NCBI RefSeq assembly: GCF_030813915.1
Contig: NZ_JAUSUJ010000028.1
Coordinates: 1 to 64,000, forward strand
Direction of reading: 5' to 3'
Length of the DNA: 64,000 nucleotides
Source of the DNA: Rhodoplanes tepidamans
GTDB taxonomy: Bacteria; Pseudomonadota; Alphaproteobacteria; Rhizobiales; Xanthobacteraceae
The notes below the pieces were generated by a model, which did no database searches, was not told the origin of the DNA, and was given only the letters and a program-made list of their open reading frames with translations. Shown here piece after piece: positions 1-64,000 of this stretch. Within the stretch, counting starts at the first letter, position 1; every line of letters begins with the position of its first letter. The translations under genes were made by a program, and so were the position numbers.

Positions 1-1
1 C

Positions 2-40
2 TTCCAGCCCATCGGCAAGGCCCTCCCCGCCGATCTCTAG
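2..40 (+). CDS. 3' end of an unidentified CDS (partial)
   Basis: The window opens inside a frame that reads FQPIGKALPADL and then stops with TAG. Only 12 codons are visible, too few to identify. The imperfect direct repeat that follows immediately resembles the edge of an insertion sequence, so this may be the C-terminus of a transposase, but that is a guess from context. Confidence 0.3.
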   Translation, partial: FQPIGKALPADL

Positions 41-41
41 A

Positions 42-90
42 CCTGTCACCCATGTCGTCGGTCTAAACTGTCACCCATGTAGCCGGTCAG
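42..90. repeat. Two imperfect 25-bp direct repeats
   Basis: The 13-mer CTGTCACCCATGT occurs at 43-55 and again at 68-80, each followed by a related tail (CGTCGGTC, AGCCGGTC). Spacing is 25 bp. Tandem copies just after the stop codon of a truncated frame fit an insertion-sequence terminus or a transposase binding site. The rest of the putative element lies outside the window. Confidence 0.45.
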
Positions 91-102
91 GACCGCCCGT
101 TT

Positions 103-127
103 TCCCTCTCCCGCGAGGGGAGAGGGA
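103..127. repeat. Palindromic intergenic repeat (CTCTCCC type)
   Basis: Arms TCCCTCTCCC (103-112) and GGGAGAGGGA (118-127) pair perfectly around a 5-nt loop. It belongs to the same family as the palindrome at 22707-22734. It lies just downstream of the leftward gene ending at 143 and could act as a transcript-end hairpin, though no T-run follows. Confidence 0.6.
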
Positions 128-142
128 GGAATGGGGCCGGCG

Positions 143-1294
143 CTACCGCCTCTTCCGGCCCTTGCCGCGCAGCTCCCGGATGGCGCGGGGCACCGGGACG
201 AAGCGCTGCTGGCTCTCCTCGTCGACGACGAAGCAGGCGTAGTGGTTCGCCTCCGGGACGCGCTTGTCGGTGGCGCAGCGGTCGAAGGCGGCGAGCTCGG
301 AGGGCATCTGATAATAATAGTAGGGGGCGATCATGAAGCGCTGCTCGCCCTCGCCCCAGCCGCCGAAGCGGTCGATCTTGCCCTTCAGCTCCGGGGCGAC
401 CGACACGATCATGTCGCGGAAGCCGTCGCCCTCGATGAAGTTGTCGGGCAGCTGGTCGAACGGCCCGTCGAAGTAGTTGTTCACCCGCGAGTTCGAGAAG
501 GCGACGCCGACCAGGATCCTGCGCTGGCGGCGGTCGTCGACGAAGAAGCCGTAGCCGGTGCGCTTGCCGATGACGATGCGGCCGGACTTCTCCGGCACGA
601 ACTGCTCGGGCACCGGCGCGGTCTCGTCGAGCACGTAGTGGAACAGCTTGAGCCGGCGATTGAAGATCAGGAAGAAGCGCAGCCCCGACTCGTCGAAGAT
701 CGGCCCGACGAAGGCCTCGTCCGGCCCCAGCACGCCGTCCGGCGGCGTCACGCCGGAGAGGTCGTTGAGCTCGAACAGCACGCTCTTGTCGCGGAACGTC
801 ACCCGGTAGAGGAAGCGCTCCACCTTCTCGACCGCGACGTCGTTGGTCTGGTCGAGGGCGACGTGGACGACGTCGGTCTCCTCGCGCCAGTCGGCGAGAT
901 CCTCCGAATAGGCGAAGTGCAGCCGCCCCCTGTCGCGGTCGCTGGCGTCCAGCCGGATGTTGCCGTTCCACGGCGCGCCGTCGAGCACGAAGGTGAAGTA
1001 GTAGTAGTTTTCGGTCGGGTAGACCTTCACGCGGTCGGGAAGCTGGCCGAACACCGCGGCGAACACGGCGACCGGATCGTCGGTCTTCAGCGTGGTGCGG
1101 CGCTGCAGCCCCTCGACATAGGCCTGGTTCGTCCGGATGGTCGGCACGGCGTCGTCGGCGAGGGCCGGAGCGGCCGCGACCGGCGCGCTCGTGACGAGCA
1201 GCGAAACGACGAGGTGCGCGAGCAGGTTTCGCCGGCGGGGCGTGATGGAGGCGTGGCGCCGGAACGCGGCAGGCCGGCGGCGTGCACGGAACAT
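143..1294 (-). CDS. Secreted hypothetical protein
   Basis: A 383-aa protein that I do not recognise. The first about 47 residues form an Arg-rich N-region, a hydrophobic core (LLAHLVVSLLVTSAPVAA) and an ALA-type cleavage site, so it is probably exported to the periplasm. The mature part is rich in aromatic residues (YYYF, FYRVTF, YYYYQM), suggesting a beta-rich globular domain. There are two cysteines near the C-terminus (DRCATDK, YACFVV), spaced for a possible disulfide. The very basic tail (RGKGRKRR) is unusual for a periplasmic protein. It is divergent from the caspase-like gene at 1453, with about 160 bp of shared upstream DNA. The start could also be an internal Met near the signal core, since the annotated N-region is long. 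Confidence 0.7.
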   Translation of the reverse strand: MFRARRRPAAFRRHASITPRRRNLLAHLVVSLLVTSAPVAAAPALADDAVPTIRTNQAYVEGLQRRTTLKTDDPVAVFAAVFGQLPDRVKVYPTENYYYFTFVLDGAPWNGNIRLDASDRDRGRLHFAYSEDLADWREETDVVHVALDQTNDVAVEKVERFLYRVTFRDKSVLFELNDLSGVTPPDGVLGPDEAFVGPIFDESGLRFFLIFNRRLKLFHYVLDETAPVPEQFVPEKSGRIVIGKRTGYGFFVDDRRQRRILVGVAFSNSRVNNYFDGPFDQLPDNFIEGDGFRDMIVSVAPELKGKIDRFGGWGEGEQRFMIAPYYYYQMPSELAAFDRCATDKRVPEANHYACFVVDEESQQRFVPVPRAIRELRGKGRKRR

Positions 1295-1452
1295 CGCAGG
1301 GTCTCCAGGACGAGGAACGTCCCCTCAGGTGCGGCACGAAAGTGCGGTTTTCTTGACGGCCATCAAACCGGGTGTCGCATCGGGCGAAGACGGTTCGAAC
1401 CGGACGTGGCGTTGCACCGACAAGACATCGTCAACTCCCTGGAGGTGCGGTC

Positions 1453-3069
1453 ATGGCGTGGCGAATGCTGACAGTCGCGATCGCGGCCCTGGGCGCCTTG
1501 GGCGCCTTCGCGTCCGCGCAGGCGGAGCCCCGGATGGCTCTGGTGATCGGAAACTCGGCCTATCAGGCCGTCACGGAACTGCCGAACCCGGCCAACGACG
1601 CCAAGGCGATGGCCGAGCTGCTCTCCGCCGCCGGCTTCGAGGTGACCACGGCGCCGGATCTCGGCCAGGCGGAGATGCGCAAGGCGATCGGCGACTTCGC
1701 CGCCAAGGTCGCCGAGCGGGGGCCCGACACGGTCTCGCTGGTCTTCTACGCGGGCCACGGCCTGCAGGTCGACGGCGAGAACTTCCTGGTCCCGGTCGAC
1801 GCCCGCATCGCGCGCGAGGCCGACGTGCCGCTGCAGACGGTGCGGCTCGCCGACGTGATGAACGCGCTCGCCGCAGTGCCGAGCAAGACTCGCATCGTCA
1901 TCCTCGACGCCTGCCGCAACAACCCGTTCTCGGAGATCAACAAGGTGGTCGGGCGCGGGCTCGCCATCGTGGACGCGCCGTCGGGCTCGATCGTGTCCTA
2001 CTCGACCGCCCCGGGCTCCGAGGCGGAGGACGGGGAGGGGAGCAACAGCCCCTACACCCGGGCGCTGCTCGGCGTCGCCAGGGAGCCCGGCATGCCGATC
2101 GAGCAGGCCTTCAAGCGGGTGCGCTACGCCGTGCACCAGGTGACCGCGGGGCGGCAGACGCCGTGGGAGAGCTCGTCGCTGACGGCGGACTTCGCCTTCT
2201 TCCCGGGCGTCTCGACGGCGGCCCCGGTGGTCGCGGCGACCGAGGCGGCCCCGGCCGCCGCCGGTCGGCCCGGCGGCCGTCCCGCCGCCACGCCCGCGAG
2301 CGTCGGCGGCGTCCCCGGCCAGAAGGTCGCCGCGCTCGGCGGCCCGCGCATCGCGATCCGCTCGGTCGAGTCGTGGCGCGACGAGCTCCGGCCGCTGCCG
2401 CAGTTCGAGGCCTACGAGCGGGTGATCCGCGAGGATACGCTGGAGGCCTACCAGGCCTATCTGCAGCTCTTCTCGGCGGCCCCGTTCCAGGTCCGGGTGC
2501 GCGAGATCGTCGAGCGCCGCAAGGTGATGGTCGCCTGGTACACGGCCGTCACCGTGAACACGCCGGCCTCCTACGAGCTGTTCATGGCGCAATACCCCGA
2601 CTCCGACCTGCTGCTCACCGCCCGGAGGCTGTTCGAGCGGGCCGGCAACCGGCAGATCGCCATCGCCACGCCGGTCGTCGCCGCGCCGTGCATCTGCACG
2701 CCGGCGCCGGCCGTGCAGCCGACCCGACGCAAGACCGAGAAGCCGGAGAAGGAGAAGAAGAGCAGCAAGCCGAGCAAGCGCACCGCGGTGCGCGACAGCG
2801 GGCCGCCGCCGCCCCCGCCGCCTCCGCCGCCGTCGGGCCCGCCGGTGTCGATCGGCGTGATCGGCATCCCGATCGGCCCGATCGGCCCGCGGCCGCACGG
2901 TCACGGCCCGGTGGTCCGGCCGGGCGGCCACTCGCACGGGCCGGTCGGCTCGTCCTCGGGCGGCGGCGTGCGCGGCACGCCGACCGGGCCGGTCCGCGGC
3001 GGCAGCCCGGTGATCCGCAGCGGCCCGTCGCCGAACATCCGCGGCGGCGCGGGATTCGGGCTGCGCTGA
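1453..3069 (+). CDS. Caspase-family (peptidase C14) protein with Pro/Gly/His-rich tail
   Basis: A 538-aa exported metacaspase-like protein. The ATG at 1453 is chosen because GGAGG lies 12 bases upstream and it opens directly into a signal peptide (about residues 1-25, ending AQAEP). The caspase fold follows at about 27-255: MALVIGNSAY strand, His102 in FYAGHG and Cys154 in ILDACRNNPF form the catalytic dyad. A linker rich in Ala/Pro (260-300) leads to an alpha-helical region (about 315-410), then a Lys-rich stretch (KTEKPEKEKKSSKPSK), a poly-proline run and a Gly/Pro/His-rich C-terminus. Bacterial relatives are often annotated as peptidase C14 of unknown substrate. The low-complexity tail suggests envelope or surface association. 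The substrate and any stress role are inference. Confidence 0.85.
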   Translation: MAWRMLTVAIAALGALGAFASAQAEPRMALVIGNSAYQAVTELPNPANDAKAMAELLSAAGFEVTTAPDLGQAEMRKAIGDFAAKVAERGPDTVSLVFYAGHGLQVDGENFLVPVDARIAREADVPLQTVRLADVMNALAAVPSKTRIVILDACRNNPFSEINKVVGRGLAIVDAPSGSIVSYSTAPGSEAEDGEGSNSPYTRALLGVAREPGMPIEQAFKRVRYAVHQVTAGRQTPWESSSLTADFAFFPGVSTAAPVVAATEAAPAAAGRPGGRPAATPASVGGVPGQKVAALGGPRIAIRSVESWRDELRPLPQFEAYERVIREDTLEAYQAYLQLFSAAPFQVRVREIVERRKVMVAWYTAVTVNTPASYELFMAQYPDSDLLLTARRLFERAGNRQIAIATPVVAAPCICTPAPAVQPTRRKTEKPEKEKKSSKPSKRTAVRDSGPPPPPPPPPPSGPPVSIGVIGIPIGPIGPRPHGHGPVVRPGGHSHGPVGSSSGGGVRGTPTGPVRGGSPVIRSGPSPNIRGGAGFGLR

Positions 3070-3198
3070 CGCCGTGCGGCGGTTCCGGGCGCGCGGACCG
3101 CGATTGGCCGCGCCCCGGACGACCGGAGCGGCGGCCGATGCTCGGGGGAACGGGACGAGGGCAGGTGAAGGGGGCAGGTGAGGCGGGGCGCCGTCGCC

Positions 3199-3942
3199 TC
3201 ACGCCTCGACGCGGTCCCAGCCCTCGGGGCCGAGGCGCTCCTGCGGCAGGAAGCGGGCCTTGTAGTCCATCTTGCGCGAGCCGCTCACCCAGTAGCCGAG
3301 ATAGACATAGGCGAGCCCCATGGCACGGGCGCGGGCGATGTGGTCGAGGATCATCAGGGTGCCGAGCGAGCGGTGGCTCTCCTCGGGCTCGAAGAACGAG
3401 TAGACCATCGACAGCCCGTCCTTGAGGACGTCGGTCAGGCTGACGGCCAGCAGCTCGCCGCGGCGGCCGTAGCCGGTCTCGCCCCCGCGCCGGCGGTACT
3501 CCACCAGCCGCGTGTCGACATGGCTGTCCTCGACCATCATGGCGTAGTCCAGCACCGTCATGTCGGCCATGCCGCCGTCCTGGTGGCGGGCGTCCAGATA
3601 GGCGCGGAACACGCCGTACTGCTCCGAGGTCGGCACCGCCACCCGCATCTCGCCGGCCAGGTCCGGGTTGCGGTCGAGGACGCGCCGCATGTTGCGGGTC
3701 GGCCGGAAGTCGTCGACCACCACCCGCACCGAGACGCAGCCGCGGCAGCCCTCGCAGGCCGGCCGGTAGGCGATCGACTGGCTGCGGCGGAAGCCGCCAT
3801 GGGTCAGCAGGTTGTTGAGGTCGCCGGCGCGCTCGCCGACCAGGTGGGTGAAGACCTTGCGCTCCTCGCGGCCCTGAAGATACGGGCAGGGCGACGGCGC
3901 CGTGAGATAGAATTGCGGCGTGTCGCGGGAATGCTGGGTCAC
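3199..3942 (-). CDS. bpt: Aspartate/glutamate leucyltransferase (arginyltransferase family)
   Basis: A 247-aa protein matching the length and motifs of bacterial Bpt (Ate1/Aat N-end-rule family), which transfers leucine from Leu-tRNA to proteins with N-terminal Asp or Glu, marking them for ClpS/ClpAP degradation in the cytosol. The N-terminal ATE domain shows [16 protein letters not shown] and the cysteine cluster [13 protein letters not shown]. The C-terminal GNAT-like domain shows [19 protein letters not shown] and [15 protein letters not shown] near the end. Its neighbour on the same strand side is an RDD protein, a linkage that I associate with Hyphomicrobiales genomes. Nothing unusual is seen. 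Confidence 0.93.
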
Positions 3943-4162
3943 GAGGCCGACCCCGATCCGGAGGGGCGGGGCGGGGCGATCCGTCCGCGGCGATGCGCCG
4001 GCCGAAGCGACACTCGGTGAAGCGGTATTTGGCCGAGAGGCATCCGGCGAGGCGGCATCTGGCGGAGCGGCGTCGTGCGGCCGTCATCCGCCGGTTCCGA
4101 TCCGACCTGCCCCGCGCCGGCCCATCGCACGCCGACACCCACCGCGCCGACCACCATCTCGC

Positions 4163-4699
4163 TCAATAATCCAGCCCGGCCGCCCGCAGGCGCCCGGCCC
4201 GCTGCCCGTTGTTGATCACCACCGTGCCGAGCAGGATATCATGGAGAAGCCGGCGCCGGTGATTGAAAAAGCACACCAGCAGCACCAGCGGCGACAGGGC
4301 CGAGACCGACACCCAGAACACCACGGCGTGCACGGCGCCGAGCAGGAAGGACGGCGGCTCGCCTGAGCCCGTGCGCATCTGCAGATCGACCATGCGCATG
4401 CCCAGTGTGGCGGATTCGGGCCCGCCGAGCGTGGTTCCGTAGTATACGAGGGCCCAGACCACGGTCGCCGGACCGGCGAGCCAGAACAGCGCCCACCCCA
4501 GGCCGAGCGTCACGATCCCGAACAGGAACACCAGGATCGCGAACGCCGCCACCGGAACGAAGAGGACGACGACGTCGATCATGAACGCGATGACGCGGCG
4601 CGGGAGCACGCCTTCGAATCGCTCGGGCTCCAGGAACGGGTCGTACGGCCGGCGATCCGCATACGGGTCACGGGTCCGGTCGGAGGGCGCGTATGCCAT
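4163..4699 (-). CDS. RDD family membrane protein
   Basis: A 178-aa integral membrane protein. I start at the ATG at 4699 (MAYAPSDRTRDP); the frame continues further upstream, but that stretch is the antisense of the threonine ammonia-lyase gene. A hydrophilic N-terminus with DPFLEPERF precedes the RDD signature region GVLPRRVIAFMIDVVVLF, in which the Arg and Asp lie at the first TM segment. Two further hydrophobic segments follow (AGPATVVWALVYY; HAVVFWVSVSALSPLVLL), with the typical TLGMRMVDL motif between them and RRRLLHDILLGTVVI at the end. RDD proteins are of uncertain function; some have been linked to ion exchange. It lies downstream-facing toward bpt. Confidence 0.85.
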   Translation of the reverse strand: MAYAPSDRTRDPYADRRPYDPFLEPERFEGVLPRRVIAFMIDVVVLFVPVAAFAILVFLFGIVTLGLGWALFWLAGPATVVWALVYYGTTLGGPESATLGMRMVDLQMRTGSGEPPSFLLGAVHAVVFWVSVSALSPLVLLVCFFNHRRRLLHDILLGTVVINNGQRAGRLRAAGLDY

Positions 4700-4852
4700 C
4701 GGGGTCCTCGGCGGGATGCGGGTCGCGGCTCGCCCGGGCGGCGAGGCGGCACGCCTGCGCTCTCCGACATGGCCGTCGCCGGCGGCCCCTGCAAGGGGTG
4801 GGCGAGGCGGTGCGGCATTCTCGCGGCGGACCGTCGCCGGGAGGGCCCGGCC

Positions 4853-6076
4853 GTGACCGTCACGCTCGCCGACATCCAGGCCGCCCGGACGCGTCTGACC
4901 GGCCAGGTGATCGCCACGCCGATGCTGCCGGCGCCGCGGCTCTCGGCCCTCACCGGGGCCGAGGTGTTCGTCAAGTACGAGAACCTGCAGGTCACCAACT
5001 CGTTCAAGGACCGCGGCGCCTATGTGAAGCTGGCCGGCCTCGACGCGACGGCGCGGGCGCGCGGCGTCATCGCCATGTCGGCCGGCAACCACGCCCAGGC
5101 GGTCGCCTATCACGCGCAGCGGCTCGGCGTGCCGGCCACCATCGTGATGCCGGAGACGACGCCCTTCGTGAAGGTCGCCTCGACCAAGGCGTTCGGCGCC
5201 ACCGTGGTGCTCGACGGCGAGACGCTCGCCGAGTCGCAGCGGCGCGCCGAGGCGATCATCGCCGAGAAGGGCCTCACCCTGGTGCATCCCTACGACGACC
5301 CCGCCATCGTCGCCGGACAGGGGACCATCGCGCTCGAGATGCTCGAGGCGGTGCCGGATCTCGACATGCTGGTGATCCCGATCGGCGGCGGCGGGCTGAT
5401 CTCCGGCAACGCGATCGCGGCGCACGGCATCAGGCCCGACATCGAGGTGGTCGGCGTCGAGGCGGCGCTCTACCCGTCGATGCGCAACGCGCTCACCGGC
5501 GAGGCGCGGCCGATCGGCGGTCCGACGCTCGCCGAGGGCATCGCGGTGAAGAACGTCGGCCAGCTCACCCGGCCGATCATCCACGAGCTCGTCTCCGACA
5601 TCGTGCTGGTCGACGAGGCGCAGCTCGAGCAGGCCGTCAACGCCTACCTCACCCTGCAGAAGACCATGGCCGAGGGGGCCGGCGCCGCCGGCCTCGCCGC
5701 CATGCTGGCGCGGCCGGAGCGGTTCCGCGGCAAGCGGGTCGGGCTCGTGCTGTGCGGCGGCAACATCGACCCGCGAATCCTCGCCTCGATCATGGTGCGC
5801 GAGCTCGAGCGCCAGTCGCGCATCGTCTCGATCCGGCTGACGATTCCCGACCGGCCGGGGGTGCTCGGCCACATCGCGACGCTGCTCGGCGAGCTCGGCG
5901 CCAACATCCTCGAGGTCGACCACCACCGGCTCTTCCTCGACGTGCCGGCCAAGGGCGCCAAGATCGACGTCACGGTCGAGGCGCGCGACCGCGCCCACGC
6001 CCGCGAGATCGTCGAGGCCTTCGCGACCCACGGCTACGATCCGGAGCGGATCGAGACCGTGAAGGCGATCGAGTAG
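4853..6076 (+). CDS. ilvA: Threonine ammonia-lyase with C-terminal ACT domain
   Basis: A 407-aa PLP-dependent fold-type II enzyme converting threonine to 2-oxobutanoate and ammonia, the entry to isoleucine synthesis or threonine breakdown. GTG at 4853 is preferred over the upstream ATG because GGGAGGG sits about 10 bases before it and MTVTLADIQAARTRL is the usual family N-terminus. PLP Lys52 is in NSFKDRGAY, the substrate loop is SAGNHAQAVAYH, the phosphate-binding glycine loop is IGGGGLISG and a late VLCGGNIDP motif is present. Residues about 326-407 form a single ACT domain (RIVSIRLTIPDRPGVLGHIA). This is the short form with one ACT domain, so tdcB-type catabolic naming is equally possible. 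It is divergent from the RDD gene. Confidence 0.9.
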   Translation: MTVTLADIQAARTRLTGQVIATPMLPAPRLSALTGAEVFVKYENLQVTNSFKDRGAYVKLAGLDATARARGVIAMSAGNHAQAVAYHAQRLGVPATIVMPETTPFVKVASTKAFGATVVLDGETLAESQRRAEAIIAEKGLTLVHPYDDPAIVAGQGTIALEMLEAVPDLDMLVIPIGGGGLISGNAIAAHGIRPDIEVVGVEAALYPSMRNALTGEARPIGGPTLAEGIAVKNVGQLTRPIIHELVSDIVLVDEAQLEQAVNAYLTLQKTMAEGAGAAGLAAMLARPERFRGKRVGLVLCGGNIDPRILASIMVRELERQSRIVSIRLTIPDRPGVLGHIATLLGELGANILEVDHHRLFLDVPAKGAKIDVTVEARDRAHAREIVEAFATHGYDPERIETVKAIE

Positions 6077-6107
6077 GGGCGCCGGCTCGAGACCGGAGGC
6101 CTCGCCC

Positions 6108-6806
6108 TCACAGCGGCTGGTTGCGGTCGATCTGCCAGGGCTCCAGCGTCGGCGCCGGGGCGGAGACGTCGGTCTCGATCTCCGGGCGCGGGCGGGGCAG
6201 CGGAATTGCCTCGGCGGACGGGCGCTGCCGCGGCAGCGGCACGAGGCCGGCGAGCGGCGTCCCGGCCTCCTCGTCGACCTCGTCCGGCACGGCGGCCAGC
6301 GGCGGCGCCGCGAGCGACCCGGTCTCCTCGCCCGCCGAGACGGCGGCGAGCACCATCGGGCCCGGGCTCGCGGGCGGGTCGATGTCGGTGGCCTCGGAGC
6401 GTGCCACGGTCGCGGCCGAGGGGGCGGCGACGGCGATCTCCGGGACGGGCACCGGCGCGGGAGCCGGAGCAGGTGTCGGCGCCGGCGCCAGGGCGAGCGG
6501 CGGGGCCGGCTCGGCCGCAGGCGCGGCCTGGGGCAGCGGGCCGTCCGGCATGGCCGTGACCGAGGCGACCTTCAGGATGGAGAGCGTCGGCGGCGCGCCG
6601 TCACGGGCGGCCAGCAGGGCGGCGGCGACGTCGGCGCGCGGCCCGGTCGTGTCCTTGAAGAGCGTGTTGGCGACGAGCACCCAGGTGCCCAGCCCGCCGA
6701 CCGCGACGGTCAGCAGGACGAGCAGGGCGCGTCCGCCGCGTCCGGGGCGTTCCCGGTCCGGCCGACGGCGGCCGAACCTCGCGTCTTCTTCGTCACGGTA
6801 CGGCAT
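6108..6806 (-). CDS. Membrane-anchored Pro/Ala-rich hypothetical protein
   Basis: A 232-aa protein starting at ATG 6806, behind a GGAGGGGA ribosome site. A charged cytoplasmic N-terminus (YRDEEDARFGRRRPDRER) precedes one TM segment (ALLVLLTVAVGGLGTWVLVA). A long periplasmic region then follows, dominated by Ala, Pro, Val and Thr, with an APAPTPAPAPAPVPV stretch and two related PLPRQRPSAEAIPLPRPRPE repeats near the end. This architecture resembles cell-wall-spanning or periplasmic linker proteins, but there is no catalytic domain and I do not recognise it. It lies directly downstream of hemB on the same strand, 112 bases away, so read-through is possible. Confidence 0.65.
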   Translation of the reverse strand: MPYRDEEDARFGRRRPDRERPGRGGRALLVLLTVAVGGLGTWVLVANTLFKDTTGPRADVAAALLAARDGAPPTLSILKVASVTAMPDGPLPQAAPAAEPAPPLALAPAPTPAPAPAPVPVPEIAVAAPSAATVARSEATDIDPPASPGPMVLAAVSAGEETGSLAAPPLAAVPDEVDEEAGTPLAGLVPLPRQRPSAEAIPLPRPRPEIETDVSAPAPTLEPWQIDRNQPL

Positions 6807-6918
6807 GGTCCCCTCCGCACGCGTCACCGCGAATCCGCAGGCCCGCGGCCGCGGGCCGGGCTCGACGAACGGCGGCGGGGAACGCCCGGACGGGCGCCGT
6901 CCTCGCTTCAACGGTCGG

Positions 6919-8591
<1,673 letters not shown>

Positions 8592-8613
8592 GCGTGGGCG
8601 GCCCGGCCGGGGT

Positions 8614-8640
8614 TTGTCTCGGCCGCCGCGATGCTATAAC
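8614..8640 (+). promoter_or_regulatory. Possible promoter for the binding-protein gene
   Basis: TTGTCT at 8614-8619 and TATAAC at 8635-8640 are separated by 15 bases, just after the membrane gene and about 100 bases before the binding-protein start. The spacer is short for a housekeeping promoter, so this is weak. Confidence 0.22.
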
Positions 8641-8740
8641 CTTTCCGGGCTAGACGGTCCTTCCTTCCCGTGCCGGCGCGGCGTCCGCGCGCGGCAAATC
8701 TCCCGCGACGTCCGGCTCGTCCACCCGAGAGGTCGAGACC

Positions 8741-9727
8741 ATGGTCCGCTCGCTTCGCTTGGCCGCGCATGCTGCCGGCTTCGCCGCCGTCGCCCTCGTC
8801 GTCCTCCTCGCCGCACCGGCCCGGGCCGAGTACCCGACCAAGCCGATCCGGGTGATCGTGCCGTTCTCGGCCGGCGGCGCCGTCGACATCGTCACCCGGC
8901 TGGTCACGCAGCGCATCACGGCGGAGCGCGGCTGGTCCTTCGTGATCGAGAACAAGGCGGCGGCCGGCGGCATCCTGGCGACCGACGCGGTGGCGAAGTC
9001 GGCCCCGGACGGCCACACGCTGCTGATCGCGACGCCGAACCACACCATCAATGCCGCGCTGAAGGCCGGGCAGCTTCCCTACGACTGGGAGCGCGACGTC
9101 GTCCCCGTGTCGGTGGTCGCCGAGGTGCCGGAGCTCCTGGTCGCCCATCCGGCGGCACCGTTCACGGACTTCGCCGGCTTCGTCGCCTATGCGGCGAAGA
9201 ATCCCGGCAGGCTGAGCTACTCGTCGGCCGGCAACGGCACGCTGCCGCATCTGACCATGGAGCTGCTGCTGCGCCGGGCCGGCGCCCAGGTGCTGCACGT
9301 GCCGTATCGCGGCGCCGCGCCGGCGCTCACCGACCTGCTCGCCGGCGTCGTCCAGCTCAAGCTCGACACCTATGCGACCAGCAACGCCCATGTGGCCGCC
9401 GGCCGGCTGAAGGCGCTCGCCTTCGCCAGCGCCCGCCGCTCGCCGCTGATGCCCGATCTGCCGACCGTCGCCGAGCTCGGCTTCCCGGGTTACGAGGGCG
9501 TCCTGTGGATCGGCCTGATGGCGCCGGCCGGGACGCCGGCCGCGATCGTCGAGGCGGTGGCGACCGCCAGCGTCGCGGCGGTGCGCTCGGAGGCGCTCGC
9601 CGAGCGGCTCGTCCGCGACGGCATCGAGCCGGTCGGCAGCACGCCGCAGGACTTCGCCGCCCGCATCGCCCGAGACGTCGTGCAATGGCGCGAGCTCGCC
9701 GGGGCCGGCAACATCACCATCGATTGA
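8741..9727 (+). CDS. Tripartite tricarboxylate transporter substrate-binding protein (Bug/TctC family)
   Basis: A 328-aa periplasmic binding protein. A clear signal peptide (about residues 1-29, ending ARAEYP) is followed by the family hallmark YPTKPIRVIVPFSAGGAVDI. The usual SAPDGHTLLIATPNHTIN, the GRLSYSSAGNGTLPHLTMELL pocket region, HVPYRGAAPALTDLLAG and LMAPAGTPAAIVEAV are also present. Bug proteins bind small carboxylates or amides. No TctA/TctB membrane partner is encoded nearby, so this may be an orphan receptor. The next gene, an amidohydrolase 26 bases downstream, is probably in the same operon and hints at an aromatic-derived carboxylate ligand; that is inference. Confidence 0.9.
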   Translation: MVRSLRLAAHAAGFAAVALVVLLAAPARAEYPTKPIRVIVPFSAGGAVDIVTRLVTQRITAERGWSFVIENKAAAGGILATDAVAKSAPDGHTLLIATPNHTINAALKAGQLPYDWERDVVPVSVVAEVPELLVAHPAAPFTDFAGFVAYAAKNPGRLSYSSAGNGTLPHLTMELLLRRAGAQVLHVPYRGAAPALTDLLAGVVQLKLDTYATSNAHVAAGRLKALAFASARRSPLMPDLPTVAELGFPGYEGVLWIGLMAPAGTPAAIVEAVATASVAAVRSEALAERLVRDGIEPVGSTPQDFAARIARDVVQWRELAGAGNITID

Positions 9728-9753
9728 GACGAGGGAGCCGTCACGGCCGCGCC

Positions 9754-10629
9754 ATGCCCATCCTCACCCAGCCGCCCGATCCGAACCCGAAGACGCCGCG
9801 CTTCGTCTGCCCGCCCGGCAGCGTCGACACCCACATCCACCTCATCGGGCCGTCGGACCGCTACGCGTTCGACCCGACGAGCTACTACGTCTCGGCCGAC
9901 GCCCTGCCGGAGACCCACATCGCGCTGATGGCGACGCTGGGCCTGTCGGCTGCCGTGCTGGTCAGCCCCGGCGGCTACGGCCGCGACACGCGCCTGCTCG
10001 CCGACGTGCTGGCCCGGCATCCCGACCGGTATCGCGGCATCGCCCTGGTTCCCGAGGACATCACGGATGCCGAGATCGACCGGCTGAACACGCTCGGCGT
10101 CCGCGGGGTGCGCTTCATGAGCGGCTCGCGCGGCGGCGTGCTGCCGACCATCTCGGAGGCGGTCGCCGCCCGCGTCGCCGCGCATGGCTGGCACGTCCAG
10201 TTCTATCCGCACGGCGCCGACATCGACGACTTCGCGGACCGCCTGCTGGCGCTGCCCAACACGATCGTGCTCGACCATTTCGCCAGCGTGAAGGCCGAGC
10301 GCGGCGTCGACCAGCCGGCGATGCGGACGCTCAAGCGGATGCTCGACACCGGGCGGGTGTGGATCAAGCTGTCGGGCCCGATGCGCTGCGTGCCGGGAGA
10401 CTTCCCCTATGCGGCGGTCACGCCGATCGCCCGCGCCCTGGTAGCGCATGCGCCGGAGCGGCTGGTGTGGGGCAGCGACTGGCCCCACCTCAACATGGAC
10501 GGCCGCGGCATGCCGAACGACGGCGATCTCGTCGACCTGATCCCGGAGTGGATCGAGGACGCGGCGGACCGCCGGGCGATCCTGGTCGACAATCCGGCCC
10601 GGCTGTACGGCTTTCCCACGCGCGGGTGA
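9754..10629 (+). CDS. Amidohydrolase (2-pyrone-4,6-dicarboxylate lactonase-like)
   Basis: A 291-aa TIM-barrel hydrolase beginning MPILTQPPDPNPK at ATG 9754. The metal-site motif DTHIHLIGP follows a short N-terminal loop (CPPGSVDTHIH), as in the amidohydrolase_2 / PDC lactonase group. Later conserved parts are GVRGVRFMSGSRGG, VLDHFASVKAERG, WIKLSGPMR and the C-terminal catalytic Asp motif WGSDWPHLNM, ending ILVDNPARLYGF. Relatives open lactones or hydrolyse aromatic breakdown intermediates. Pairing with the upstream carboxylate binding protein supports uptake and processing of such a compound. The exact substrate is not known. Confidence 0.87.
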   Translation: MPILTQPPDPNPKTPRFVCPPGSVDTHIHLIGPSDRYAFDPTSYYVSADALPETHIALMATLGLSAAVLVSPGGYGRDTRLLADVLARHPDRYRGIALVPEDITDAEIDRLNTLGVRGVRFMSGSRGGVLPTISEAVAARVAAHGWHVQFYPHGADIDDFADRLLALPNTIVLDHFASVKAERGVDQPAMRTLKRMLDTGRVWIKLSGPMRCVPGDFPYAAVTPIARALVAHAPERLVWGSDWPHLNMDGRGMPNDGDLVDLIPEWIEDAADRRAILVDNPARLYGFPTRG

Positions 10630-10781
10630 GCCTGCGGCGGTCGTGCAGGGCTGTCCGGGCATTGCCCGGAATGTGGTTTGAAGGACCGGGGCGAGCGCTC
10701 TATCCTGCCGGCGGGCGCTGCAGCGCGGCGCACGGGGCCGATGGCCGCCGCGGCCGGCCCGCTTTCCGGATGGATTGGGCG

Positions 10782-13172
10782 ATGACCGATAAATTGCCGG
10801 ACGTGCTCTCCGAGCTGGAGCGCAAGGTGCTGTGGTTGGCCGCGTGGATGATCCACGAGGCCAACCACCTGCGCGACAATGTCGACGGGCTCAAGGTCGG
10901 CGGCCATCAGGCCTCCTCGGCGTCGCTGTCGACCATCATGACGGCGCTGTACTTCCACGTCCTGCGGCCGCAGGACCGGGTCGCCGTCAAGCCGCATGCG
11001 AGCCCGATCTTCCACGCCATCCAGTACCTGCTCGGACGCCAGACGCGGGAGAAGCTGGCGGCGTTCCGCGGCTACAAGGGGGCGCAGAGCTACCCGTCGC
11101 GCACCAAGGACACCGACGACGTCGACTTCTCCACCGGCTCGGTCGGGCTCGGCGTCGCCCAGACGCTGTTCGCCTCGCTGGTGCAGGACTACGTCCACGG
11201 CCACGGCTTCGCCGCGGACCGGCCGGCGGGCCGGATGATCGCGCTCGTCGGCGACGCCGAGATGGACGAGGGCAACATCTTCGAGGCGCTGCTGGAGGGC
11301 TGGAAGCAGGGCCTGCGGAACTGCTGGTGGATCATCGACTACAACCGCCAGAGCCTCGACGCGGTGGTGCGCGAGGGGCTGTGGGAGCGCTACGAGAAGC
11401 TTTTTCGCGCGTTCGGGTGGGACGTGGTCATCCTCAAATACGGCGTGCTGCTCGAGGAGGCCTTCAAGAAGCCCGGGGGCGACCGGCTGCGCACCTGGAT
11501 CGACACCTGCCCGAACCAGCTCTATTCGGCCCTGACGTTCCAGGGAGGCGCCGCCTGGCGGCGGCGCCTCCCTGACGATCTCGGCGACCAGGGCCCGCTG
11601 AGCGCCATGCTGGACGAGCTGTCGGACGACGATCTCGGCCGGCTGATGACCAATCTGGCCGGACACGATCTTCCGACTCTCCTCGACGCGTTCGCAAAGA
11701 TCGACCACGACCGGCCGACCTGCATCATCGCCTACACGGTGAAGGGCCACGGCCTGCCGCTCGCCGGCCACAAGGACAACCACGCCGGCCTGATGACCAC
11801 GGCCCAGATGGAGACGTTCCGTCAGGCGATGCGGATCCGGCCCGGGCACGAATGGGATCCGTTCGAGGGCCTGTCGCGGCCGGAGGAGGAGCTTCGGGCC
11901 TTCCTGCGGAACGTGCCGTTCGCGCAGGGCGGGCCGCGCCGCTTCCGCGCGCCGCATGTCGAGGTTCCCTCGGCCCTGAAGGTCGAGGTCGCGCCGACCA
12001 TGTCGACCCAGCAGGGGTTCGGGGCGCTGTTGAACGAGGTCGGCCGGCTGAAGTCCGATTTCGCCGACCGCGTCGTCACCACGTCGCCGGACGTGACCAT
12101 GTCGACCAATCTCGGCGCCTTCGTGAACCGTCGCGGCCTGTTCGCCCGCGAACCGATGGTCGACACCTTCAAGAGCGAGCGCATTCCCTCGACCCTCACC
12201 TGGGAGTTCTCGCCGAAAGGCCAGCACGTCGAGCTCGGCATCGCCGAGATGAACCTGTTCATCCTCCTGTCGGCGCTGGGCCTGTCGCATTCGCTGTTCG
12301 GCGAGCGGCTGTTCCCGATCGGCACGCTCTACGACCCGTTCGTCTGCCGCGGCCTCGATGCCCTCAACTACGCCTGCTACCAGGACGCCCGCTTCATCCT
12401 GGCCGGCACGCCGTCCGGCATCACGCTGGCGCCGGAGGGCGGGGCGCACCAGTCGATCGGCACGCCGCTGATCGGCATGGCGCAGGACGGGCTCGCCGCC
12501 TTCGAGCCGAGCTTCGTCGACGAGCTCGCCGTCATCCTCGCCTTCGCGTTCGACTACGTGCAGCGGGACGGGGAGGGCGAGCCCTGCGAGCGCACCTGGC
12601 TGCGCGACGAGACCGGCGGCTCGGTCTATCTGCGTCTCTCCACCCGGCCGATGGAGCAGCCGCAGCGCGCCATGACCGACGCGCTCCGGCAGGGCATCAT
12701 CGACGGCGCCTACTGGATGCGGAAGCCCGGGCCGAACTGCCAGGTGGTGGTCGCCTACACGGGGGCGATCGCGCCGGAGGCGATCCAGGCGGTCGGCCTG
12801 ATGGCCGAGGACCGCCGCGACATCGGCCTCCTCGCCGTCACCTCGGCCGACCGGCTCAACGCCGGCTGGACCGCGGCGAGCCGCGCCCGCGAGCGCGGGC
12901 TGCCGCACGCCCGCTCGCACATCGAGCGGCTGATGGCCGAGCTGCCGCCCCATTGCGGGCTGGTCACGGTGCTGGACGGCCATCCCGCGACCCTCGCCTG
13001 GCTCGGCGCCGTCGCCGGCCACCGCACCCGGCCGCTCGGGGTCGAGCATTTCGGCCAGACCGGCGCGCTGCCCGATCTCCACCGCCACTACGGCATCGAC
13101 GCCAACGCCATCGTGGCCGCCGCCCAGGCGATCGCCCCGGGCCGGCCGATCCGGTACCTCAAGGCGCTGTGA
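10782..13172 (+). CDS. ThDP-dependent transketolase / pyruvate dehydrogenase E1-like protein
   Basis: A 796-aa thiamine-diphosphate enzyme. The N-terminal PP domain shows ANHLRDNVDGLKVGGHQASSAS and the ThDP/Mg motif VGDAEMDEGNIFEALLEG..DYNRQSLD; the Pyr domain carries the glutamate in HVELGIAEMNLFILLSALG. A C-terminal transketolase domain follows (about 640-796). Overall it is closer to the homodimeric AceE / long transketolase architecture than to classical Tkt (about 660 aa) or DXS, and many Hyphomicrobiales genomes carry such a protein annotated only as transketolase. The acceptor and donor are unknown. ATG 10770 four codons upstream is an equally possible start, since neither has a strong ribosome site. 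It could be co-transcribed with the amidohydrolase, 152 bases upstream. Confidence 0.82.
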   Translation: MTDKLPDVLSELERKVLWLAAWMIHEANHLRDNVDGLKVGGHQASSASLSTIMTALYFHVLRPQDRVAVKPHASPIFHAIQYLLGRQTREKLAAFRGYKGAQSYPSRTKDTDDVDFSTGSVGLGVAQTLFASLVQDYVHGHGFAADRPAGRMIALVGDAEMDEGNIFEALLEGWKQGLRNCWWIIDYNRQSLDAVVREGLWERYEKLFRAFGWDVVILKYGVLLEEAFKKPGGDRLRTWIDTCPNQLYSALTFQGGAAWRRRLPDDLGDQGPLSAMLDELSDDDLGRLMTNLAGHDLPTLLDAFAKIDHDRPTCIIAYTVKGHGLPLAGHKDNHAGLMTTAQMETFRQAMRIRPGHEWDPFEGLSRPEEELRAFLRNVPFAQGGPRRFRAPHVEVPSALKVEVAPTMSTQQGFGALLNEVGRLKSDFADRVVTTSPDVTMSTNLGAFVNRRGLFAREPMVDTFKSERIPSTLTWEFSPKGQHVELGIAEMNLFILLSALGLSHSLFGERLFPIGTLYDPFVCRGLDALNYACYQDARFILAGTPSGITLAPEGGAHQSIGTPLIGMAQDGLAAFEPSFVDELAVILAFAFDYVQRDGEGEPCERTWLRDETGGSVYLRLSTRPMEQPQRAMTDALRQGIIDGAYWMRKPGPNCQVVVAYTGAIAPEAIQAVGLMAEDRRDIGLLAVTSADRLNAGWTAASRARERGLPHARSHIERLMAELPPHCGLVTVLDGHPATLAWLGAVAGHRTRPLGVEHFGQTGALPDLHRHYGIDANAIVAAAQAIAPGRPIRYLKAL

Positions 13173-13391
13173 GGGGGCGGCTCGCGAAAAACTCGTGTCC
13201 CGGGCGCGGCGCGTAGCGCCGTGACCCGGGACCCAGGGGCGACGAACGAGGCGCTCGCCGCTGTGACCTCTGGGCCCCGGCTCGGCGGTGCGTCAGGCCT
13301 GTTGCCTGACGCACCTTGTCCGGGGCACGCGGCCGAGAATCGCAGCCGCTCTCCACTCCGTCGCGCGCCGTCGTCTCGATCGCGTGGCCTC

Positions 13392-16300
13392 TCACCAGGA
13401 GACGCGCAGGCCGCCGGTGAGCTGGTGGGCGCTGGCGTTGCGGCGCAGCTCGCCGTCGTAGGCGGCGTAGATGCGCACCGCGTCGCTGCGCCAGCCGGTG
13501 ATGGCGAGCCGCGTGACCAGGGCGTCGCGGCCGGGATCGGCGGCCGAGACGACGAACGGCGTGTCGAGCAGCGAGGCCTGGGTGGTCAGGGCGTCGTCGC
13601 GCCAGTCGTGGCCCCAGCCGAGCCGCACCTCCGGCCGGAAATGCACGCCGTCCGGGGTCGACAGCACCGTGCTGGCCGCGAGCCCGACCGTCGAGGTCAG
13701 CTTGTCGAAGGTCTGCCGCGGATAGGCGAGGCCGAACGTTCCGGTCTCGGTGAAGCCGTCGCGGCGGAACGTCTGGGCGGTCAGGCCGACATACGGCATC
13801 AGCGTGAAGCGGTCGGTGGCGAGCCGCCAGCCGGCCTCGCCGGCGGCGAGCGCGGCGATGCCGTCGGTCGCCCCGGACACCCCGGTCCCGGCGACGCTGC
13901 GCGAGGTCGACTGGGTGGCGACGCCGGCCGCCAGCCGTCCGTCGAGCACCAGCGGGCCGCGCGTGTAGCTGGCGTAGACCGACCCCGCATAGGTGTCGGA
14001 CGTGCCGGTGGTGCCGGCGCTGTCGCTGGTCGTGCGGGTGAAGCCGAAGGCGCCGCCGGCGAGGAAGTCCGGCGCGAACAGGCGGTCGGCGCCGGCGACG
14101 CCGCCGCCGCTGCGGCTCTTGCCGCCCGGCAGCCCGCCGGCATCGCCGACCCGGGCCGTGCGGCCGAAGGCCTGTCCCCAGACGGACCAGCCGGCCGGCG
14201 CGGCCGCGACCTCGCCGCCGTCCGCCGATGCGTAGGCTGCCAGCGGATGGCCGGCCGTGCGGGTCTCGACGCCCACCTCGCGGCCCGCATAGGACAGCGC
14301 GACGCTCGGCGCGAAGGCCGACTGGACGGCGGCGCCGCCCGACTGCCACATCATCTGCCGCTCGGCGATGGCGTTGCCGAAGGCCGTGAACGCGCCCATG
14401 ACGGCGCCCACCGCGGCCGGCTGTCCCTGTCCGGTCATCTGGTCGACCAGCCCGGCATAGGCGGCCGTGCTGGTCTGCTGATAGAGCGCGTCGTAGATGC
14501 CCTTCGCGGCGTCCGACGGACGCACGCCCGCCTCCGGCCGCCGGCTGTCGAGGACCGCCGCCACGGCCTGCTGGTTGGCGGTTCCGGCGAGCGTCCGGAA
14601 CGACTCCGGCGTCACCACCAGCGACAGCGAGGTCGGCGCGTAGAGCACGTCGAAGCGCGTGCTGTCGCCGAGCCCGGCGGTCGGCTGGAGGAGACCCGAG
14701 TAGGAGCCGGCGATGCGGGCGCCGTCCTCGGCGGTCAGATAGGCGAAGCGGGTGCCGAGCGCCGCGGTGTAGTCGTTGTTGCCGCCGGCGATGCCCCGCA
14801 TCACCGGCACGAGCGTGCCGCCGACCGAGAACGTGTACCCGCCGCCGGTGACGACGATCCGGTCCCAGGTGCCGGGGCCGCCCGGCACTTCGAGGGTGCC
14901 GTCGACGTCGAGCCGGGTCGTCGCCGTGGCGGTCTGCGCGACATTGCCGGCGAAGGTCAGCAGGCCCGGCGAGGAGCCGGCGAGCGGCGTTCCCTCGGGC
15001 AGCACGCCGCCGTTGTTGGCGGCGAGATCGGCGTAGTTCGGCACCGCGCCGGACGCCAGCGTGCCGGCGATCGTGACGGGGCCGGCGATGGTGCCGAAGC
15101 CGGCCAGCGTGCCGGCCTGCTCGACCATCATGGAGGTGCCGAGCGTCAGCGTGCCGCCGACCGCGAGCGTGCCGCCGGCGACGACGACGCCGCCGGTCGC
15201 CGTCGTCTTCCCGGCGACGATCAGCGACCCGTCGCCGGCCTTGGTGAAGCCGCCCGCGGTGGTGAGCGGCTGGCTCCAGTAGGTCGAGGTCTGCGCCGCG
15301 ACGTCGACGGTGCTGCCCGCGGCGAGCGTGGTCGGGCCGTCGGTCGCCCGGTCGAGACGGATCATGCCGTAGCCGTAGACCGCATCGAGGCCGGCGGCGC
15401 CGAGATCCTCCGTCGTCGCGAACAGCAGGTTGACCAGGTCGGCCGACGAATAGCCCGGAAACGCCTGGCTCAGGACGGCGAGCGCGCCCGAGACGGTCGG
15501 GGTCGCCATTGAGGTCCCGCTCATCTGCGCGTAGCCGCTGTTCGGCACGGTCGACAGGATGCCCTCGCCGCCGGCCGGCTGGTCCCCGCCCGGGGCGGCG
15601 ACGCACCAGCTCGCCGTCACGCCGCACATGTTGGCGTAGGACGCGATGGTCTTGTTGATGTCGACGGCCGTCACCGCCACGAGCCGGCCCGGCTGCGAGA
15701 GCAGCGACGAGAAGTCGTACAGGTTGCCGTCGTCGTCGTAGACGCCGGCATTCGCGTGCGCCGGCTGGATGAACGGCGTGAGGGCGATGCCGCTCGGATT
15801 GCGGCCGGCGATCGGGTTGCTGTCGCGGTCGTTGCCGGTCGCCGCGACGACGATCTTGCCGGCCGCCAGCGCCCGCCCGACCGCCGCCGCCTCGTCGGCG
15901 TCGATCGCGGCGGACGGCCATGTCGGCAGGCCGGTCTCGCCGTCGAGGTTGGGGCCGTAGCTCGCATTGTAGATCGTCACGCCGGCGAGCGACGTGAAAT
16001 AGTCGAGCGCCGCGACCGACGGATTGCCGACCGCCGCGGTCGCGGTGCCGAGCATGCGCAGGACGACGACGCCGGCGTCGTAGGCGACGCCGTACATGCT
16101 GGCGGGATTGGTCGGGTCGTAGGGCGCCGCGACGATGCCGGCGACATGCGTGCCGTGCGACCCGAGATCGCCGGTCTGCGCCGGGTCGTAGGTCGCGCCT
16201 TCCGCCGGCAGTACGAAATTCATGCTGCGGGAGTCGATCTTCTCGGCGAAGCCGGGCACCGTGCTGGTGAAGCCGGTGTCGGCGACCGCGACCGTCACGC

Positions 16301-16508
16301 CGGCGCCCGTGTAGCCGCGCGCATACGCGTCGGCGGCGTGGATGAGGCCGAGCCCCCACTGGTTCCGATACTGCGGCGTCGCGGCGAAGCTCCCCGGATC
16401 GTCGGGCGCGCCCTGCGCGAAGGCGCCGGAGCCTTCTGCCAGGACGAGCGTCGCGACTGCCGACAACAAGAGGCGCCGCCGAGCGGCGAGCCGATCCGAA
16501 CCACGCAT
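13392..16508 (-). CDS. Autotransporter with subtilisin-type (S8) serine protease passenger
   Basis: A 1038-aa type Va secreted protease. A signal peptide (about 1-31, ending AFAQG) leads to an S8 domain (about 50-390) with catalytic Asp77 in VAVADTGF, His118 in GSHGTHVAG and Ser333 in SGTSMATP. Then come autotransporter-associated repeats rich in Gly/Thr/Val (GGFTKAGDGSLIVAGK, GGTLAVGGTLTLG), a linker, and a beta-barrel over the last about 260 residues with alternating hydrophobic strands. The protein ends in Trp, as outer-membrane barrels usually end in an aromatic residue. The passenger is expected at the cell surface or released. It is divergently transcribed from an AraC regulator across a 141-bp intergenic region, so that regulator may control it. 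Confidence 0.93.
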   Translation of the reverse strand: MRGSDRLAARRRLLLSAVATLVLAEGSGAFAQGAPDDPGSFAATPQYRNQWGLGLIHAADAYARGYTGAGVTVAVADTGFTSTVPGFAEKIDSRSMNFVLPAEGATYDPAQTGDLGSHGTHVAGIVAAPYDPTNPASMYGVAYDAGVVVLRMLGTATAAVGNPSVAALDYFTSLAGVTIYNASYGPNLDGETGLPTWPSAAIDADEAAAVGRALAAGKIVVAATGNDRDSNPIAGRNPSGIALTPFIQPAHANAGVYDDDGNLYDFSSLLSQPGRLVAVTAVDINKTIASYANMCGVTASWCVAAPGGDQPAGGEGILSTVPNSGYAQMSGTSMATPTVSGALAVLSQAFPGYSSADLVNLLFATTEDLGAAGLDAVYGYGMIRLDRATDGPTTLAAGSTVDVAAQTSTYWSQPLTTAGGFTKAGDGSLIVAGKTTATGGVVVAGGTLAVGGTLTLGTSMMVEQAGTLAGFGTIAGPVTIAGTLASGAVPNYADLAANNGGVLPEGTPLAGSSPGLLTFAGNVAQTATATTRLDVDGTLEVPGGPGTWDRIVVTGGGYTFSVGGTLVPVMRGIAGGNNDYTAALGTRFAYLTAEDGARIAGSYSGLLQPTAGLGDSTRFDVLYAPTSLSLVVTPESFRTLAGTANQQAVAAVLDSRRPEAGVRPSDAAKGIYDALYQQTSTAAYAGLVDQMTGQGQPAAVGAVMGAFTAFGNAIAERQMMWQSGGAAVQSAFAPSVALSYAGREVGVETRTAGHPLAAYASADGGEVAAAPAGWSVWGQAFGRTARVGDAGGLPGGKSRSGGGVAGADRLFAPDFLAGGAFGFTRTTSDSAGTTGTSDTYAGSVYASYTRGPLVLDGRLAAGVATQSTSRSVAGTGVSGATDGIAALAAGEAGWRLATDRFTLMPYVGLTAQTFRRDGFTETGTFGLAYPRQTFDKLTSTVGLAASTVLSTPDGVHFRPEVRLGWGHDWRDDALTTQASLLDTPFVVSAADPGRDALVTRLAITGWRSDAVRIYAAYDGELRRNASAHQLTGGLRVSW

Positions 16509-16601
16509 TCTGCTTCCCCACCAGGACTTGTCGAACCCGGCCGCCGTTCGTCGCGTCTCATCGGGACGGCGGCTTCGACGACTCCGCGGCCGCCGGTTGA
16601 A

Positions 16602-16627
16602 AGCCCAGCCGCGACTGCTTATGGGCT
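16602..16627. promoter_or_regulatory. Inverted repeat between autotransporter and AraC gene
   Basis: AGCCCA (16602-16607) and TGGGCT (16622-16627) form an inverted pair with a 14-base spacer, in the shared divergent promoter region, ending 22 bases before the AraC-family start. It is a possible operator. With only six-base arms, chance is not excluded. Confidence 0.3.
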
Positions 16628-16649
16628 ATCAACTCAGAAACATTCAGTC

Positions 16650-17756
16650 ATGGGGAGAGGCTTGGACATCCGTCTCAATCGATTGCACGGGCGTATCGAT
16701 GCCAGGGCGCGGCGGGTGGCCGCGAAGCTGCCTGTCTCGCTGTTCGATGCCGCGGATCTGCCGTCGCCGGAGCGGTTCGCCGCCTGGCGCGAGAGCATCG
16801 GTGTGTTTCTGGACGTGTCTCTGCTGCGCCCGGGAGACGAGGAGCGCTACGACTGCTGGGCGGAGAGCTACCTGGTGGACGACCTGGTGTTGTCGCGCTG
16901 CGCCGCCAACGCCCAGAAGTTCGATCGTCGGCCGCTGCGCGTCGCGCAGGATTCGATCGACCACTACATGATCCAGCTCCTGGTGGAGGGGACCATCGAC
17001 ATGGCGCTCGCGCGGCGGTCGCTGTCGTTCCCGAGCGGGCAGTTGATCGCATTCGACCTTGCCGACACCATGGACACGGTCAACTCCGATTTCGATCTGG
17101 TGTCCGTGATCATCCCGCGGCGACGTCTGGCGCCGCTTCTCGCGCGGCCGGACTCGCTCAACGGGGCCGCTGTCGATCCGCTGAGTGGGACGGGCCGGCT
17201 GCTCGCCGCCTGTCTGGCGTCGCTCTACCAGTCGGCGCCGCAGCTTTCGACCGCCGAGGCGAGTGCCGCGGCCGTGGCGTTGATCGACCTGATCGCGCTG
17301 GCCTTCAACGGCGTCGACCCGGCCGGCGGCGACGTTCCGGTGGCGGCCGGCAGGGCCGAGCTCCTGCGGGTGCAGAATTTCGTCAAGGCCCATCTCGCGG
17401 CGCCGACGCTCGGGCCCGACATGATCGCGGCCGCGCTCGGCATCTCGCGGGCGCGGCTCTATCGCCTGTTCGCGCCGATCGGTGGGATCGCCGAGTATGT
17501 CCGCGAGCAGCGGCTGCGCCGCTGCCTGGGCGATCTCGTCTCGGCCAAGCAGGCGCACCGCCAGGTCGCCGAGATCGCCTATGCCTGGGGCTTCTCGGAT
17601 CCGACCCATTTCGCCCGCGCCTTCAAGCAGCGCTTCGGCCGCACGCCGTCGGAGGTCCGCCGTGCCGCGCCGCCGCTGGCGCGCCGCGACCGGCCCTCGC
17701 TCGACCCGCGCGTCGGCGACCGCCTGCACGAGGAGTGGCTCGCCGGCCTGGGGTGA
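16650..17756 (+). CDS. AraC-family transcriptional regulator
   Basis: A 368-aa regulator. The N-terminal about 200 residues (SPERFAAWRESIGVFLDVSL..) resemble the AraC-binding-like 2 sensor domain; the last about 110 residues hold the two-helix-turn-helix AraC domain, with LGPDMIAAALGISRARLYRLFAPIGGIAEYVREQRLRRC and the signature VAEIAYAWGFSDPTHFARAFKQRFGRTPSEVRR. It therefore binds DNA as an effector-responsive activator or repressor. Start ATG 16650 (MGRGLDIRLNRL) has no strong ribosome site. The neighbouring divergent autotransporter gene is the obvious candidate target; this is positional inference only. Confidence 0.9.
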   Translation: MGRGLDIRLNRLHGRIDARARRVAAKLPVSLFDAADLPSPERFAAWRESIGVFLDVSLLRPGDEERYDCWAESYLVDDLVLSRCAANAQKFDRRPLRVAQDSIDHYMIQLLVEGTIDMALARRSLSFPSGQLIAFDLADTMDTVNSDFDLVSVIIPRRRLAPLLARPDSLNGAAVDPLSGTGRLLAACLASLYQSAPQLSTAEASAAAVALIDLIALAFNGVDPAGGDVPVAAGRAELLRVQNFVKAHLAAPTLGPDMIAAALGISRARLYRLFAPIGGIAEYVREQRLRRCLGDLVSAKQAHRQVAEIAYAWGFSDPTHFARAFKQRFGRTPSEVRRAAPPLARRDRPSLDPRVGDRLHEEWLAGLG

Positions 17757-17868
17757 GCGGGGCCTCCCGGGCGCCACCGGGCGAGCCGCGCGACCGCGGC
17801 TGGCGTCCGTCGCCGCGTTGCCGCCGCACTCCTCCGACAAGGGTCGCGGCGGGACCGGAGGGCAGCGC

Positions 17869-18513
17869 ATGAAGCGGTCGGCGGCGGTCGTGGGCGCGGC
17901 CCTGGTCGTTCTGGTGCACGCGGTGGGGGTGGCCGTGGCGCACCCGCACGTCTGGGTGACGTTCCGAAGCGAGATCCTCTACGCAGCCGACGGGCGAATG
18001 AGCGGGGTCCGCCACGCCTGGACGTTCGACGACATGTTCTCGGCCTATGCCCTCCAGGGCATCGCCCACGCCAGAAAGGGCTTCTACACGCGCGAGGAGC
18101 TGCGCTCGCTCGCCGAGGTGAACATGACGTCGCTGAAGGAGTACGACTACTTCACCTTCGCCAAGGCCGACGGCCGGACGGCGGCGTTCTCGGGTCCGGT
18201 CGACTACTGGCTCGAATACAAGGATCCGAGCCTGACCCTGCACTTCACACTGCCGCTGAAGACCCCCGTTGCCGCGAGGGCGGTGGCGATCGACATCTAC
18301 GATCCGTCCATCTTCGTCGATTTTGCCTTCGCCACGGACCGGCCGGCCACTCTGGTCGGTGCGCCGCAGGGCTGCCGGCTCGCCCTGGAGCGTCCGCGCG
18401 AGCCGACGGCCGCCGAGCAGCAGCGGCTCAGCGGCCTCGACGCCGTGCCGCTCGACAAGTCCGACACCTGGGGCGCCACCTTCGCCAACAAGATCCGAGT
18501 CACCTGTCCGTGA
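17869..18513 (+). CDS. DUF1007 family periplasmic protein
   Basis: A 214-aa protein with a signal peptide (about 1-25, cleavage near VAVAHPHVW). The mature N-terminus begins HPHVWVTFRSEI, the hallmark of DUF1007, whose His residues suggest metal binding. Family members usually sit beside a NicO/RcnA-type nickel-cobalt permease; none follows here, as the next rightward gene belongs to an unrelated operon. The ribosome site GGAGGG lies just upstream. The coding end carries a 16-base direct duplication (GTCACCTGTCCGTGA repeated) spanning the stop codon. A periplasmic metal-handling role is inference from the family. Confidence 0.85.
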   Translation: MKRSAAVVGAALVVLVHAVGVAVAHPHVWVTFRSEILYAADGRMSGVRHAWTFDDMFSAYALQGIAHARKGFYTREELRSLAEVNMTSLKEYDYFTFAKADGRTAAFSGPVDYWLEYKDPSLTLHFTLPLKTPVAARAVAIDIYDPSIFVDFAFATDRPATLVGAPQGCRLALERPREPTAAEQQRLSGLDAVPLDKSDTWGATFANKIRVTCP

Positions 18514-18696
18514 CAGTCACCTGTCCGTGAGATGCGTCCCGGGGTGTTCCGGGCTCCGCCTTTCCCCTCGGGGTGAGGACGGCCATCCGGGTTCGCGCCG
18601 CCGGGCCGGATCGCAGGCTCCGGCACCGCCTTTGGCGATACCTCGGGACGAAAGCGGAGAGAGGTCGGCTCGATCGCGCCGAGGCGCACCCGGCGG

Positions 18697-19374
18697 TCAC
18701 CCGGCCGGGGTCTCGCCCAGCCCGGTGATGCGGATGCCGGCGTCCGGAATCTTGTAGGTCCGGTTGATCCAGATGAGCACCGAGGTGAGCGCCTCGGCGA
18801 CCACAGAGTTGGCGAGCGGGCCGGCGTCGATGCCGCGCAGGCCGGCGTCGCCGGCGAGCCGGATCGCCACGGCGCGCGCCTCCTTGTCGTCGCCGGCGAC
18901 CAGCACGTCGCAGTCGATGACCTTGTCCGGGTCCTTCAGCTTGTGGGCCGAGACGTTCTGGAACGCCGAGACGACCTTGACGCCCTCGCCGAGCGCGGCC
19001 TGCAGGGCGACGACGCAGGAGTCGGTCGCCGGCAGCTGCACCCGCGACACCTTCGGCGGCACCAGCGGCACCGTCACGTCGATCAGGATCTTGCCGGCCA
19101 GCACGTCCTTCAGCCCTTCGACCGTCGCCATCTGTCCGGAATAGGGAACCGTCAGCACGACGACGTCGGCATCCTTCACGCCGTCGGCCGACGCGGCCCC
19201 CGAGAGCAGCGGCGCGCCGAGCTTGCCGTTGAGCTCGGTCGCGGCGGCCGCCGCCTTGGCGGCGTCGCGCGACCCGATGGTGACGCGGTGGCCGGCACGG
19301 GCCCAGCGCATGGCGAGGCCGCTTCCTTCGGCTCCGGTGCCGCCGACGACGCAGACAGAGAGGCTTTCGGTCAT
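18697..19374 (-). CDS. NADPH-dependent F420 reductase-like oxidoreductase
   Basis: A 225-aa Rossmann protein. The N-terminus MTESLSVCVVGGTGAEGSGL carries a GxGxxG-type dinucleotide loop, followed by GHRVTIGSRDAAKA, where the Ser-Arg pair suits NADP. VVVLTVPYSGQ, KILIDVTVPLVPPK and VVSAFQNVSAHKL are typical of the NpdG / F420H2:NADP oxidoreductase family. Start ATG 19374 has GAGGAT upstream. Whether the host makes F420 cannot be judged here, because no cof genes are in view; a reductase acting on another deazaflavin or imine is possible. It lies alone between the DUF1007 gene and the ABC operon. Confidence 0.8.
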   Translation of the reverse strand: MTESLSVCVVGGTGAEGSGLAMRWARAGHRVTIGSRDAAKAAAAATELNGKLGAPLLSGAASADGVKDADVVVLTVPYSGQMATVEGLKDVLAGKILIDVTVPLVPPKVSRVQLPATDSCVVALQAALGEGVKVVSAFQNVSAHKLKDPDKVIDCDVLVAGDDKEARAVAIRLAGDAGLRGIDAGPLANSVVAEALTSVLIWINRTYKIPDAGIRITGLGETPAG

Positions 19375-19920
19375 GATCCATCCTCGGGCCGAACGGCCCA
19401 CAGCCACAGCAGAGCGTCCGCGTCGGGAAGCCTCGCGCGATCGCGTCGGGCGGGATGGAGCCGGCTCGGGCGGGGGGCGGGGGTGCCGGCGGACGATGCG
19501 CCATCTGGGACCAGCCGGCGCCGCGATGCAAGCCCGAAGGCGGCGCGACGGGGCTGCGGCCGGATGTCCCGGATCGTTCTCGCGCAGGGCGGGACCTACG
19601 ACCAAAATACGCCTCGCCAAGGCGGCGGCCTCTGCTAGACTACGCCGCGTTGCGAGGGCGAGGCGACCCGTTTCGGGGCCGGCCGGCGCACCACAAGAAG
19701 ACTGCGAAGACGAAACTTCCAACGAGAACACGAGGGCGGCCGACCCGGACCGCCCCGCCCAGGGAGGAGACGCGGCGTGACGTTTCGCCGGACACTCGAA
19801 TTGCATGCTTCGCGCGGAGTTTTCGCGCGGCCGAAACCGTGCGCGACCGCGCCGGCGGCGGCCGCGCCCCTCGCGCCGCGAGCCCGTTGATTGCGCACCG
19901 AGGGAAGCGGACCGCCCTCC
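19375..19920. other. 546-bp leader region without a recognisable gene
   Basis: Both strands contain only short or Arg/Ala/Pro-biased frames that look non-coding. The segment around 19590-19640 is somewhat A+T richer, with an extended -10-like TGCTAGACT near 19631-19639, and could hold the promoter of the ABC operon. No riboswitch or terminator was recognised. Confidence 0.35.
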
Positions 19921-20668
19921 ATGGCATCCGACCACGTCATCGAGACCGAGGGTCTGACGAAGGAGTTCAAGGGCTTCCGGGCGGTCAACAATGTCCGCCT
20001 GCGGGTCGCCCGCGGCACCATCCATGCCCTGATCGGGCCGAACGGGGCCGGCAAGACCACCTGCTTCAACCTGATCACCAAGTTCCTGCAGCCGACGACC
20101 GGCCGCATTCTCTACAACGGCCGCGACATCACGGCGATGAAGCCGCACGACGTCGCCCGCCTCGGGCTGGTGCGCTCGTTCCAGATCTCCGCCGTGTTCC
20201 CGCACCTCACCGTGCTGGAGAACGTGCGGGTGGCGCTGCAGCGGACGCTCGGCACGTCCTATCACTTCTGGAAGCCGGAGACCTCGGTCGCGGTCCTGGA
20301 CGACCGCGCCATGGACCTCCTTGAGCAGGTCGGCGTCGAATCCTACGCGCATCTGCAGGCCGTCGAGCTGCCCTATGGCCGCAAGCGGGCGCTGGAGATC
20401 GCCACCACGCTGGCGCTCGATCCCGAGATGCTGCTGCTCGACGAGCCGATGGCCGGCATGGGCCGCGAGGACATCAGGCGCATCTCCGACCTGATCCGGC
20501 GCGTCGCCGCGAACCGCACCGTTCTGATGGTCGAGCACAACCTGTCGGTGGTCGCCGATCTCTCGGACCGCATCACCGTTCTGGCGCGCGGCGAGATCCT
20601 CGCCGAGGGCTCCTACGAGGAGGTGTCGTCGAACCCGGCCGTGGTCGAGGCCTATATGGGGACCGGCC

Positions 20669-20676
<8 letters not shown>
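19921..20676 (+). CDS. livG: Branched-chain amino-acid type ABC transporter ATP-binding protein (LivG-like)
   Basis: A 251-aa cytoplasmic ATPase. Walker A is GPNGAGKTTCFN. LPYGRKRALEIATTLALDPEMLLLDEPMAGM gives the signature-equivalent and Walker B, and the H-loop is MVEHNLSVVADLSDRITVLARG. ATG 19921 (MASDHVIETEGL) is preferred to an upstream TTG. It is the first gene of a five-gene set (G-F-K-H-M) and overlaps livF by 8 bases. The ligand may be a branched-chain amino acid, urea, an amide or an aromatic acid; this family does not allow prediction from the ATPase. Confidence 0.92.
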
Positions 20677-21373
<697 letters not shown>

Positions 21374-21462
21374 CTCGGACCGTCGGATCCGGGTCGCATC
21401 CCGCCGAGAGCCGACCACGCCGCTTGTGAACACGCTGCACATAAAAATCCGGAGGAAATGAG

Positions 21463-22686
21463 ATGAAGACCAAGTCCATGCTGCTCGGAGGCCTCGCCGC
21501 CGCGGCGCTGTGCGTCGGCACGACCGGGCACGCGAGCGCGCAGATGAGCGACGGCGTCATCAAGATCGGGGTCCTCAACGACCAGTCCGGCACCTATGCG
21601 GACCTGTCGGGGCAGGGCTCGGTCTTCGCCGCCAGGAAGGCGGTCGAGGACTTCTGCAAGGCGCAGAAGTGCGAGAAGATCGAGGTGGTGTTCGGCGATC
21701 ACCAGAACAAGCCGGACATCGGCGCCGGCGTGGCGCGCCGCTGGTACGACGTCGAGCAGGTCGACATGATCGTCGACACGCCGACCTCCTCGGTCGCGTT
21801 CGCCGTCAACCAGATCACCCGTGAGAAGAACAAGGTCTTCCTCAACTCCGGCGCCGGCGCCTCGGACCTCACCGGCAGCGCCTGCTCGCCGAACCTGGTC
21901 CACTGGACCTACGACACCTGGGCGCTGGCGCACGGCACCGGCTCGGCGATCGTCAAGCAGGGCGGCAAGTCCTGGTACTTCCTGACCGCCGACTACGCCT
22001 TCGGCCACGCGCTGGAGCGCGACACCGCGGCGGTGGTCGAGAAGATGGGCGGCAAGGTGGTCGGCAAGGTGCGCCATCCGTTCCCGGCCCAGGACTTCTC
22101 GTCCTTCCTGCTGCAGGCGCAGGCGTCGAAGGCGCAGGTGATCGGGCTCGCCAATGCCGGCGCCGACACCATCAACTCGATCAAGCAGGCCTCCGAGTTC
22201 GGCATCGTCCAGGGCGGCCAGAAGCTCGCCGGCCTGCTGGTCTTCATCACCGACGTGCACGCGCTGGGCCTGAAGACCGCGCAGGGCCTGACCTTCACCG
22301 AGGCCTGGTACTGGGACACGAGCGACGCCAACCGCGCCTTCGCCAAGGAGTTCGCGGCGGCCAACAAGGGCAACTATCCGACCATGGTGCAGGCCGGCGT
22401 CTACTCGGCCGTGATGCACTATCTCAAGGCCGTGCACGCGCTCGGCTCCGACGCCGACGGTGCCAAGGTGGTCGCCAAGATGAAGGAGATGCCGACCGAC
22501 GACAAGCTGTTCGGCAAGGGCACGATCCGGGCCGACGGGCGCAAGATCCACGACCTGATGCTGGTCGAGGTGAAGAAGCCGGAGGAGAGCAAGGGCCCGT
22601 GGGACTACCACAAGGTCGTCGCCACCATTCCGGCCGCCGAGGCGTTCCGGCCGCTCGCGGAGGGCGGCTGCGCCCTGGTGAAGTGA
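21463..22686 (+). CDS. ABC transporter periplasmic substrate-binding protein (LivK-like)
   Basis: A 407-aa type I periplasmic binding protein. The signal peptide is about residues 1-27 (ending ASAQM). The mature start SDGVIKIGVLNDQSGTYADL is the ligand-binding N-lobe, GAGVARRWYDVEQVDMIVDTPTSSVAFAV contains the serine/threonine hinge loop, and KSWYFLTADYAFGHALERD belongs to the second lobe. The ribosome site GGAGG lies 9 bases upstream. It is placed centrally in the operon between ATPases and permeases, rather than at the front as in classical livKHMGF. The ligand is unknown. Confidence 0.92.
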   Translation: MKTKSMLLGGLAAAALCVGTTGHASAQMSDGVIKIGVLNDQSGTYADLSGQGSVFAARKAVEDFCKAQKCEKIEVVFGDHQNKPDIGAGVARRWYDVEQVDMIVDTPTSSVAFAVNQITREKNKVFLNSGAGASDLTGSACSPNLVHWTYDTWALAHGTGSAIVKQGGKSWYFLTADYAFGHALERDTAAVVEKMGGKVVGKVRHPFPAQDFSSFLLQAQASKAQVIGLANAGADTINSIKQASEFGIVQGGQKLAGLLVFITDVHALGLKTAQGLTFTEAWYWDTSDANRAFAKEFAAANKGNYPTMVQAGVYSAVMHYLKAVHALGSDADGAKVVAKMKEMPTDDKLFGKGTIRADGRKIHDLMLVEVKKPEESKGPWDYHKVVATIPAAEAFRPLAEGGCALVK

Positions 22687-22706
22687 GGCGAGGCGCAGCG
22701 CTGCCG

Positions 22707-22734
22707 CACCTCTCCCCGCGCGCGGGGAGAGGTG
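22707..22734. repeat. Perfect 28-bp palindrome (CTCTCCCC type)
   Basis: The two 14-base arms CACCTCTCCCCGCG and CGCGGGGAGAGGTG are exact reverse complements with no loop. The element lies in the 76-bp gap between binding-protein and permease genes, so it is transcribed and could stabilise or attenuate the mRNA, giving more binding protein than permease. It belongs with the repeat at 103-127, a dispersed intergenic family. Confidence 0.75.
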
Positions 22735-22762
22735 AGAAACGTCGAGACGAGGTGATGCGAAG

Positions 22763-23644
22763 ATGTTCGAGCTGCTCGGCGTGCCGCCGCAGGCCCTGTT
22801 GGGCCAGCTCCTCCTGGGGCTGATCAACGGCGCGTTCTACGCGCTCCTGTCGCTCGGACTCGCCGTCATCTTCGGCCTGATGAACGTCATCAACTTCACC
22901 CACGGCGCCCAGTACATGATGGGGGCCTTCGTGGCCTGGATGCTGCTGCAATACGCCGGCATCCCGTACTGGGGCGCGCTGGTGCTGTCGCCCCTGATCG
23001 TCGGGGCGACCGGCATCGTCATCGAGCGGCTGCTGATCTCGCGCCTCTACCACCTCGACCATCTCTACGGGCTCCTGCTCACCTTCGGGCTCGCCCTGAT
23101 CGTCGAGGGCCTGTTCCGCCAGCAGTACGGCTCGTCCGGGTTGCCCTACACCAACCCGATCCCGGGCGGGCAGAATCTCGGCTTCATGTTCCTGCCCTGG
23201 TATCGCGGCTGGGTTGTCGCCTTCTCGCTCGCCGTGTGCCTGGTCACCTGGTTCACCATCGAGCGCACCAAGCTCGGCGCCTATCTGCGCGCCGCGACCG
23301 AGAGGCCCGACCTCGTCCAGGCCTTCGGCGTCAACGTGCCCCGCATGATCACGCTGACCTACGGGGTCGGCGTCGGCCTCGCGGCGCTCGCCGGCGTGCT
23401 CGCCGCGCCGATCTACACCGTCAACCCGACCATGGGGTCGAACCTGATCATCGTGGTGTTCGCCGTCGTCGTCATCGGCGGCATGGGCTCGATCGCCGGC
23501 TCGATCGTCACCGGGTTCGGGCTCGGGGTCGTCGAGGGGCTGACCAAGGTGTTCTGGCCCGAGGCCTCCGCCACCGTCATCTTCGTCATCATGGCGATCG
23601 TCCTCATGGTGCGCCCGCAGGGCCTGTTCGGAACGCCGCGATGA
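22763..23644 (+). CDS. livH: Branched-chain amino-acid type ABC transporter permease (LivH-like)
   Basis: A 293-aa inner-membrane permease with about eight hydrophobic segments. Typical family text includes GLINGAFYALLSLGLAVIFGLMNVINFTHGAQYM at the N-terminus, GAYLRAATERPDLVQAFGVNV in the cytoplasmic coupling loop and VVIGGMGSIAGSIVTGFGLGVVEGL near the end. Its stop overlaps the livM start (ATGA). It forms the translocation pore with LivM. Confidence 0.93.
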   Translation: MFELLGVPPQALLGQLLLGLINGAFYALLSLGLAVIFGLMNVINFTHGAQYMMGAFVAWMLLQYAGIPYWGALVLSPLIVGATGIVIERLLISRLYHLDHLYGLLLTFGLALIVEGLFRQQYGSSGLPYTNPIPGGQNLGFMFLPWYRGWVVAFSLAVCLVTWFTIERTKLGAYLRAATERPDLVQAFGVNVPRMITLTYGVGVGLAALAGVLAAPIYTVNPTMGSNLIIVVFAVVVIGGMGSIAGSIVTGFGLGVVEGLTKVFWPEASATVIFVIMAIVLMVRPQGLFGTPR

Positions 23645-24642
23645 CCAGCACCAGCCGCAGAGCCTCGGGCGGCGCCGGCCGCAACGTCGACCTGATCGTC
23701 TTCGCCGTGCTGGTCGCCGCGCTGCTGGTCGCGCCGCTCGCCGTCTACCCCGTGCTGCTGATGAAGGTGCTGTGCTTCGCGCTGTTCGCCTGCGCCTTCA
23801 ACCTGCTGATCGGCTACGGCGGCCTCCTGTCCTTCGGCCATGCGATGTTCTTCGGCTTCGCCGCCTACGTGTCGGGCTACACGGTGAAGACCTGGGGCTT
23901 CTCGACCGAGCTCGGGATTCTCGCCGGCACTGCCGTCGCGGCCGCGCTCGGCCTCGTCGCCGGGGTGATCGCGATCCGCCGGCAGGGCATCTACTTCGCC
24001 ATGGTGACGCTGGCGCTCGCCCAGATGGTGTTCTTCTTCTGCCTGCAGGCGCCGTTCACGGGCGGCGAGGACGGCATCCAGGCGATCCCGCGCCGGCCGC
24101 TGTTCGGCCTGGTCGACATCTCGGGCGACCTGTCGCTCTACTACGTCGTGCTGGCGATCTTCGCGGCCGGCTTCCTGATCATCTGGCGCACCATCCACTC
24201 GCCCTTCGGTCAGGTCCTCAAGGCGATCCGCGAGAACGAGGCGCGCGCCGTCTCGCTCGGTTACGCGGTCGACCGCTTCAAGCTGATCGCCTTCGTGCTG
24301 TCGGCGACCCTCGCCGGCCTCGCCGGCGCCACCAAGGCGCTGGTCTTCCAGCTCGCCTCGCTCACCGACGTCACCTGGCAGATGTCCGGCGAGGTGGTGC
24401 TGATGACGCTGGTCGGCGGCATGGGCACGGTGTTCGGGCCGATCGTCGGCGCCGCCGTCATCGTCGTCATGCAGAACACCTTCACGGGCTTCGGCGAGTG
24501 GGTGCTGGTGGCGCAGGGCTGCATCTTCGTGCTCACCGTGCTGCTGTTCCGCCGCGGCATCGTCGGCGAGATCGTCGCGATCGCCCGCCGGCGCGCGGCC
24601 GCGGGCGAGGCGGTCGGCCGCGAGGCCCCGGCCGGCGGGTAG
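23641..24642 (+). CDS. livM: Branched-chain amino-acid type ABC transporter permease (LivM-like)
   Basis: A 333-aa permease beginning at ATG 23641, overlapping livH by 4 bases. A Ser/Arg-rich N-terminus precedes about nine TM segments. Family motifs are AFNLLIGYGGLLSFGHAMFFG, GIYFAMVTLALAQM, the coupling loop SPFGQVLKAIRENEARAVSLGY and LMTLVGGMGTVFGPIVGAAV. It is the last gene of the transporter operon; GC-rich DNA with no clear terminator follows. Confidence 0.93.
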   Translation: MTSTSRRASGGAGRNVDLIVFAVLVAALLVAPLAVYPVLLMKVLCFALFACAFNLLIGYGGLLSFGHAMFFGFAAYVSGYTVKTWGFSTELGILAGTAVAAALGLVAGVIAIRRQGIYFAMVTLALAQMVFFFCLQAPFTGGEDGIQAIPRRPLFGLVDISGDLSLYYVVLAIFAAGFLIIWRTIHSPFGQVLKAIRENEARAVSLGYAVDRFKLIAFVLSATLAGLAGATKALVFQLASLTDVTWQMSGEVVLMTLVGGMGTVFGPIVGAAVIVVMQNTFTGFGEWVLVAQGCIFVLTVLLFRRGIVGEIVAIARRRAAAGEAVGREAPAGG

Positions 24643-24766
24643 GGCGCCCGGGCCATCCCCGGCCCGGCGGGGATACGGCCGGGGGGCGTTCGGCCCCTGC
24701 CGCCCCACTTTGCTGCACTGCAAGAAAGAAAATTACAGAAATTAAGTACAGTGCGACACAAAACTG

Positions 24767-24794
24767 TTGCGCCGCGTGCGCGGGTACGTATCAT
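24767..24794 (+). promoter_or_regulatory. Possible promoter in an A+T-rich island
   Basis: TTGCGC (24767-24772) and TATCAT (24789-24794) are separated by 16 bases, at the end of a conspicuously A+T-rich stretch (about 24715-24800), and lie 34 bases before the small gene start at 24828. This is compatible with a sigma-70-type promoter. Confidence 0.35.
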
Positions 24795-24827
24795 TCTACA
24801 GATGCAACCCGTAGCAGGAGCGACCCC

Positions 24828-25016
24828 GTGCTTCAGCGCAGCGATCTCGTCGCATTCATGCCGACCTCCGACATGTGCCACTACCTCGCGCGCGTCGCCC
24901 ACGGGCACGCATCCTCGCTGCATGCCTGGGTGGTCGACGGGCTGCGCGATCACGGGCTGATCGACCGCCACGACCGGCTCACCGAGCACGGCCGCCGGAT
25001 GCTGGCGAGCGAGTAG
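24828..25016 (+). CDS. Small winged-helix-like hypothetical protein (62 aa)
   Basis: Starts at GTG 24828 with AGGAG ten bases upstream. The 62 residues (MLQRSDLVAFMPTSDMC..) look alpha-helical, ending in GLRDHGLIDRHDRLTEHGRR, which resembles the recognition helix plus wing of small winged-helix proteins. An A+T-rich promoter-like region precedes it. I do not recognise a named family. It could be a small DNA-binding regulator. Confidence 0.55.
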   Translation: MLQRSDLVAFMPTSDMCHYLARVAHGHASSLHAWVVDGLRDHGLIDRHDRLTEHGRRMLASE

Positions 25017-25054
25017 GGCGGCGGCGGCCCCCGGCCGTCACCGTTCCCGGGCCG

Positions 25055-25825
25055 TCACTCCTTCCGGACCCGTCCCGGGTGCTCGCCGCGCGAGGCGTCG
25101 CGGCCGGCGACGCGCTCGCGCCGGTGCTCCAGCTCCAGCGTCACCAGCCGGGCCAGCAGGGTCGCCGGATAGAGCTGGCCGATGATCGTCTCGATGTTGC
25201 ACAGCGCCCGCGCAATCGGGTGCACGGGGGCGATGTCGCCGTAGCCGGTCGAGGTCAGGGTGACGAAGCTGAAATAGATCAGGTTGGCGGCCAGCCCCGG
25301 GCTGTCGACCACCTCGAGCCCGGCGAAGGCGTTCGGGATCGCCATCCCGACCACCGCGAAGACGGCCACGAAGGCCGCCGCGACCAGGAGATACAGCAGC
25401 ACGGCGCCGATCACCCGGTGGGTGGTCACGCGGCCCGGGCCGAACACCAGCCGCGCGACGACGGATCCCAGCACCAGCGCCAGGATGAGCCAGCCGCCGG
25501 CCGCCAGCACGATGTCGGTCTTCGACGGGGTGCTGAGCCGCATCACCACGGCGGACGCGTTCATCAGCAGGCCGACCGACAGCGCCGCGAACACCCACGG
25601 GCTTCCCGACAGCACCAGCGCGCCGGCGATGATGCCGAGCAGCACCAGCCCGCCCAGAATCTGCGCCGGCTCGGCCCCGCTCGCCTGCAGCGGCACGGCG
25701 ACGAAGAACAGCACCACCAGCAGGATGGTCAGCACGGTGAGCAGCTGGTCGCTCCAGCGCTCCTGGGCACGGCGCAGGCGCGCCCGGAAGCCGCGGGCCG
25801 GCCTCGCGCTCGCCGGATCACGCAT
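25055..25825 (-). CDS. Two-TM-pore potassium channel family protein
   Basis: A 256-aa membrane protein. About four TM segments occupy the N-terminal 175 residues, then a pore loop with the selectivity filter TLTSTGYGDIAPVHPIAR between LIYFSFV and the last TM helix (ALCNIETIIGQLYPATLLARLV). TGYGD is the K+-selective signature. A short basic cytoplasmic tail (LELEHRRERVAGRD) follows, with no RCK/TrkA domain. The start overlaps the end of the TAXI-type gene by 8 bases, so the two are co-translated. This suggests that the channel works with that ligand-binding protein; see findings. Confidence 0.85.
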   Translation of the reverse strand: MRDPASARPARGFRARLRRAQERWSDQLLTVLTILLVVLFFVAVPLQASGAEPAQILGGLVLLGIIAGALVLSGSPWVFAALSVGLLMNASAVVMRLSTPSKTDIVLAAGGWLILALVLGSVVARLVFGPGRVTTHRVIGAVLLYLLVAAAFVAVFAVVGMAIPNAFAGLEVVDSPGLAANLIYFSFVTLTSTGYGDIAPVHPIARALCNIETIIGQLYPATLLARLVTLELEHRRERVAGRDASRGEHPGRVRKE

Positions 25826-27260
25826 GCTGCGGCTCCCCGGCCGGGGCGGCCAGCTCCGCCGGGGCGGCCCCGGCCGCCGGGGCCGACGCCGCGGGCTGCG
25901 GCGCGCCGGCGAGCGCCGCCCGCCGGCGGGCGATCAGGTGCTCCAGCCGGGTGGTCGCCAGCATCAGGGCGGCCGGGTCGGCGGCGTCGGGGTCGCGCGC
26001 CGCGATGCGGTCGAGCGCGTTATGCAGGATGCGGTCGATCTGCCGCTCCAGCGCCGCCACGGCGGCCTCGTCGCCGGTGGCCTCCACGGTCTCGGACAGC
26101 GCCCGCAGCCGCGCCAGCGCGTTGTCGCTGTGGCCGGCGTCGCGCGCCATGAACTTCCAGGCCGCCGCGAACAGCGAGGTCAGCGAGCCGAGCAGCATCG
26201 AGCCGTAGAAGATCTGGTCGCCCCAGCGGTCGAAGAAGGTCTTCACGTCGCCGTCGAAATAGGCGGCGGCGCCGGGATGGATCGGCACGAAGGCGTCCTT
26301 GTCGGTCGACGGCGCGCTGATCTCGGCGAGGATCGGATAGGCCGCGACGAGCTCGCGCCTCGTGTCCATGATCGCCTTGGCGAGCGCCGTCACGGTGTCG
26401 TCGTCGAGCGCCTTCCGGGCGAGCAGGTAGACGGGCACGCGCAGCGTCGTCAGGTCGTCGTCGGGGACCGGCGGCGCACCGCGCAGCGTGCCCTTCGGCA
26501 GGTCGTAGCTCTCGTAGGCGCGCACCAGCGCCGCGATGGCGCCGGCCGCCTCGATCGGCACCAGCCCGACCGTCTGCTTGCCGGACGGGAAGAGGCCGCG
26601 CAGCATGCCGAGATACTGCTCGGTGGTCGGTATCACGGCGAGCAGCGCGGCGACCTGCCGGGACGCGAGCGCGTGCTGGGCGTCCGCCGGGGTCAGGTCG
26701 CGGAACGTCACCTTCAGATGGTCGAGGTCGTACTCGCGCCGCAGCGCATCGACGAGCCTGCGGTTGACGCTGCCGCCGATCACCCCGACCGCCCGGCCCT
26801 TGAGGTCGGTGATCTCCTCGATCTTGCTGCCCGGCGGGGTGACGAGCATCACCACGGCGTTGGAGACCACCACGACGGCGCGGGCGTCGGCGAGATCGCC
26901 GACGTCGCCGCGGCCGATCACCAGGTCGACCTCGCCGGCCGCGAAGGCCGCGGCGGCGTCGATCACGGTGCCCTTGTCGACGACCTTGAGCCGCACCGGC
27001 GCGCCGGTGGCGGCGAGCCGGGCCGCGACGGCCGAGACGGTGCGCGGCATGGCGCCGTCGAGCGAGCCGGCCGCCACGGTCAGGGTCTTCGGCGCGGTGA
27101 ACAGGCGCCAGCCCCACAGGCCGGCCGCGAAGGCGATCACGGCCGCGGCCAGCACCACGGCGACGCGCAGCCAGCGCGGCAGCCGGCCGGTGGCGACCGC
27201 GGCGAGGCCGGCGGCCACCGCCGTGCCGACGGCGACCTTCTGAAGCTGGCCCTGGTCCAT
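25818..27260 (-). CDS. Membrane-tethered TAXI-family TRAP solute-binding protein
   Basis: A 480-aa protein with a TM segment at about 29-50 (LRVAVVLAAAVIAFAAGLWG), a TAXI/NMT1-type solute-binding domain at about 55-340 (TVAAGSLDGAMPRTVSAVAARL, ITDLKGRAVGVIGGSVNRR, VPVYLLARKALDDDTV), a second hydrophobic segment at about 355-375 (IFYGSMLLGSLTSLFAAAW) and a helical C-terminal region (about 380-480) that should be cytoplasmic. Ordinary TAXI proteins are free in the periplasm; here the binding domain is tethered at both ends. No TRAP membrane (DctQM) gene is nearby. An 8-base overlap couples it to the downstream channel gene. Confidence 0.8.
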   Translation of the reverse strand: MDQGQLQKVAVGTAVAAGLAAVATGRLPRWLRVAVVLAAAVIAFAAGLWGWRLFTAPKTLTVAAGSLDGAMPRTVSAVAARLAATGAPVRLKVVDKGTVIDAAAAFAAGEVDLVIGRGDVGDLADARAVVVVSNAVVMLVTPPGSKIEEITDLKGRAVGVIGGSVNRRLVDALRREYDLDHLKVTFRDLTPADAQHALASRQVAALLAVIPTTEQYLGMLRGLFPSGKQTVGLVPIEAAGAIAALVRAYESYDLPKGTLRGAPPVPDDDLTTLRVPVYLLARKALDDDTVTALAKAIMDTRRELVAAYPILAEISAPSTDKDAFVPIHPGAAAYFDGDVKTFFDRWGDQIFYGSMLLGSLTSLFAAAWKFMARDAGHSDNALARLRALSETVEATGDEAAVAALERQIDRILHNALDRIAARDPDAADPAALMLATTRLEHLIARRRAALAGAPQPAASAPAAGAAPAELAAPAGEPQHA

Positions 27261-27379
27261 GGCGCTCCTCCGGGCGGGGCGGCGGCTCGTTCCGCCGCCC
27301 GAAGGGTATCGTGCGGTTCGCGCGGCGTGTCGAGGGGCCGGGCGCGGCCCGGCCTCCCGCCCGTCGCGCCATCAACAGC

Positions 27380-28363
27380 TCACGGGATCAGCAGCGACGA
27401 GCCGATGGTCTTGCCGGCCTCGAGGTCGCGGTGGGCCGCGACCGCGTCGGCGAGCTGGTAGCGCCGGCCGACATGCGCCTTGACGGCGCCGGCCTTCACC
27501 AGGTCGAACAGCTTGCCGGCCGACATCCGGATCTCCTCGCGGGTCGCGCAGTAGGTCGCCAGCGTCGGCCGGGTGAAGTAGAGCGAGCCCTTCTTCTGCA
27601 GGAGGCCGGCCTCGACGGGCGGCGGCGCCCCGGTGGTGGTGCCGAACGAGACGAAGTAGCCGCGCGGGGCGAGCGCCCCGATCGAGGTGTCGAAGGTCGC
27701 CTTGCCGATCGAGTCGAACACCACCGGCACGCCGGCGCCGCCGGTGATCTCCTTGACCCGGGCGAGGACGTCCTCGCGGGTGCGGTCGATCACCACCTCG
27801 TAGCCGTTCTCCCGGGCGAGCCGGCACTTCTCCTCGCCGGCCGCGACCCCGATCATGCGGGCGCCGATGTGGCGGCCCCACTGGCCGGCGATCAGGCCGA
27901 CGCCGCCGGAGGCGGCCCAGAACAGCACCCACTCGCCGGCCTTGATCGGGTAGCAACGGGTGATCAGGTACTCGACCGTCATGCCCTTCATCAGCAGGGC
28001 AGCGGCGTCCTCCTCGGAGATGCCGTCCGGGATTTTCAGCACGCGCTCGACCGGCATGTTGCGCAGGTCCGTGTAGGACCCGGAGGCGCCGCCGGCATAG
28101 ACCACCCGGTCGCCGACCTTGAAGTCCGTGACTCCGGAGCCGACCGCCGTGACCGTGCCGGCCGCCTCGGTGCCGACCGCGCCTGGCAGCGGCGCCGGGT
28201 AGAAGCCGGAACGGAAGTAGCAGTCCTGGTAGTTGAGGCCGACGACGGACTGGCGGATCTGCACCTCGCCCGGGCCGGGATCGGCGAGGTCGATGGTCTC
28301 CATCGCCAGCACCTCGGGGCCGCCCGGCGTCGCGTATCTCACCACCCGTGCCTTGCTGCTCAT
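27380..28363 (-). CDS. NADPH:quinone oxidoreductase (zinc-independent MDR family)
   Basis: A 327-aa medium-chain reductase. ATG 28363 is preceded by GGAGGAG. The N-terminal GroES-like domain reads GPGEVQIRQSVVGLNYQDCYFRSG..LPGAVGTEAAGTV. The Rossmann domain carries WAASGGVGLIAGQWGRHIGARMIGVAAGEEK, the NADPH-binding AxxGGVG motif. The C-terminal KAHVGRRYQLADAVAAHRDLEAGKTIGSSLLIP is characteristic of QorA-type enzymes. No zinc ligands are seen. It reduces quinones or related enones with NADPH in the cytosol. It stands alone on the minus strand. Confidence 0.92.
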   Translation of the reverse strand: MSSKARVVRYATPGGPEVLAMETIDLADPGPGEVQIRQSVVGLNYQDCYFRSGFYPAPLPGAVGTEAAGTVTAVGSGVTDFKVGDRVVYAGGASGSYTDLRNMPVERVLKIPDGISEEDAAALLMKGMTVEYLITRCYPIKAGEWVLFWAASGGVGLIAGQWGRHIGARMIGVAAGEEKCRLARENGYEVVIDRTREDVLARVKEITGGAGVPVVFDSIGKATFDTSIGALAPRGYFVSFGTTTGAPPPVEAGLLQKKGSLYFTRPTLATYCATREEIRMSAGKLFDLVKAGAVKAHVGRRYQLADAVAAHRDLEAGKTIGSSLLIP

Positions 28364-28573
28364 GCGTCTCCTCCGGATCTGTCGGTCGCCCCGGCACCGC
28401 GGGGATTTCTGCGGGCGGTGCCGTCGGACGCGAAGTGTTAGCAACCCGCTCGGCGGGTCGGAACGCCCGGGGGCAGGGGACGTGCCATGTGAAATCGCCG
28501 GGCGTGGCGCCGCGCCGCAGCGGTCGGGCGGCAGGGAGGGCGGGCGACGGCCGCGCGCGAAAAACGTCCGACA

Positions 28574-28615
28574 CTGATCTGTGTCAAAGAGCGAGACGCC
28601 CGGCGCGCCTACAAG
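28574..28615 (+). promoter_or_regulatory. FNR/FixK-type box with a -10 element at class-II spacing
   Basis: CTGAT-CTGT-GTCAA at 28574-28587 matches 8 of 10 conserved positions of the TTGAT-N4-ATCAA box used by FNR, FnrL and FixK proteins. TACAAG at 28610-28615 is a plausible -10, which would place the transcript start near 28622, about 41.5 bases from the box centre. That spacing is the classical activation position. No protein gene begins just downstream on this strand. Confidence 0.4.
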
Positions 28616-28621
28616 ACCCTC

Positions 28622-28691
28622 GTCGCGCCGCTTCACGGGGGTGAGTGGTGTGACGCAAAAGGGGTGGTCCCACGGACCGCCCCTTTTTCTT
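28622..28691 (+). ncRNA. Candidate oxygen-regulated small RNA (about 70 nt)
   Basis: The predicted transcript runs from the position expected from the FNR-type promoter to a strong intrinsic terminator. Within it, CGTC (28620-28623) can pair with GACG (28652-28655) and inner TCAC with GTGA, giving a 5' stem-loop before the terminator hairpin. No convincing open frame with a ribosome site is present. The RNA identity is inference from promoter, structure and terminator; I recognise no named family. Confidence 0.3.
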
Positions 28692-28695
28692 TTGG
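28657..28695 (+). terminator. Rho-independent terminator
   Basis: The stem AAAAGGGGTGGTCC (28657-28670) pairs with GGACCGCCCCTTTT (28674-28687) around a 3-base loop, with one G-T mismatch, and runs into TTTTTCTTTT. It is the clearest intrinsic terminator in the window, yet no annotated gene on the plus strand ends here, which supports a short non-coding transcript. Confidence 0.65.
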
Positions 28696-28794
28696 CGGCA
28701 CGGCGCGTGCCGCGCGGCGCCAGTGCGGCCGCACGCTCGGAGCTGCTCGCGCTGCCTCGCCGCCGTAATGCCGGGCCGCCACATGATGCCTAAC

Positions 28795-28840
28795 CCCTCG
28801 TGGTGAGGAGCGGCCGCAGGCCGCGTCTCGAACCATGCGG
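28795..28840. repeat. Intergenic palindromic element
   Basis: CCCTCGTGGTGAGGAG, then GCGGCCGCAGGCCGC, then GTCTCGAACCATG forms an imperfect cruciform of the kind dispersed in Hyphomicrobiales intergenic regions (a tggtgagga..tctcgaacca unit). The assignment to a dispersed family is from memory; only one copy is visible here. Confidence 0.4.
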
Positions 28841-28858
28841 CCGCGGCCGTGCGCCCCC

Positions 28859-28918
28859 CGATGCGCGACCCCGCGATGCGCGATTCCGCGATGTGCGGCC
28901 CAGCGATGCACGATCCCG
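28859..28918. repeat. 15-bp tandem repeat, four units
   Basis: Four consecutive units start with CGATG at 28859, 28874, 28889 and 28904: CGATGCGCGACCCCG, CGATGCGCGATTCCG, CGATGTGCGGCCCAG and CGATGCACGATCCCG. In one forward frame they read as a five-residue repeat (AMRDP, AMRDS, AMCGP, AMHDP), but no ribosome site or longer convincing protein surrounds them, so I treat this as a non-coding minisatellite. Confidence 0.7.
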
Positions 28919-29404
28919 CCACGGCCGAACGCGGCGCCCCGAATCGCCCACCGGCTCCGGGCTGCGATCGACACCGCCGGCGCCGTCCGCCCGGCCACGC
29001 CCGCCGGGTTCGCGACCGCGAAACCTTATGAAAACGCCGTGTCCGGTTATCGGTATCCCGGCCCCGCCTTATGGCCGCGCGAGGCGACCTTATGGCTGCG
29101 CTGCAGATCGGTTTTCGGGTCCCGAAAAGTGTGGCTTCGGAGCGACGGGGAGGAGGATTCGTCCTTTGCAGTACGGGACTTGACGGATGTGCAGCGGGGC
29201 CGGGCACCGTAAGTCAGGCACGCCGCTGGCCGACGGCTGGCGGTGCCCTCCTTGGGCGTTTCCTCCCTAGACTTCGGGCCGCCGACGTTCACGCCGTGCG
29301 GCCTCTTTTTTTGCGCCCAGGTCGGGACACAGGCGCCCGCCAGCCGTCGGCGCGCAGTCTTTCCGAAATGCGCGAGGAAGTCGAGTCGGGCGCGGCGCCT
29401 TGCC
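28919..29404. other. Gene-free stretch between repeat and phage-gene remnant
   Basis: No gene was recognised on either strand. A run of seven T residues near 29311-29317, preceded by GGGCCGC..GCGGCC that can pair, looks terminator-like on the plus strand. The rest reads as random GC-rich sequence and is consistent with decayed prophage or insertion-sequence DNA, given the two remnants that follow. Confidence 0.4.
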
Positions 29405-29600
29405 GTCCGGCGTCTACGTCGAGGTCCCGCTCGGCCGCGCCCCGCCAACGCCCGGCGCATCATGCCCAGGCGTTGGCTCCCGGCGCGTCGGCGGCGGAGG
29501 CGGCCCGAGCAGCCGGGATGACGGAGCGGAGCGCTGTCGGTTGCGCCGGCGCTCGCGCCGAGAAGCGGGTGCAGCCAGGGAAGGCTGTTCTGAGACGTCG
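29405..29600 (+). pseudogene. Decayed Mor-like phage activator gene fragment
   Basis: This segment aligns by eye with the 3' half of the intact Mor-like gene at 43472-43867. Shared blocks include GTCGAGGTCCCGCTCGGCCG and GCCGGGATGACGGAGCGGAG, in the same order and ending with the same GGCTGTTCTGA stop context. Several single-base indels disrupt the frame (it starts SGVYVEVPLGRAP as in the intact protein, then shifts). It is a remnant of another Mu-like element, 3.4 kb outside the present prophage. Confidence 0.75.
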
Positions 29601-29639
29601 ACGCCAGCACATCGAAAGCAGGGGTGTTCGATTTTATGG

Positions 29640-29790
29640 CCGAAGTCGCACCAGTAGCCGACGGATGTGATGATAAGGATTTCGGCAAGAAAGCTGATGG
29701 CGAGCCGGTCCTGACGAGGTCGACGCAGCGGAAATCCTTCGGTTGCGGAATCTGCGTTCGATGGCGTTTCTGATGCCCTGTCGCCACTGC
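29640..29790 (-). pseudogene. IS5-type transposase C-terminal remnant
   Basis: On the minus strand, three frames together spell the typical end of an IS5/IS427-group transposase: RQGIRNAIERRF, then KDFRCVDLV, then QDRLAISFLAEILIITSVGYW, corresponding to the usual RNxIERxFxRLKDFRRVATRYDRLAxxFLA. At least two frameshifts separate the pieces. Only the 3' end survives, just upstream of the phytochrome gene, so the element is dead. Confidence 0.6.
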
Positions 29791-29864
29791 CTCGACTTGG
29801 TTGCTGTAAGCACAAGCCCGTGAGCGCTCATTGACTCCAGCGCGAGCTAGGAGGATGGTATTAC

Positions 29865-32477
29865 ATGCCGCAGCCTCCTACTCACGGCGCACCTGGACGC
29901 GAGCGGCCGATGCTGCATTCCAGCCAAGCGGACCTCACTGGCTGCGACCGTGAGCCCATCCATCGGCCCGGTGCAATTCAGCCGCATGGCGTTCTGATCG
30001 CGCTCGATCCGAAAACGCTCGAGGTCGTGCAGGTCGCCGGACCCGCTGCCACGTATTTCGGATTCTCCGGTCAGGCGTTGATCGGCCAGCGGCTCGAAAC
30101 GCAGATCGGCTCTGCGGCCAGGATCAGGCTCGAAGCCCAGTTCGCACACGATCCCGCCATGCCCCGCACGTCGCTGGCGCTGGAGGTGGAGATTCTCGGC
30201 AGTCGCATGGATGCGACCGCGCATCTGCACGACGGGCTGGTCATTCTCGAGCTGGAGCCGCAGCGTCCGTTGCCCGCCGCCGACGTGCTCGACCTCGTTC
30301 ATTCGATGATCGGTCAGATGCGCCCGGCAGAGCGACTGGAGACGCTGCTGCAGTCCTTGGCCGATCAGGTCCAGCATGTCACCGGCTATGACCGTGTGAT
30401 GGTCTACCGGTTCCAGGCGGACGACAGCGGCCATGTCGTGGCCGAGGCCCGCTCGGCGGAGGCGGTGCCGTCCTATCTCGACCTGCATTATCCCGCGAGC
30501 GACATCCCCGCACAGGCCCGCGAGCTCTATGCCAGGAGCTGGATCCGCTACATTCCGGATGCGGCCTACACGCCCGAGCCGCTGGTTCCGCCGCTCAATC
30601 CGAGGACCGGGGAACCGTTGGATCTGAGCTGGAGCCGGCTGCGCGCCGTCTCGCCGGTCCACCTCGAATATCTCGGCAACATGGGCGTGCGCTCGTCGAT
30701 GTCGCTGTCGTTGATGGTCGGGAGCAGGCTCTGGGGTCTGATCGCGTGCCACGCGGCGGCGCCCCTCTATCTCAGCGCCAGGCTGCGGCTGGCGCTCGAA
30801 GTGTTCGCTCAGCTCGCCTCGCTTCACCTGGGCAGCACGATCGACCTCGGCGAGGCTAACGAGCGAATCCGGTTCCGCGACGTCCACGATCAATTGACCC
30901 GCGCCATGAGCCAGCAAGGCTTGGCCGAGGCGCTAATCGGCTCCCGCCCCAACCTCCTGGACTATATTCAGGCCGCGGGTGTCGTGGTCAGGGTCGAAGG
31001 CGAAAACTTCGCACTCGGACAAGCGCCCGATGACGGGCAACTCGACGCCCCGGTCGAATGGCTCAACCGCACCCGGTCCGAGGGCGTGTTCTTCACCGAC
31101 CATCTGGCGGCGGATTATCCCGCGGCCGAAGGCTTCCTCGACCGCGGCGCAGGCCTGCTGGCGCTGTCGGTGTCGCGCCAGCCGCGCGATTACGTGCTCT
31201 GGTTCCTTCCCGAGGTCATCTCGACCGTGACATGGGCGGGAGATCCCAGCAAGCCCGTGACGTCGGGCCCGCTCGGCGACCGGCTCACGCCGCGCAAATC
31301 CTTCGCCGCCTGGACGGAAACCGTGGCCGGCCGGTCGCGCCCGTGGCGCGCCGTCGAAATCGACGCCGCCATCCTGCTCCGCACCACCGTGCTGGAAGTG
31401 GTGCTGCATCGCATCGATCAGGCGCTGCGCGAGAAGGCCAAGGCGAATATTCAGCAGAACCTGCTGATGAACGAGCTGGACCACAGGGTCAAGAACACCA
31501 TCGCCACCATTCAGTCGCTGGTGCGGCTGTCGAGCAAGAGCGCCGACGAGCTGGTCGACTTCACCCGCTCGATCGAAAAGCGGCTCCAGGCGATGGCGAA
31601 GGCTCACACCCTCTTGTCGGCCTCGCGCTGGCAGAGCGCCTCGATGCGGACGATCGTCGAAGAAGAGTTCGCCGCCCTGAGGTCCCGGTTGGACGTCGGC
31701 GTCATCATAGAGGGCGACGAGTACGCGCTCGAGCCGCGCGCGGCGCTCTCCTTTGCCCTGGCTTTGCATGAGCTGATCACAAACGCCGTCAAGCACGGCA
31801 GTCTTTCGAACGCGGCGGGAAAGGTTCTTGTGACCTGGAACGAGGTTTCCAGAGACGACAGGACGTGGCTCGCCTTCCACTGGACCGAGGTGGGAGGTCC
31901 GCCAGTGATGCCCACGGAACGACGTGGCTTCGGCCGCACCCTGTTGGAGCGGGTGTTCGCCGAGGACGTGAGCGGGCGGGTCGATCTGGCCATGAACCCG
32001 GAGGGCGTTCGCTGCCTCATCGAATTTCCATTCGAGCGGCTCGTTCCGGTGGCGCCGGTTGCCGAGAAGACGCACTACGGCCGCGCTGCCCCGGTGGAGC
32101 GGGAGCGACCGGGAACCCTGGTCGGCGTCCGGATGCTGGTGGTGGAGGACGACGGCCTGATCGCCGCCGACTTGGCCGAAATCTTGCGAAGCGCGGGCGC
32201 GACCGTGATCGGTCCTTATGGGCGGCTCGGCGAAGGTCTCGCTGCGGCGGCCGACGAGGATTTCGACATTGTGCTGCTCGACGTCAATCTCCGCGGCAGA
32301 CCGTCTTGGCCGATCGCCAATCTGGTCATCGACAGGGGCATCCCTGTCGTACTGGCGACCGGCTACTCCGAGGCCTTCGAGCGGCCTGCTGCCTTGGCCG
32401 GGCTCATCACGGTCAACAAACCCTACGACTCGGCCCTGCTTCTGAGTGAAATGCAACGCGCGCTCGTTTCAAGTTAA
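29865..32477 (+). CDS. Bacteriophytochrome hybrid histidine kinase (PAS-GAF-PHY-HWE-REC)
   Basis: An 870-aa red/far-red photoreceptor. ATG 29865 has AGGAGG nine bases upstream. Cys27 in LTGCDREPIHRPGAIQPHG is the biliverdin-attachment cysteine of bacteriophytochromes. PAS covers about 24-130 and GAF about 150-320, with YPASDIPAQARELY. PHY covers about 335-510, with the tongue motif LTPRKSFAAW. The kinase has phospho-acceptor His540 in NELDHRVKNTIAT and WTEVGGPPV, marking the HWE group. A C-terminal receiver domain has phospho-acceptor Asp806 in DIVLLDVNL and Lys in TVNKPYD. No heme oxygenase (bphO) is adjacent, so biliverdin must come from elsewhere. It is the last host gene before the prophage; its promoter region lies in IS-derived DNA. 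Output partners are unknown. Confidence 0.95.
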   Translation: MPQPPTHGAPGRERPMLHSSQADLTGCDREPIHRPGAIQPHGVLIALDPKTLEVVQVAGPAATYFGFSGQALIGQRLETQIGSAARIRLEAQFAHDPAMPRTSLALEVEILGSRMDATAHLHDGLVILELEPQRPLPAADVLDLVHSMIGQMRPAERLETLLQSLADQVQHVTGYDRVMVYRFQADDSGHVVAEARSAEAVPSYLDLHYPASDIPAQARELYARSWIRYIPDAAYTPEPLVPPLNPRTGEPLDLSWSRLRAVSPVHLEYLGNMGVRSSMSLSLMVGSRLWGLIACHAAAPLYLSARLRLALEVFAQLASLHLGSTIDLGEANERIRFRDVHDQLTRAMSQQGLAEALIGSRPNLLDYIQAAGVVVRVEGENFALGQAPDDGQLDAPVEWLNRTRSEGVFFTDHLAADYPAAEGFLDRGAGLLALSVSRQPRDYVLWFLPEVISTVTWAGDPSKPVTSGPLGDRLTPRKSFAAWTETVAGRSRPWRAVEIDAAILLRTTVLEVVLHRIDQALREKAKANIQQNLLMNELDHRVKNTIATIQSLVRLSSKSADELVDFTRSIEKRLQAMAKAHTLLSASRWQSASMRTIVEEEFAALRSRLDVGVIIEGDEYALEPRAALSFALALHELITNAVKHGSLSNAAGKVLVTWNEVSRDDRTWLAFHWTEVGGPPVMPTERRGFGRTLLERVFAEDVSGRVDLAMNPEGVRCLIEFPFERLVPVAPVAEKTHYGRAAPVERERPGTLVGVRMLVVEDDGLIAADLAEILRSAGATVIGPYGRLGEGLAAAADEDFDIVLLDVNLRGRPSWPIANLVIDRGIPVVLATGYSEAFERPAALAGLITVNKPYDSALLLSEMQRALVSS

Positions 32478-33093
32478 TACTCGCTACACACATCAAGTGC
32501 GTTCCCTGACGCTTTCAGCGGCTTCCATCTGTTCTGATCCCGCCATCGTCCGGTTTCTCCCAGTCGACGACATGGCTGCCGGGCGCTCGGCCCGGAGCGC
32601 GTCGACGGCGAACTGGGCGACGCTGCATCGATACGGCGCCCGCCGCCCGCCGGGTCGACGTCCGTCCGCACTGTTCGGAGACGCATGCCCCAGGGGCTTG
32701 GCAGAGAGACCGAGGCAGCCCGACCGAGGGCGCTTCAGCCCCACCATTCCGCTGCCACTCGATCTTGCTGTAACCCGCAAGATCAGATGGCATGGGCGGG
32801 ATCTGGCGGGAACGGCCGGGATCAGCCGGGAAAACCTCGACGGTGGCGGAACTTGACGGGCGCGGCGGGGGCGGACGGCGGATCCGGGGGGCGCAAGATC
32901 GGATGGCACGGCGCGTGACGGCGCGGCGGAAAAAGCGTCGACGAGTCAGTGGCGAAGGGTGACGCGGCGTCACTGTTCCAGCCGACGCCGGCGATCGTAC
33001 CACAAACCATTGAAAACACGACCGAGCTGGCCCGAAAGCCGCGACCCGGTGATGGGTCGAACAGTGACGCGGCGATGCACCGTCGTCCGAGCC
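32478..33093. other. 616-bp non-coding junction holding the prophage left end
   Basis: No protein gene is supported. The left part (to about 32768) is probably host DNA. The right part is repeat-rich: two 20-base repeats of GGGATC..CGGGAA type near 32798-32837, a perfect 15-bp palindrome GTGACGCGGCGTCAC at 32959-32973, and a 12-bp inverted pair GCGTCACTGTTC (32967-32978) and GAACAGTGACGC (33059-33070). These fit the left end of a Mu-like element and the 3' region of the leftward repressor transcript. Confidence 0.5.
32769..32912. repeat. Candidate attL: left terminus with two MuA-type end sites
   Basis: TGTAACC at 32769 matches the TG(T) start of Mu-type ends. Inside it, CGCAAGATCAGATGGCATGG (32776-32795) and CGCAAGATCGGATGGCACGG (32892-32911) match at 18 of 20 positions in the same orientation, 116 bp apart, comparable to the L1 and L2 spacing of Mu. 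The five host bases before the TG are CTTGC, which would be the target duplication. GATCTTGC and GCAAGATC also form an inverted repeat across the proposed junction. The right end lies outside the window, so this is unconfirmed. Confidence 0.5.
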
Positions 33094-33504
33094 TCAACGG
33101 GTTCCGGCAGACGAGCGCACTGAGCGTTCGCAGTCCGCCATCTGCCGCCGATACTCCCGGTCGTCGGCCAAGAGCGCGGCCCGAACCCGGTCCGGCGGCA
33201 GATCGATGTCGTAGATCATGTTCAACAGCGTCTGGGTGGCGACGCCGCAGAAGATCCGCCCCAGTTCGCCGGGCTTGGTTGCGGCTATGATGGCCGCGTG
33301 GTTCGCGAGCAAGGCTCGGCGGGGCGCTGCGAGCGCCTCTCGATCGTGCGTTGCGATTCCGGCTCGGACCGTACGCTCCGCGTCCCGAATGCTCCGGACG
33401 ATCTGCACCAAGTCGGCGCCCAGGGCGGGACCCGACGCGCCTATGACGCCGACGAAAGCGATCAAGGTCCCGATCACGCGCCTCAGATCGTCCGCCCGTA
33501 CCAT
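33094..33504 (-). CDS. Small exported protein downstream of the prophage repressor
   Basis: A 136-aa protein starting at ATG 33504 and overlapping the repressor gene by 22 bases. Residues 11-30 form a hydrophobic signal (IGTLIAFVGVIGASGPALGA, with cleavage near ALGA-DL). The mature about 106 residues are helical and charged, with two cysteines (86 and 125) that could form a disulfide. It is the last gene of the leftward lysogenic transcript, so it should be made in the lysogen. No family is recognised. Position suggests a lysogenic-conversion or superinfection-exclusion protein; that is inference. Confidence 0.65.
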   Translation of the reverse strand: MVRADDLRRVIGTLIAFVGVIGASGPALGADLVQIVRSIRDAERTVRAGIATHDREALAAPRRALLANHAAIIAATKPGELGRIFCGVATQTLLNMIYDIDLPPDRVRAALLADDREYRRQMADCERSVRSSAGTR

Positions 33505-34157
33505 CTCACGCGTCCCTCGACCCGCAGCTCGGGCAGCTCGGCAGCCGGGATGACCTCGTCGTCGTAGTGCTGATTGTCGGACTTCAGCACGGCGCTGCCG
33601 TCGCGCCGCGTCTGGATGCGCTTCACCAGCACCATCCCGCCGAGAACCAGCACGTAGATCCCATTGTCGACGACGCTGTCGATGCCCCGGTCGATCAGGA
33701 GAAGGTCGCCGTCCCGAATGGTCGGCTCCATCGAGTCGCCGACCGCGATCAGGACCTCGGCCTGCCGGGCATTCAGGCCGATCCGGCGCAGCCATTCGGT
33801 GCGAAACGCCACGAATCGCGATGTGCCGTCGAGATCGTCCAGCGGGACTAAGGCGCCGGGACCCGCACTGGCCCGCACGTCGTAGCGCCGGACGAACGAA
33901 AAATCCTCAATTATATCAGTATCTTGAAGCTTATTGACGCCTGCGACCAGCCATTCCAGCGAGACCCGCCCCGCCTTCGCCAAAGCGATTATCGTGGCGA
34001 GGCTCGGGTCGCCGCCGCCCAGGATCTTGTTCAAGCCGGACTGCGAGATGCCGGCCCGCCGGGCGAAGTCGGCCTGCGTCGATCCAGAAACAAGCTCCTG
34101 CAATCGCAAATGAAATTGCGAAAGCTCACGAGCCGGTTGCTTGCGAGGGCGGGGCAC
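33483..34157 (-). CDS. Prophage repressor, Cro/CI HTH plus S24 LexA-like peptidase
   Basis: A 224-aa repressor. An N-terminal HTH (about 15-65: STQADFARRAGISQSGLNKIL) is followed by a hinge, an Ala-Gly autocleavage site in RASAGPGALV and an S24 peptidase with the nucleophile Ser in VGDSMEPTIRDGDLLLIDRG and the Lys in GGMVLVKRIQ. It is thus probably induced by RecA-stimulated self-cleavage, unlike Mu c, which has no peptidase domain. I start at GTG 34157. The frame is open to a GTG at 34220, but the extra 21 residues would be encoded by the operator repeats. A ribosome site is not obvious, so the message may be leaderless. Confidence 0.88.
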   Translation of the reverse strand: MPRPRKQPARELSQFHLRLQELVSGSTQADFARRAGISQSGLNKILGGGDPSLATIIALAKAGRVSLEWLVAGVNKLQDTDIIEDFSFVRRYDVRASAGPGALVPLDDLDGTSRFVAFRTEWLRRIGLNARQAEVLIAVGDSMEPTIRDGDLLLIDRGIDSVVDNGIYVLVLGGMVLVKRIQTRRDGSAVLKSDNQHYDDEVIPAAELPELRVEGRVRWYGRTI

Positions 34158-34173
34158 GCTGTGTAATCCACTA

Positions 34174-34216
34174 AAGCGATAATCCGCCTTGCGATTTATC
34201 GCTATGGCGATTATCG
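34174..34216. promoter_or_regulatory. Prophage operator region with GCGAT half-sites
   Basis: Three related elements lie between the divergent repressor and Ner-like genes: GCGATAATC (34176-34184), the near-palindrome GCGATTTATCGC (34191-34202) and GCGATTATCG (34207-34216). An 11-base copy, GCGATTATCGT, also occurs inside the repressor coding sequence at 33985-33995. These are candidate binding sites for the repressor and/or Ner, and by analogy with Mu the region could double as a transposition enhancer. Confidence 0.55.
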
Positions 34217-34282
34217 TCACCCAAGTGATTTGCCGACCCAGAAAAACCGGCCGTGAGGGCGGCCGGTGCTCCGGAGACCGAG

Positions 34283-34582
34283 ATGCGGAAACGGCGTTGG
34301 GATCGTCATGCCATCAAGGCGGAGGTGCACCGTCGCGGCATGACCCTGCTCGGGATCGCCCGCGGCGCGGGTCTCGAGCCGAGTGCGTGCAAGGTCGCGC
34401 TGCGCCGTCGCAACTACGGCGGCGAGCGAGCGATCGCGGCGGCGCTCGGGATCGAGCCCTCCGTCCTGTGGCCCGAGCGATACGACGCCAGACCCGTCTC
34501 TCCCCAGCAGCGTACCCGACTCGGGTCGGCCGCCACCAGTCAAAACGCCCCCGTGGGCTGGACATCGCGAGGGCTGCCGTGA
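34283..34582 (+). CDS. Ner/Nlp-like winged helix-turn-helix regulator
   Basis: A 99-aa DNA-binding protein starting at ATG 34283 behind GGAGACC. Residues 4-70 (WDRHAIKAEVHRRGMTLLGIARGAGLEPSACKVALRRRNYGGERAIAAALGIEPSVLWPERY region) match the Ner/SfsB family, including the terminal LWPERY. In Mu, Ner shuts down early and repressor promoters after induction. It is divergent from the LexA-like repressor across the operator repeats. The last about 25 residues are low complexity. It overlaps the next gene by 4 bases. Confidence 0.85.
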   Translation: MRKRRWDRHAIKAEVHRRGMTLLGIARGAGLEPSACKVALRRRNYGGERAIAAALGIEPSVLWPERYDARPVSPQQRTRLGSAATSQNAPVGWTSRGLP

Positions 34583-34974
34583 GCCGCCGGATGTCAGGCT
34601 TTCGCGTGCCGATGGATATCGGGCCGAGCACCGCACAGCGGCTGTACGTCCACGGAGTGGTGATCGCTGGCCTCGTCTGCGCCTGGCTCACCCTGTCGGC
34701 CGTCATCCTGGAGGCCATCACCCCGCGCCAGCCGAACCAGGCCGCGACCGCACCGAACGAGCCGCGCGCGGCGTTCGGCCTTCCCTGTGAACAGCCCGGT
34801 CGGCCCGAACCGACGCGGGCCGCGATGCGCGCCACCTGCGCGCCGGTCCTTCGCGGGCCGTCTGTGGTGGGGCGGCGGGGCTACCCGCATGGCGGGGACG
34901 CCCCCGCACCGGCTGGTCCGAACTCCGGCGGGCGCGCTCCCGGCGCGTCCGCCGGTCTTTTTGAAGCGCGTTGA
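34579..34974 (+). CDS. Small membrane hypothetical protein
   Basis: A 131-aa protein starting at GTG 34579 with GAGGG upstream and a GTGA overlap with the Ner-like gene. One TM segment (about 24-46: LYVHGVVIAGLVCAWLTLSAVILE) lies between an Arg-rich N-terminus and a Pro/Gly/Ala-rich C-terminal region. There is no recognised family. The second half has weak coding character, so the true end of function may be shorter. It lies in the early operon before the ParB-like gene. Confidence 0.5.
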   Translation: MSRRMSGFRVPMDIGPSTAQRLYVHGVVIAGLVCAWLTLSAVILEAITPRQPNQAATAPNEPRAAFGLPCEQPGRPEPTRAAMRATCAPVLRGPSVVGRRGYPHGGDAPAPAGPNSGGRAPGASAGLFEAR

Positions 34975-34985
34975 GAACGGCGGAC

Positions 34986-35825
34986 ATGACCATCAAAACT
35001 ATCGAGATCGAAAAGATCGACGCCAGCGGACGGCTGCGGCCGACCCGCCCCGAATGGATCGAAGCCTTCGCCGAGCAGATCGCCGCCGGCGACGAGTTGC
35101 CGGCGATCGAGGTGGTCGAAGCCGGCGACGGTTATCGGCTGATCACCGGCAAGCATCGGCTCGAAGCCCACAGGCAGGCGGGTCGGACCGTCATCGCGGC
35201 GGAGGTGAAGGATCCGGCGAAGTACGGCGACGAGGCGTCGCGCCGGCTCCGCGAGATCAAGGAGAACTTTTACAGGGTCGGGCTGACGGAGCTCGATCGC
35301 TGCGTCGCCATCGCGGCCTGGAAGGACATCTACGAGGCGACGAACCCTCTGCCGAAACGCGGCCGGAAGAGCGCCGAGGAAATTGCCGCAGAATCTGCGG
35401 GAATTTTCTCGGCGAGCTTCTCGAAGGCTGCGGCCGAGGTGCTCGCCATCTCCGAGCGCTCCGTCCAGGTCGCCGTGAAGATCGCGACCGGCATCGAGAA
35501 GGGGGTCCGCGCCGCGCTCGCGCTGCATCAGGTCGCCGATCATCAGGCGGACCTGCTCGCCCTCGCGCAGCAGACGAGCACACGACAGGAGGCCATCGCC
35601 GCGCTGCTGCTCGATCCCGAGCAGGGCATCGACTCGGTCGCGGTGGCGATTGCGACGCTCGACAGAACTCCGGCCCGGGCCCGCGCCGCCGCGTGGGAGA
35701 AGCTGTCCAATCGCTTCGCGCGGCTGAAGGAGGCGCAGCAGCACGCGTTCTTCGAGGCGCATCACGACGCCATCACGCTGTGGCTCTCCAAGCGCAGCGC
35801 CGGTGCCCAGACCACCAAGCGGTGA
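34986..35825 (+). CDS. ParB/Srx N-terminal domain protein
   Basis: A 279-aa protein. Residues 1-95 form a ParB/sulfiredoxin-like domain with the hallmark GDGYRLITGKHRLEAHRQAG, followed by a helical region containing NFYRVGLTELDRCVAIAAW and SKAAAEVLAISERSVQVAVKI, an HTH-like segment. Such proteins are common just before transposase A in alphaproteobacterial Mu-like phages. They may bind DNA or CTP, or act as regulators; the role here is not established. It sits 4 bases before the next gene. Confidence 0.8.
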   Translation: MTIKTIEIEKIDASGRLRPTRPEWIEAFAEQIAAGDELPAIEVVEAGDGYRLITGKHRLEAHRQAGRTVIAAEVKDPAKYGDEASRRLREIKENFYRVGLTELDRCVAIAAWKDIYEATNPLPKRGRKSAEEIAAESAGIFSASFSKAAAEVLAISERSVQVAVKIATGIEKGVRAALALHQVADHQADLLALAQQTSTRQEAIAALLLDPEQGIDSVAVAIATLDRTPARARAAAWEKLSNRFARLKEAQQHAFFEAHHDAITLWLSKRSAGAQTTKR

Positions 35826-35829
35826 CGTC

Positions 35830-36285
35830 ATGGCCCCGCGCCGGGACACCTCCACGCTCGATCTGTTCCGCGACTTCGAGCCGGCGCCCGTGGTGCCGCG
35901 CTTCGCGGCCGACGAGGTCAAGGCGTGGACCCCGGCGCGGCGGCTCTCCCGCGCGATCGCCAAGACGCTCGACGAGTGCGGCCGCTCCCGCGAGGAGGTG
36001 GCCACTGCGCTCTCGGAGCATCTCGGCGAGCGCGTCTCCAAGGCGATGCTCGACGCCTACGCCTCCCCCGAAAAGCCGCATGCGATCTCGGCGCAGCGGC
36101 TCGCCGCGCTGGCCGTCGTCACGGGCGACGTGCGCCCCTTCAACACGCTCCTCGACGCCGCCGGGCTGATCGTGATCGAGGCGAAATACGAGGCGCTCCT
36201 GCGGCGTGAGAAGGCCCGGGAGCTGCGCGAGCGGCTCGACCGCGAGATCGAGGCGGCCGACGCGGCATGGAAGGCGCGGCGATGA
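35830..36285 (+). CDS. Early-region hypothetical, HTH-like
   Basis: A 151-aa helical protein directly before the transposase gene, overlapping it by 4 bases. The segment WTPARRLSRAIAKTLDECGRSREEVATALSEHLGERVSKAMLDAYASPEK reads like a helix-turn-helix fold, where ERVSKAMLDAYAS could be the recognition helix. The C-terminus is charged and probably coiled (YEALLRREKARELRERLDREIE). I know the arrangement from Mu-like phages, but no functional name. Participation in transposition is inferred from position only. Confidence 0.65.
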   Translation: MAPRRDTSTLDLFRDFEPAPVVPRFAADEVKAWTPARRLSRAIAKTLDECGRSREEVATALSEHLGERVSKAMLDAYASPEKPHAISAQRLAALAVVTGDVRPFNTLLDAAGLIVIEAKYEALLRREKARELRERLDREIEAADAAWKARR

Positions 36286-38513
36286 AGGAGTGGCTCACCG
36301 CTGCGGAGATCGCCGGCCAGGAACTGCCGGGCGTGCCGTCGACCAAGAGCGCGATGATCCGCTTCGCCGAGCGCGCCGGCTGGGCCGACAGCGCCGCCTA
36401 TGTGCGCAACCGCGCCGGACGCGGCGGAGGTCTCGAATACAACATCGCGCTGCTGCCGCCGCTCGCCCGCATCGCCTACGAGCGCCGCCATCGCCGGATC
36501 GAGGCCCTCGCGCCCCAGGCGCCGGCCGCCGTCGGTCCGGCCTCGCGCTCGCCGAGCACGGACCTCTCCGACCGCGCCGCGATCGAGCGCGATGCGCGGC
36601 TCGCGATCGTCACGGCTTACAGGGGCTTCTCCGTCGGGCAGCGGCTCTCGGAGACGTCCCGCACCAAGATCTTCGTCGACGCCTACAACGCCGGCTCGCT
36701 GGCGATCGAGCCGTGGATCCGCGAGATCGTCCCGGCGCTGTCGCCGCGCACGCTGGCGCGCTGGCGCGCCGCCCGGGCGGCCGGCCGCACCGAGACGCTC
36801 GCGGTCGATCGTGGCGCCGCCCGCAAGGGCAAGGGCGTTCTCGATGTGGCCGCCGGCGGGCGGGTGCGCACGTTCCTGCTCGCGCTCATCGCGCAGAACC
36901 CGCACCTCTCGGCGCAGCACCTGCGCCAGTTGATCCGTTCGGAGTTCGGCGACACGCTCGATTGCAACGGCAAGGCCGTGCCGGTGCCGCCGGTGCGCAC
37001 CATCCAGCACGTCGTCGCCAGGCTGAAGCAGGACGAGCACGTCGCCCTCACCAAGCTGTCGAACCCGGACCGCTACCGCTCGATCATGGCCCCGTCCGGC
37101 GTCGGCACCTATCGCTGGGTCGTCGAGCCGAACACGCTGTGGATGATCGACGCCTCGCCCGTCGATGCGCTCTGCGTCGACGGCCGGCACACGATCTACG
37201 CGGCGATCGACATCGCGACGCGGCGCACCGTGCTGTACGTCTCGCGCACCCCGCGGGCGAGCGCCGTCGCGCTGCTGATCCGCAAGGCGATCATCGCCTG
37301 GGGCGTGCCCGACAAGATCAAGACCGACAACGGCTCCGACTTCGTCGCCCGCGACACGCAGCGCCTGTTCGCCTCGCTCGGCATCGAGATGGAGCTGTCG
37401 GACCCGTACCAGCCGCAGCAGAAGGCCTTCGTCGAGCGCGTCATCAAGACCTTCCAGCACGATTGCGCGACGCTGCTGCCGGGCTTCGTCGGCCACTCGG
37501 TGGCGGATCGCAAGGCGATCGAGGATCGCAAGAGCTTCGCCGAGCGCCTCGGCGAGGACGCGGCCGAAGCCTTCGGCGTGAGCCTCACCGGGGCGGCGCT
37601 GCAGGCCGTCGTCGACCGCTGGGTCGAGACCGTCTATGCGGAGCGCGAGCACGCCGCGCTGAAGACCTCGCCGCGTCTCGCCGCCGCCGCCTCGAAGCGG
37701 CCGGTCCGCACCGTCGATCCGCGCGCCCTCGACCTGCTGCTGATGCCAGTCGCCGGCGGCGACGGCTTCCGCGAGGTGACCAAGCTCGGCGTGCGGGTGG
37801 ACGGCTTCCACTACGTGGTCATGGAGGCCCTGCCGGGCGACCGCGTGCTGGTCCGCATGGACCCGGTCGACGCCGGACGCATCTACGCCTTCGATGCCGA
37901 CGACGGCCGCTTCGTCGGCGAGGGCCTGTGCCCCGAGCTGGCCGGCATCGACCCGGCCGCGCTGATGGCGGCGAAGCGTGCCGCGCAGGCCGAGATCATC
38001 TCGGACGCGACCCGCGAGGCCCGCAAGGTCATCAGGGACATCACCAAGGGGCCGGCGCTGATCGAGCGCGTGCTGACGGTCGCCGAGCGCGACAAGGCGA
38101 GTGCCGCGGCAGCGGCCAGCAACGTGATCACGCTTCCGAAGCGCAGCGAGGCTCACGAGACGCCGGCGATCACTGCGGCCCGTGACGCCATGGCGCCGCG
38201 CCCGATCGAGCCGCCGACCCCGTCAGCCGACGTGCTGGCCATGCAGGCGAAGCTGATCGCCGAGGACCAGGTGGTGCGGCCGCTGCGCAGCGAGGAGACG
38301 CCGCACCAGCGCTGGAAGCGCGCCCTCGATCTGATCGCCCGCATCGCCGCCGGCGAGCCGGTGCCGGCCGACGAGGCGATGTGGCTCGGCGGCTATCGCG
38401 CCGGCCCGGAGTTCAAGGGCTTCGCCATGACCTATGGCGACCCGATGGCGCAGCCCGCCGAAACGAAGAGCCCCGCCGCGTCCTGGCACGACGCGACGGG
38501 GCAGTCAGTCTGA
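36282..38513 (+). CDS. Mu-type transposase A (DDE integrase)
   Basis: A 743-aa transposase (Mu A is 663 aa). The N-terminus KEWLTAAEIAGQELPGVPST is the end-binding I-alpha/beta type winged helix. The catalytic core shows Asp290 in LWMIDASP, Asp349 in IKTDNGSDFVARD and Glu385 in QKAFVERVIKTFQHD, giving a D-D(35)E spacing rather than the longer insert of Mu itself. A beta-barrel domain (FHYVVMEALPGDRVLVRMDP) and a charged C-terminal region, which in Mu contacts MuB, follow. It cuts and joins phage ends in replicative transposition. Confidence 0.95.
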   Translation: MKEWLTAAEIAGQELPGVPSTKSAMIRFAERAGWADSAAYVRNRAGRGGGLEYNIALLPPLARIAYERRHRRIEALAPQAPAAVGPASRSPSTDLSDRAAIERDARLAIVTAYRGFSVGQRLSETSRTKIFVDAYNAGSLAIEPWIREIVPALSPRTLARWRAARAAGRTETLAVDRGAARKGKGVLDVAAGGRVRTFLLALIAQNPHLSAQHLRQLIRSEFGDTLDCNGKAVPVPPVRTIQHVVARLKQDEHVALTKLSNPDRYRSIMAPSGVGTYRWVVEPNTLWMIDASPVDALCVDGRHTIYAAIDIATRRTVLYVSRTPRASAVALLIRKAIIAWGVPDKIKTDNGSDFVARDTQRLFASLGIEMELSDPYQPQQKAFVERVIKTFQHDCATLLPGFVGHSVADRKAIEDRKSFAERLGEDAAEAFGVSLTGAALQAVVDRWVETVYAEREHAALKTSPRLAAAASKRPVRTVDPRALDLLLMPVAGGDGFREVTKLGVRVDGFHYVVMEALPGDRVLVRMDPVDAGRIYAFDADDGRFVGEGLCPELAGIDPAALMAAKRAAQAEIISDATREARKVIRDITKGPALIERVLTVAERDKASAAAAASNVITLPKRSEAHETPAITAARDAMAPRPIEPPTPSADVLAMQAKLIAEDQVVRPLRSEETPHQRWKRALDLIARIAAGEPVPADEAMWLGGYRAGPEFKGFAMTYGDPMAQPAETKSPAASWHDATGQSV

Positions 38514-38532
38514 AGATGGACGAGGGAGAAAG

Positions 38533-39309
38533 ATGACCACCGCACAGAACGGCGTCAAGGGTCATGGCCCAAGCGGGCAAGTGCCACTCAAGAACGTGGC
38601 GAACTTCATGGCGCTGACCATGCGGTTGATCGAGCGGGAGCCGCATCTGCCGGGCTTCGGCGTCTGCCACGGGCCCTCGGGCTACGGCAAGACCTACGCC
38701 TCGATCTATGCGCAGAACCGCACCCGCGCCGTGCGGGTCGAGGTCGGCGAGTCCTGGACGCGCAAGACCTTCCTGAAGTCGCTGCTGTTCGAGCTGGGCG
38801 TGCAGGCGCGCGGCACCATCAGCGACATGGCCGACCAGGCCAAGGCGCTGCTCGGCGACGACCCGCGGCGCCCGCTGATCGTCGACGAGGCGGACAAGCT
38901 GGTGGACAAGGGCATGGTCGAGCTCGTCCGCGAGATCGGCGACGTCGCCGGCTGCCCCGTCATCCTGATCGGCGAGGAGCGGCTTCCAGCCAAGCTCGTC
39001 CAGCACGAGCGCATCCACAATCGCGTCCTCGACTGGATGCCGGCCCAGCCCTGCGATCTCGACGACACGACGGCGCTCGCCAGGGCGCTGTGCCCGCGCG
39101 TCTCCGTGGCGGCGGACCTGCTCGACGACATCCGGAGGCAGTCCGAGGGCCGGGCGCGCCGCATCGTCGTCAACCTCTCGCGCGTCGGCGAGCTGGCCCG
39201 CAATCGCGGCCTCACTGCGGTAGATCGCGCCGCCTGGGGCGGAACCGCCTTCTACACCTCGCGGGCGCCGGCGCCCCGCACCGTCGACGCCGGCCGCTGG
39301 AGCGCGTGA
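38533..39309 (+). CDS. Mu B-like AAA ATPase, transposition target selector
   Basis: A 258-aa ATPase with Walker A at 47-54 (GPSGYGKT) and Walker B PLIVDEADKL (about 112-121), then the sensor region VILIGEERLPAKL. Mu B forms ATP-dependent filaments on target DNA, stimulates MuA and gives target immunity. This copy lacks the N-terminal HTH of Mu B (312 aa); a matching HTH is encoded separately at 39920. The ribosome site GAGGGAGAA precedes ATG 38533. The stop overlaps the next start by one base. Confidence 0.93.
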   Translation: MTTAQNGVKGHGPSGQVPLKNVANFMALTMRLIEREPHLPGFGVCHGPSGYGKTYASIYAQNRTRAVRVEVGESWTRKTFLKSLLFELGVQARGTISDMADQAKALLGDDPRRPLIVDEADKLVDKGMVELVREIGDVAGCPVILIGEERLPAKLVQHERIHNRVLDWMPAQPCDLDDTTALARALCPRVSVAADLLDDIRRQSEGRARRIVVNLSRVGELARNRGLTAVDRAAWGGTAFYTSRAPAPRTVDAGRWSA

Positions 39310-39923
39310 TGGGCAAGCGCGTCACACCGGCACCCACGGCGCACACGGTCCCGCTCGTGATCCCCCGCGGACACGATCACTACTGGGCCGTGATCCGGAC
39401 GCTCGACAAGGCCGGCCCGTGGACGGCCGGCGAGGTGGTCGGGGAGAGCAACGCGCACCGCGCCAGCGTTCACGACTTCGTCGGGCGACTGGTGAAGGCC
39501 GGCATCGCGCGCCACGCCGGCGGCGAGCGGGCGCCGCGCTATCGCCTCGCGCAGAGCCCTGCCGCGACGCCGCGGCTGCGGCGCAACGGCACCGCGGCGC
39601 CGCCCTCGGCGCAGGCGCAGCTGTGGTGTGCGATCCGCCAGCTCGGCCAGTTCACCTATGCGGAGCTGATCCTCGCCGCGTCGACCGACGAGCTGGCGAT
39701 CGAGGAGATCACGGCGCGCAGCTATCTCAAGCGCCTCTCCGCGGCCGGCTACATCACGGCCGTGGTGCCGGGCGCCCCCGGGAAGCCGGCCGTCTGGAAG
39801 CTCAAGCCCAGCATGAACACGGGCCCGAAGGCGCCGCAGATCCTGCGCGCTCATGTCGTGTTCGACCCGAACCGCGGCGCGGTCGTGGGCGGTCCCGTGC
39901 AGGCCGAGGAGGTCTCCGCGTGA
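39309..39923 (+). CDS. Winged-helix-like early protein
   Basis: A 204-aa protein with what look like two tandem winged-helix units: HYWAVIRTLDKAGPWTAGEVVGESN..VHDFVGRLVKAGIARHAGG at about 25-80, and AQLWCAIRQLGQFTYAELILAAS..YLKRLSAAGYITAVVPG at about 100-160. This suggests DNA binding. The tail (LRAHVVFDPNRGAVVGGPVQ) is conserved in Mu-like early proteins as far as I recall. It is coupled to genes on both sides (ATGA/GTGA overlaps). The function is unknown. Confidence 0.7.
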   Translation: MGKRVTPAPTAHTVPLVIPRGHDHYWAVIRTLDKAGPWTAGEVVGESNAHRASVHDFVGRLVKAGIARHAGGERAPRYRLAQSPAATPRLRRNGTAAPPSAQAQLWCAIRQLGQFTYAELILAASTDELAIEEITARSYLKRLSAAGYITAVVPGAPGKPAVWKLKPSMNTGPKAPQILRAHVVFDPNRGAVVGGPVQAEEVSA

Positions 39924-40303
39924 AGCAGCCCGCGAAGACCCCGATCGAGAAGGCGGCCGAGGCCTGGGGCGTGGAATTGCCGGCCTGGGTCGAGGCGCTC
40001 GCCGAGGAGGCGACGCGAACGTCGCAGAGCACCGCCGCGAGCCGCATCGGCTACTCGGCCCCCGTCGTCTCGGCCGTGCTGTCGCGTTCCTACAAGGGCG
40101 ATTACGCGGCGGTCGAGGCCCGCGTCTCGGGCGCCCTCATGGGCGCGACCGTGGACTGCCCCGTGCTGGGCGAGATCGCCCGCGACCATTGCCTCGATCA
40201 GCAGAGGCTCGGCTTCGCCGCCACGTCCTCGGTCCGGGCGCGCCTCTATCGTGCCTGCCGGGCCGGCTGCCGGCACTCGCGCATCAAGGGAGAGGCCGGA
40301 TGA
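39920..40303 (+). CDS. Stand-alone MuB-type HTH protein
   Basis: A 127-aa protein starting at GTG 39920 in overlap with the previous stop. The segment TSQSTAASRIGYSAPVVSAVLSRSYKGDYAAVEARVSGALMG closely follows the helix-turn-helix pattern of the Mu B N-terminus (alternating HTH, then YxGDxxxVExRV). After it comes a Cys-containing part (VDCPVLGEIARDHCLDQQ, YRACRAGCRHS), with cysteines that might bind metal. Together with the HTH-less ATPase at 38533 it may reconstitute a two-chain MuB, or act as a separate regulator. Confidence 0.75.
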   Translation: MKQPAKTPIEKAAEAWGVELPAWVEALAEEATRTSQSTAASRIGYSAPVVSAVLSRSYKGDYAAVEARVSGALMGATVDCPVLGEIARDHCLDQQRLGFAATSSVRARLYRACRAGCRHSRIKGEAG

Positions 40304-40677
40304 TCCCCGCACCCCCGCTGTCCGAGAACCTGCTTCGCCTCGCCCATTGGTTCACGTCGATCCGCAACGGCGTCCACGCGTTCACGCCCGACGGCATGGA
40401 GGCGTTCGAGGCGCTCCTGCACGGCTGCGCCGACGAGGCCGAGCGGCTCGAGGCGGAGCTGAGAGAGGCCCGGACCGCGCTGCTCGACGACGCGGCCCGG
40501 TCGCTCCTGTCCGAACGGATCGAGGCGGCCGTGCCCCAGCTGGCGTTCACGACCGCGCAGCTCGACACGCTGCTCGCGGTCGCGCGGGGCGAGGTCCCCA
40601 ACGTCGTCCTGTTCCCGAAGCCGCACCGGCTCGCCACCGGCTGTGTCGAGGTGCCGTTCGGCGGAGACGCGGCATGA
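40300..40677 (+). CDS. Early hypothetical protein
   Basis: A 125-aa, mostly helical and acidic protein (GMEAFEALLHGCADEAERLEAELREAR) starting with an ATGA overlap. The middle resembles a short coiled coil, and the C-terminus (NVVLFPKPHRLATGCVEVPFGG) is beta-rich. I recognise no family. It is embedded in a run of overlapping early genes, so it is probably expressed with A and B. Confidence 0.6.
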   Translation: MIPAPPLSENLLRLAHWFTSIRNGVHAFTPDGMEAFEALLHGCADEAERLEAELREARTALLDDAARSLLSERIEAAVPQLAFTTAQLDTLLAVARGEVPNVVLFPKPHRLATGCVEVPFGGDAA

Positions 40678-41381
40678 GCGACGGCACGGTCAGCATCCGC
40701 ATGATCCTGCGGGCCGTCGGGCTGGCGTGGAACGTCGCCGCCCACAAGGTCCGGAGCAATCGGCGCACCGCCGACATCGCGGTGCCGCGCCATGCCGTCT
40801 GTCTGCTGGCCAGTGAGATGACCGGATACACCTTCGCGGCGATCGGCCGGCTTCTCGGCGACCGCGATCACACCTCCATCATGCACGGCGTCGCGCGCGG
40901 CCGGGCGCTGCGCGACAGCGATCCCGACTTCGCCGCGCGGTTCGCGACCGCCCGCCAGATCGTGCTGGACGAGCTCGCCACCGCCGACCGCTGGCAGGAC
41001 GCCGATGCCGTGGAGGCGGCGCGAGCCGTGATGGCGGCCGCCGATCCCTGGCGCGCCGCGACCGACCTCTCGGTCGACGAGGTCGTCGCCGTCGCGGCCC
41101 GCGCCGTCGCCCTCGAAGAGGTGGCGGGCGGCACCTACCAGCTCCTCGCGCTGCTCGACGAGTTCGAGCGGCTGCGCCGCCAGCCCAGCCTCCCGCAACC
41201 GCCCCAGCGTGCGTCCGAGATCGCGGCCTCGGTACGCGCCCTCGGCGATGCCATCGCCGAGGCCCTCCAGGGCCTCGGCTACGAGTACGCCGACCCCGAC
41301 ACAGCCTCCGAACCGAAGGACGAGACCCATGGCGAAGCGCACCAAGATCGCGGCCCCGCAAATGCCGGTGCCGCAGAGTGA
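40674..41381 (+). CDS. DnaA domain IV (C-terminal HTH) protein
   Basis: A 235-aa protein whose residues about 12-75 match the DNA-binding domain IV of DnaA: VPRHAVCLLASEMTGYTFAAIGRLLGDRDHTSIMHGVARG contains the IGRLLG-RDHTS..H basic-loop/HTH signature. The AAA+ ATPase domain III of DnaA is absent. A helical acidic region follows, and the C-terminal about 25 residues are Asp/Glu-rich. It could bind DnaA boxes or help replication of phage DNA. The 3' end overlaps gam by 53 bases. Confidence 0.8.
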   Translation: MSDGTVSIRMILRAVGLAWNVAAHKVRSNRRTADIAVPRHAVCLLASEMTGYTFAAIGRLLGDRDHTSIMHGVARGRALRDSDPDFAARFATARQIVLDELATADRWQDADAVEAARAVMAAADPWRAATDLSVDEVVAVAARAVALEEVAGGTYQLLALLDEFERLRRQPSLPQPPQRASEIAASVRALGDAIAEALQGLGYEYADPDTASEPKDETHGEAHQDRGPANAGAAE

Positions 41382-41853
41382 CGTCGAGGCGGCGGCGGCC
41401 GTCGCCCGCATCGGCGAGCTGATGCGAGAGCTGGAGCGCATCAAGGGCCGCGGCGAGGACCAGGTCGCGGCGATCGCCGCCGAGGTCAATGCCACGTCGG
41501 CGCCGCTGCGTGCCCGCCTGAGGGCCGAGACGGAAGGCCTGCGCACCTTCTGCGAGGCGAACCGCTCCCGTCTCACCGATCAGTTCAAGCGCAAGACCGT
41601 GACGTTCGAGACCGGCACGGCGGCTTGGCGGGCCCGGCCGGCCAGCGTCACGCTGCGCGACAAGGTGGACGAGATCATCGGCCGTGTGAAGGCGCTGGGC
41701 CTGACCCGCTTCGTGCGCACCAAGGAGGAGATCGACAAGGAGGCGATGCTGCGCGAGCCGGCGCTCGCCAAGAGCATCGTCGGCGTATCGATCGGCTCGG
41801 CCGGCGAGGACTTCGTGGTCGAGCCGTTGCAGATGGCCGAGGCCGCCGCATGA
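41329..41853 (+). CDS. gam: Host-nuclease inhibitor Gam
   Basis: A 174-aa Mu Gam homologue (Mu Gam is 174 aa). Gam binds double-stranded DNA ends and protects them from exonucleases such as RecBCD, and is related in fold to Ku. The helical N-terminus (DVEAAAAVARIGELMRELERI) and the middle and C-terminal part, RKTVTFETGTAAWRARPASVTL and RFVRTKEEIDKEAMLREPALA, are typical. ATG 41329 has AAGGA upstream. The preceding gene overlaps by 53 bases. Confidence 0.9.
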   Translation: MAKRTKIAAPQMPVPQSDVEAAAAVARIGELMRELERIKGRGEDQVAAIAAEVNATSAPLRARLRAETEGLRTFCEANRSRLTDQFKRKTVTFETGTAAWRARPASVTLRDKVDEIIGRVKALGLTRFVRTKEEIDKEAMLREPALAKSIVGVSIGSAGEDFVVEPLQMAEAAA

Positions 41854-42041
41854 CGACCGCGAATGCCGTCTCGGTGTCGATCGGGCGGGCCGACGCGACC
41901 GTCTCGGTGGACGTGACCTGCACCAGCACCGGGCTCGCCGACGCGCTCGAAGGCGAGCTGCGCGGCATGGTCGCGCGCGGCGAGCTGAAGCTCGACCTTT
42001 CGCGCCCGGCCGCCGAGATCGAGGGGGAGATCGTTCGATGA
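41850..42041 (+). CDS. Small early hypothetical (63 aa)
   Basis: A 63-aa protein coupled by ATGA overlaps to gam and gemA. A beta-rich first half (AVSVSIGRADATVSVDVTC) is followed by one helix. No family is recognised. Codon usage fits the surrounding early operon and the tight overlaps support reality. Confidence 0.6.
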   Translation: MTTANAVSVSIGRADATVSVDVTCTSTGLADALEGELRGMVARGELKLDLSRPAAEIEGEIVR

Positions 42042-42799
42042 CCGCAGTGCCGCACACCGCCGGGCCGGCCACCTCGAAGCAGATCGGCGCCATTCACGCC
42101 CTGAAGTCGCGCCTCGATCTCGACGACGCGGCCTATCGCGGCCTCCTGGAGATCGAGACCGGGCTTCGCTCCGCCAAGGCGCTGTCCACGGCCCAGGCGG
42201 CCCGCGTCATCGACCGCTTGAAGGGGCTTTCGGGGCAGGCTCGAAGCGGCTTCGAGTCCGGGTTGCCGGACACCCTGCCGCGGGCCGCGGCGCCGGGTGG
42301 CGCGGCCGCCGGCCCGTTGCGGCTCGACGGCACCTATGCGGCCAAGCTGCGGGCGCTGTGGATCGCGGCCTGGGACCTCGGCATCGTGCGCGACCGCAGC
42401 GATGCGGCGCTGGTGTCCTTCGTCGCCCGCCAGACCGGCATCATCCACACGCGGTGGCTGCGCGACGCTCGCGACGCGGCCGCCGTGATCGAGGCGCTCA
42501 AGAGCTGGATCGCCCGCGAGAGCGGCATCGTCTGGCCCGGCCGTGAGGCCGATCCGCTCGATCTCAAACGCGCCGTCCTCACGGCGCAGTGGATGCGCCT
42601 GGTGCAGCTCGGTGCCGTGCGCCTGTTCCTCGCCGACAAGCCGCTGCACGACCTGGAGCGCTACGCCTTCACGGTCGCCGCCAAGCAGGGCTGGGTGTGG
42701 TTCGACGGCGACGACTATGCGGCCGTCCAGGCCGCCCTCGGCCGCAAGCTGCGCAAGGCGATCGCCGCCAAGGCCACGCCGGCGAGGGCAACGCCATGA
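42038..42799 (+). CDS. gemA: GemA-like regulatory protein (DUF1018)
   Basis: A 253-aa protein. The N-terminal ATSKQIGAIHALKSRLDLDDAAYRGLLEIETGLRSAKALSTAQAARVIDRLKGL is the DUF1018/GemA signature. In Mu, GemA (gp16) alters host gene expression and DNA supercoiling during lytic growth. Here the protein is longer, with a second helical half (AAKLRALWIAAWDLGIV..FVARQTGI..RWLRDARDAAAVIEALKSW) as in many GemA relatives. It overlaps both neighbours by 4 bases. Confidence 0.87.
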   Translation: MTAVPHTAGPATSKQIGAIHALKSRLDLDDAAYRGLLEIETGLRSAKALSTAQAARVIDRLKGLSGQARSGFESGLPDTLPRAAAPGGAAAGPLRLDGTYAAKLRALWIAAWDLGIVRDRSDAALVSFVARQTGIIHTRWLRDARDAAAVIEALKSWIARESGIVWPGREADPLDLKRAVLTAQWMRLVQLGAVRLFLADKPLHDLERYAFTVAAKQGWVWFDGDDYAAVQAALGRKLRKAIAAKATPARATP

Positions 42800-43164
42800 C
42801 GGACGCCGCCCTCCGCCTGCCCGCCGACGAGCCGACCGTGGACGTCGTCCCGCGCGGGACCGACACGCTCGTCCTCCTGCGCGGCTGGGCCAGCAGCGCC
42901 CGTGCGACGCTCGACGCGCGCGCCCGGCGGCTCGTCGCGGCGGCGGTCCGAGACGCCCTAGACGCCCGCCCGCATGGCGGCCTCACCGTCACGGTCGAGC
43001 TGTCGCCGAGGCCCCGGGACGGCCTCCGCGCGGCCGCCGCCGTGATGATCTCGGCCGATGCCAAGAGCGTGGTGCTGGCGGCGCTGGGCCGCGACGGCGT
43101 GCCGCTCGCCGCGGCGCGGCTCGACCAGGCCACGATCGACGCGCTCTCGGGAGACTGGATGTGA
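42796..43164 (+). CDS. Early hypothetical protein
   Basis: A 122-aa protein of mixed alpha/beta character (TVDVVPRGTDTLVLLRGWAS, GGLTVTVELSPRPRDGLR). No family is recognised. It overlaps gemA and the next gene by 4 bases each. It may belong to the middle/early transcript; nothing more can be said. Confidence 0.55.
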   Translation: MTDAALRLPADEPTVDVVPRGTDTLVLLRGWASSARATLDARARRLVAAAVRDALDARPHGGLTVTVELSPRPRDGLRAAAAVMISADAKSVVLAALGRDGVPLAAARLDQATIDALSGDWM

Positions 43165-43475
43165 GCCGCCTGGTGATGCCGTCCGCCTCCTTCGCCACGC
43201 TCGCCTTCGAGCTGCGGGTCTACGCGAACCGCGAGGTGCTGGCGAACCACGGCGTCGAGGAGTTTTTGGCCCGCTACCCGAACGACCGCCTCGGCGTGAC
43301 GCTGGCGGAGCTGCGCGCGAGCGCCGAGTTGGTCGGCCAGGCCTCCATGCTCCTGTCGCTGCTCGCCCCTCACGAGGCGGCCGTGCGGGAGCTAGTGAAC
43401 GCCGCCGGCGCTCCGGCCGCGGCAGCCGTCCCGGTCCTCGCGCTCCCTCCGGCGAGGGAGGCCGCGGTGCCATGA
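43161..43475 (+). CDS. Early hypothetical protein
   Basis: A 104-aa helical protein starting at GTG 43161 (MSRLVMPSASFATLAFELRVYANREVL..). It ends in an Ala/Pro-rich tail that overlaps the Mor-like gene. No recognised domain. The position immediately before a Mor-type activator suggests the end of the early operon. Confidence 0.55.
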   Translation: MSRLVMPSASFATLAFELRVYANREVLANHGVEEFLARYPNDRLGVTLAELRASAELVGQASMLLSLLAPHEAAVRELVNAAGAPAAAAVPVLALPPAREAAVP

Positions 43476-43867
43476 GCTACTCCTGGCTGCCCGGGCTGCT
43501 CGCCGAGATCGCCGAGGTTGCCGGCCTCGACGCGGCGCTGGCGCTCGCGGCCGCCCGCGGCGGCACCCGCGTCCGCATCCCGGCCCAGGCCGACGACGAC
43601 CACTGGCTCACCCGCTGCGTCGGCCGCAAGGCCGCCGACGCGATCTGCATCCATTTCCGCCAGGGCACCAACCGCCCCCGCGGCGTCTATGTCGAGGTCC
43701 CGCTCGGCCGCGCCGCCAACGCCCGCCGCGTCATGGCGCAGGCGCTCGCCCGCGGCGCCTCGGCCGCCGAGGCGGCCAGAGCGGCCGGGATGACGGAGCG
43801 GAGTGCGTATCGAATGCGACGACGTTCCAGGCGCGGCTGCGATGACAGGCAGGGGCGGCTGTTCTGA
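43472..43867 (+). CDS. Mor/C-family middle-late transcription activator
   Basis: A 131-aa protein with the Mor domain: LLAEIAEVAGLDAALALAAARGGTRVRIP at the N-terminus, a strand pair around GVYVEVPLGR, and a C-terminal HTH ALARGASAAEAARAAGMTERSAYRMRRRSRR. Mor and C bind dyad sites and recruit RNA polymerase to middle and late promoters. It is the last early gene; the lysis and head genes it would control begin after the cargo gene. A decayed paralogue of its 3' half lies outside the prophage at 29405-29600. Confidence 0.82.
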   Translation: MSYSWLPGLLAEIAEVAGLDAALALAAARGGTRVRIPAQADDDHWLTRCVGRKAADAICIHFRQGTNRPRGVYVEVPLGRAANARRVMAQALARGASAAEAARAAGMTERSAYRMRRRSRRGCDDRQGRLF

Positions 43868-44002
43868 CACGGAATAATTCTAGGCGCCATAGCCGGATCG
43901 ACATTAATCTTCTGCCTGGCGATCGTGTTGCTCGCCCGCTTCCAAGACTTCTTGCTTTTCGGGCATTTGATCGCTTTCCTCGCAACAACCGAGGGAAGAG
44001 CA

Positions 44003-46423
44003 ATGGCCGCAAAAATCTTTCCACACAGTCCATCTCACTCGCGTCCAACTCGCGGGCCAAAATTCGCATTGAAATGCTCCAAATGGCTCCGGAATTCGGT
44101 GGTCGGAAGAGTTAGCACTCGTATGCGGGAGGCGCTTCGGCGCTTGAAGCAAAGAAGGATAGAAGTGGCTGAGAAATTGCGCCGCCTCAGAGCAATTCTT
44201 TGGAGGCGAATGGGAGTGGCGCGCTATCGATATTTCATCTGGAAGAAGCGATACGGCTCTACCGCTGCGGTCGGCACCCTCCTTTTGCTAATCGCGTTTA
44301 GTTTCCTTTTGATATCCCCCCTCCAGGAAGCGCTGACCCCTTACTTCCGGGCAGAAACGCAAATCGCAGCGCTTCGAGCGTTTTTTGTGCAGCTTGGTGG
44401 CTCACTCATCGGAGCGGCCGCCATCGTCTCATCGCTTGTTCTATTTGCAATGCAGGTGAATATCGAGAGAATGCCTCATGGATTATTTCGGATGCTCAGC
44501 TCGGACCGAAAGCTTTTAAGCGCATTTTCCTTCACATTTCTCTTGGCAGTGACTGTCACCAGTCTTTGCTTGATACCCGATCACCAGTGGATTGGGGTTG
44601 CGCTCGTCGCCGGATTTTGGGGGACTATATTGATTCTCGTTCTTTTTCTTTATAGTTATCGGCGCGCATTATATCTAATTAATCCTATCCAGCAGCTCAA
44701 TTCGGTGCTTCGCCGCACTCAGCGCGAACTGCGCTCGTGGGTTCGCCGCGCCAAACGAGCTGAACCGTTACTTCGTCTTCAAGACACATCCGATCGGACG
44801 GAGATGAGTTCCGAGCAACCGCAACGCGACGTTGCCCGCCTCACCTACTTTCAAGTCAATCCCGGCTGGGCGGAAAGCGCCTTACAAGGTGTCAAATATG
44901 CAACATCGTTCGCTCGACGCTATTCCGAACAAGGCGATCAGGAGGTCAGTGCCGCCGCTCTGAACATAATCGTTGCGATTAATGCAGTTTACATCGAGGC
45001 GAAGGGAAAAACGTTTTTTGCTCATCAGCTGCTTTTTGACAATCCATATACTTCCGATGAGTTTATAAACGAGACGCTAGAGCAATTTCGGCAGACAATT
45101 CGGGCCGGAATTTCGCGCGGAGACGAACAGCAGATTGAGCAGGCGTTTCGTTGCTTAACAGCACTAGTCGGCGTCTACCTGAAGATAGATTATGCGAGCG
45201 CCGATGCATCGAAAACTCACGCGCATTTAGCGACGACGTATTTAGCAGCCGAAGTTGAGCGTATTGTTCCGCACGGCATGCCAGACGTTTTGATGGAGGG
45301 CGTGCGGCTTATGGGGAAGTGCGCTGATATGCTGCTAGTCAGCGAGGGGCCTATCGGAATAGTAGCTCTGACGCAAAAGATTGGCGCAATTTCAAGTGCC
45401 GGCGCAGTACGTGAGGAGTATCGAGCTGTCTCTCTCACGGGAGTTGAGCAATTAGCTCGCCTCAGTTCTGATCTTCTACGCACACGCTCCTGCGAGGTTG
45501 GATATGCAGAGCGGCAGATTCGATCGACTATGGCATCGCTCGCGAAATATTTCCTCACGATACCGGACACGCCACTATTCAACGTCGCGAGCACATATTT
45601 GGCGCCATACTACTCCGCAGCCAGCGCACAAGGCCTAGTCGAGCGCCTGTCTCACTTCGTTAACACTGTCATGGAAGCGCCACCCAACGATGCCGATGCG
45701 CGCAAGGCAATTGCCAATCTAAGGGAATGGGCGGATGACATAAGCGAAACTGAGCGAGAAGTTCTTCTCCGAGCCATCGAGAAGCGATCTCATTTTGCAT
45801 TTGATATAATTCACCGGATTACGGCTATCACCAAGATTCTCATCACAGCATCGAACGCGGCCGCCTGCAATAATTATTACAAAAGCGAACTGCAATGTTC
45901 CGCTGTTCGACTTGTTTCAGTTTTGTCGTGGATTCCGACAGAAAAAGAAACTGTAAGCTTTGTCGAAACGTTCAGAATGACCGAGATTTTTTTCGAAGCG
46001 GCGGCTGACGCGCATCGACTTGGGTGTACAGAGGTCTTCGCCTGCAGCCAGAGAATGCTGCTTTCATGGATGTTTAAAGCGGGTCAGCACCAAACTCCAT
46101 GGTCCATTTTGCAGCGTTCATTATGCGGGCTCGCTGTGCTTGCCTTGCTAGCTGATGATCCTGGCGCGGTGGATAAGCTGAAGGCCGAGATTTCTTCGCA
46201 ACTGATGGCGGGAGGACTGCCAGACAAGGAAGCGCGCGACCGCGCTGCAAAAGACGTTCGCAATCGTGCTGCGAATCTGGATCGCCCCGGTCACTGGTCG
46301 TCCAATATCGCCTTTGCGATGTCTCAAGTTGACTCCAAGACTCTGCGACCACTTCTTAATGAAATCGCCAGCCTGATCTCCCCCGATACCGAGGGACAGT
46401 GGTCGTCCGATCCGCCAGACTGA
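44003..46423 (+). CDS. Cargo gene: 806-aa four-TM protein with large helical C-terminal domain
   Basis: I start at ATG 44003 because of its GAGGGAAGAG ribosome site; the frame is open back to 43868. A basic, coiled N-terminus (about 30-80, many Arg/Lys) precedes four TM segments at about 87-107, 129-151, 171-190 and 196-217. About 580 residues that should be cytoplasmic follow, almost entirely alpha-helical, without nucleotide-binding or catalytic motifs that I recognise. Base composition is clearly lower in GC than the phage genes on both sides, and codon choice differs (many TTT, ATA, AAT). It separates the Mor-like gene from the lysis module and is on the sense strand. It is a moron or defence candidate; the function is unknown. 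Confidence 0.7.
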   Translation: MAAKIFPHSPSHSRPTRGPKFALKCSKWLRNSVVGRVSTRMREALRRLKQRRIEVAEKLRRLRAILWRRMGVARYRYFIWKKRYGSTAAVGTLLLLIAFSFLLISPLQEALTPYFRAETQIAALRAFFVQLGGSLIGAAAIVSSLVLFAMQVNIERMPHGLFRMLSSDRKLLSAFSFTFLLAVTVTSLCLIPDHQWIGVALVAGFWGTILILVLFLYSYRRALYLINPIQQLNSVLRRTQRELRSWVRRAKRAEPLLRLQDTSDRTEMSSEQPQRDVARLTYFQVNPGWAESALQGVKYATSFARRYSEQGDQEVSAAALNIIVAINAVYIEAKGKTFFAHQLLFDNPYTSDEFINETLEQFRQTIRAGISRGDEQQIEQAFRCLTALVGVYLKIDYASADASKTHAHLATTYLAAEVERIVPHGMPDVLMEGVRLMGKCADMLLVSEGPIGIVALTQKIGAISSAGAVREEYRAVSLTGVEQLARLSSDLLRTRSCEVGYAERQIRSTMASLAKYFLTIPDTPLFNVASTYLAPYYSAASAQGLVERLSHFVNTVMEAPPNDADARKAIANLREWADDISETEREVLLRAIEKRSHFAFDIIHRITAITKILITASNAAACNNYYKSELQCSAVRLVSVLSWIPTEKETVSFVETFRMTEIFFEAAADAHRLGCTEVFACSQRMLLSWMFKAGQHQTPWSILQRSLCGLAVLALLADDPGAVDKLKAEISSQLMAGGLPDKEARDRAAKDVRNRAANLDRPGHWSSNIAFAMSQVDSKTLRPLLNEIASLISPDTEGQWSSDPPD

Positions 46424-46518
46424 GCAAAGTGTGCATCGCCTACACGGCTGGTTCGACAAGAACATAACGGTCGCGACGAGCTTGGTGTAACCCTTCGGTT
46501 CAAAATAACACGCCATCT

Positions 46519-46545
46519 TTTCGATTGATCATCGAAATCTTAACA
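46519..46545 (+). promoter_or_regulatory. Possible late-promoter dyad
   Basis: TTTCGAT (46519-46525) and ATCGAAA (46531-46537) form a 7-base inverted repeat with a 5-base spacer, with TAACAT (46541-46546) just after it as a possible -10. It lies in the 210-bp A+T-richer gap before the lysin gene, where a Mor/C-activated late promoter would be expected. A GTCCGG..CCGGAC hairpin sits at the start of the lysin gene. Confidence 0.33.
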
Positions 46546-46633
46546 TAGCCATAGCGGCCGGCGCACGTCCTGACCCTGTCAGGGGCTCGCGTGTCGCCTA
46601 ATCACCGCACTGTCCGGTCCTCGGGGGCCGGAC

Positions 46634-47524
46634 ATGAAGCAGAATTTCGCCAAGGCGCTGGAGCGGGTGCTCGTCTACGAGGGCGGGTACTCCAATCATC
46701 CGCGTGATCCGGGCGGCCCGACCAACAAGGGCATCATCCAGCGCGTCTATGACGGCTTCCGGCGCTCCAAGGGGCTGGAGCCTCGCAGCGTGCGGCGGCT
46801 CACCCGCGAGGAGCTGCTGGAGATCTACCGGCGCCAGTACTGGGACAAGGTGCAGGGCGACCGGCTGCCGGACGGCGTCGACTTCGTGGTGTTCGACGGG
46901 GCCGTGAACTCCGGCTTCTCGCAGTCGACGAAGTGGCTCCAGCGGGCGCTCGGCATGGAACGCGTCGACGGCGAGCTGGGCGAGGCGACGATCGCGGCCG
47001 CGCTGGCGCATCCCGACCACGACGCCCTGATCGCGGACATCTGCGCCCGCCGGCTCGGCATGCTGCAGCGGCTCTCCACCTGGGACGCCTTCGGCAAGGG
47101 CTGGGGCCGCCGGGTCGCCAACGTCAAGGCGATCGGCCAGGCCTGGGCGACCGGCTCGGTCGGCCCGCAGCCCGTGGCCGTGCACGAGATCGGCGGCGAC
47201 GCCAAGGCGCTGGTCGCCGACGTGGCGCTGCCGAAGGTCTCGGCCGAGGCCGCCACCCAGGGCACGCTCGGCGGCGGCGCCATCGCCGCGGCCGTCAACG
47301 GCGGCAAGGAGTCGCTGCTGCCGCTGGTCGGCAGCAACAAGACGGTCGACCTGGTGTTCACGGTGCTCACCCTGGCCGGCATCGCCATCGCGCTCGGCGG
47401 CGCCGCCTATGCCCTGTGGGCGGCGCGGCAGCGGCGCCAGGCCGAGCGCGTCTGGTCGGCCGAGGCGCGCGCCGAGGTCGACGACTGGGCCGCCGTCGAC
47501 CTCGCCTTCGGGGGGCCGGCATGA
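46634..47524 (+). CDS. Endolysin, glycoside hydrolase 108 family, with C-terminal TM segment
   Basis: A 296-aa peptidoglycan hydrolase. The catalytic Glu16 is in the family motif YEGGYSNHPRDPGGPTNKGI. WDKVQGDRLPDGVDFVVFDGAVNSG and the C-terminal peptidoglycan-binding part (GELGEATIAAAL, WGRRVANVKAIGQAW) complete the about 175-residue domain. Residues about 235-262 form a TM segment (TVDLVFTVLTLAGIAIALGGAAYAL) followed by a charged tail. No separate holin is seen before it, so this hydrophobic anchor may provide export or holin-like function. Confidence 0.88.
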   Translation: MKQNFAKALERVLVYEGGYSNHPRDPGGPTNKGIIQRVYDGFRRSKGLEPRSVRRLTREELLEIYRRQYWDKVQGDRLPDGVDFVVFDGAVNSGFSQSTKWLQRALGMERVDGELGEATIAAALAHPDHDALIADICARRLGMLQRLSTWDAFGKGWGRRVANVKAIGQAWATGSVGPQPVAVHEIGGDAKALVADVALPKVSAEAATQGTLGGGAIAAAVNGGKESLLPLVGSNKTVDLVFTVLTLAGIAIALGGAAYALWAARQRRQAERVWSAEARAEVDDWAAVDLAFGGPA

Positions 47525-47928
47525 CCATCGCCCGGATCATCGCGTGGCTCGTCGGCGGCGGCTGGCGCTGGCTGCTCGGCGCCGCGGCCGCGATCGCCTT
47601 CGCCTGGTTCGTCTGGGCCGTGTGGGACGCCGGCTACCAGACCGCCGAGCAGAAGTGCGACGCGGCCGCCGCCAAGGCCCGGGTCGCGAAGCTGGAGAAC
47701 GAGCTCGCCGCCGCCACCTCGCTCGCCGAGTCCGCCCGCCGGACGGCCGCCGAGCTGGCCGCCCAGGACGCCGCCGCACAGGAGCGACACCGTGACCTTC
47801 AATCCGAGATCGAGAGCCTGCGCGCCGCGCGCCCGGGCGCTTCGGCTGCTGCACGTCGCAGCGATCGCCTGCTCGACGACGCTTGCGGCCTCACTGATCG
47901 CGGGCTGCGCCTCCTCGACGGTCGTTAG
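47521..47928 (+). CDS. Rz-like inner-membrane spanin
   Basis: A 135-aa type II membrane protein starting with an ATGA overlap. An N-terminal TM (about 16-36: WRWLLGAAAAIAFAWFVWAVW) is followed by an alpha-helical, heptad-rich periplasmic domain (AKARVAKLENELAAATSLAESARRTAAEL), as expected for an i-spanin that fuses inner and outer membranes at the end of lysis. The outer-membrane partner gene is nested in its 3' half in another frame. Confidence 0.8.
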   Translation: MTIARIIAWLVGGGWRWLLGAAAAIAFAWFVWAVWDAGYQTAEQKCDAAAAKARVAKLENELAAATSLAESARRTAAELAAQDAAAQERHRDLQSEIESLRAARPGASAAARRSDRLLDDACGLTDRGLRLLDGR

Positions 47929-48154
47929 GCCCGAGACGACGGCCGCGGTCCCGCTGGCGCCCGCCTATCTGCAGCCGGTCGAGGTCGCTCGGGCCCGCAA
48001 GGGCGAGAACGCCCTCCTGGTCGCGGCGCGCGAAAAGGCAGGCCGCGAGAAGGCGAACGCGATCATCGGCGCGGCCCGGCGCGACTGGGACTGCATGCGG
48101 GCCGGCCTCGCCGGCGAGGCACCGGCCGGTGCGAGCTGTGAGGGCGTGAAGTGA
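47792..48154 (+). CDS. Rz1-like outer-membrane lipoprotein spanin
   Basis: A 120-aa protein starting at GTG 47792, within the Rz-like gene and in a different frame, with AGGAG nine bases upstream. The lipobox is SLIAGC with Cys39 as the acylated residue. The rest is short, Ala/Pro-containing and helical, as for o-spanins, but longer than Rz1 of lambda (60 aa). Overlap with Rz by 137 bases in a shifted frame is the classical Rz/Rz1 arrangement. Confidence 0.77.
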   Translation: MTFNPRSRACAPRARALRLLHVAAIACSTTLAASLIAGCASSTVVRPETTAAVPLAPAYLQPVEVARARKGENALLVAAREKAGREKANAIIGAARRDWDCMRAGLAGEAPAGASCEGVK

Positions 48155-48471
48155 CCCTGGAGACCGTTCTGCTCGCGCTCGCCGGGCCCGGGGTGGCGCT
48201 CGCGACCCTCGTCTACACGATCGTCAGCCAGCGCCGGAAGGCGAACGCCGATCAGCTCGCGGCCCTCGGCCAAAAATTCGGCGAAGCCGACAAGCGGCTG
48301 ACCCAGATCGAGGGACGCATCGAGAGCCTGCCGGACCGCGACGCGACCCACCGGCTCGAGCTGTCGCTCGCCGAGATGCGCGGCGACCTCAAGGCCCTGA
48401 CGGAGCGCATCGGGCCGATGGCGGCGACCTCTGCCCGGCTACAGAACTTTCTTCTCGAACAGGCGAAGTGA
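48151..48471 (+). CDS. DUF2730 family phage protein
   Basis: A 106-aa protein with one N-terminal TM segment (LLALAGPGVALATLVYTIV) and a coiled-coil tail (GEADKRLTQIEGRIESLP). It matches DUF2730, found at this place (Mu gp25-like) in Mu-like phages after lysis genes. Possibly membrane-associated, function unknown. It starts at GTG 48151, overlapping the spanin stop. Confidence 0.8.
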   Translation: MTLETVLLALAGPGVALATLVYTIVSQRRKANADQLAALGQKFGEADKRLTQIEGRIESLPDRDATHRLELSLAEMRGDLKALTERIGPMAATSARLQNFLLEQAK

Positions 48472-48473
48472 CG

Positions 48474-48776
48474 ATGAGCATCATGGACAGGATCGTCCGC
48501 GAGGAGGCCCGCCTCATCATCCTGCGGACGCTGGCCGGCGAGATGGACAAGCGGCTGAATTCCGAGCTGCTGCGCCGCTCGCTGGAGAGCTTCGGCATCG
48601 GCCGCTCGCGCGACTGGGTGCACGGCGAGATGCGCTACCTGGAGCAGCTCGGCGCCGTCGCCATCGTGTCGGCCGGCTCGGTCCTGGTCGCCTGCCTCAC
48701 CCGCCGCGGCGAGGACCATGTCGAGCGCCGCGCGCTGCTCGACGGCGTCAAGCCGATGTCGGCACCGGACCTCTGA
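48474..48776 (+). CDS. Mu gp26-like phage protein
   Basis: A 100-aa helical protein (MSIMDRIVREEARLIILRTLAGEMDKRLNSELL) of the gp26 / VpaChn25-type family. The middle (GIGRSRDWVHGEMRYLEQLGAVAIVSAGSVLVACLTRRG) resembles a winged helix. It lies between the DUF2730 and DUF3486 genes, as in Mu. A GTG at 48468 is an alternative start. Confidence 0.8.
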   Translation: MSIMDRIVREEARLIILRTLAGEMDKRLNSELLRRSLESFGIGRSRDWVHGEMRYLEQLGAVAIVSAGSVLVACLTRRGEDHVERRALLDGVKPMSAPDL

Positions 48777-48786
48777 GGACCGGACG

Positions 48787-49392
48787 ATGGCCGAAGGCCG
48801 CGGTCAGCTCTCCGCCATCGACCGTCTGCCCGACTGGGCCGACGAGACGAAGTTGTGGGCGTTCTCGGAGCTGAAGGAGCGCAAGCGCACCCAGCTCGAC
48901 ATTCTCGACGAGTTCAACGCGCGCCTGCGCGCCGCGGCGCTGACCAACGGCGTGATGGACCCGCCGCAGATCTCGCGCACGGCCTTCAACCGCACTGCCT
49001 GCCGACTCGCCGTGCTGGGCCGCCGCCTGGAGGAGACCCGTGAGATCGCTGCCGTGCTGGCCCCGAAGCTCGAAGCCGCCGGCGACGATTCCGTCACGCT
49101 GCTCGTCTCCGAGAGCATCAAGATGCTTTTGAACGAGTTGCTCTCCAACGCCGGCGAGATCGCCGCCGACGGAGCCACGGCCGAGATGCTGATGATGACG
49201 GCCCGCGCCCTGAAGCACGCCGAGGAGGCGAAGCGGATCAGCACCGACACGCGGCGCAAGATCGAGACCGAGTTCCAGGTCAAGGCCGCGAAGGCCGTGG
49301 ATGCGGTCGCGGCGAGCAAGGGGCTCTCGGCGGAAACGGTGGAGACGATCAAGGCGAAGATTTTGGGAGTGTCGGGGCACTCGAATGGCTAG
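48787..49392 (+). CDS. DUF3486 family protein (Mu gp27-like, putative small terminase)
   Basis: A 201-aa protein. The N-terminal RGQLSAIDRLPDWADE..LKERKRTQLDILDEFNARL, SRTAFNRTACRLAVLGRRLEETR is the DUF3486 pattern. It lies one cargo gene away from the large terminase, where Mu has gp27, and is the likely terminase small subunit, with an HTH-like N-terminus and helical oligomerisation C-terminus. In Mu gp27 and gp28 are adjacent; here a minus-strand gene separates them. Confidence 0.85.
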   Translation: MAEGRGQLSAIDRLPDWADETKLWAFSELKERKRTQLDILDEFNARLRAAALTNGVMDPPQISRTAFNRTACRLAVLGRRLEETREIAAVLAPKLEAAGDDSVTLLVSESIKMLLNELLSNAGEIAADGATAEMLMMTARALKHAEEAKRISTDTRRKIETEFQVKAAKAVDAVAASKGLSAETVETIKAKILGVSGHSNG

Positions 49393-49393
49393 G

Positions 49394-50041
49394 CTACAGC
49401 CTATCTTCGAAGTACCTGCTGAGCTGCCTCTCGACCGAACTGCGACGAGCACTGAGCTTGTGGACCTTGCGATTCAGATACCTCGCTGCCTCTCCGATAT
49501 TTCTGACCAAATACTGCATCTTCATCGTGAAAATAGCTGCTCCAATCGGCGCGTGGTGTGGCAGCCACTTCACCGCGATCTGCGCCGGTTCTTTCAGAAG
49601 ACGCCGGAGGAGGTCAGCGGTCTCAATGTCGGCAGTCGGAAACTTCGACAGGACCTGTTCGTCGATTTTCACGGGCAGTCCCGCAGTGAGATCAAAAGTG
49701 TCACGAAAGATTGCGCACATCCCTTGAAGAGAATTTATCTGTTCTTTGAGCTTCAGATGCAGCGCCCCAAGATCATGCGCGACCGGCGCAACGACCGGGA
49801 GGATTTTGTCAATTCTCTCCTGCTCCTTGATCAGCACGGTTATTCGGTGCGTCTGACGGGTCATGAAGAATGCCGTCGTCGCCGCACCGAGCGCCACAAT
49901 TGCGCTGATCAATGTTTGCCATCTCTGGAGCCAGTCCAGGTCGACTCGGCGAAATTCGATTCCATAGGCAAAGCCGCCGACGAAACCGATGATCCCGACG
50001 GCAGCGCACAGGACACTCGCGTTCCAGCGTTCGATACTCAT
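49394..50041 (-). CDS. Cargo gene: 215-aa two-TM protein on the opposite strand
   Basis: Starts at ATG 50041 behind a strong GGAGGGGGC site. TM segments lie at about 9-28 (SVLCAAVGIIGFVGGFAYGI) and 42-60 (QTLISAIVALGAATTAFFM), followed by about 155 residues that should be cytoplasmic and helical (ITVLIKEQERIDKILPVVAPVAHDL..). Its GC is lower than its neighbours, and it runs against every other late gene. Insertion between gp27 and gp28 genes breaks a normally contiguous terminase unit. Similar small two-TM prophage proteins are common, but I know no function. A moron, possibly expressed in the lysogen from its own promoter. Confidence 0.72.
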   Translation of the reverse strand: MSIERWNASVLCAAVGIIGFVGGFAYGIEFRRVDLDWLQRWQTLISAIVALGAATTAFFMTRQTHRITVLIKEQERIDKILPVVAPVAHDLGALHLKLKEQINSLQGMCAIFRDTFDLTAGLPVKIDEQVLSKFPTADIETADLLRRLLKEPAQIAVKWLPHHAPIGAAIFTMKMQYLVRNIGEAARYLNRKVHKLSARRSSVERQLSRYFEDRL

Positions 50042-50112
50042 TGCCCCCTCCAGCATCTCGGCGGAACCGAGATAGAAGCGCGCAAACAATCGCCTGTGAA
50101 GGGGTGCGCCCT

Positions 50113-51726
50113 ATGACTGCCCCCTTCGTCACTCCCGAGGACTGGGCCCAGCACCGGCACGAGATGCTAGCCGCGCTGCCGCCCGCGCTGCAGGGCGAGA
50201 GCCTGCCGGCCGTGCTGCTCCCGTATCAGCGCGAGCTGCTCGCCGCGACGGCGCGGACGCAGCTCGTCGTCGTCGACAAGTCCCGCCGCATCGGGGCGAC
50301 CTGGGGGATCGGCGCCGATGCGGTGCTGACAGCCGGGAGCCAGAAGAGCGCCGGCGGCATGGACGTGCTCTATCTCGGCTACAATCTCGACATGGCGCGC
50401 GAGTTCATCGACACCTGCGCCATGTGGGCGCGCGCCTTCTCGCCGGCCTGTTCGGCCGTGCAGGAGTTCCTGTTCCACGAGCAGGACGACAAGGGCGCCG
50501 ACCGGGCCATCCAGGCCTTCCGGATCAGCTTCGCCAGCGGCTTCGAGATCGTCGCGCTGTCGTCGCGCCCGCGTAGCTTGCGCGGCCGCCAGGGCTACGT
50601 GATCCTCGACGAGTTCGCCTTCCACGACGAGGCCGACGAACTGCTGAAGGCCGCGATCGCGCTGCTGATCTGGGGCGGCAAGGTGCTGGTGATCTCCACC
50701 CACAACGGCGTCGACAACCCGTTCAACACGCTGATCCAGGAGATCCGCGAGAAGCGCCGGCCGGGCGCCGTCGTGCGCTGCACCTTCGACGACGCGCTCG
50801 AACAGGGCCTCTATCAGCGCATCTGCCTGGTCACCGGCAAGACCTGGTCGCCGGAGGCCGAGGCGACCTTCCGGGCCGACATCCGCGGCTTCTACGGCTC
50901 AGGCGCCGCCGAGGAACTGGACTGCATCCCGGCGCAGGGCTCCGGAGTCTATCTCACCGGCGCGCTGATCGAGGCCTGCATGACGGCGGGCGCGCCGGTG
51001 CTGCGGCTCGCCTGCCCGAAGGGCTTCGAGCTGAAGCCCGACGCCGAGCGCGCCAGCTTCGTCGACGCCTGGATCGAGGACGCGCTCGCGCCCGTGCTGG
51101 CGGCGCTCGATGTGCGGGTGCGCCACGGCTACGGCTGGGATTTTGCGCGCTCGGGCGACCTCTCCGTCATGGTGCCGCTGTCGGAAGGCCGCGACCTGGT
51201 GCGGCGGACGCCTTTCGTGATCGAGCTGCGCAACGTGCCGTTCCGCGAGCAGGAGCGCATCCTGTTCCATGTCGTCGACCGGCTGCCGCGCTTCGGCGCC
51301 GGCAAGCACGACGCCCGCGGCAACGGCCAGGCGCTCGCCGAGTACGCCGTGCAGCGCTACGGCGCGCTGGCGATCGAGGCCGTGATGCCGTCGCAGCCCT
51401 GGTACATCGCCAACGTGCCGCCGCTGAAGCGCCGCTTCGAGGACCGCACCATCGCGATCCCGCGCGACGGCGACCACAAGGACGATCTGCGCCAGATCCG
51501 CATGGTGCGCGGCGTGCCGAAGGTGCCGGACGACGCCCACACGACCGGCACCGACGGCGGCCAGCGCCACGGCGACTACGCGATCGCGCTGGTGCTGGCG
51601 AACGCCGCCATGGACGCCGAGGTCGGAGCTTATGGCTACGTGCCGGCCTCCGCGCTGGCGGACGATAGCGACGCCTGGCTCGACCAGGTGGTGGCGGACG
51701 ATACGGGAGGGCGTGCGCTGTGGTGA
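50113..51726 (+). CDS. Large terminase (Mu gp28-like)
   Basis: A 537-aa DNA-packaging ATPase and nuclease. The adenine/Walker A region is PYQRELLAATARTQLVVVDKSRRIGATW (deviant Walker A about 56-64). Walker B is GYVILDEFAFH, with VLVISTHNG as coupling motif. The C-terminal RNase-H-like nuclease begins at VRHGYGWDFARSGDLSVM, with the first acidic residue. It cuts and packages phage DNA including host flanks. Start ATG 50113. Confidence 0.92.
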   Translation: MTAPFVTPEDWAQHRHEMLAALPPALQGESLPAVLLPYQRELLAATARTQLVVVDKSRRIGATWGIGADAVLTAGSQKSAGGMDVLYLGYNLDMAREFIDTCAMWARAFSPACSAVQEFLFHEQDDKGADRAIQAFRISFASGFEIVALSSRPRSLRGRQGYVILDEFAFHDEADELLKAAIALLIWGGKVLVISTHNGVDNPFNTLIQEIREKRRPGAVVRCTFDDALEQGLYQRICLVTGKTWSPEAEATFRADIRGFYGSGAAEELDCIPAQGSGVYLTGALIEACMTAGAPVLRLACPKGFELKPDAERASFVDAWIEDALAPVLAALDVRVRHGYGWDFARSGDLSVMVPLSEGRDLVRRTPFVIELRNVPFREQERILFHVVDRLPRFGAGKHDARGNGQALAEYAVQRYGALAIEAVMPSQPWYIANVPPLKRRFEDRTIAIPRDGDHKDDLRQIRMVRGVPKVPDDAHTTGTDGGQRHGDYAIALVLANAAMDAEVGAYGYVPASALADDSDAWLDQVVADDTGGRALW

Positions 51727-53360
51727 CCCCGCGAAAGCCGATCCTCGGCCCGGATGGCGAGCCGATCGACACCTCGCTGCTGTCGCAGGAGGTGGCGACC
51801 GCGACCTTCGGCGGCGCCCGCTCGGTGCTGGCCGATGCGGTCGCGTCCGGCCTGACGCCGGAGGGCCTCGCGGCTGTGCTCAAGCGCGCCACCATCGGCG
51901 AGATCCGGGCCTATCTCACGCTCGCCGAGGAGATGGAGGAGCGCTACCTCCACTATGCGAGCCAGGTGCAGACGCGGCGGCTGGCGATCGAGGGCACCGA
52001 GATCTCGCTGCAGGTGCCGGACGGCGTGCCGGCCAAGATCGCCGACGCCGTGCACGAGCTGATCGCCGATCCGGGCTTCCTCGACGCCATGGGCGCGCTC
52101 ACCGACGGCATCGCCAAGGGCTTCGCCGTGGTCGAGCCGATCTGGGAATACGAGGCCGGCCTCTTGCGGCCCGTCGCCTATCGCTGGCGCGATCCGCGCT
52201 TCTTCCAGTTCGACCGGCTGTCGATGACCGAGCTGCGGCTCGCGGTCGACGGAAATCTCGACGGCGTGCCCCTGCCGAAGGCGAAGTTCATCGTCCACGC
52301 GCCACGGGCCAAGACCGGCATCCCGATCCGTCGCGGTTTTGCGCGCGCCGCCGCCTGGGCGTTCCTGATCCAGCAGTTCACCCTGAAGGATTGGGCCGCC
52401 TTCTGCGAGGTGTTCGGCATGCCGCTGCGCCTCGGCAAGTATCACTCGGGCGCGAGCGAGGCCGACAAGAAGACGCTGCTGCGCGCCGTCGCCGGCTTCT
52501 CGTCGGACGCGGCCGCCATCATCCCGCAGGGAATGGAGATCGAGTTCATCGAGCGCAAGGCGCTGGAGGGCTCGAGCTTCGAGAAGCTCGTCGACTATCT
52601 CGACCGCAACATCTCCAAGCTGGTCGTCGGCCAGACCATGACGGCCGACAAGGGCGCGAGCCTCGCCCAGGCGAAGGTGCACAACCAGGTGCGGCTCGAC
52701 ATCCAGCGGGCCGACTGCGGCCAGCTCGCCCACACGGCCAACAGCCAGCTGGTGCGGCTGTTCGTGGCCATGAACTTCGGGCCGCAGGCGGCGTACCCGT
52801 CGATCGAGATGCCGGTCGCCGAGCCGGAGGACACGGCGGCGCTCGCGAACGCCGTGGAGAAGCTCGTCCCGCTCGGCCTGAAGGTGTCGCAGAAGGAGCT
52901 GCGCGGAAAGCTCGGCCTGTCGGAGCCGGCTGCGGGCGAGGATCTGCTGACGCCGCCGGCGGCGGCCCCGGCCGGGCCGATCGAGGTGCGCACTGGCGCC
53001 GGCAGTCGGCAGCCGGCTCGGCCGGCGATCGCGTCGGCGCATCACGGCGGCTGCGCGTGCCCGTCGTGCCGGCCCGCGCGCACCGAGGCGGGCACCAGTG
53101 CGCTCGCGGCCGATCCCCGCACCGGCGTCGACGTCGAGGCCGAGCTCGACCAGCTCCTCGAGGAGCAGCTCGCAGACTGGGAGGAACTCGCCGATCCGCT
53201 GCTGGCGCCGCTGCGCCAGGCGCTCGCTCGTGCGCATTCCTTCGACGAGCTGCAGGCCCTGCTGGCCGAGGCGTCCGGCCGGATCGACGGCAGCAAGCTC
53301 GCCGAGCGCCTGGCGCGGCTGACGGCGATCGCCCGCGGCCTCGGCGACGCCACGGATTGA
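51720..53360 (+). CDS. Portal protein (DUF935, Mu gp29-like)
   Basis: A 546-aa portal. GTG 51720 is preferred, with GGGAGG eight bases upstream. The N-terminal PRKPILGPDGEPIDTSLLSQEV and core YLHYASQVQTRRLAIEG, AIAKGFAVVEPIWEYE, WAFLIQQFTLKDWAAFCEVFGMPLRLGKY and KLVVGQTMTADKGASLAQAKVHNQVR follow the DUF935 pattern. A Cys-containing insert near the end (HGGCACPSC) is notable and might bind zinc. It forms the dodecameric channel for DNA entry. Confidence 0.92.
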   Translation: MVTPRKPILGPDGEPIDTSLLSQEVATATFGGARSVLADAVASGLTPEGLAAVLKRATIGEIRAYLTLAEEMEERYLHYASQVQTRRLAIEGTEISLQVPDGVPAKIADAVHELIADPGFLDAMGALTDGIAKGFAVVEPIWEYEAGLLRPVAYRWRDPRFFQFDRLSMTELRLAVDGNLDGVPLPKAKFIVHAPRAKTGIPIRRGFARAAAWAFLIQQFTLKDWAAFCEVFGMPLRLGKYHSGASEADKKTLLRAVAGFSSDAAAIIPQGMEIEFIERKALEGSSFEKLVDYLDRNISKLVVGQTMTADKGASLAQAKVHNQVRLDIQRADCGQLAHTANSQLVRLFVAMNFGPQAAYPSIEMPVAEPEDTAALANAVEKLVPLGLKVSQKELRGKLGLSEPAAGEDLLTPPAAAPAGPIEVRTGAGSRQPARPAIASAHHGGCACPSCRPARTEAGTSALAADPRTGVDVEAELDQLLEEQLADWEELADPLLAPLRQALARAHSFDELQALLAEASGRIDGSKLAERLARLTAIARGLGDATD

Positions 53361-53370
53361 GGGGCTTTCG

Positions 53371-54705
53371 ATGATGCGGCCGACGCGCCGCCAGGTCCTC
53401 GGCCTGATCGCGGCGCTGGCCGGCACCATCGAGCGCGGCATGGCGGCGCCGCCCGAGGTGCTGTCGTTCTTCCGCGACAAGAGCCTCACGCCGAAATTCT
53501 CCTGGCTCGACGTGTGGGGCGAGGAGCACGCCCACGCCTTCACGGTCGCCGGCGTCACCGAGGCGAAGGTCTTGGCGCAATTCCAGGCTTCGATCGACAA
53601 GGCGATCGTCGAGGGCTGGGGCTTCGAGCATTTCCGCGAAGAGATGCAGAAGCGCCTCTCGCCGCGCGGGTGGTGGGGGCCGCGCCAGGTCGAGGACCCG
53701 GAGGGCCGCTGGCGGACCAAGCCGGTCGACTTCTCGGCGCCACGCCGCCTGCAGACGACGTTCTGGGCGAACATGCGGGCGGCGCGTGCCGCAGGCCAAT
53801 GGGACCGCATCCAGCGGACCAAGCGGGCGCTGCCCTATCTGCTCTACGTGCGCTCGGTGTCCGAACGGAAGCGGCCCGATCACCTGCGCTGGGTCGGCAC
53901 CATCCTGCCGGTCGACCATCCGTTCTGGTCGAGCCACTTCCCGCCGAACGGTTGGGGCTGCAAATGCTCCGTGCGGTCGATCACGGCCGAGGAGCGCGAC
54001 GACTATCTGTCCCGGCCGGCGAGCGATGCGCCGGGCGCGATCAGCTACACGGACGAGCCGCCACCGACCGTCACGCGCACCTTCGTCAACCGGCGCACCG
54101 GCGAGCGCGCCGAGGTGCCGGTCGGCATCGACCCCGGCTGGCAGACCAATCCCGGCATCGGCCGCGGCCGCACGCTCGGGCGCATCCTCGCCGACCAGGT
54201 GGACGCGACGCCGCTCGACCTCGCCCGCGGCCGTATCGAGAGGCTGACCGACAGCGAGGGGTTTCGCTCGTTCCTATGGCGGGCGCAGGAGCAAGGCGCG
54301 CGGCGCGCGGCGCTGCAGCAGGCTGGAGCGAGCCGCACGGCGATCGAGGCTGCCGCTCCGTGGTCGCACAGTCCGGTGCCAGTCGCGCGGCTGTCCGACG
54401 ACGTTGCGGCGAAGCTCGGAGTGACGAACCCGGCGGTCACGATCACGGACGCGGCGGTCGGGCACTCTCCCGCCCACCATTACCCGGACTGGGTGTGGTC
54501 ACGCTTGCAGGAGATGGTCGAAAGCGGAGCGATCTACCGACGGCGGCACGACGGACGCTATCTCGTCGTCGGCGAGGTCGCAGGCCGGACGATGATGCTC
54601 GTCCTGGCGGAAGTCCCCGGCGATCGCTGCGGGGTCGTCACGCTGTTCCAGGTGCCACAGCGCTATCTGGCCAAGGCGCTCGCCGATGCCGATCGCGTGG
54701 GATGA
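53371..54705 (+). CDS. Phage head morphogenesis protein (Mu gpF-like) with C-terminal nuclease-like domain
   Basis: A 444-aa minor head protein. The N-terminal about 270 residues are the Mu F / SPP1 gp7 type: FRDKSLTPKFSWLDVWGEEHAHAFTV and RPDHLRWVGTILPVDHPFW..FPPNGWGCKCSVR, where Cys-x-Cys is diagnostic. After a linker rich in Ala/Arg, residues about 345-440 (VTITDAAVGHSPAHHYPDWVW.., GRYLVVGEVAGRTMMLVLAEV) look like the barnase/EndoU/colicin-E5/D/RelE-type (BECR) nuclease domains known as fusions to phage head proteins. That second part is inference from pattern. The gene begins 10 bases after the portal. Confidence 0.82.
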   Translation: MMRPTRRQVLGLIAALAGTIERGMAAPPEVLSFFRDKSLTPKFSWLDVWGEEHAHAFTVAGVTEAKVLAQFQASIDKAIVEGWGFEHFREEMQKRLSPRGWWGPRQVEDPEGRWRTKPVDFSAPRRLQTTFWANMRAARAAGQWDRIQRTKRALPYLLYVRSVSERKRPDHLRWVGTILPVDHPFWSSHFPPNGWGCKCSVRSITAEERDDYLSRPASDAPGAISYTDEPPPTVTRTFVNRRTGERAEVPVGIDPGWQTNPGIGRGRTLGRILADQVDATPLDLARGRIERLTDSEGFRSFLWRAQEQGARRAALQQAGASRTAIEAAAPWSHSPVPVARLSDDVAAKLGVTNPAVTITDAAVGHSPAHHYPDWVWSRLQEMVESGAIYRRRHDGRYLVVGEVAGRTMMLVLAEVPGDRCGVVTLFQVPQRYLAKALADADRVG

Positions 54706-54987
54706 GAATGCGGGGGAGGGCCGTAACCCCCTCTGGTCGAGACGCATCAGGACCGGGACGGCGGCGCCGGAGCGCCAATTTCCCCGCACCTCCAAACATA
54801 TTCCTCGCGGCTCGGATCCGCAACGGGCGCTCGATCCTGATGGCGAGCCCGTGGGAAGCCCGCTGATGCGCCGCCGCCCTCCGGGGCATCTCGGCCCGCC
54901 CGACCTCGAAACGGCTTCTACGCCCCCTTCTACGGGGCGGGACGGGGCATCGATCATGTTCGGGATGGCCGGAATAGAACGCGACGG

Positions 54988-57153
54988 CTAGTGATCGTTA
55001 TCTGCGTCTTTCTTCTTCCAAGCCGTCAGGAAGTCCATCACCGCTATCGCGGCATCGTCTGTAGCGCCTTCCGCCGCTATTTCTTCGACGCGCCTGCGGA
55101 GTTGATCGCGGTCAAGTACCTTGTCCAGTGAGCCCACGCTCGCGACTGTATGCCGCCTGGCCACCGCATCGCCGGCGCCTTGGGTCCACGAATGAGAAGT
55201 AAACGCCTTGGCAAAGATTGCGACCATTGCATCGTCTTTGAGCTGCTTTTTCGCCCACCTCTTGACTTGCTGCCCCTCATCAGCGGCAAGCTCGCGCCAG
55301 CGGAACATGAGATACGCTAGGCGCTTGGACGATGCCAGCTCGCTTGACCTGCTTGCTGCGCGGATTCGCTTCAATGCGAGAGCATGTAAAGCCTCGGCAT
55401 CTGGCTCCGTTGTCAGGCAGTCGGCTTCGGCCGACGGTGCCTTGCCCTCTCGTGGATGGTAATCTGTATAAGCAGACTGAGCAAAATCGACTAGCCAACT
55501 CAGGCTTGCCGTCCTGCACGCGGCTGCAAACAACTTCGAGCGCGTCGCAAGATCGAATCGGCCTCGTGTGAGGCTCCTCAGAAGCCAATGGATGCGCAAT
55601 TCGTTGTCGCCGATCGAGAAGCCTCGCTCTCTATCGGCTTCAACGTCCAGCTCGTCGGCAATTTCAAAGAGAGCCTTCAACAAAGGGCCGACATCCTTCT
55701 TCTCAACTCTCGCAGCATGCAGGTTCAGCTCATCCAAGATCAACTTAGCTTTAGTACTGCCATCGCGCCGTTTCACGCCGAGCGCGGCCCGCATTGATGA
55801 CTTCACGAATATCTCATCTGATGCCTTGGAAATGAGTTCGTCTAGTTCCGTTCGCGAAAGGACATCATCGCCAATTGAAAAGCGGAAATAGGAGTCGAAA
55901 TGGTCCTCAGAGCAGACCAATCGGTCACGACTCCAGGTGGCGGCAGCGCCATCTCCATAGCTCAGGTTACCCCAGACGGATTCGAGCCCCGGGAACAGCC
56001 GCATCAACGACCGCTTCACGTGTTCTCTGTCCTTTTCTGGTACGATATCGAGAAACAGCGCGTTCATCTCGCCCGCGCGGTCGCGACCAGAACGGCCAGT
56101 CCTGTCGCCGGTCCCGCATAATTTTTCCTTGCTTGAGCGCAGGTTCCGATAAACCGACGGCTGGAACAGACGCATTACTTCCAGGCCGACGAAATCGGCG
56201 CAATCAACCTCGCTGCCGACAGCAGGCCATGTAACGGAAAGAACGTTGGCAATTCGGATGAGATCGCGGGGTGTCGTGATTTCAGGCGCAATCACGTCGT
56301 AAAAGACGTTCATAAACCGCACTATCGCATCTTCACGAGGCGAACCGCAGATAAGTTCGATCTGTCGCAGTAACTCGTTGGTGAGGTCGACGTGACGCGG
56401 CCGAGGAACGTCGAATCCAGCCTGAATGATTTTTTCGAGATAATGCGGTCCTTCGGACGGATAGCGCTCAGAAACGATCGCCTCTGCAAGCTCACGGTCA
56501 AAGACAAGCAGATACACAACGTTCGGGAGCCGCCCAACTGACTTGACGAGACGAAAAACAAGCAGTGCCTCGTCAGGTGCGAGTCGGTCGATGTCGTCGA
56601 TCACGATCAGAAATCGCTTATTCTGCTCGGCGAGCGCCTTAGTGAGTTCTCCTTGTAGCTTTTCGACTGTATCATCCGCCTTGATGAAGTCTGATACCCA
56701 TGACATTGCGCTCGACGCAAGGGTGCCAACACCGGCCTTTGCTCCAACGAGGTCAGCTCCAGCGCTGACGATCGACCCAGCCTTCAAGAGGCGCACGCCC
56801 ATATTGTGAAGCGCCTTCTTGAACTTGTCTCCAAGAGTCTGGCCTATCCCGGCGTAGAGTTCGCGAAAGAATGCGAGAGCGAGGGCATCTTCGCCTCTGA
56901 ACCACCAGCAAGCAAAATTGACAACCGCCAGATCACCCTTTTCGGTGACGTCTTTAAGATGATGGAGCACGAGATTTACCGCGCTGCTCTTGCCGGAACC
57001 CCACGGGCCATTGAGCGCGATCACAGTCCCGTCGGGTGACTTGATATTTCTGATACTGCTAGCCAACGCCTGCGCGAACGGATCAATACCAAACCTATCC
57101 TCCGCCGGCTCGGCTATTGGCCTGTCATTATGGGGACGACTCGATTCCGTCAT
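54988..57153 (-). CDS. Cargo gene: KAP-family P-loop NTPase
   Basis: A 721-aa protein on the strand opposite to the late operon, ATG 57153 behind GAGGTG. Walker A is at 49-56 (GPWGSGKS), the KAP W-motif at about 79-85 (NFACWWF) and Walker B at 180-190 (RFLIVIDDIDR), then RLVKSVGRLPNVVYLLVFD. A weakly hydrophobic insert (about 125-150) lies between them, where other KAP proteins have TM segments. Residues about 300-721 are helical and unassigned. KAP NTPases include PifA, which excludes phage T7, so an exclusion function is plausible. GC is lower than in the flanking head genes. The 282 bases before it (54706-54987) hold no convincing gene. Confidence 0.85.
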   Translation of the reverse strand: MTESSRPHNDRPIAEPAEDRFGIDPFAQALASSIRNIKSPDGTVIALNGPWGSGKSSAVNLVLHHLKDVTEKGDLAVVNFACWWFRGEDALALAFFRELYAGIGQTLGDKFKKALHNMGVRLLKAGSIVSAGADLVGAKAGVGTLASSAMSWVSDFIKADDTVEKLQGELTKALAEQNKRFLIVIDDIDRLAPDEALLVFRLVKSVGRLPNVVYLLVFDRELAEAIVSERYPSEGPHYLEKIIQAGFDVPRPRHVDLTNELLRQIELICGSPREDAIVRFMNVFYDVIAPEITTPRDLIRIANVLSVTWPAVGSEVDCADFVGLEVMRLFQPSVYRNLRSSKEKLCGTGDRTGRSGRDRAGEMNALFLDIVPEKDREHVKRSLMRLFPGLESVWGNLSYGDGAAATWSRDRLVCSEDHFDSYFRFSIGDDVLSRTELDELISKASDEIFVKSSMRAALGVKRRDGSTKAKLILDELNLHAARVEKKDVGPLLKALFEIADELDVEADRERGFSIGDNELRIHWLLRSLTRGRFDLATRSKLFAAACRTASLSWLVDFAQSAYTDYHPREGKAPSAEADCLTTEPDAEALHALALKRIRAASRSSELASSKRLAYLMFRWRELAADEGQQVKRWAKKQLKDDAMVAIFAKAFTSHSWTQGAGDAVARRHTVASVGSLDKVLDRDQLRRRVEEIAAEGATDDAAIAVMDFLTAWKKKDADNDH

Positions 57154-57305
57154 GCTTCGGACACCTCAGCGTTTCGAGGCGCAGCATTCCCCCTGCCTAT
57201 CCTCGCCATTCGAGACGAAGTCAGGGTGTCGGCCGCCGCCGATTAAATAGGCTGCTGACACCTGTCAGCGGCCCGGGATTTGGGGTGCGCCGGTAGCGTG
57301 CACCC

Positions 57306-58400
57306 ATGGCACCCCGGCACGCAACCCCCTCTGTTCCGCCCGACGTCGCCCTCGGCGTCGTCACGCTCGACGGCGCCGCGTTGGCGGCCGGCGCGGTCGA
57401 CGACGCCGGTTGGGTCCGGGTCGCGCCGCGCGGCGAGATCACCACGCGGGACGGGCGGCGGTACGTGTTCGAGCCCGAGCGGCTGGTGGCGCGGTTCGCG
57501 GCCGACGGCATCGACGTGCCGGTCGATGTCGACCACGCGATCTCCCGGAAGCCGCTGTTCGGCGAGCGGGCCGACGCGGTCGGCTGGATCAAGGCCCTGG
57601 AGGCGCGGCCGGACGGGCTGTGGGCGCGCGTCGAGCTGCTCGACGCCGGCAAAGCCGTCCTGGCGGCGCGCACGCACCGCTTCGTCTCCCCGACCTTCCA
57701 TCACACCGACGCCGGCCTCGCGACCTGGCTGCATTCGGTCGCGCTCGTCGCCGCACCCGCGCTCGCCATGGCGGCGATCGCGGCAGCCGTGCCGGCCGCG
57801 GGAGCTGTGCCGGCCCGGAGCCCCGATCCTTCTCACCACACGGAGAGACGCATGATCAAAGCCATCGCCCAGGCCCTCGGCCTGGCGGACGGTGCCGAGG
57901 AGGCCGCGTGCCTCGCGGCGATCGGAACCCTGCAGGCGGAGCGGACGGCGGCCGCCGGCAAGGTCGACAAGGCCGTGCATGACCAGGCGCTGGCGACACT
58001 CTCGGCCGCGCAGGCGCAGCTCGCCGCCCTGCAGGCGGCGGACCGCAAGACGCGCGTCGACGCCGTGATCGAAGGCGCCCTGAAGGCGAAGAAGATCGTC
58101 CCGGCGCAGCGCGACCACTACGTCGCCCTGTGCGCCACCGACGACGGCCTCGCCGCCGTCGAGAAGCTCATCGCCGCCACGCCGGCCGGCCTGCAGGCGT
58201 CGGGGCTCGACGCGCAAGGAGCGCCCGACGCGGACGCCGCGCCGGACCCGGCCGCGCTCGCCGCGCAGGCGACCGCCTACCAGAAGAAGCTCGCCGAGGG
58301 CGGGCAGACCATCTCGATCGCGGAGGCGGTCGTTTCCGTCGCCGCGAATGCCGGCGCCCGTGGCGTCGGCGCAGCCGACCAGAAGGAGGCCCGGGCGTGA
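57306..58400 (+). CDS. Prohead protease with C-terminal scaffold (Mu gpI-like)
   Basis: A 364-aa protein. The N-terminal half (about 1-160) is the Mu I protease: WVRVAPRGEITTRDGRRYVFEPERLVARF, VPVDVDHAISRKPLFGERADAVGWIKAL and the serine region RTHRFVSPTFHH. The second half is helical and Ala/Gln-rich (AALQAERTAAAGKVDKAVHDQALATLSAAQAQL), as in scaffolds. An internal ribosome site and ATG at 57852 would make the scaffold separately. It assembles and matures the prohead. Confidence 0.88.
   Translation: MAPRHATPSVPPDVALGVVTLDGAALAAGAVDDAGWVRVAPRGEITTRDGRRYVFEPERLVARFAADGIDVPVDVDHAISRKPLFGERADAVGWIKALEARPDGLWARVELLDAGKAVLAARTHRFVSPTFHHTDAGLATWLHSVALVAAPALAMAAIAAAVPAAGAVPARSPDPSHHTERRMIKAIAQALGLADGAEEAACLAAIGTLQAERTAAAGKVDKAVHDQALATLSAAQAQLAALQAADRKTRVDAVIEGALKAKKIVPAQRDHYVALCATDDGLAAVEKLIAATPAGLQASGLDAQGAPDADAAPDPAALAAQATAYQKKLAEGGQTISIAEAVVSVAANAGARGVGAADQKEARA
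57852..58400 (+). CDS. Nested in-frame scaffold protein (Mu gpZ-like)
   Basis: ATG 57852 within the protease gene has GGAGAGACGC immediately upstream, a much better ribosome site than that of the full-length gene. The product would be 182 aa (MIKAIAQALGLADGAEEAA..), the helical scaffold part alone. Mu encodes its scaffold gpZ as exactly such an in-frame internal gene of I. Not proven from sequence, but site, position and family agree. Confidence 0.7.
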   Translation: MIKAIAQALGLADGAEEAACLAAIGTLQAERTAAAGKVDKAVHDQALATLSAAQAQLAALQAADRKTRVDAVIEGALKAKKIVPAQRDHYVALCATDDGLAAVEKLIAATPAGLQASGLDAQGAPDADAAPDPAALAAQATAYQKKLAEGGQTISIAEAVVSVAANAGARGVGAADQKEARA

Positions 58401-58777
58401 GCGCGCTGCTGATCAAGTCCTTCCCGGCCGCCGCCGCGGTCACCGCGTTCCGCTTCGTCAAGTTCGCGGCGCCGGCCGTCGATCGCTCGGTCGCCCAGGC
58501 GAACGCCGCGACGAGCCCCCTCGTGGGCGTCTCGGACAGCATGGGGGCGCCGCAGGGCGGCATGGCCGACGTGATCCAGGTCGGCCTCGCCGAGCTGCGC
58601 CTCGGCGGCACCGTCTCGGCCGGCGACTTCCTCACGGCCGATGCCGACGGCAAGGGCATCAAGTGCGTGCCGGCCGCGGGCGAGACCCGCGTCTACGGCG
58701 CGATCGCCCAGGCGCCCGGCGTCGCCGACGACATCATCCCGGTGCTGGTCGGCATCGGCGTCATCACCCCGGCCTGA
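58397..58777 (+). CDS. Capsid cement/decoration protein (DUF2190 family)
   Basis: A 126-aa beta-rich protein starting at GTG 58397, overlapping the protease stop. KSFPAAAAVTAFRFVKFAAP, ATSPLVGVSDSM and RVYGAIAQAPGVADDIIPVLVGIG follow the DUF2190 pattern of small head decoration proteins found next to major capsid genes. It probably binds the capsid surface and stabilises it. Confidence 0.82.
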   Translation: MSALLIKSFPAAAAVTAFRFVKFAAPAVDRSVAQANAATSPLVGVSDSMGAPQGGMADVIQVGLAELRLGGTVSAGDFLTADADGKGIKCVPAAGETRVYGAIAQAPGVADDIIPVLVGIGVITPA

Positions 58778-58803
58778 TCGCCGCATCCGCACGAGGCCCG
58801 CCC

Positions 58804-59766
58804 ATGGCTCCCGTCCGTCCCTTCGTCGTCGACCCGGTGCTGACCGCGGTCGCGATCGCCTACCGTAATCCGGCCCAAACGCTGATCGCCGACGACGTGC
58901 TGCCGCGCGTGCCGGTCGGCGCCGAGAAGTTCTCCTGGACCGAGTACCCGCTCGCCGACGCCTTCTCGGTGCCTGACACGCTGGTCGGCCGCCGCGGCCG
59001 GGTGAACCAGGTCGAGTTCGGCGGCGAGCAGCGCACCAGCGAGGTCGACGATCACGGCCTCGAAGACCCGATCCCGAACTCGGACATCGACGAGGCCCGC
59101 AAGGCGCGTGAGCGGCAGGTGTCGACCTTCGATCCCGAGGCGCACGCCACCATGATGCTGGCCGACCTGATGGCGAACGCCCGTGAGGTGCGCGTCGCCG
59201 CCAAGGTGCAGGCCCTCGACACCTATGCGCCGGCGCGTCGCATCACGCTCGCCGGCGGGTCGCAGTTCTCCGACTACGCGAACTCCGATCCGATCGCCGT
59301 GATCAAGGCCGGCCTTGAGGGCACGCTGGTCTACCGGCCCAATACCATGGTGATGGGCAGCGCCGTCTGGTCCAAGCTCTCGTCGCACCCGGCGATCGTC
59401 AACGCGATCCGCGGCAATCTCACCAACAAGGGGATCGTGACGCGGGCCGAGTTCGCGGCGCTGTTCGAGATCGGCAAGGTGCTGGTCGGCGAGGCCTGGG
59501 TGGACCTCGCCCGCAAGGGCCAGCCGGCGAACCTCTCGCGCGCCTGGGGCAAGAACCTCGCGCTCCTGCACATCAACCCGATCGCCCGGCCGGAGAGCGG
59601 CATCACGTTCGGCCTCACGGCGCAGTACGGCACCAAGATCTCGGGCCGCATCGTCGATCCCGATGTCGGCCTGCAGGGCGGCGTGCGCATCCGCACCGGC
59701 GAGCGCGTGAAGGAGCTGATCGTCGCCAAGGACGTCGGCTACTTCATCCAGAACGCGGTCGCGTGA
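58804..59766 (+). CDS. Major capsid protein
   Basis: A 320-aa capsid protein. The N-terminal RPFVVDPVLTAVAIAYRNPAQTLIADDVLPRVPVGAEKFSWTEY region, LVGRRGRVNQVEFGGEQRT and NTMVMGSAVWSKLSSHPAIVNAIRGN fit the HK97-fold major capsid proteins (Mu T-like functional position, but closer to the group that occurs in Mu/B3-like and other alphaproteobacterial phages). It follows the decoration protein, and should be highly expressed; a GAGGCCC site precedes ATG 58804. Confidence 0.9.
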   Translation: MAPVRPFVVDPVLTAVAIAYRNPAQTLIADDVLPRVPVGAEKFSWTEYPLADAFSVPDTLVGRRGRVNQVEFGGEQRTSEVDDHGLEDPIPNSDIDEARKARERQVSTFDPEAHATMMLADLMANAREVRVAAKVQALDTYAPARRITLAGGSQFSDYANSDPIAVIKAGLEGTLVYRPNTMVMGSAVWSKLSSHPAIVNAIRGNLTNKGIVTRAEFAALFEIGKVLVGEAWVDLARKGQPANLSRAWGKNLALLHINPIARPESGITFGLTAQYGTKISGRIVDPDVGLQGGVRIRTGERVKELIVAKDVGYFIQNAVA

Positions 59767-59779
59767 CGGGAGCGGCGCC

Positions 59780-60142
59780 ATGGCGAAGAAAACCACATCC
59801 GCGCCCGAGTCGGCCGACACGGCTCTCGATCCCGCCGTGGCCGCTGCGCCGGCCGAGACCACGGCCGCGCCGGTCGAAGCGGCCGGCGACGACCCGCGAA
59901 CCACCGATGCACCACCGGAGAGCCCGTCCACCCCGGAACCGGCGGCGGGGTCCACACCCGCCGCCGGCGACGACCCGGCGCCCGCGGCCGCCGCGGCACC
60001 GCGGTTCTTCCTGGTGCTGTCGCCGCTGCTGCTCGACGGCGCGCTCCACGCCATCGGCGATCGGGTCGGCCTGTTCCCGGCCGAGATCCCGGCCCTGCAG
60101 GCGGCCGGCGTGCTCGGCGAGGACGTGACGGCCGACCTCTGA
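59780..60142 (+). CDS. Mu gp35-like protein with Ala/Pro-rich linker
   Basis: A 120-aa protein. After a short basic start, residues about 12-75 are a low-complexity Ala/Pro/Asp/Thr linker. The last 45 residues are a small domain (RFFLVLSPLLLDGALHAIGDRVGLFPAEIPALQAAGVL), typical of small proteins behind Mu-like capsid genes. Its role is not known. A pair of hairpins follows. Confidence 0.65.
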   Translation: MAKKTTSAPESADTALDPAVAAAPAETTAAPVEAAGDDPRTTDAPPESPSTPEPAAGSTPAAGDDPAPAAAAAPRFFLVLSPLLLDGALHAIGDRVGLFPAEIPALQAAGVLGEDVTADL

Positions 60143-60193
60143 TCTCTCGCGTCCCGTCACGGGGGTGCGGGACGCTCGGTCCGGAAGGGCCAT

Positions 60194-60319
60194 GGCCGGG
60201 GCGTCCGCGCCCCGGCCACTCATACCCGAGCGAGCGACGGTCCGGGCCGCACCAGCCCGGGCGCCCATGGAGGGATGTCGCTCCAGCGGCAGGCGGCGGG
60301 AGGCCGGTGCGGGCCTCCC
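60194..60319 (+). other. Two GC-rich hairpins in the 205-bp gap after gp35
   Basis: GGCCGGGGCG (60194-60203) pairs with CGCCCCGGCC (60208-60217), and GGGAGGCC (60298-60305) with GGCCTCCC (60312-60319). No T-run follows either, so these are more likely mRNA-stabilising or attenuating structures downstream of the highly expressed capsid transcript than terminators. No protein gene is supported in this gap. Confidence 0.5.
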
Positions 60320-60347
60320 GTCCGCCGACCAGGTCGAGGAGCCCCGC

Positions 60348-60584
60348 ATGCCCGTTCAGTTCGACGACGCGAGCTACGACGCCGGCCGAAAGGCGTTCGC
60401 CGGAGGCGTGACGCTGCGCCAGGTCGCAGAGCGGGTCGCGACGTCCGCGGACGTCGACGAAGCGAAGGACATGAGCTTCGCGCTCGGCTTCGCCGACGAG
60501 CTGCTCGCGCTGCTGCGCGTCGCCGCGCGCCCACCGGTGATCGTCGATCTGGGCGTGCCCCACGAACTCGGCCTGCACAAATGA
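60348..60584 (+). CDS. Small head/tail-region hypothetical (78 aa)
   Basis: A 78-aa protein from ATG 60348 (MPVQFDDASYDAGRKAF..) with AGGTCGAGGAG upstream. Helical (DVDEAKDMSFALGFADELLALLRVA). The frame extends upstream, but that part is Arg/Pro-rich and has hairpins, so it is excluded. No family is known. It overlaps the next gene by 4 bases. Confidence 0.6.
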   Translation: MPVQFDDASYDAGRKAFAGGVTLRQVAERVATSADVDEAKDMSFALGFADELLALLRVAARPPVIVDLGVPHELGLHK

Positions 60585-60808
60585 CCGACGGCACCCCCAT
60601 GGCCGACGAGCCGGCCGCCCTGCACCGCGTCGCCCAGGGCATCATCGCGGCGCGCGACGCGCGGATCTCCGCGCTGGAGGTCGAGGTGACCCGGCTGAGC
60701 GACATCATCGCGCGAGCCAAAGCCGCAGCCATCTCCGATGGCGCGACGGTCGAGGGTTTCGTCGCCGCGCTCGCGGCCGTCCAGGCCACGCTTAGGGGTG
60801 TCCGATGA
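60581..60808 (+). CDS. Small coiled-coil hypothetical (75 aa)
   Basis: A 75-aa protein, ATGA-overlapped with the previous gene and with the gp36-like gene. The heptad-rich middle RDARISALEVEVTRLSDIIARA suggests a coiled coil. No family is recognised. Tight coupling supports it as a real late gene. Confidence 0.6.
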   Translation: MTDGTPMADEPAALHRVAQGIIAARDARISALEVEVTRLSDIIARAKAAAISDGATVEGFVAALAAVQATLRGVR

Positions 60809-61272
60809 GCTTCGCGACCCTCGCCGACGTGCTGGCCCGCTATCCGTCCGAGGCGACCATCCTGGCGGCCGACGAGACCTCGCGGCAGCGCGACGACGCG
60901 CGCATCACGGCCGGGCTCGACGACGGCACGGCCGAGGTGCGGGCGATCCTGTCGGCGCGTTATACCCGGGACGAGCTCGCCCGCATCGACGACGACAGCC
61001 GCGCCACGCTGCGCATCTACACGATCGACATCGCGCTCTACCGTGTGGCGCTGTCGTTCGGCCGTTCCAACGAGCGGATCAAGGAGCGCTACGACGTCGC
61101 GATCGCGCGCCTGCAGGCGATCGCCAAGGGCAACGCCGCGCTGACCTTCGACGGGCCGGGCGGCGGCGGCACCGGCGGCGCGGATGAGCCCGCCGGCAGC
61201 GTGTCGCCGAACGAGGCGATCGTGGTGAGCAACGAGCGCCTGTTCACGCGCGACCGATTGCGAGGCTGGTGA
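60805..61272 (+). CDS. DUF1320 family protein (Mu gp36-like)
   Basis: A 155-aa protein beginning SFATLADVLARYPSEATILAADE, with RITAGLDDGTAEVRAILSARY and LRIYTIDIALYRVALSF, the DUF1320 pattern. In Mu gp36 is a head-tail connector candidate. A Gly-rich loop (GPGGGGTGGADEP) precedes the C-terminus. It overlaps the previous gene by 4 bases and the next by one. Confidence 0.85.
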   Translation: MSFATLADVLARYPSEATILAADETSRQRDDARITAGLDDGTAEVRAILSARYTRDELARIDDDSRATLRIYTIDIALYRVALSFGRSNERIKERYDVAIARLQAIAKGNAALTFDGPGGGGTGGADEPAGSVSPNEAIVVSNERLFTRDRLRGW

Positions 61273-61775
61273 TGAGCATCGCGATCGTCGTCGACACCGC
61301 AGGCCTCGACAAGCTCAACGCGCTGACCTCGCGGCTCGACACCGCGCAAACCGAGGAGCTGCTGACCGATATCGGCGGGCTCCTCGAAAGCTCGACGCGC
61401 GAGCGGATCAGCGAGACCAAGACCTCGCCGGACGGCGCGGCGTGGCCGCCGAACCGGGCCGGCACCTCGATCCTGCTGCAGAGCGGCCGGCATCTCCTCG
61501 ACTCGATCGCGTTCATCGTCGGCGGCGACCAGGTCGAGGTGGGCTCGTCCTGGGAGTACGCCCACGTGCACCAGGACGGCGCGACCATCACGCCGAAGAC
61601 GGCGCAGCGCCTCGCCTTCAAGGTCGGCGGCAGGACCGTGTTCGCTCGCAAGGTGACGATCCCGGCGCGGCCCTTCGTCGGCTTCTCGGCCGAGGACCGC
61701 GAGAAGGTCGAGCGCCTCGCGACCGACTGGCTCGGGCGGCTCGTCGGCGGAGCTGCCGGCGGAGGTGCGCCGTGA
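61272..61775 (+). CDS. Phage virion morphogenesis / tail completion protein (P2 gpS, Mu gpG type)
   Basis: A 167-aa protein of the Phage_tail_S group: LLESSTRERISETKTSPDGAAWPPNRAG, ILLQSGRHLLDSIAFIVGGDQVEVGSSWEYAHVHQDGATI and IPARPFVGFSAEDREKVE are all typical. It is needed to complete the tail and join it to the head. In Mu the corresponding gene lies near F; here it begins the tail module after gp36. Confidence 0.87.
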   Translation: MSIAIVVDTAGLDKLNALTSRLDTAQTEELLTDIGGLLESSTRERISETKTSPDGAAWPPNRAGTSILLQSGRHLLDSIAFIVGGDQVEVGSSWEYAHVHQDGATITPKTAQRLAFKVGGRTVFARKVTIPARPFVGFSAEDREKVERLATDWLGRLVGGAAGGGAP

Positions 61776-62374
61776 TCGCGCCCGCGACCATCGCCGAGCG
61801 GCTCGCGGCCTCGCGCCTGGTCGGTTTCCTGCCAGCGGTCGAAGCCGGTTTGAAGCCGCTGTTTCCCGGCGTCACGGTGCGCTCGCATCCGGGCCGGATC
61901 GACGTGTCCGACCTGATCGAGAAGGAGGTCTTTCTGCCGCCCATGATCGCGGTGGCGCTGACCCGCTGGCGCGGCCCCATCGTGGTCGACGGCTCGTGGC
62001 GCCTCACGGTCGAGTGCGCCGCCTATGTGGTGACCGAGGACATGGCGGTCGCTCTTGCCGGCCCGAACGGGCCGGCCCGTGCGACGCCGCGCCAGGAGGT
62101 CGCCTTCGCGCTGTCGCACGGCGTGCTCGACGTGCTGGCCGACTGGGAGACGGCGCGCTGGGGGCTCCAGAGCATCACGTCGCCCGACAAGGCCGAGGCG
62201 CGGCCGCTGTTCACCTCCGAGACCTTCGGGAAAGGCGCGGCCTTCTACGCCGTCACCTGGGAGCAGTCGCTGTTCGGCTTCGGGGCCGACCCGCTCGTCC
62301 GCGTGCTGGTCTCCGGCATGGAGGCGGTGCGGGACGGCACGGCCGAGGCGATCGACGACGGGGGGCCGGCATGA
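61772..62374 (+). CDS. Mu gp37-like (DUF1834) tail terminator candidate
   Basis: A 200-aa protein from GTG 61772, overlapping the previous stop. MIAPATIAERLAASRLVGFLPAVEAGLKPLFPGVTVRSHPGRIDVSD and RGPIVVDGSWRLTVECAAYVVTEDM match the gp37/DUF1834 pattern. It is likely a tail terminator or connector. It overlaps the next gene by 4 bases. Confidence 0.75.
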   Translation: MIAPATIAERLAASRLVGFLPAVEAGLKPLFPGVTVRSHPGRIDVSDLIEKEVFLPPMIAVALTRWRGPIVVDGSWRLTVECAAYVVTEDMAVALAGPNGPARATPRQEVAFALSHGVLDVLADWETARWGLQSITSPDKAEARPLFTSETFGKGAAFYAVTWEQSLFGFGADPLVRVLVSGMEAVRDGTAEAIDDGGPA

Positions 62375-63069
62375 CGGGCCGCAGCGATCCCAATCTGCGC
62401 CGCCTGGAGACGTATCTGCGCCGCCTCGAAGCGCGCCTCGTCGACGTCGACCAGCGCCTCGCTCGCGTGGTGCTGTCCGGTAAGGTGACCGAGGTCCGCA
62501 AGGAGAAGAACGACTGGCAGGTCCGCACCGAGCTGGGCAAGGACCCGGACACCGGCGCGGTCGTGAAATCGCCGTGGGTGCCGGTGCAGCCGGTCTCGGG
62601 CGGCGACCTGAAGATCAAGGTCAAGCCGGTGGTCGGCGAACGCATGATGGTGCTGTCGCCCTCGGGCGTGCTCGGCACCGGCTCGTGGGCGATCCGCGGC
62701 CCCTTCGACGACGACCATCCCGCGCCCGAAGGCGACGACGATCTGATCATCGAGCGCGGCGAGACCCGGATCGTCCTCAACGACCAGACCATCCTGGTCA
62801 AGGCGCCCGCCACCGTGGCGGCGCAGTCGGGCGACAGCGAGATCGAGCTGAAGCCCGGCCACGCCAACGTGAAGGGCGAGAAGGTCCACACCGTCGGCGA
62901 CACGCACCTGGCCGTGGGCGCGAAGGACGAGGCAGGCGAGGAGCCCGTCATCCTGGTCAGCGGTGCCGCGGCGGAGCCGCAGCACAAGGTCTTCGCCAAG
63001 TCCGACAAGAGCGGCGGCTGGGCGGCCGCCATGGCATCGCCCGCCGCCGAGGGCGGCGGCGACGCGTGA
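62371..63069 (+). CDS. Baseplate assembly protein V
   Basis: A 232-aa protein with an N-terminal coiled start (LETYLRRLEARLVDVDQRLARVV) and an OB-fold (GKVTEVRKEKNDWQVRTELG..SPWVPVQPVSGG..VGERMMVLSPSG), then beta-helix-like repeats (IELKPGHANVKGEKVHTVGDTHLAVG) characteristic of gpV spikes that puncture the outer membrane. It lies at the head of the V-W-J baseplate block. No apex HxH metal motif is visible. Confidence 0.88.
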   Translation: MTGRSDPNLRRLETYLRRLEARLVDVDQRLARVVLSGKVTEVRKEKNDWQVRTELGKDPDTGAVVKSPWVPVQPVSGGDLKIKVKPVVGERMMVLSPSGVLGTGSWAIRGPFDDDHPAPEGDDDLIIERGETRIVLNDQTILVKAPATVAAQSGDSEIELKPGHANVKGEKVHTVGDTHLAVGAKDEAGEEPVILVSGAAAEPQHKVFAKSDKSGGWAAAMASPAAEGGGDA

Positions 63070-63083
63070 GAACGGAGAGACCC

Positions 63084-63278
63084 ATGAGCGACACGGTGCA
63101 GTACCGGATCACGACGCGGCGGCCGATCGGCGGGCGCATGCGCGCGGTCGGCGAGATCGTCGCGCTGACGAAGCGCGAGGCGGAGGCGGAGCTGCCCTGG
63201 GGCGGGCTCGAACGGGTGGTCGCGCCGGCGGCGCCCGTCGAAGAGCCCGCGCAGGCCAAGCCCGGCCGGAAGCCCTGA
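63084..63278 (+). CDS. Small baseplate-region hypothetical (64 aa)
   Basis: A 64-aa beta-rich protein (VQYRITTRRPIGGRMRAVGEIVALTKREAEAELPWGGLERV) with GGAGAGACCC upstream. The core resembles the small domain seen in gp35-like proteins (a capped beta motif ending in a short helix). The C-terminus is Pro/Ala/Lys-rich. It lies between V and W genes; function unknown. Confidence 0.65.
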   Translation: MSDTVQYRITTRRPIGGRMRAVGEIVALTKREAEAELPWGGLERVVAPAAPVEEPAQAKPGRKP

Positions 63279-63280
63279 CC

Positions 63281-63694
63281 ATGGCGGCGAGGACCACCCG
63301 CACCGGCATCGACCCGGAGACCGGCCGCCTGCTGCGCGGCCGGGCTCACGCGGAGAGCTGCGTGCGGCGCATCCTCGCGACCCGCATCGGCACCCGGGTG
63401 ATGCGGCTCGACCTCGGCGCGGATCTCGCGCCGCTGCGGGGCGAGAACCTGACGGCCGCCAACGTGCTGCGCGCCTATGCCGAGATGGTGACGGCCGTGC
63501 ACAGCCAGGAGCCGGCGATCCGGTTCCGCAAGATCGAGCCGGCCCTCACCGACGGGCGCAACGGCGCGATCGCCTTCGTGTTCTCCTACGTGTTCTACCC
63601 GTTCGGCCATCTCGGCGACTACTCGGTCGCCGAGGACGCCGACGTGCGGGTGCCGGTGACGGCGCTGGCCCGCGGAACGGCGGCCGTCTCATGA
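63281..63694 (+). CDS. Baseplate assembly protein W (GPW/gp25 family)
   Basis: A 137-aa protein. GIDPETGRLLRGRAHAESCVRRILATRIGTRVMRLDLGADLAPLRGEN is the gp25/GPW signature including the RVMR..G motif, followed by EPAIRFRKIEPALTDGRNGAIAFVFSYVF. It forms the baseplate wedge and sheath initiation. It starts 3 bases after the previous gene and overlaps J by 4. Confidence 0.88.
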   Translation: MAARTTRTGIDPETGRLLRGRAHAESCVRRILATRIGTRVMRLDLGADLAPLRGENLTAANVLRAYAEMVTAVHSQEPAIRFRKIEPALTDGRNGAIAFVFSYVFYPFGHLGDYSVAEDADVRVPVTALARGTAAVS

Positions 63695-64000
63695 CCGACT
63701 ACACGGCCGACACGCTCGACCTCTCCCGCATCGGCGCACCGACCCTGACGGCGATCGACTTCGAGGCGACCCTCCGGGCGCGGCTCCTCGACTTCAAGAC
63801 CAGGTGGGACGCCGCGCGCGCCGCGAACCCGTCGCTGCCGGTCTTCGACGTGATCGACGCGGCCGGCGATCCGGTGACGCAGTTCGACGCCGGCGTCGTG
63901 CTGGCCCAGGAATTCGCCTTCGGCGAGATCAACGTCCTGCAGGCCATCAACGAGCATGCGAACGCGCTGCGGCTCGGCACCGCGGTCGGCGCCGATCTCG
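63691..64000 (+). CDS. Baseplate J-like protein (partial, runs off the window)
   Basis: The first 103 codons are seen: TDYTADTLDLSRIGAPTLTAIDFEATL, then LRARLLDFKTRWDAARA and VLAQEFAFGEINVLQAINEHANALRLG. The YE-type helical N-terminus and REINVLQAINE-like segment are typical of P2 gpJ / Mu gp47 wedge proteins. The start at ATG 63691 overlaps the W stop. The C-terminal part lies beyond 64000. Confidence 0.85.
   Translation, partial: MTDYTADTLDLSRIGAPTLTAIDFEATLRARLLDFKTRWDAARAANPSLPVFDVIDAAGDPVTQFDAGVVLAQEFAFGEINVLQAINEHANALRLGTAVGADL

Follow-up and report, generated by a model that had tools for sequence, protein, structure and literature searches.

A PifA-family KAP NTPase gene at the variable gpF-protease junction of a Mu-like prophage from Rhodoplanes tepidamans

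The DNA considered here, called the window below, is a stretch of 64,000 nucleotides from a contig of Rhodoplanes tepidamans. It contains a Mu-like prophage, identified as such by portal, gpF and protease (Pfam) and by terminase (PHROGs); frames located upstream in it are presumably transposase-like and GemA-like. A long reading frame lies between the gpF and protease genes, on the strand opposite to both. The features of this region and of the late genes around it are as follows.

53371..54705, plus strand: left neighbour, minor head protein gpF (Phage_Mu_F 1.3e-14; phrog_220 1e-72)
54921..54938: hairpin CGCCCC-TTCTAC-GGGGCG, left border of the cargo, read from the sequence; the terminator scan made no call here
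54988..57153, minus strand: PifA-family KAP P-loop NTPase, 721 aa, ATG start, frame open
57254..57269: 16-bp dyad GCTGACACCTGTCAGC, candidate site of a Mor/C-type late activator, where the right-hand homology resumes
57294..57299, plus strand: -10-like TAGCGT, 24 nt past the dyad (protease ATG at 57306)
57306..58400, plus strand: right neighbour, protease/scaffold protein, homologue of Mu gene I (Mu-like_Pro 7.7e-42)
46569..46583: second dyad CCTGACCCTGTCAGG, likely P_lys, 50 bp 5' of the ATG of a frame called lysozyme
43472..43867, plus strand: 131-aa HTH-like protein, candidate activator (Pfam Mor 0.0097, HTH_23 0.00043, both below the cut-off)

The initial annotation, made from the sequence alone, had described a 721-aa minus-strand frame between gpF and the protease, a KAP-family protein with Walker A, W-motif and Walker B, low in GC and having its own ribosome site, and all of these points agree with the present results. 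The KAP_NTPase domain of Pfam covers residues 24-308 (5.5e-44). The PifA model of PADLOC (PDLC02361) gives E=2.2e-129 and 431 bits, with residues 5-705 aligned to positions 3-711 of 720, which far exceeds any chance match. QatA, PDC-S20 and other KAP-type defence NTPases also match the protein, overlapping its NTPase domain, at no more than 63 bits (62.7 for PDC-S20, 41.9 for QatA) versus 431 for PifA. The stretches GPWGSGKSS (approximately residues 49-57), CWWFRGE and LIVIDDIDRL are taken by us to be the Walker A, tryptophan and Walker B regions. In an alignment of 10 sequences, the Walker A and B residues including D186 and D187 are invariant, as are W83 and the scattered C-terminal W619, W633 and D681. 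The product of 54988-57153 is a real, full-length PifA-family protein, i.e., a known kind of protein. Its C-terminal region, earlier regarded as having no family, belongs to PifA too, because the model match extends to residue 705, the alignment with PifA of plasmid F extends to residue 666 and C-terminal residues are invariant. With the model and this alignment covering the region, a subgroup defined by a C-terminus outside the family was dropped.

The GC content of the frame is 0.56, against 0.73 for gpF and protease; the bins between 55 and 57 kb have 0.567 and 0.547, and the adjoining ones 0.704 and 0.705. The sequence GAGG stands 10 bases 5' of the ATG. A membrane segment inserted in the NTPase domain is a trait of the KAP class. 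The 19-residue hydropathy maximum of the protein is 1.22, at residue 128 within the NTPase domain, less than the value of about 1.6 commonly required for a membrane segment; hydropathy thus reveals no clear membrane helix. A PDB sequence search returned no match at E<=10, and an AlphaFold model built from two sequences was too poor for use (mean pLDDT 57, pTM 0.34). Consensus scanning of 54500-57450 found neither sigma-70-like promoters nor terminator-like sites, although host promoters may differ. The missing promoter call would suit an insert that is passive freight at a tolerant spot, silent or non-functional in this host. We consider this unlikely; the 721-codon frame is intact and the NTPase motifs are kept.

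The PifA protein of plasmid F (NC_002483, 741 aa) resembles the window protein in length, in its KAP NTPase domain and in its C-terminal region, and both match the same PADLOC model over near their whole length, F PifA itself with 963 bits. BLASTP aligns the two over 712 positions (window residues 10-666) with 23% identity and E=1e-38. In a tree of 19 rows, the window protein falls into an alphaproteobacterial clade of nine rows (support 100/99), apart from F PifA and its Klebsiella relative, and the branch to F PifA is long. The deeper order of this tree is unsure because of long branches, that of locus L162 above all. The window gene thus differs from F pifA in identity, in clade and in its Mu-like prophage setting, and also in having no adjacent pifC: the ORFs listed from gpF to protease include no such gene. 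In F, pifC adjoins pifA, and a regulator gene stands beside the PifA relative in a Klebsiella plasmid. The adjacency of pifC is a trait of the F operon, and the PifA profile does not require it.

F PifA is described as active against T7 and a small number of its relatives. The sensitivity of T7 depends on gp1.2 and to some degree on gp10, and cell killing via membrane depolarisation has been suggested (PMC8594841, PMC11990801). The range of F PifA is thus narrow, and the authors of PMC8594841 suggest that immunity may not be what the gene evolved for.

The host genome has a single copy of the PifA-type gene. In the family of the host, 13 of 296 genomes match the protein at E<=1e-30, that of the host included. 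Matches occur in 1093 plasmid records, 12 of which cover at least 80% of the query, and in four records of the phage collection, each over 44% of the query at most. Among viral contigs, two loci were found, namely the window's own prophage and L226. The latter, apparently the same gene as L039, has its PifA homologue behind an integrase-like ORF, with a 322-aa ORF of no assigned role next (L226:1-4848) and, by eye, lysis-, gpD- and tape-measure-like ORFs further on. In seven homologue neighbourhoods inspected by eye, gene GC was below locus GC in every case, the neighbours varied and no constant partner gene was seen; at L037, two low-GC ORFs adjoin the homologue. The phage genes of the window were absent from ten homologue loci (tblastn, E<=1e-5).

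The closest relative among the matches listed is L046 from Rhodoplanes elegans, a species of the host's genus, with 98% identity in the portal and 89% in the protease. Inspected by eye, the homology between the window, L046, L047 and L048 continues past gpF through the hairpin at 54921-54938, stops soon after and resumes at the dyad. Within these limits the L047 junction is empty, and the window, L046 and L048 each have different cargo. In the first set (window and L046-L063), 13 members have 325-732 bp between the gpF stop and the protease match with no clear cargo, and low-GC inserts are found in the window, L046, L048, L056, L057 and L058.

The wider set comprised 180 listed loci, with L002, a viral-contig copy of the window's prophage, excluded; 162 had both genes and 142 were distinct by end sequence. 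The two gpF scans of the collections contributed the best 80 of 567 and the best 80 of 586 confirmed matches. Measured from the gpF stop codon, the gap has a median of 320 bp and reaches at least 900 bp in 25 of the 142 listed junctions, the cut of 900 bp for a large gap being arbitrary and the junctions sharing descent. Measured from hit ends, 27 of 142 are large, and L063 and L130 drop out on the stop-codon measure. Gaps of this size are found at two of 135 portal-gpF junctions and two of 35 protease-major head protein junctions of the listed loci. The large gaps do not hold a displaced Mu gene G, a candidate that was dropped after four G proteins (window, JBD30, RS1, Mu) gave no match in the 142 gaps. 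The variability of the gpF-protease junction across the listed Mu-like phages is shown by these counts, and the family and position of the gene are likewise established.

The PifA-type protein was found by tblastn (E<=1e-3) in the window only, among the 180 listed loci; other relatives have different genes or a short spacer at this junction. A conserved phage gene was therefore dropped as a reading. The case that the initial annotation named as its refutation, with homologues kept in position and strand throughout the related phages, does not apply, and the view of mobile cargo, supported by low GC as well, is upheld. The gene is missing between the same genes in relatives and deviates in GC, two marks of a moron; a moron would also have its own promoter and terminator. 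The gene could still serve the phage itself, as a regulator of the timing of lysis or as a factor that excludes superinfecting phages of its own kind and no others. Its place beside a likely late promoter, pointing away from it, would fit such a role, and other primary functions of PifA have been raised (PMC8594841). We regard this as very unlikely, given that one listed locus of 180 has the gene and that homologues reside on plasmids and at chromosomal places lacking the window's phage genes.

PADLOC was applied to 38 junction ORFs, drawn from 23 of the 25 large junctions and from one smaller junction (L173). A junction counted as scanned when at least one of its ORFs was included; L210 and L218 contributed no ORF, and the scan passed over some small ORFs of the others. 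At E<=0.01, 11 ORFs in 10 of the 23 scanned large junctions gave matches, a count that covers junction ORFs alone:

window, minus strand: PifA, 2.2e-129
L046: Dsr1, 8.1e-80
L208: GajA/Old, 1.1e-44
L162: PifA model at residues 13-76 only, 7.7e-13 (Pfam KAP 3.7e-18)
L090: type IIG restriction-methylation, 2.1e-33
L107: PDC-S15, FRG domain, 2.5e-37
L133: PDC-S42, 1.5e-26
L075: PDC-M19B, 1.5e-34
L167: PycTIR, 2.2e-120, and PycC, 1.5e-105
L221: AbiTii, 3.3e-30

By these profile matches, nine further defence types, named or candidate, appear to be present at the junction in the relatives scanned; candidate families account for three of the 10 matching junctions, and the match is antisense to the late genes in five. 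In L046 of Rhodoplanes elegans, the Dsr1-type SIR2 protein has 1265 aa and occupies the same junction and strand as the window gene (L046:1315-5112). The Pycsar-like pair of L167 (PycTIR, PycC; 9393-11016) belongs to a viral contig, where it sits at the gene I junction. In L107 (4521-6060), three similar ORFs stand in a row, the first matching Response_reg (1e-11).

The remaining 13 of the 23 scanned large junctions yielded no PADLOC match. They include a DUF6119 protein (L058, 3e-133) and a GGDEF protein (L056, 1.4e-38), and receiver-like and other ORFs without a family call are also among the junction cargo. These 13 junctions are what the passive-freight explanation would lead one to expect, whereas the presence of several known defence families at one junction suggests selection. 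A different question concerns the locus. The junction might be a tolerant gap, its defence content mirroring how common such genes are in mobile DNA generally and not marking a special arms locus. The other cargo (GGDEF, DUF6119, receiver-like and unassigned ORFs) speaks for this, as does the fact that the PADLOC counts cover junction ORFs alone. The matches in 10 of 23 scanned large junctions and the anti-CRISPR genes located on the same protease side in two Pseudomonas phages speak against it. We regard the tolerant gap as a real possibility, if not the one we would choose; it is compatible with defence by the PifA-type gene.

The gene had been placed inside the head operon. Its position between gpF and protease stands, but the dyad and -10-like box ahead of the protease point to a boundary of late units there. 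The dyad at 57254 together with TAGCGT is likely the late promoter of the protease gene, as judged from the sequence. A third dyad was found at contig position 70451, ahead of a sheath-like gene, with TAGCCT at the same 24-nt spacing; this spacing to a TAGCNT box holds for two of the three dyads and was not seen at 46569. The pattern NNTGAC-N3/4-GTCANN has three sites, all with perfect arms, in 84 kb (the window and the next 20 kb of contig). In 200 first-order simulations, a mean of 1.5 sites of any kind and 0.1 perfect-arm sites appeared and none reached three perfect ones, a figure that flatters the pattern because its three to four spacer bases were set with the sites at 57254 and 46569 already known; the third site is the only independent find. 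The exact 16-mer of the 57254 dyad does not recur in the window even with three mismatches allowed, GACANNTGTC gave one site against 0.62 expected, and a degenerate dyad pattern gave 41 matches against 32.3 expected. The third dyad was also considered as P_P, and this was dropped: the next gene is sheath-like (PF17482, 2.8e-5, below the cut-off) and is followed by that of a tube protein (1.8e-11), so the site is called a tail-unit promoter.

Twelve relatives were chosen from 18 (L046-L063). A dyad precedes the protease in all 12, and a second, lysis-side dyad is present in eight, at a presumed position in L052 and L054, where lysis genes were not recognised. Both dyads are identical within the phage in four of the eight (L051, L054, L059, L062) and the variant differs from phage to phage, as expected for one activator. 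Eight more perfect dyads occur in the 12 relatives away from late-promoter positions. By fuzzy match, the dyad is present in 15 of 19 rows (window and L046-L063). A perfect-arm dyad within about 220 bp ahead of the protease match was found in 27 of the 142 listed junctions versus none of 142 control pieces inside gpF, and by gap size (hit ends) in seven of 27 large and 20 of 115 small junctions. With 27 of 142 junctions in the wider set, the motif is limited to a clade.

Mu expresses its late genes from the promoters lys, I, P and mom (PMC4461284). In Mu Pm, the Mor site spans 16 bp, with two 5-bp inverted repeats around a 6-nt spacer and its centre at -43.5 (PMC4390567). The window resembles Mu in having a likely promoter before gene I, and two of its three dyads share the 16-bp layout and, if TAGCGT serves as the -10 box, a similar position at about -44. 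In contrast to Mu, the dyad sequence is different, the third site precedes a sheath-like gene, not gene P, and the activator is weakly identified (Mor 0.0097); assignment of the 43472-43867 protein as a Mor-type activator is uncertain. The stretch TAG.GTGC.CCCATG (window 57294-57308) is alike in six aligned phages. The inferred late start coincides with the protease ATG or lies close to it, which may leave the protease message almost leaderless. Judging by these sites, the PifA-type gene probably stands at the boundary of two late transcription units, not inside one operon.

Two further frames of the prophage deserve mention. The first (43925-46423, plus strand, 832 aa) follows the Mor-like ORF and ends before the lysis-side dyad. 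It occupies the bins where the GC of the window is lowest (0.524, 0.502), has hydrophobic stretches by eye and showed no Pfam or PADLOC match; it is possibly a second cargo site ahead of a late promoter. The second (49394-50089, minus strand, 231 aa, GC bin 0.595) is antisense between a gp27-like gene and terminase, without a PADLOC match and with weak family matches only. An antisense ORF also stands between the terminase genes of phage RS1; kinship of the two was dropped at E=3.0.

In Mu, gene I encodes the protease, and the G-I gap is 196 bp and contains a gyrase site. In the Pseudomonas phage JBD30, the interval from the G homologue to the protease contains AcrF1 and a winged-HTH gene; in D3112 it contains AcrF2 together with two small ORFs, and in RS1 and RC1 three hypothetical ORFs, one of them antisense. 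Nine variable regions have been described for Pseudomonas Mu-like phages, with anti-CRISPR genes in region G, of low GC (PMC4378225). As in the window, the variable cargo of JBD30 and D3112 is located just 5' of the protease. The Pseudomonas locus has small genes on the late-gene strand after G, whereas cargo at the window-type junction follows gpF, is large and lies on either strand. In the window, G is further downstream than in the Mu-type order, so that cargo comes directly after gpF and the landmark shared with the Pseudomonas phages is the protease side. The P2/P4 hotspots (Rousset 2022, PMC9122126) are likewise fixed prophage or satellite sites with exchangeable antiviral systems, in another phage type and at another site; the term 'mu-like' does not occur in the main text of that paper. 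In the open-licence literature, we found no paper on defence genes at the gpF-protease junction of other Mu-like phages.

The best explanation of the PifA-type gene, one we consider probable, is that of exchangeable cargo against phages, carried where two late units of the Mu-like prophage meet. A gene of the PifA family would have been gained horizontally and set between these units, one for lysis, packaging and gpF and the other for protease and head, pointing away from the likely late promoter. Since such insertion spares both late units, the junction may act as a cargo docking site of Mu-like phages. The lysogen would make the PifA-type protein from its own promoter, and the protein would wait for a product of an invading phage, perhaps sensed via the C-terminal helical region. 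ATP hydrolysis, action on or damage to the membrane and aborted infection would then follow, as proposed for F PifA. It is by homology to the latter that we infer protection of the lysogen, expression there, sensing and membrane action.

A broader proposal, for which we see close to an even chance and which is offered tentatively, is that an old arms locus before gene I is shared from Pseudomonas to Alphaproteobacteria. It would hold either anti-CRISPRs or weapons against rival phages (PifA, Dsr1, GajA/Old-like, Pycsar, AbiTii, RM) and would be kept open by the gpF-side hairpin and the protease-side Mor-type late promoter, its conserved edges serving as homology arms for cargo swaps. If this is true, new anti-phage genes could be sought by reading a single fixed place in a widespread phage type, with the 13 scanned large junctions that gave no PADLOC match as candidates. 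The anti-CRISPR site of Pseudomonas phages would be linked with defence cargo elsewhere, and the late-promoter boundary would give a simple reason for the tolerance of cargo among essential structural genes. A prophage-borne branch is added to PifA, with which it may be tested what this family senses.
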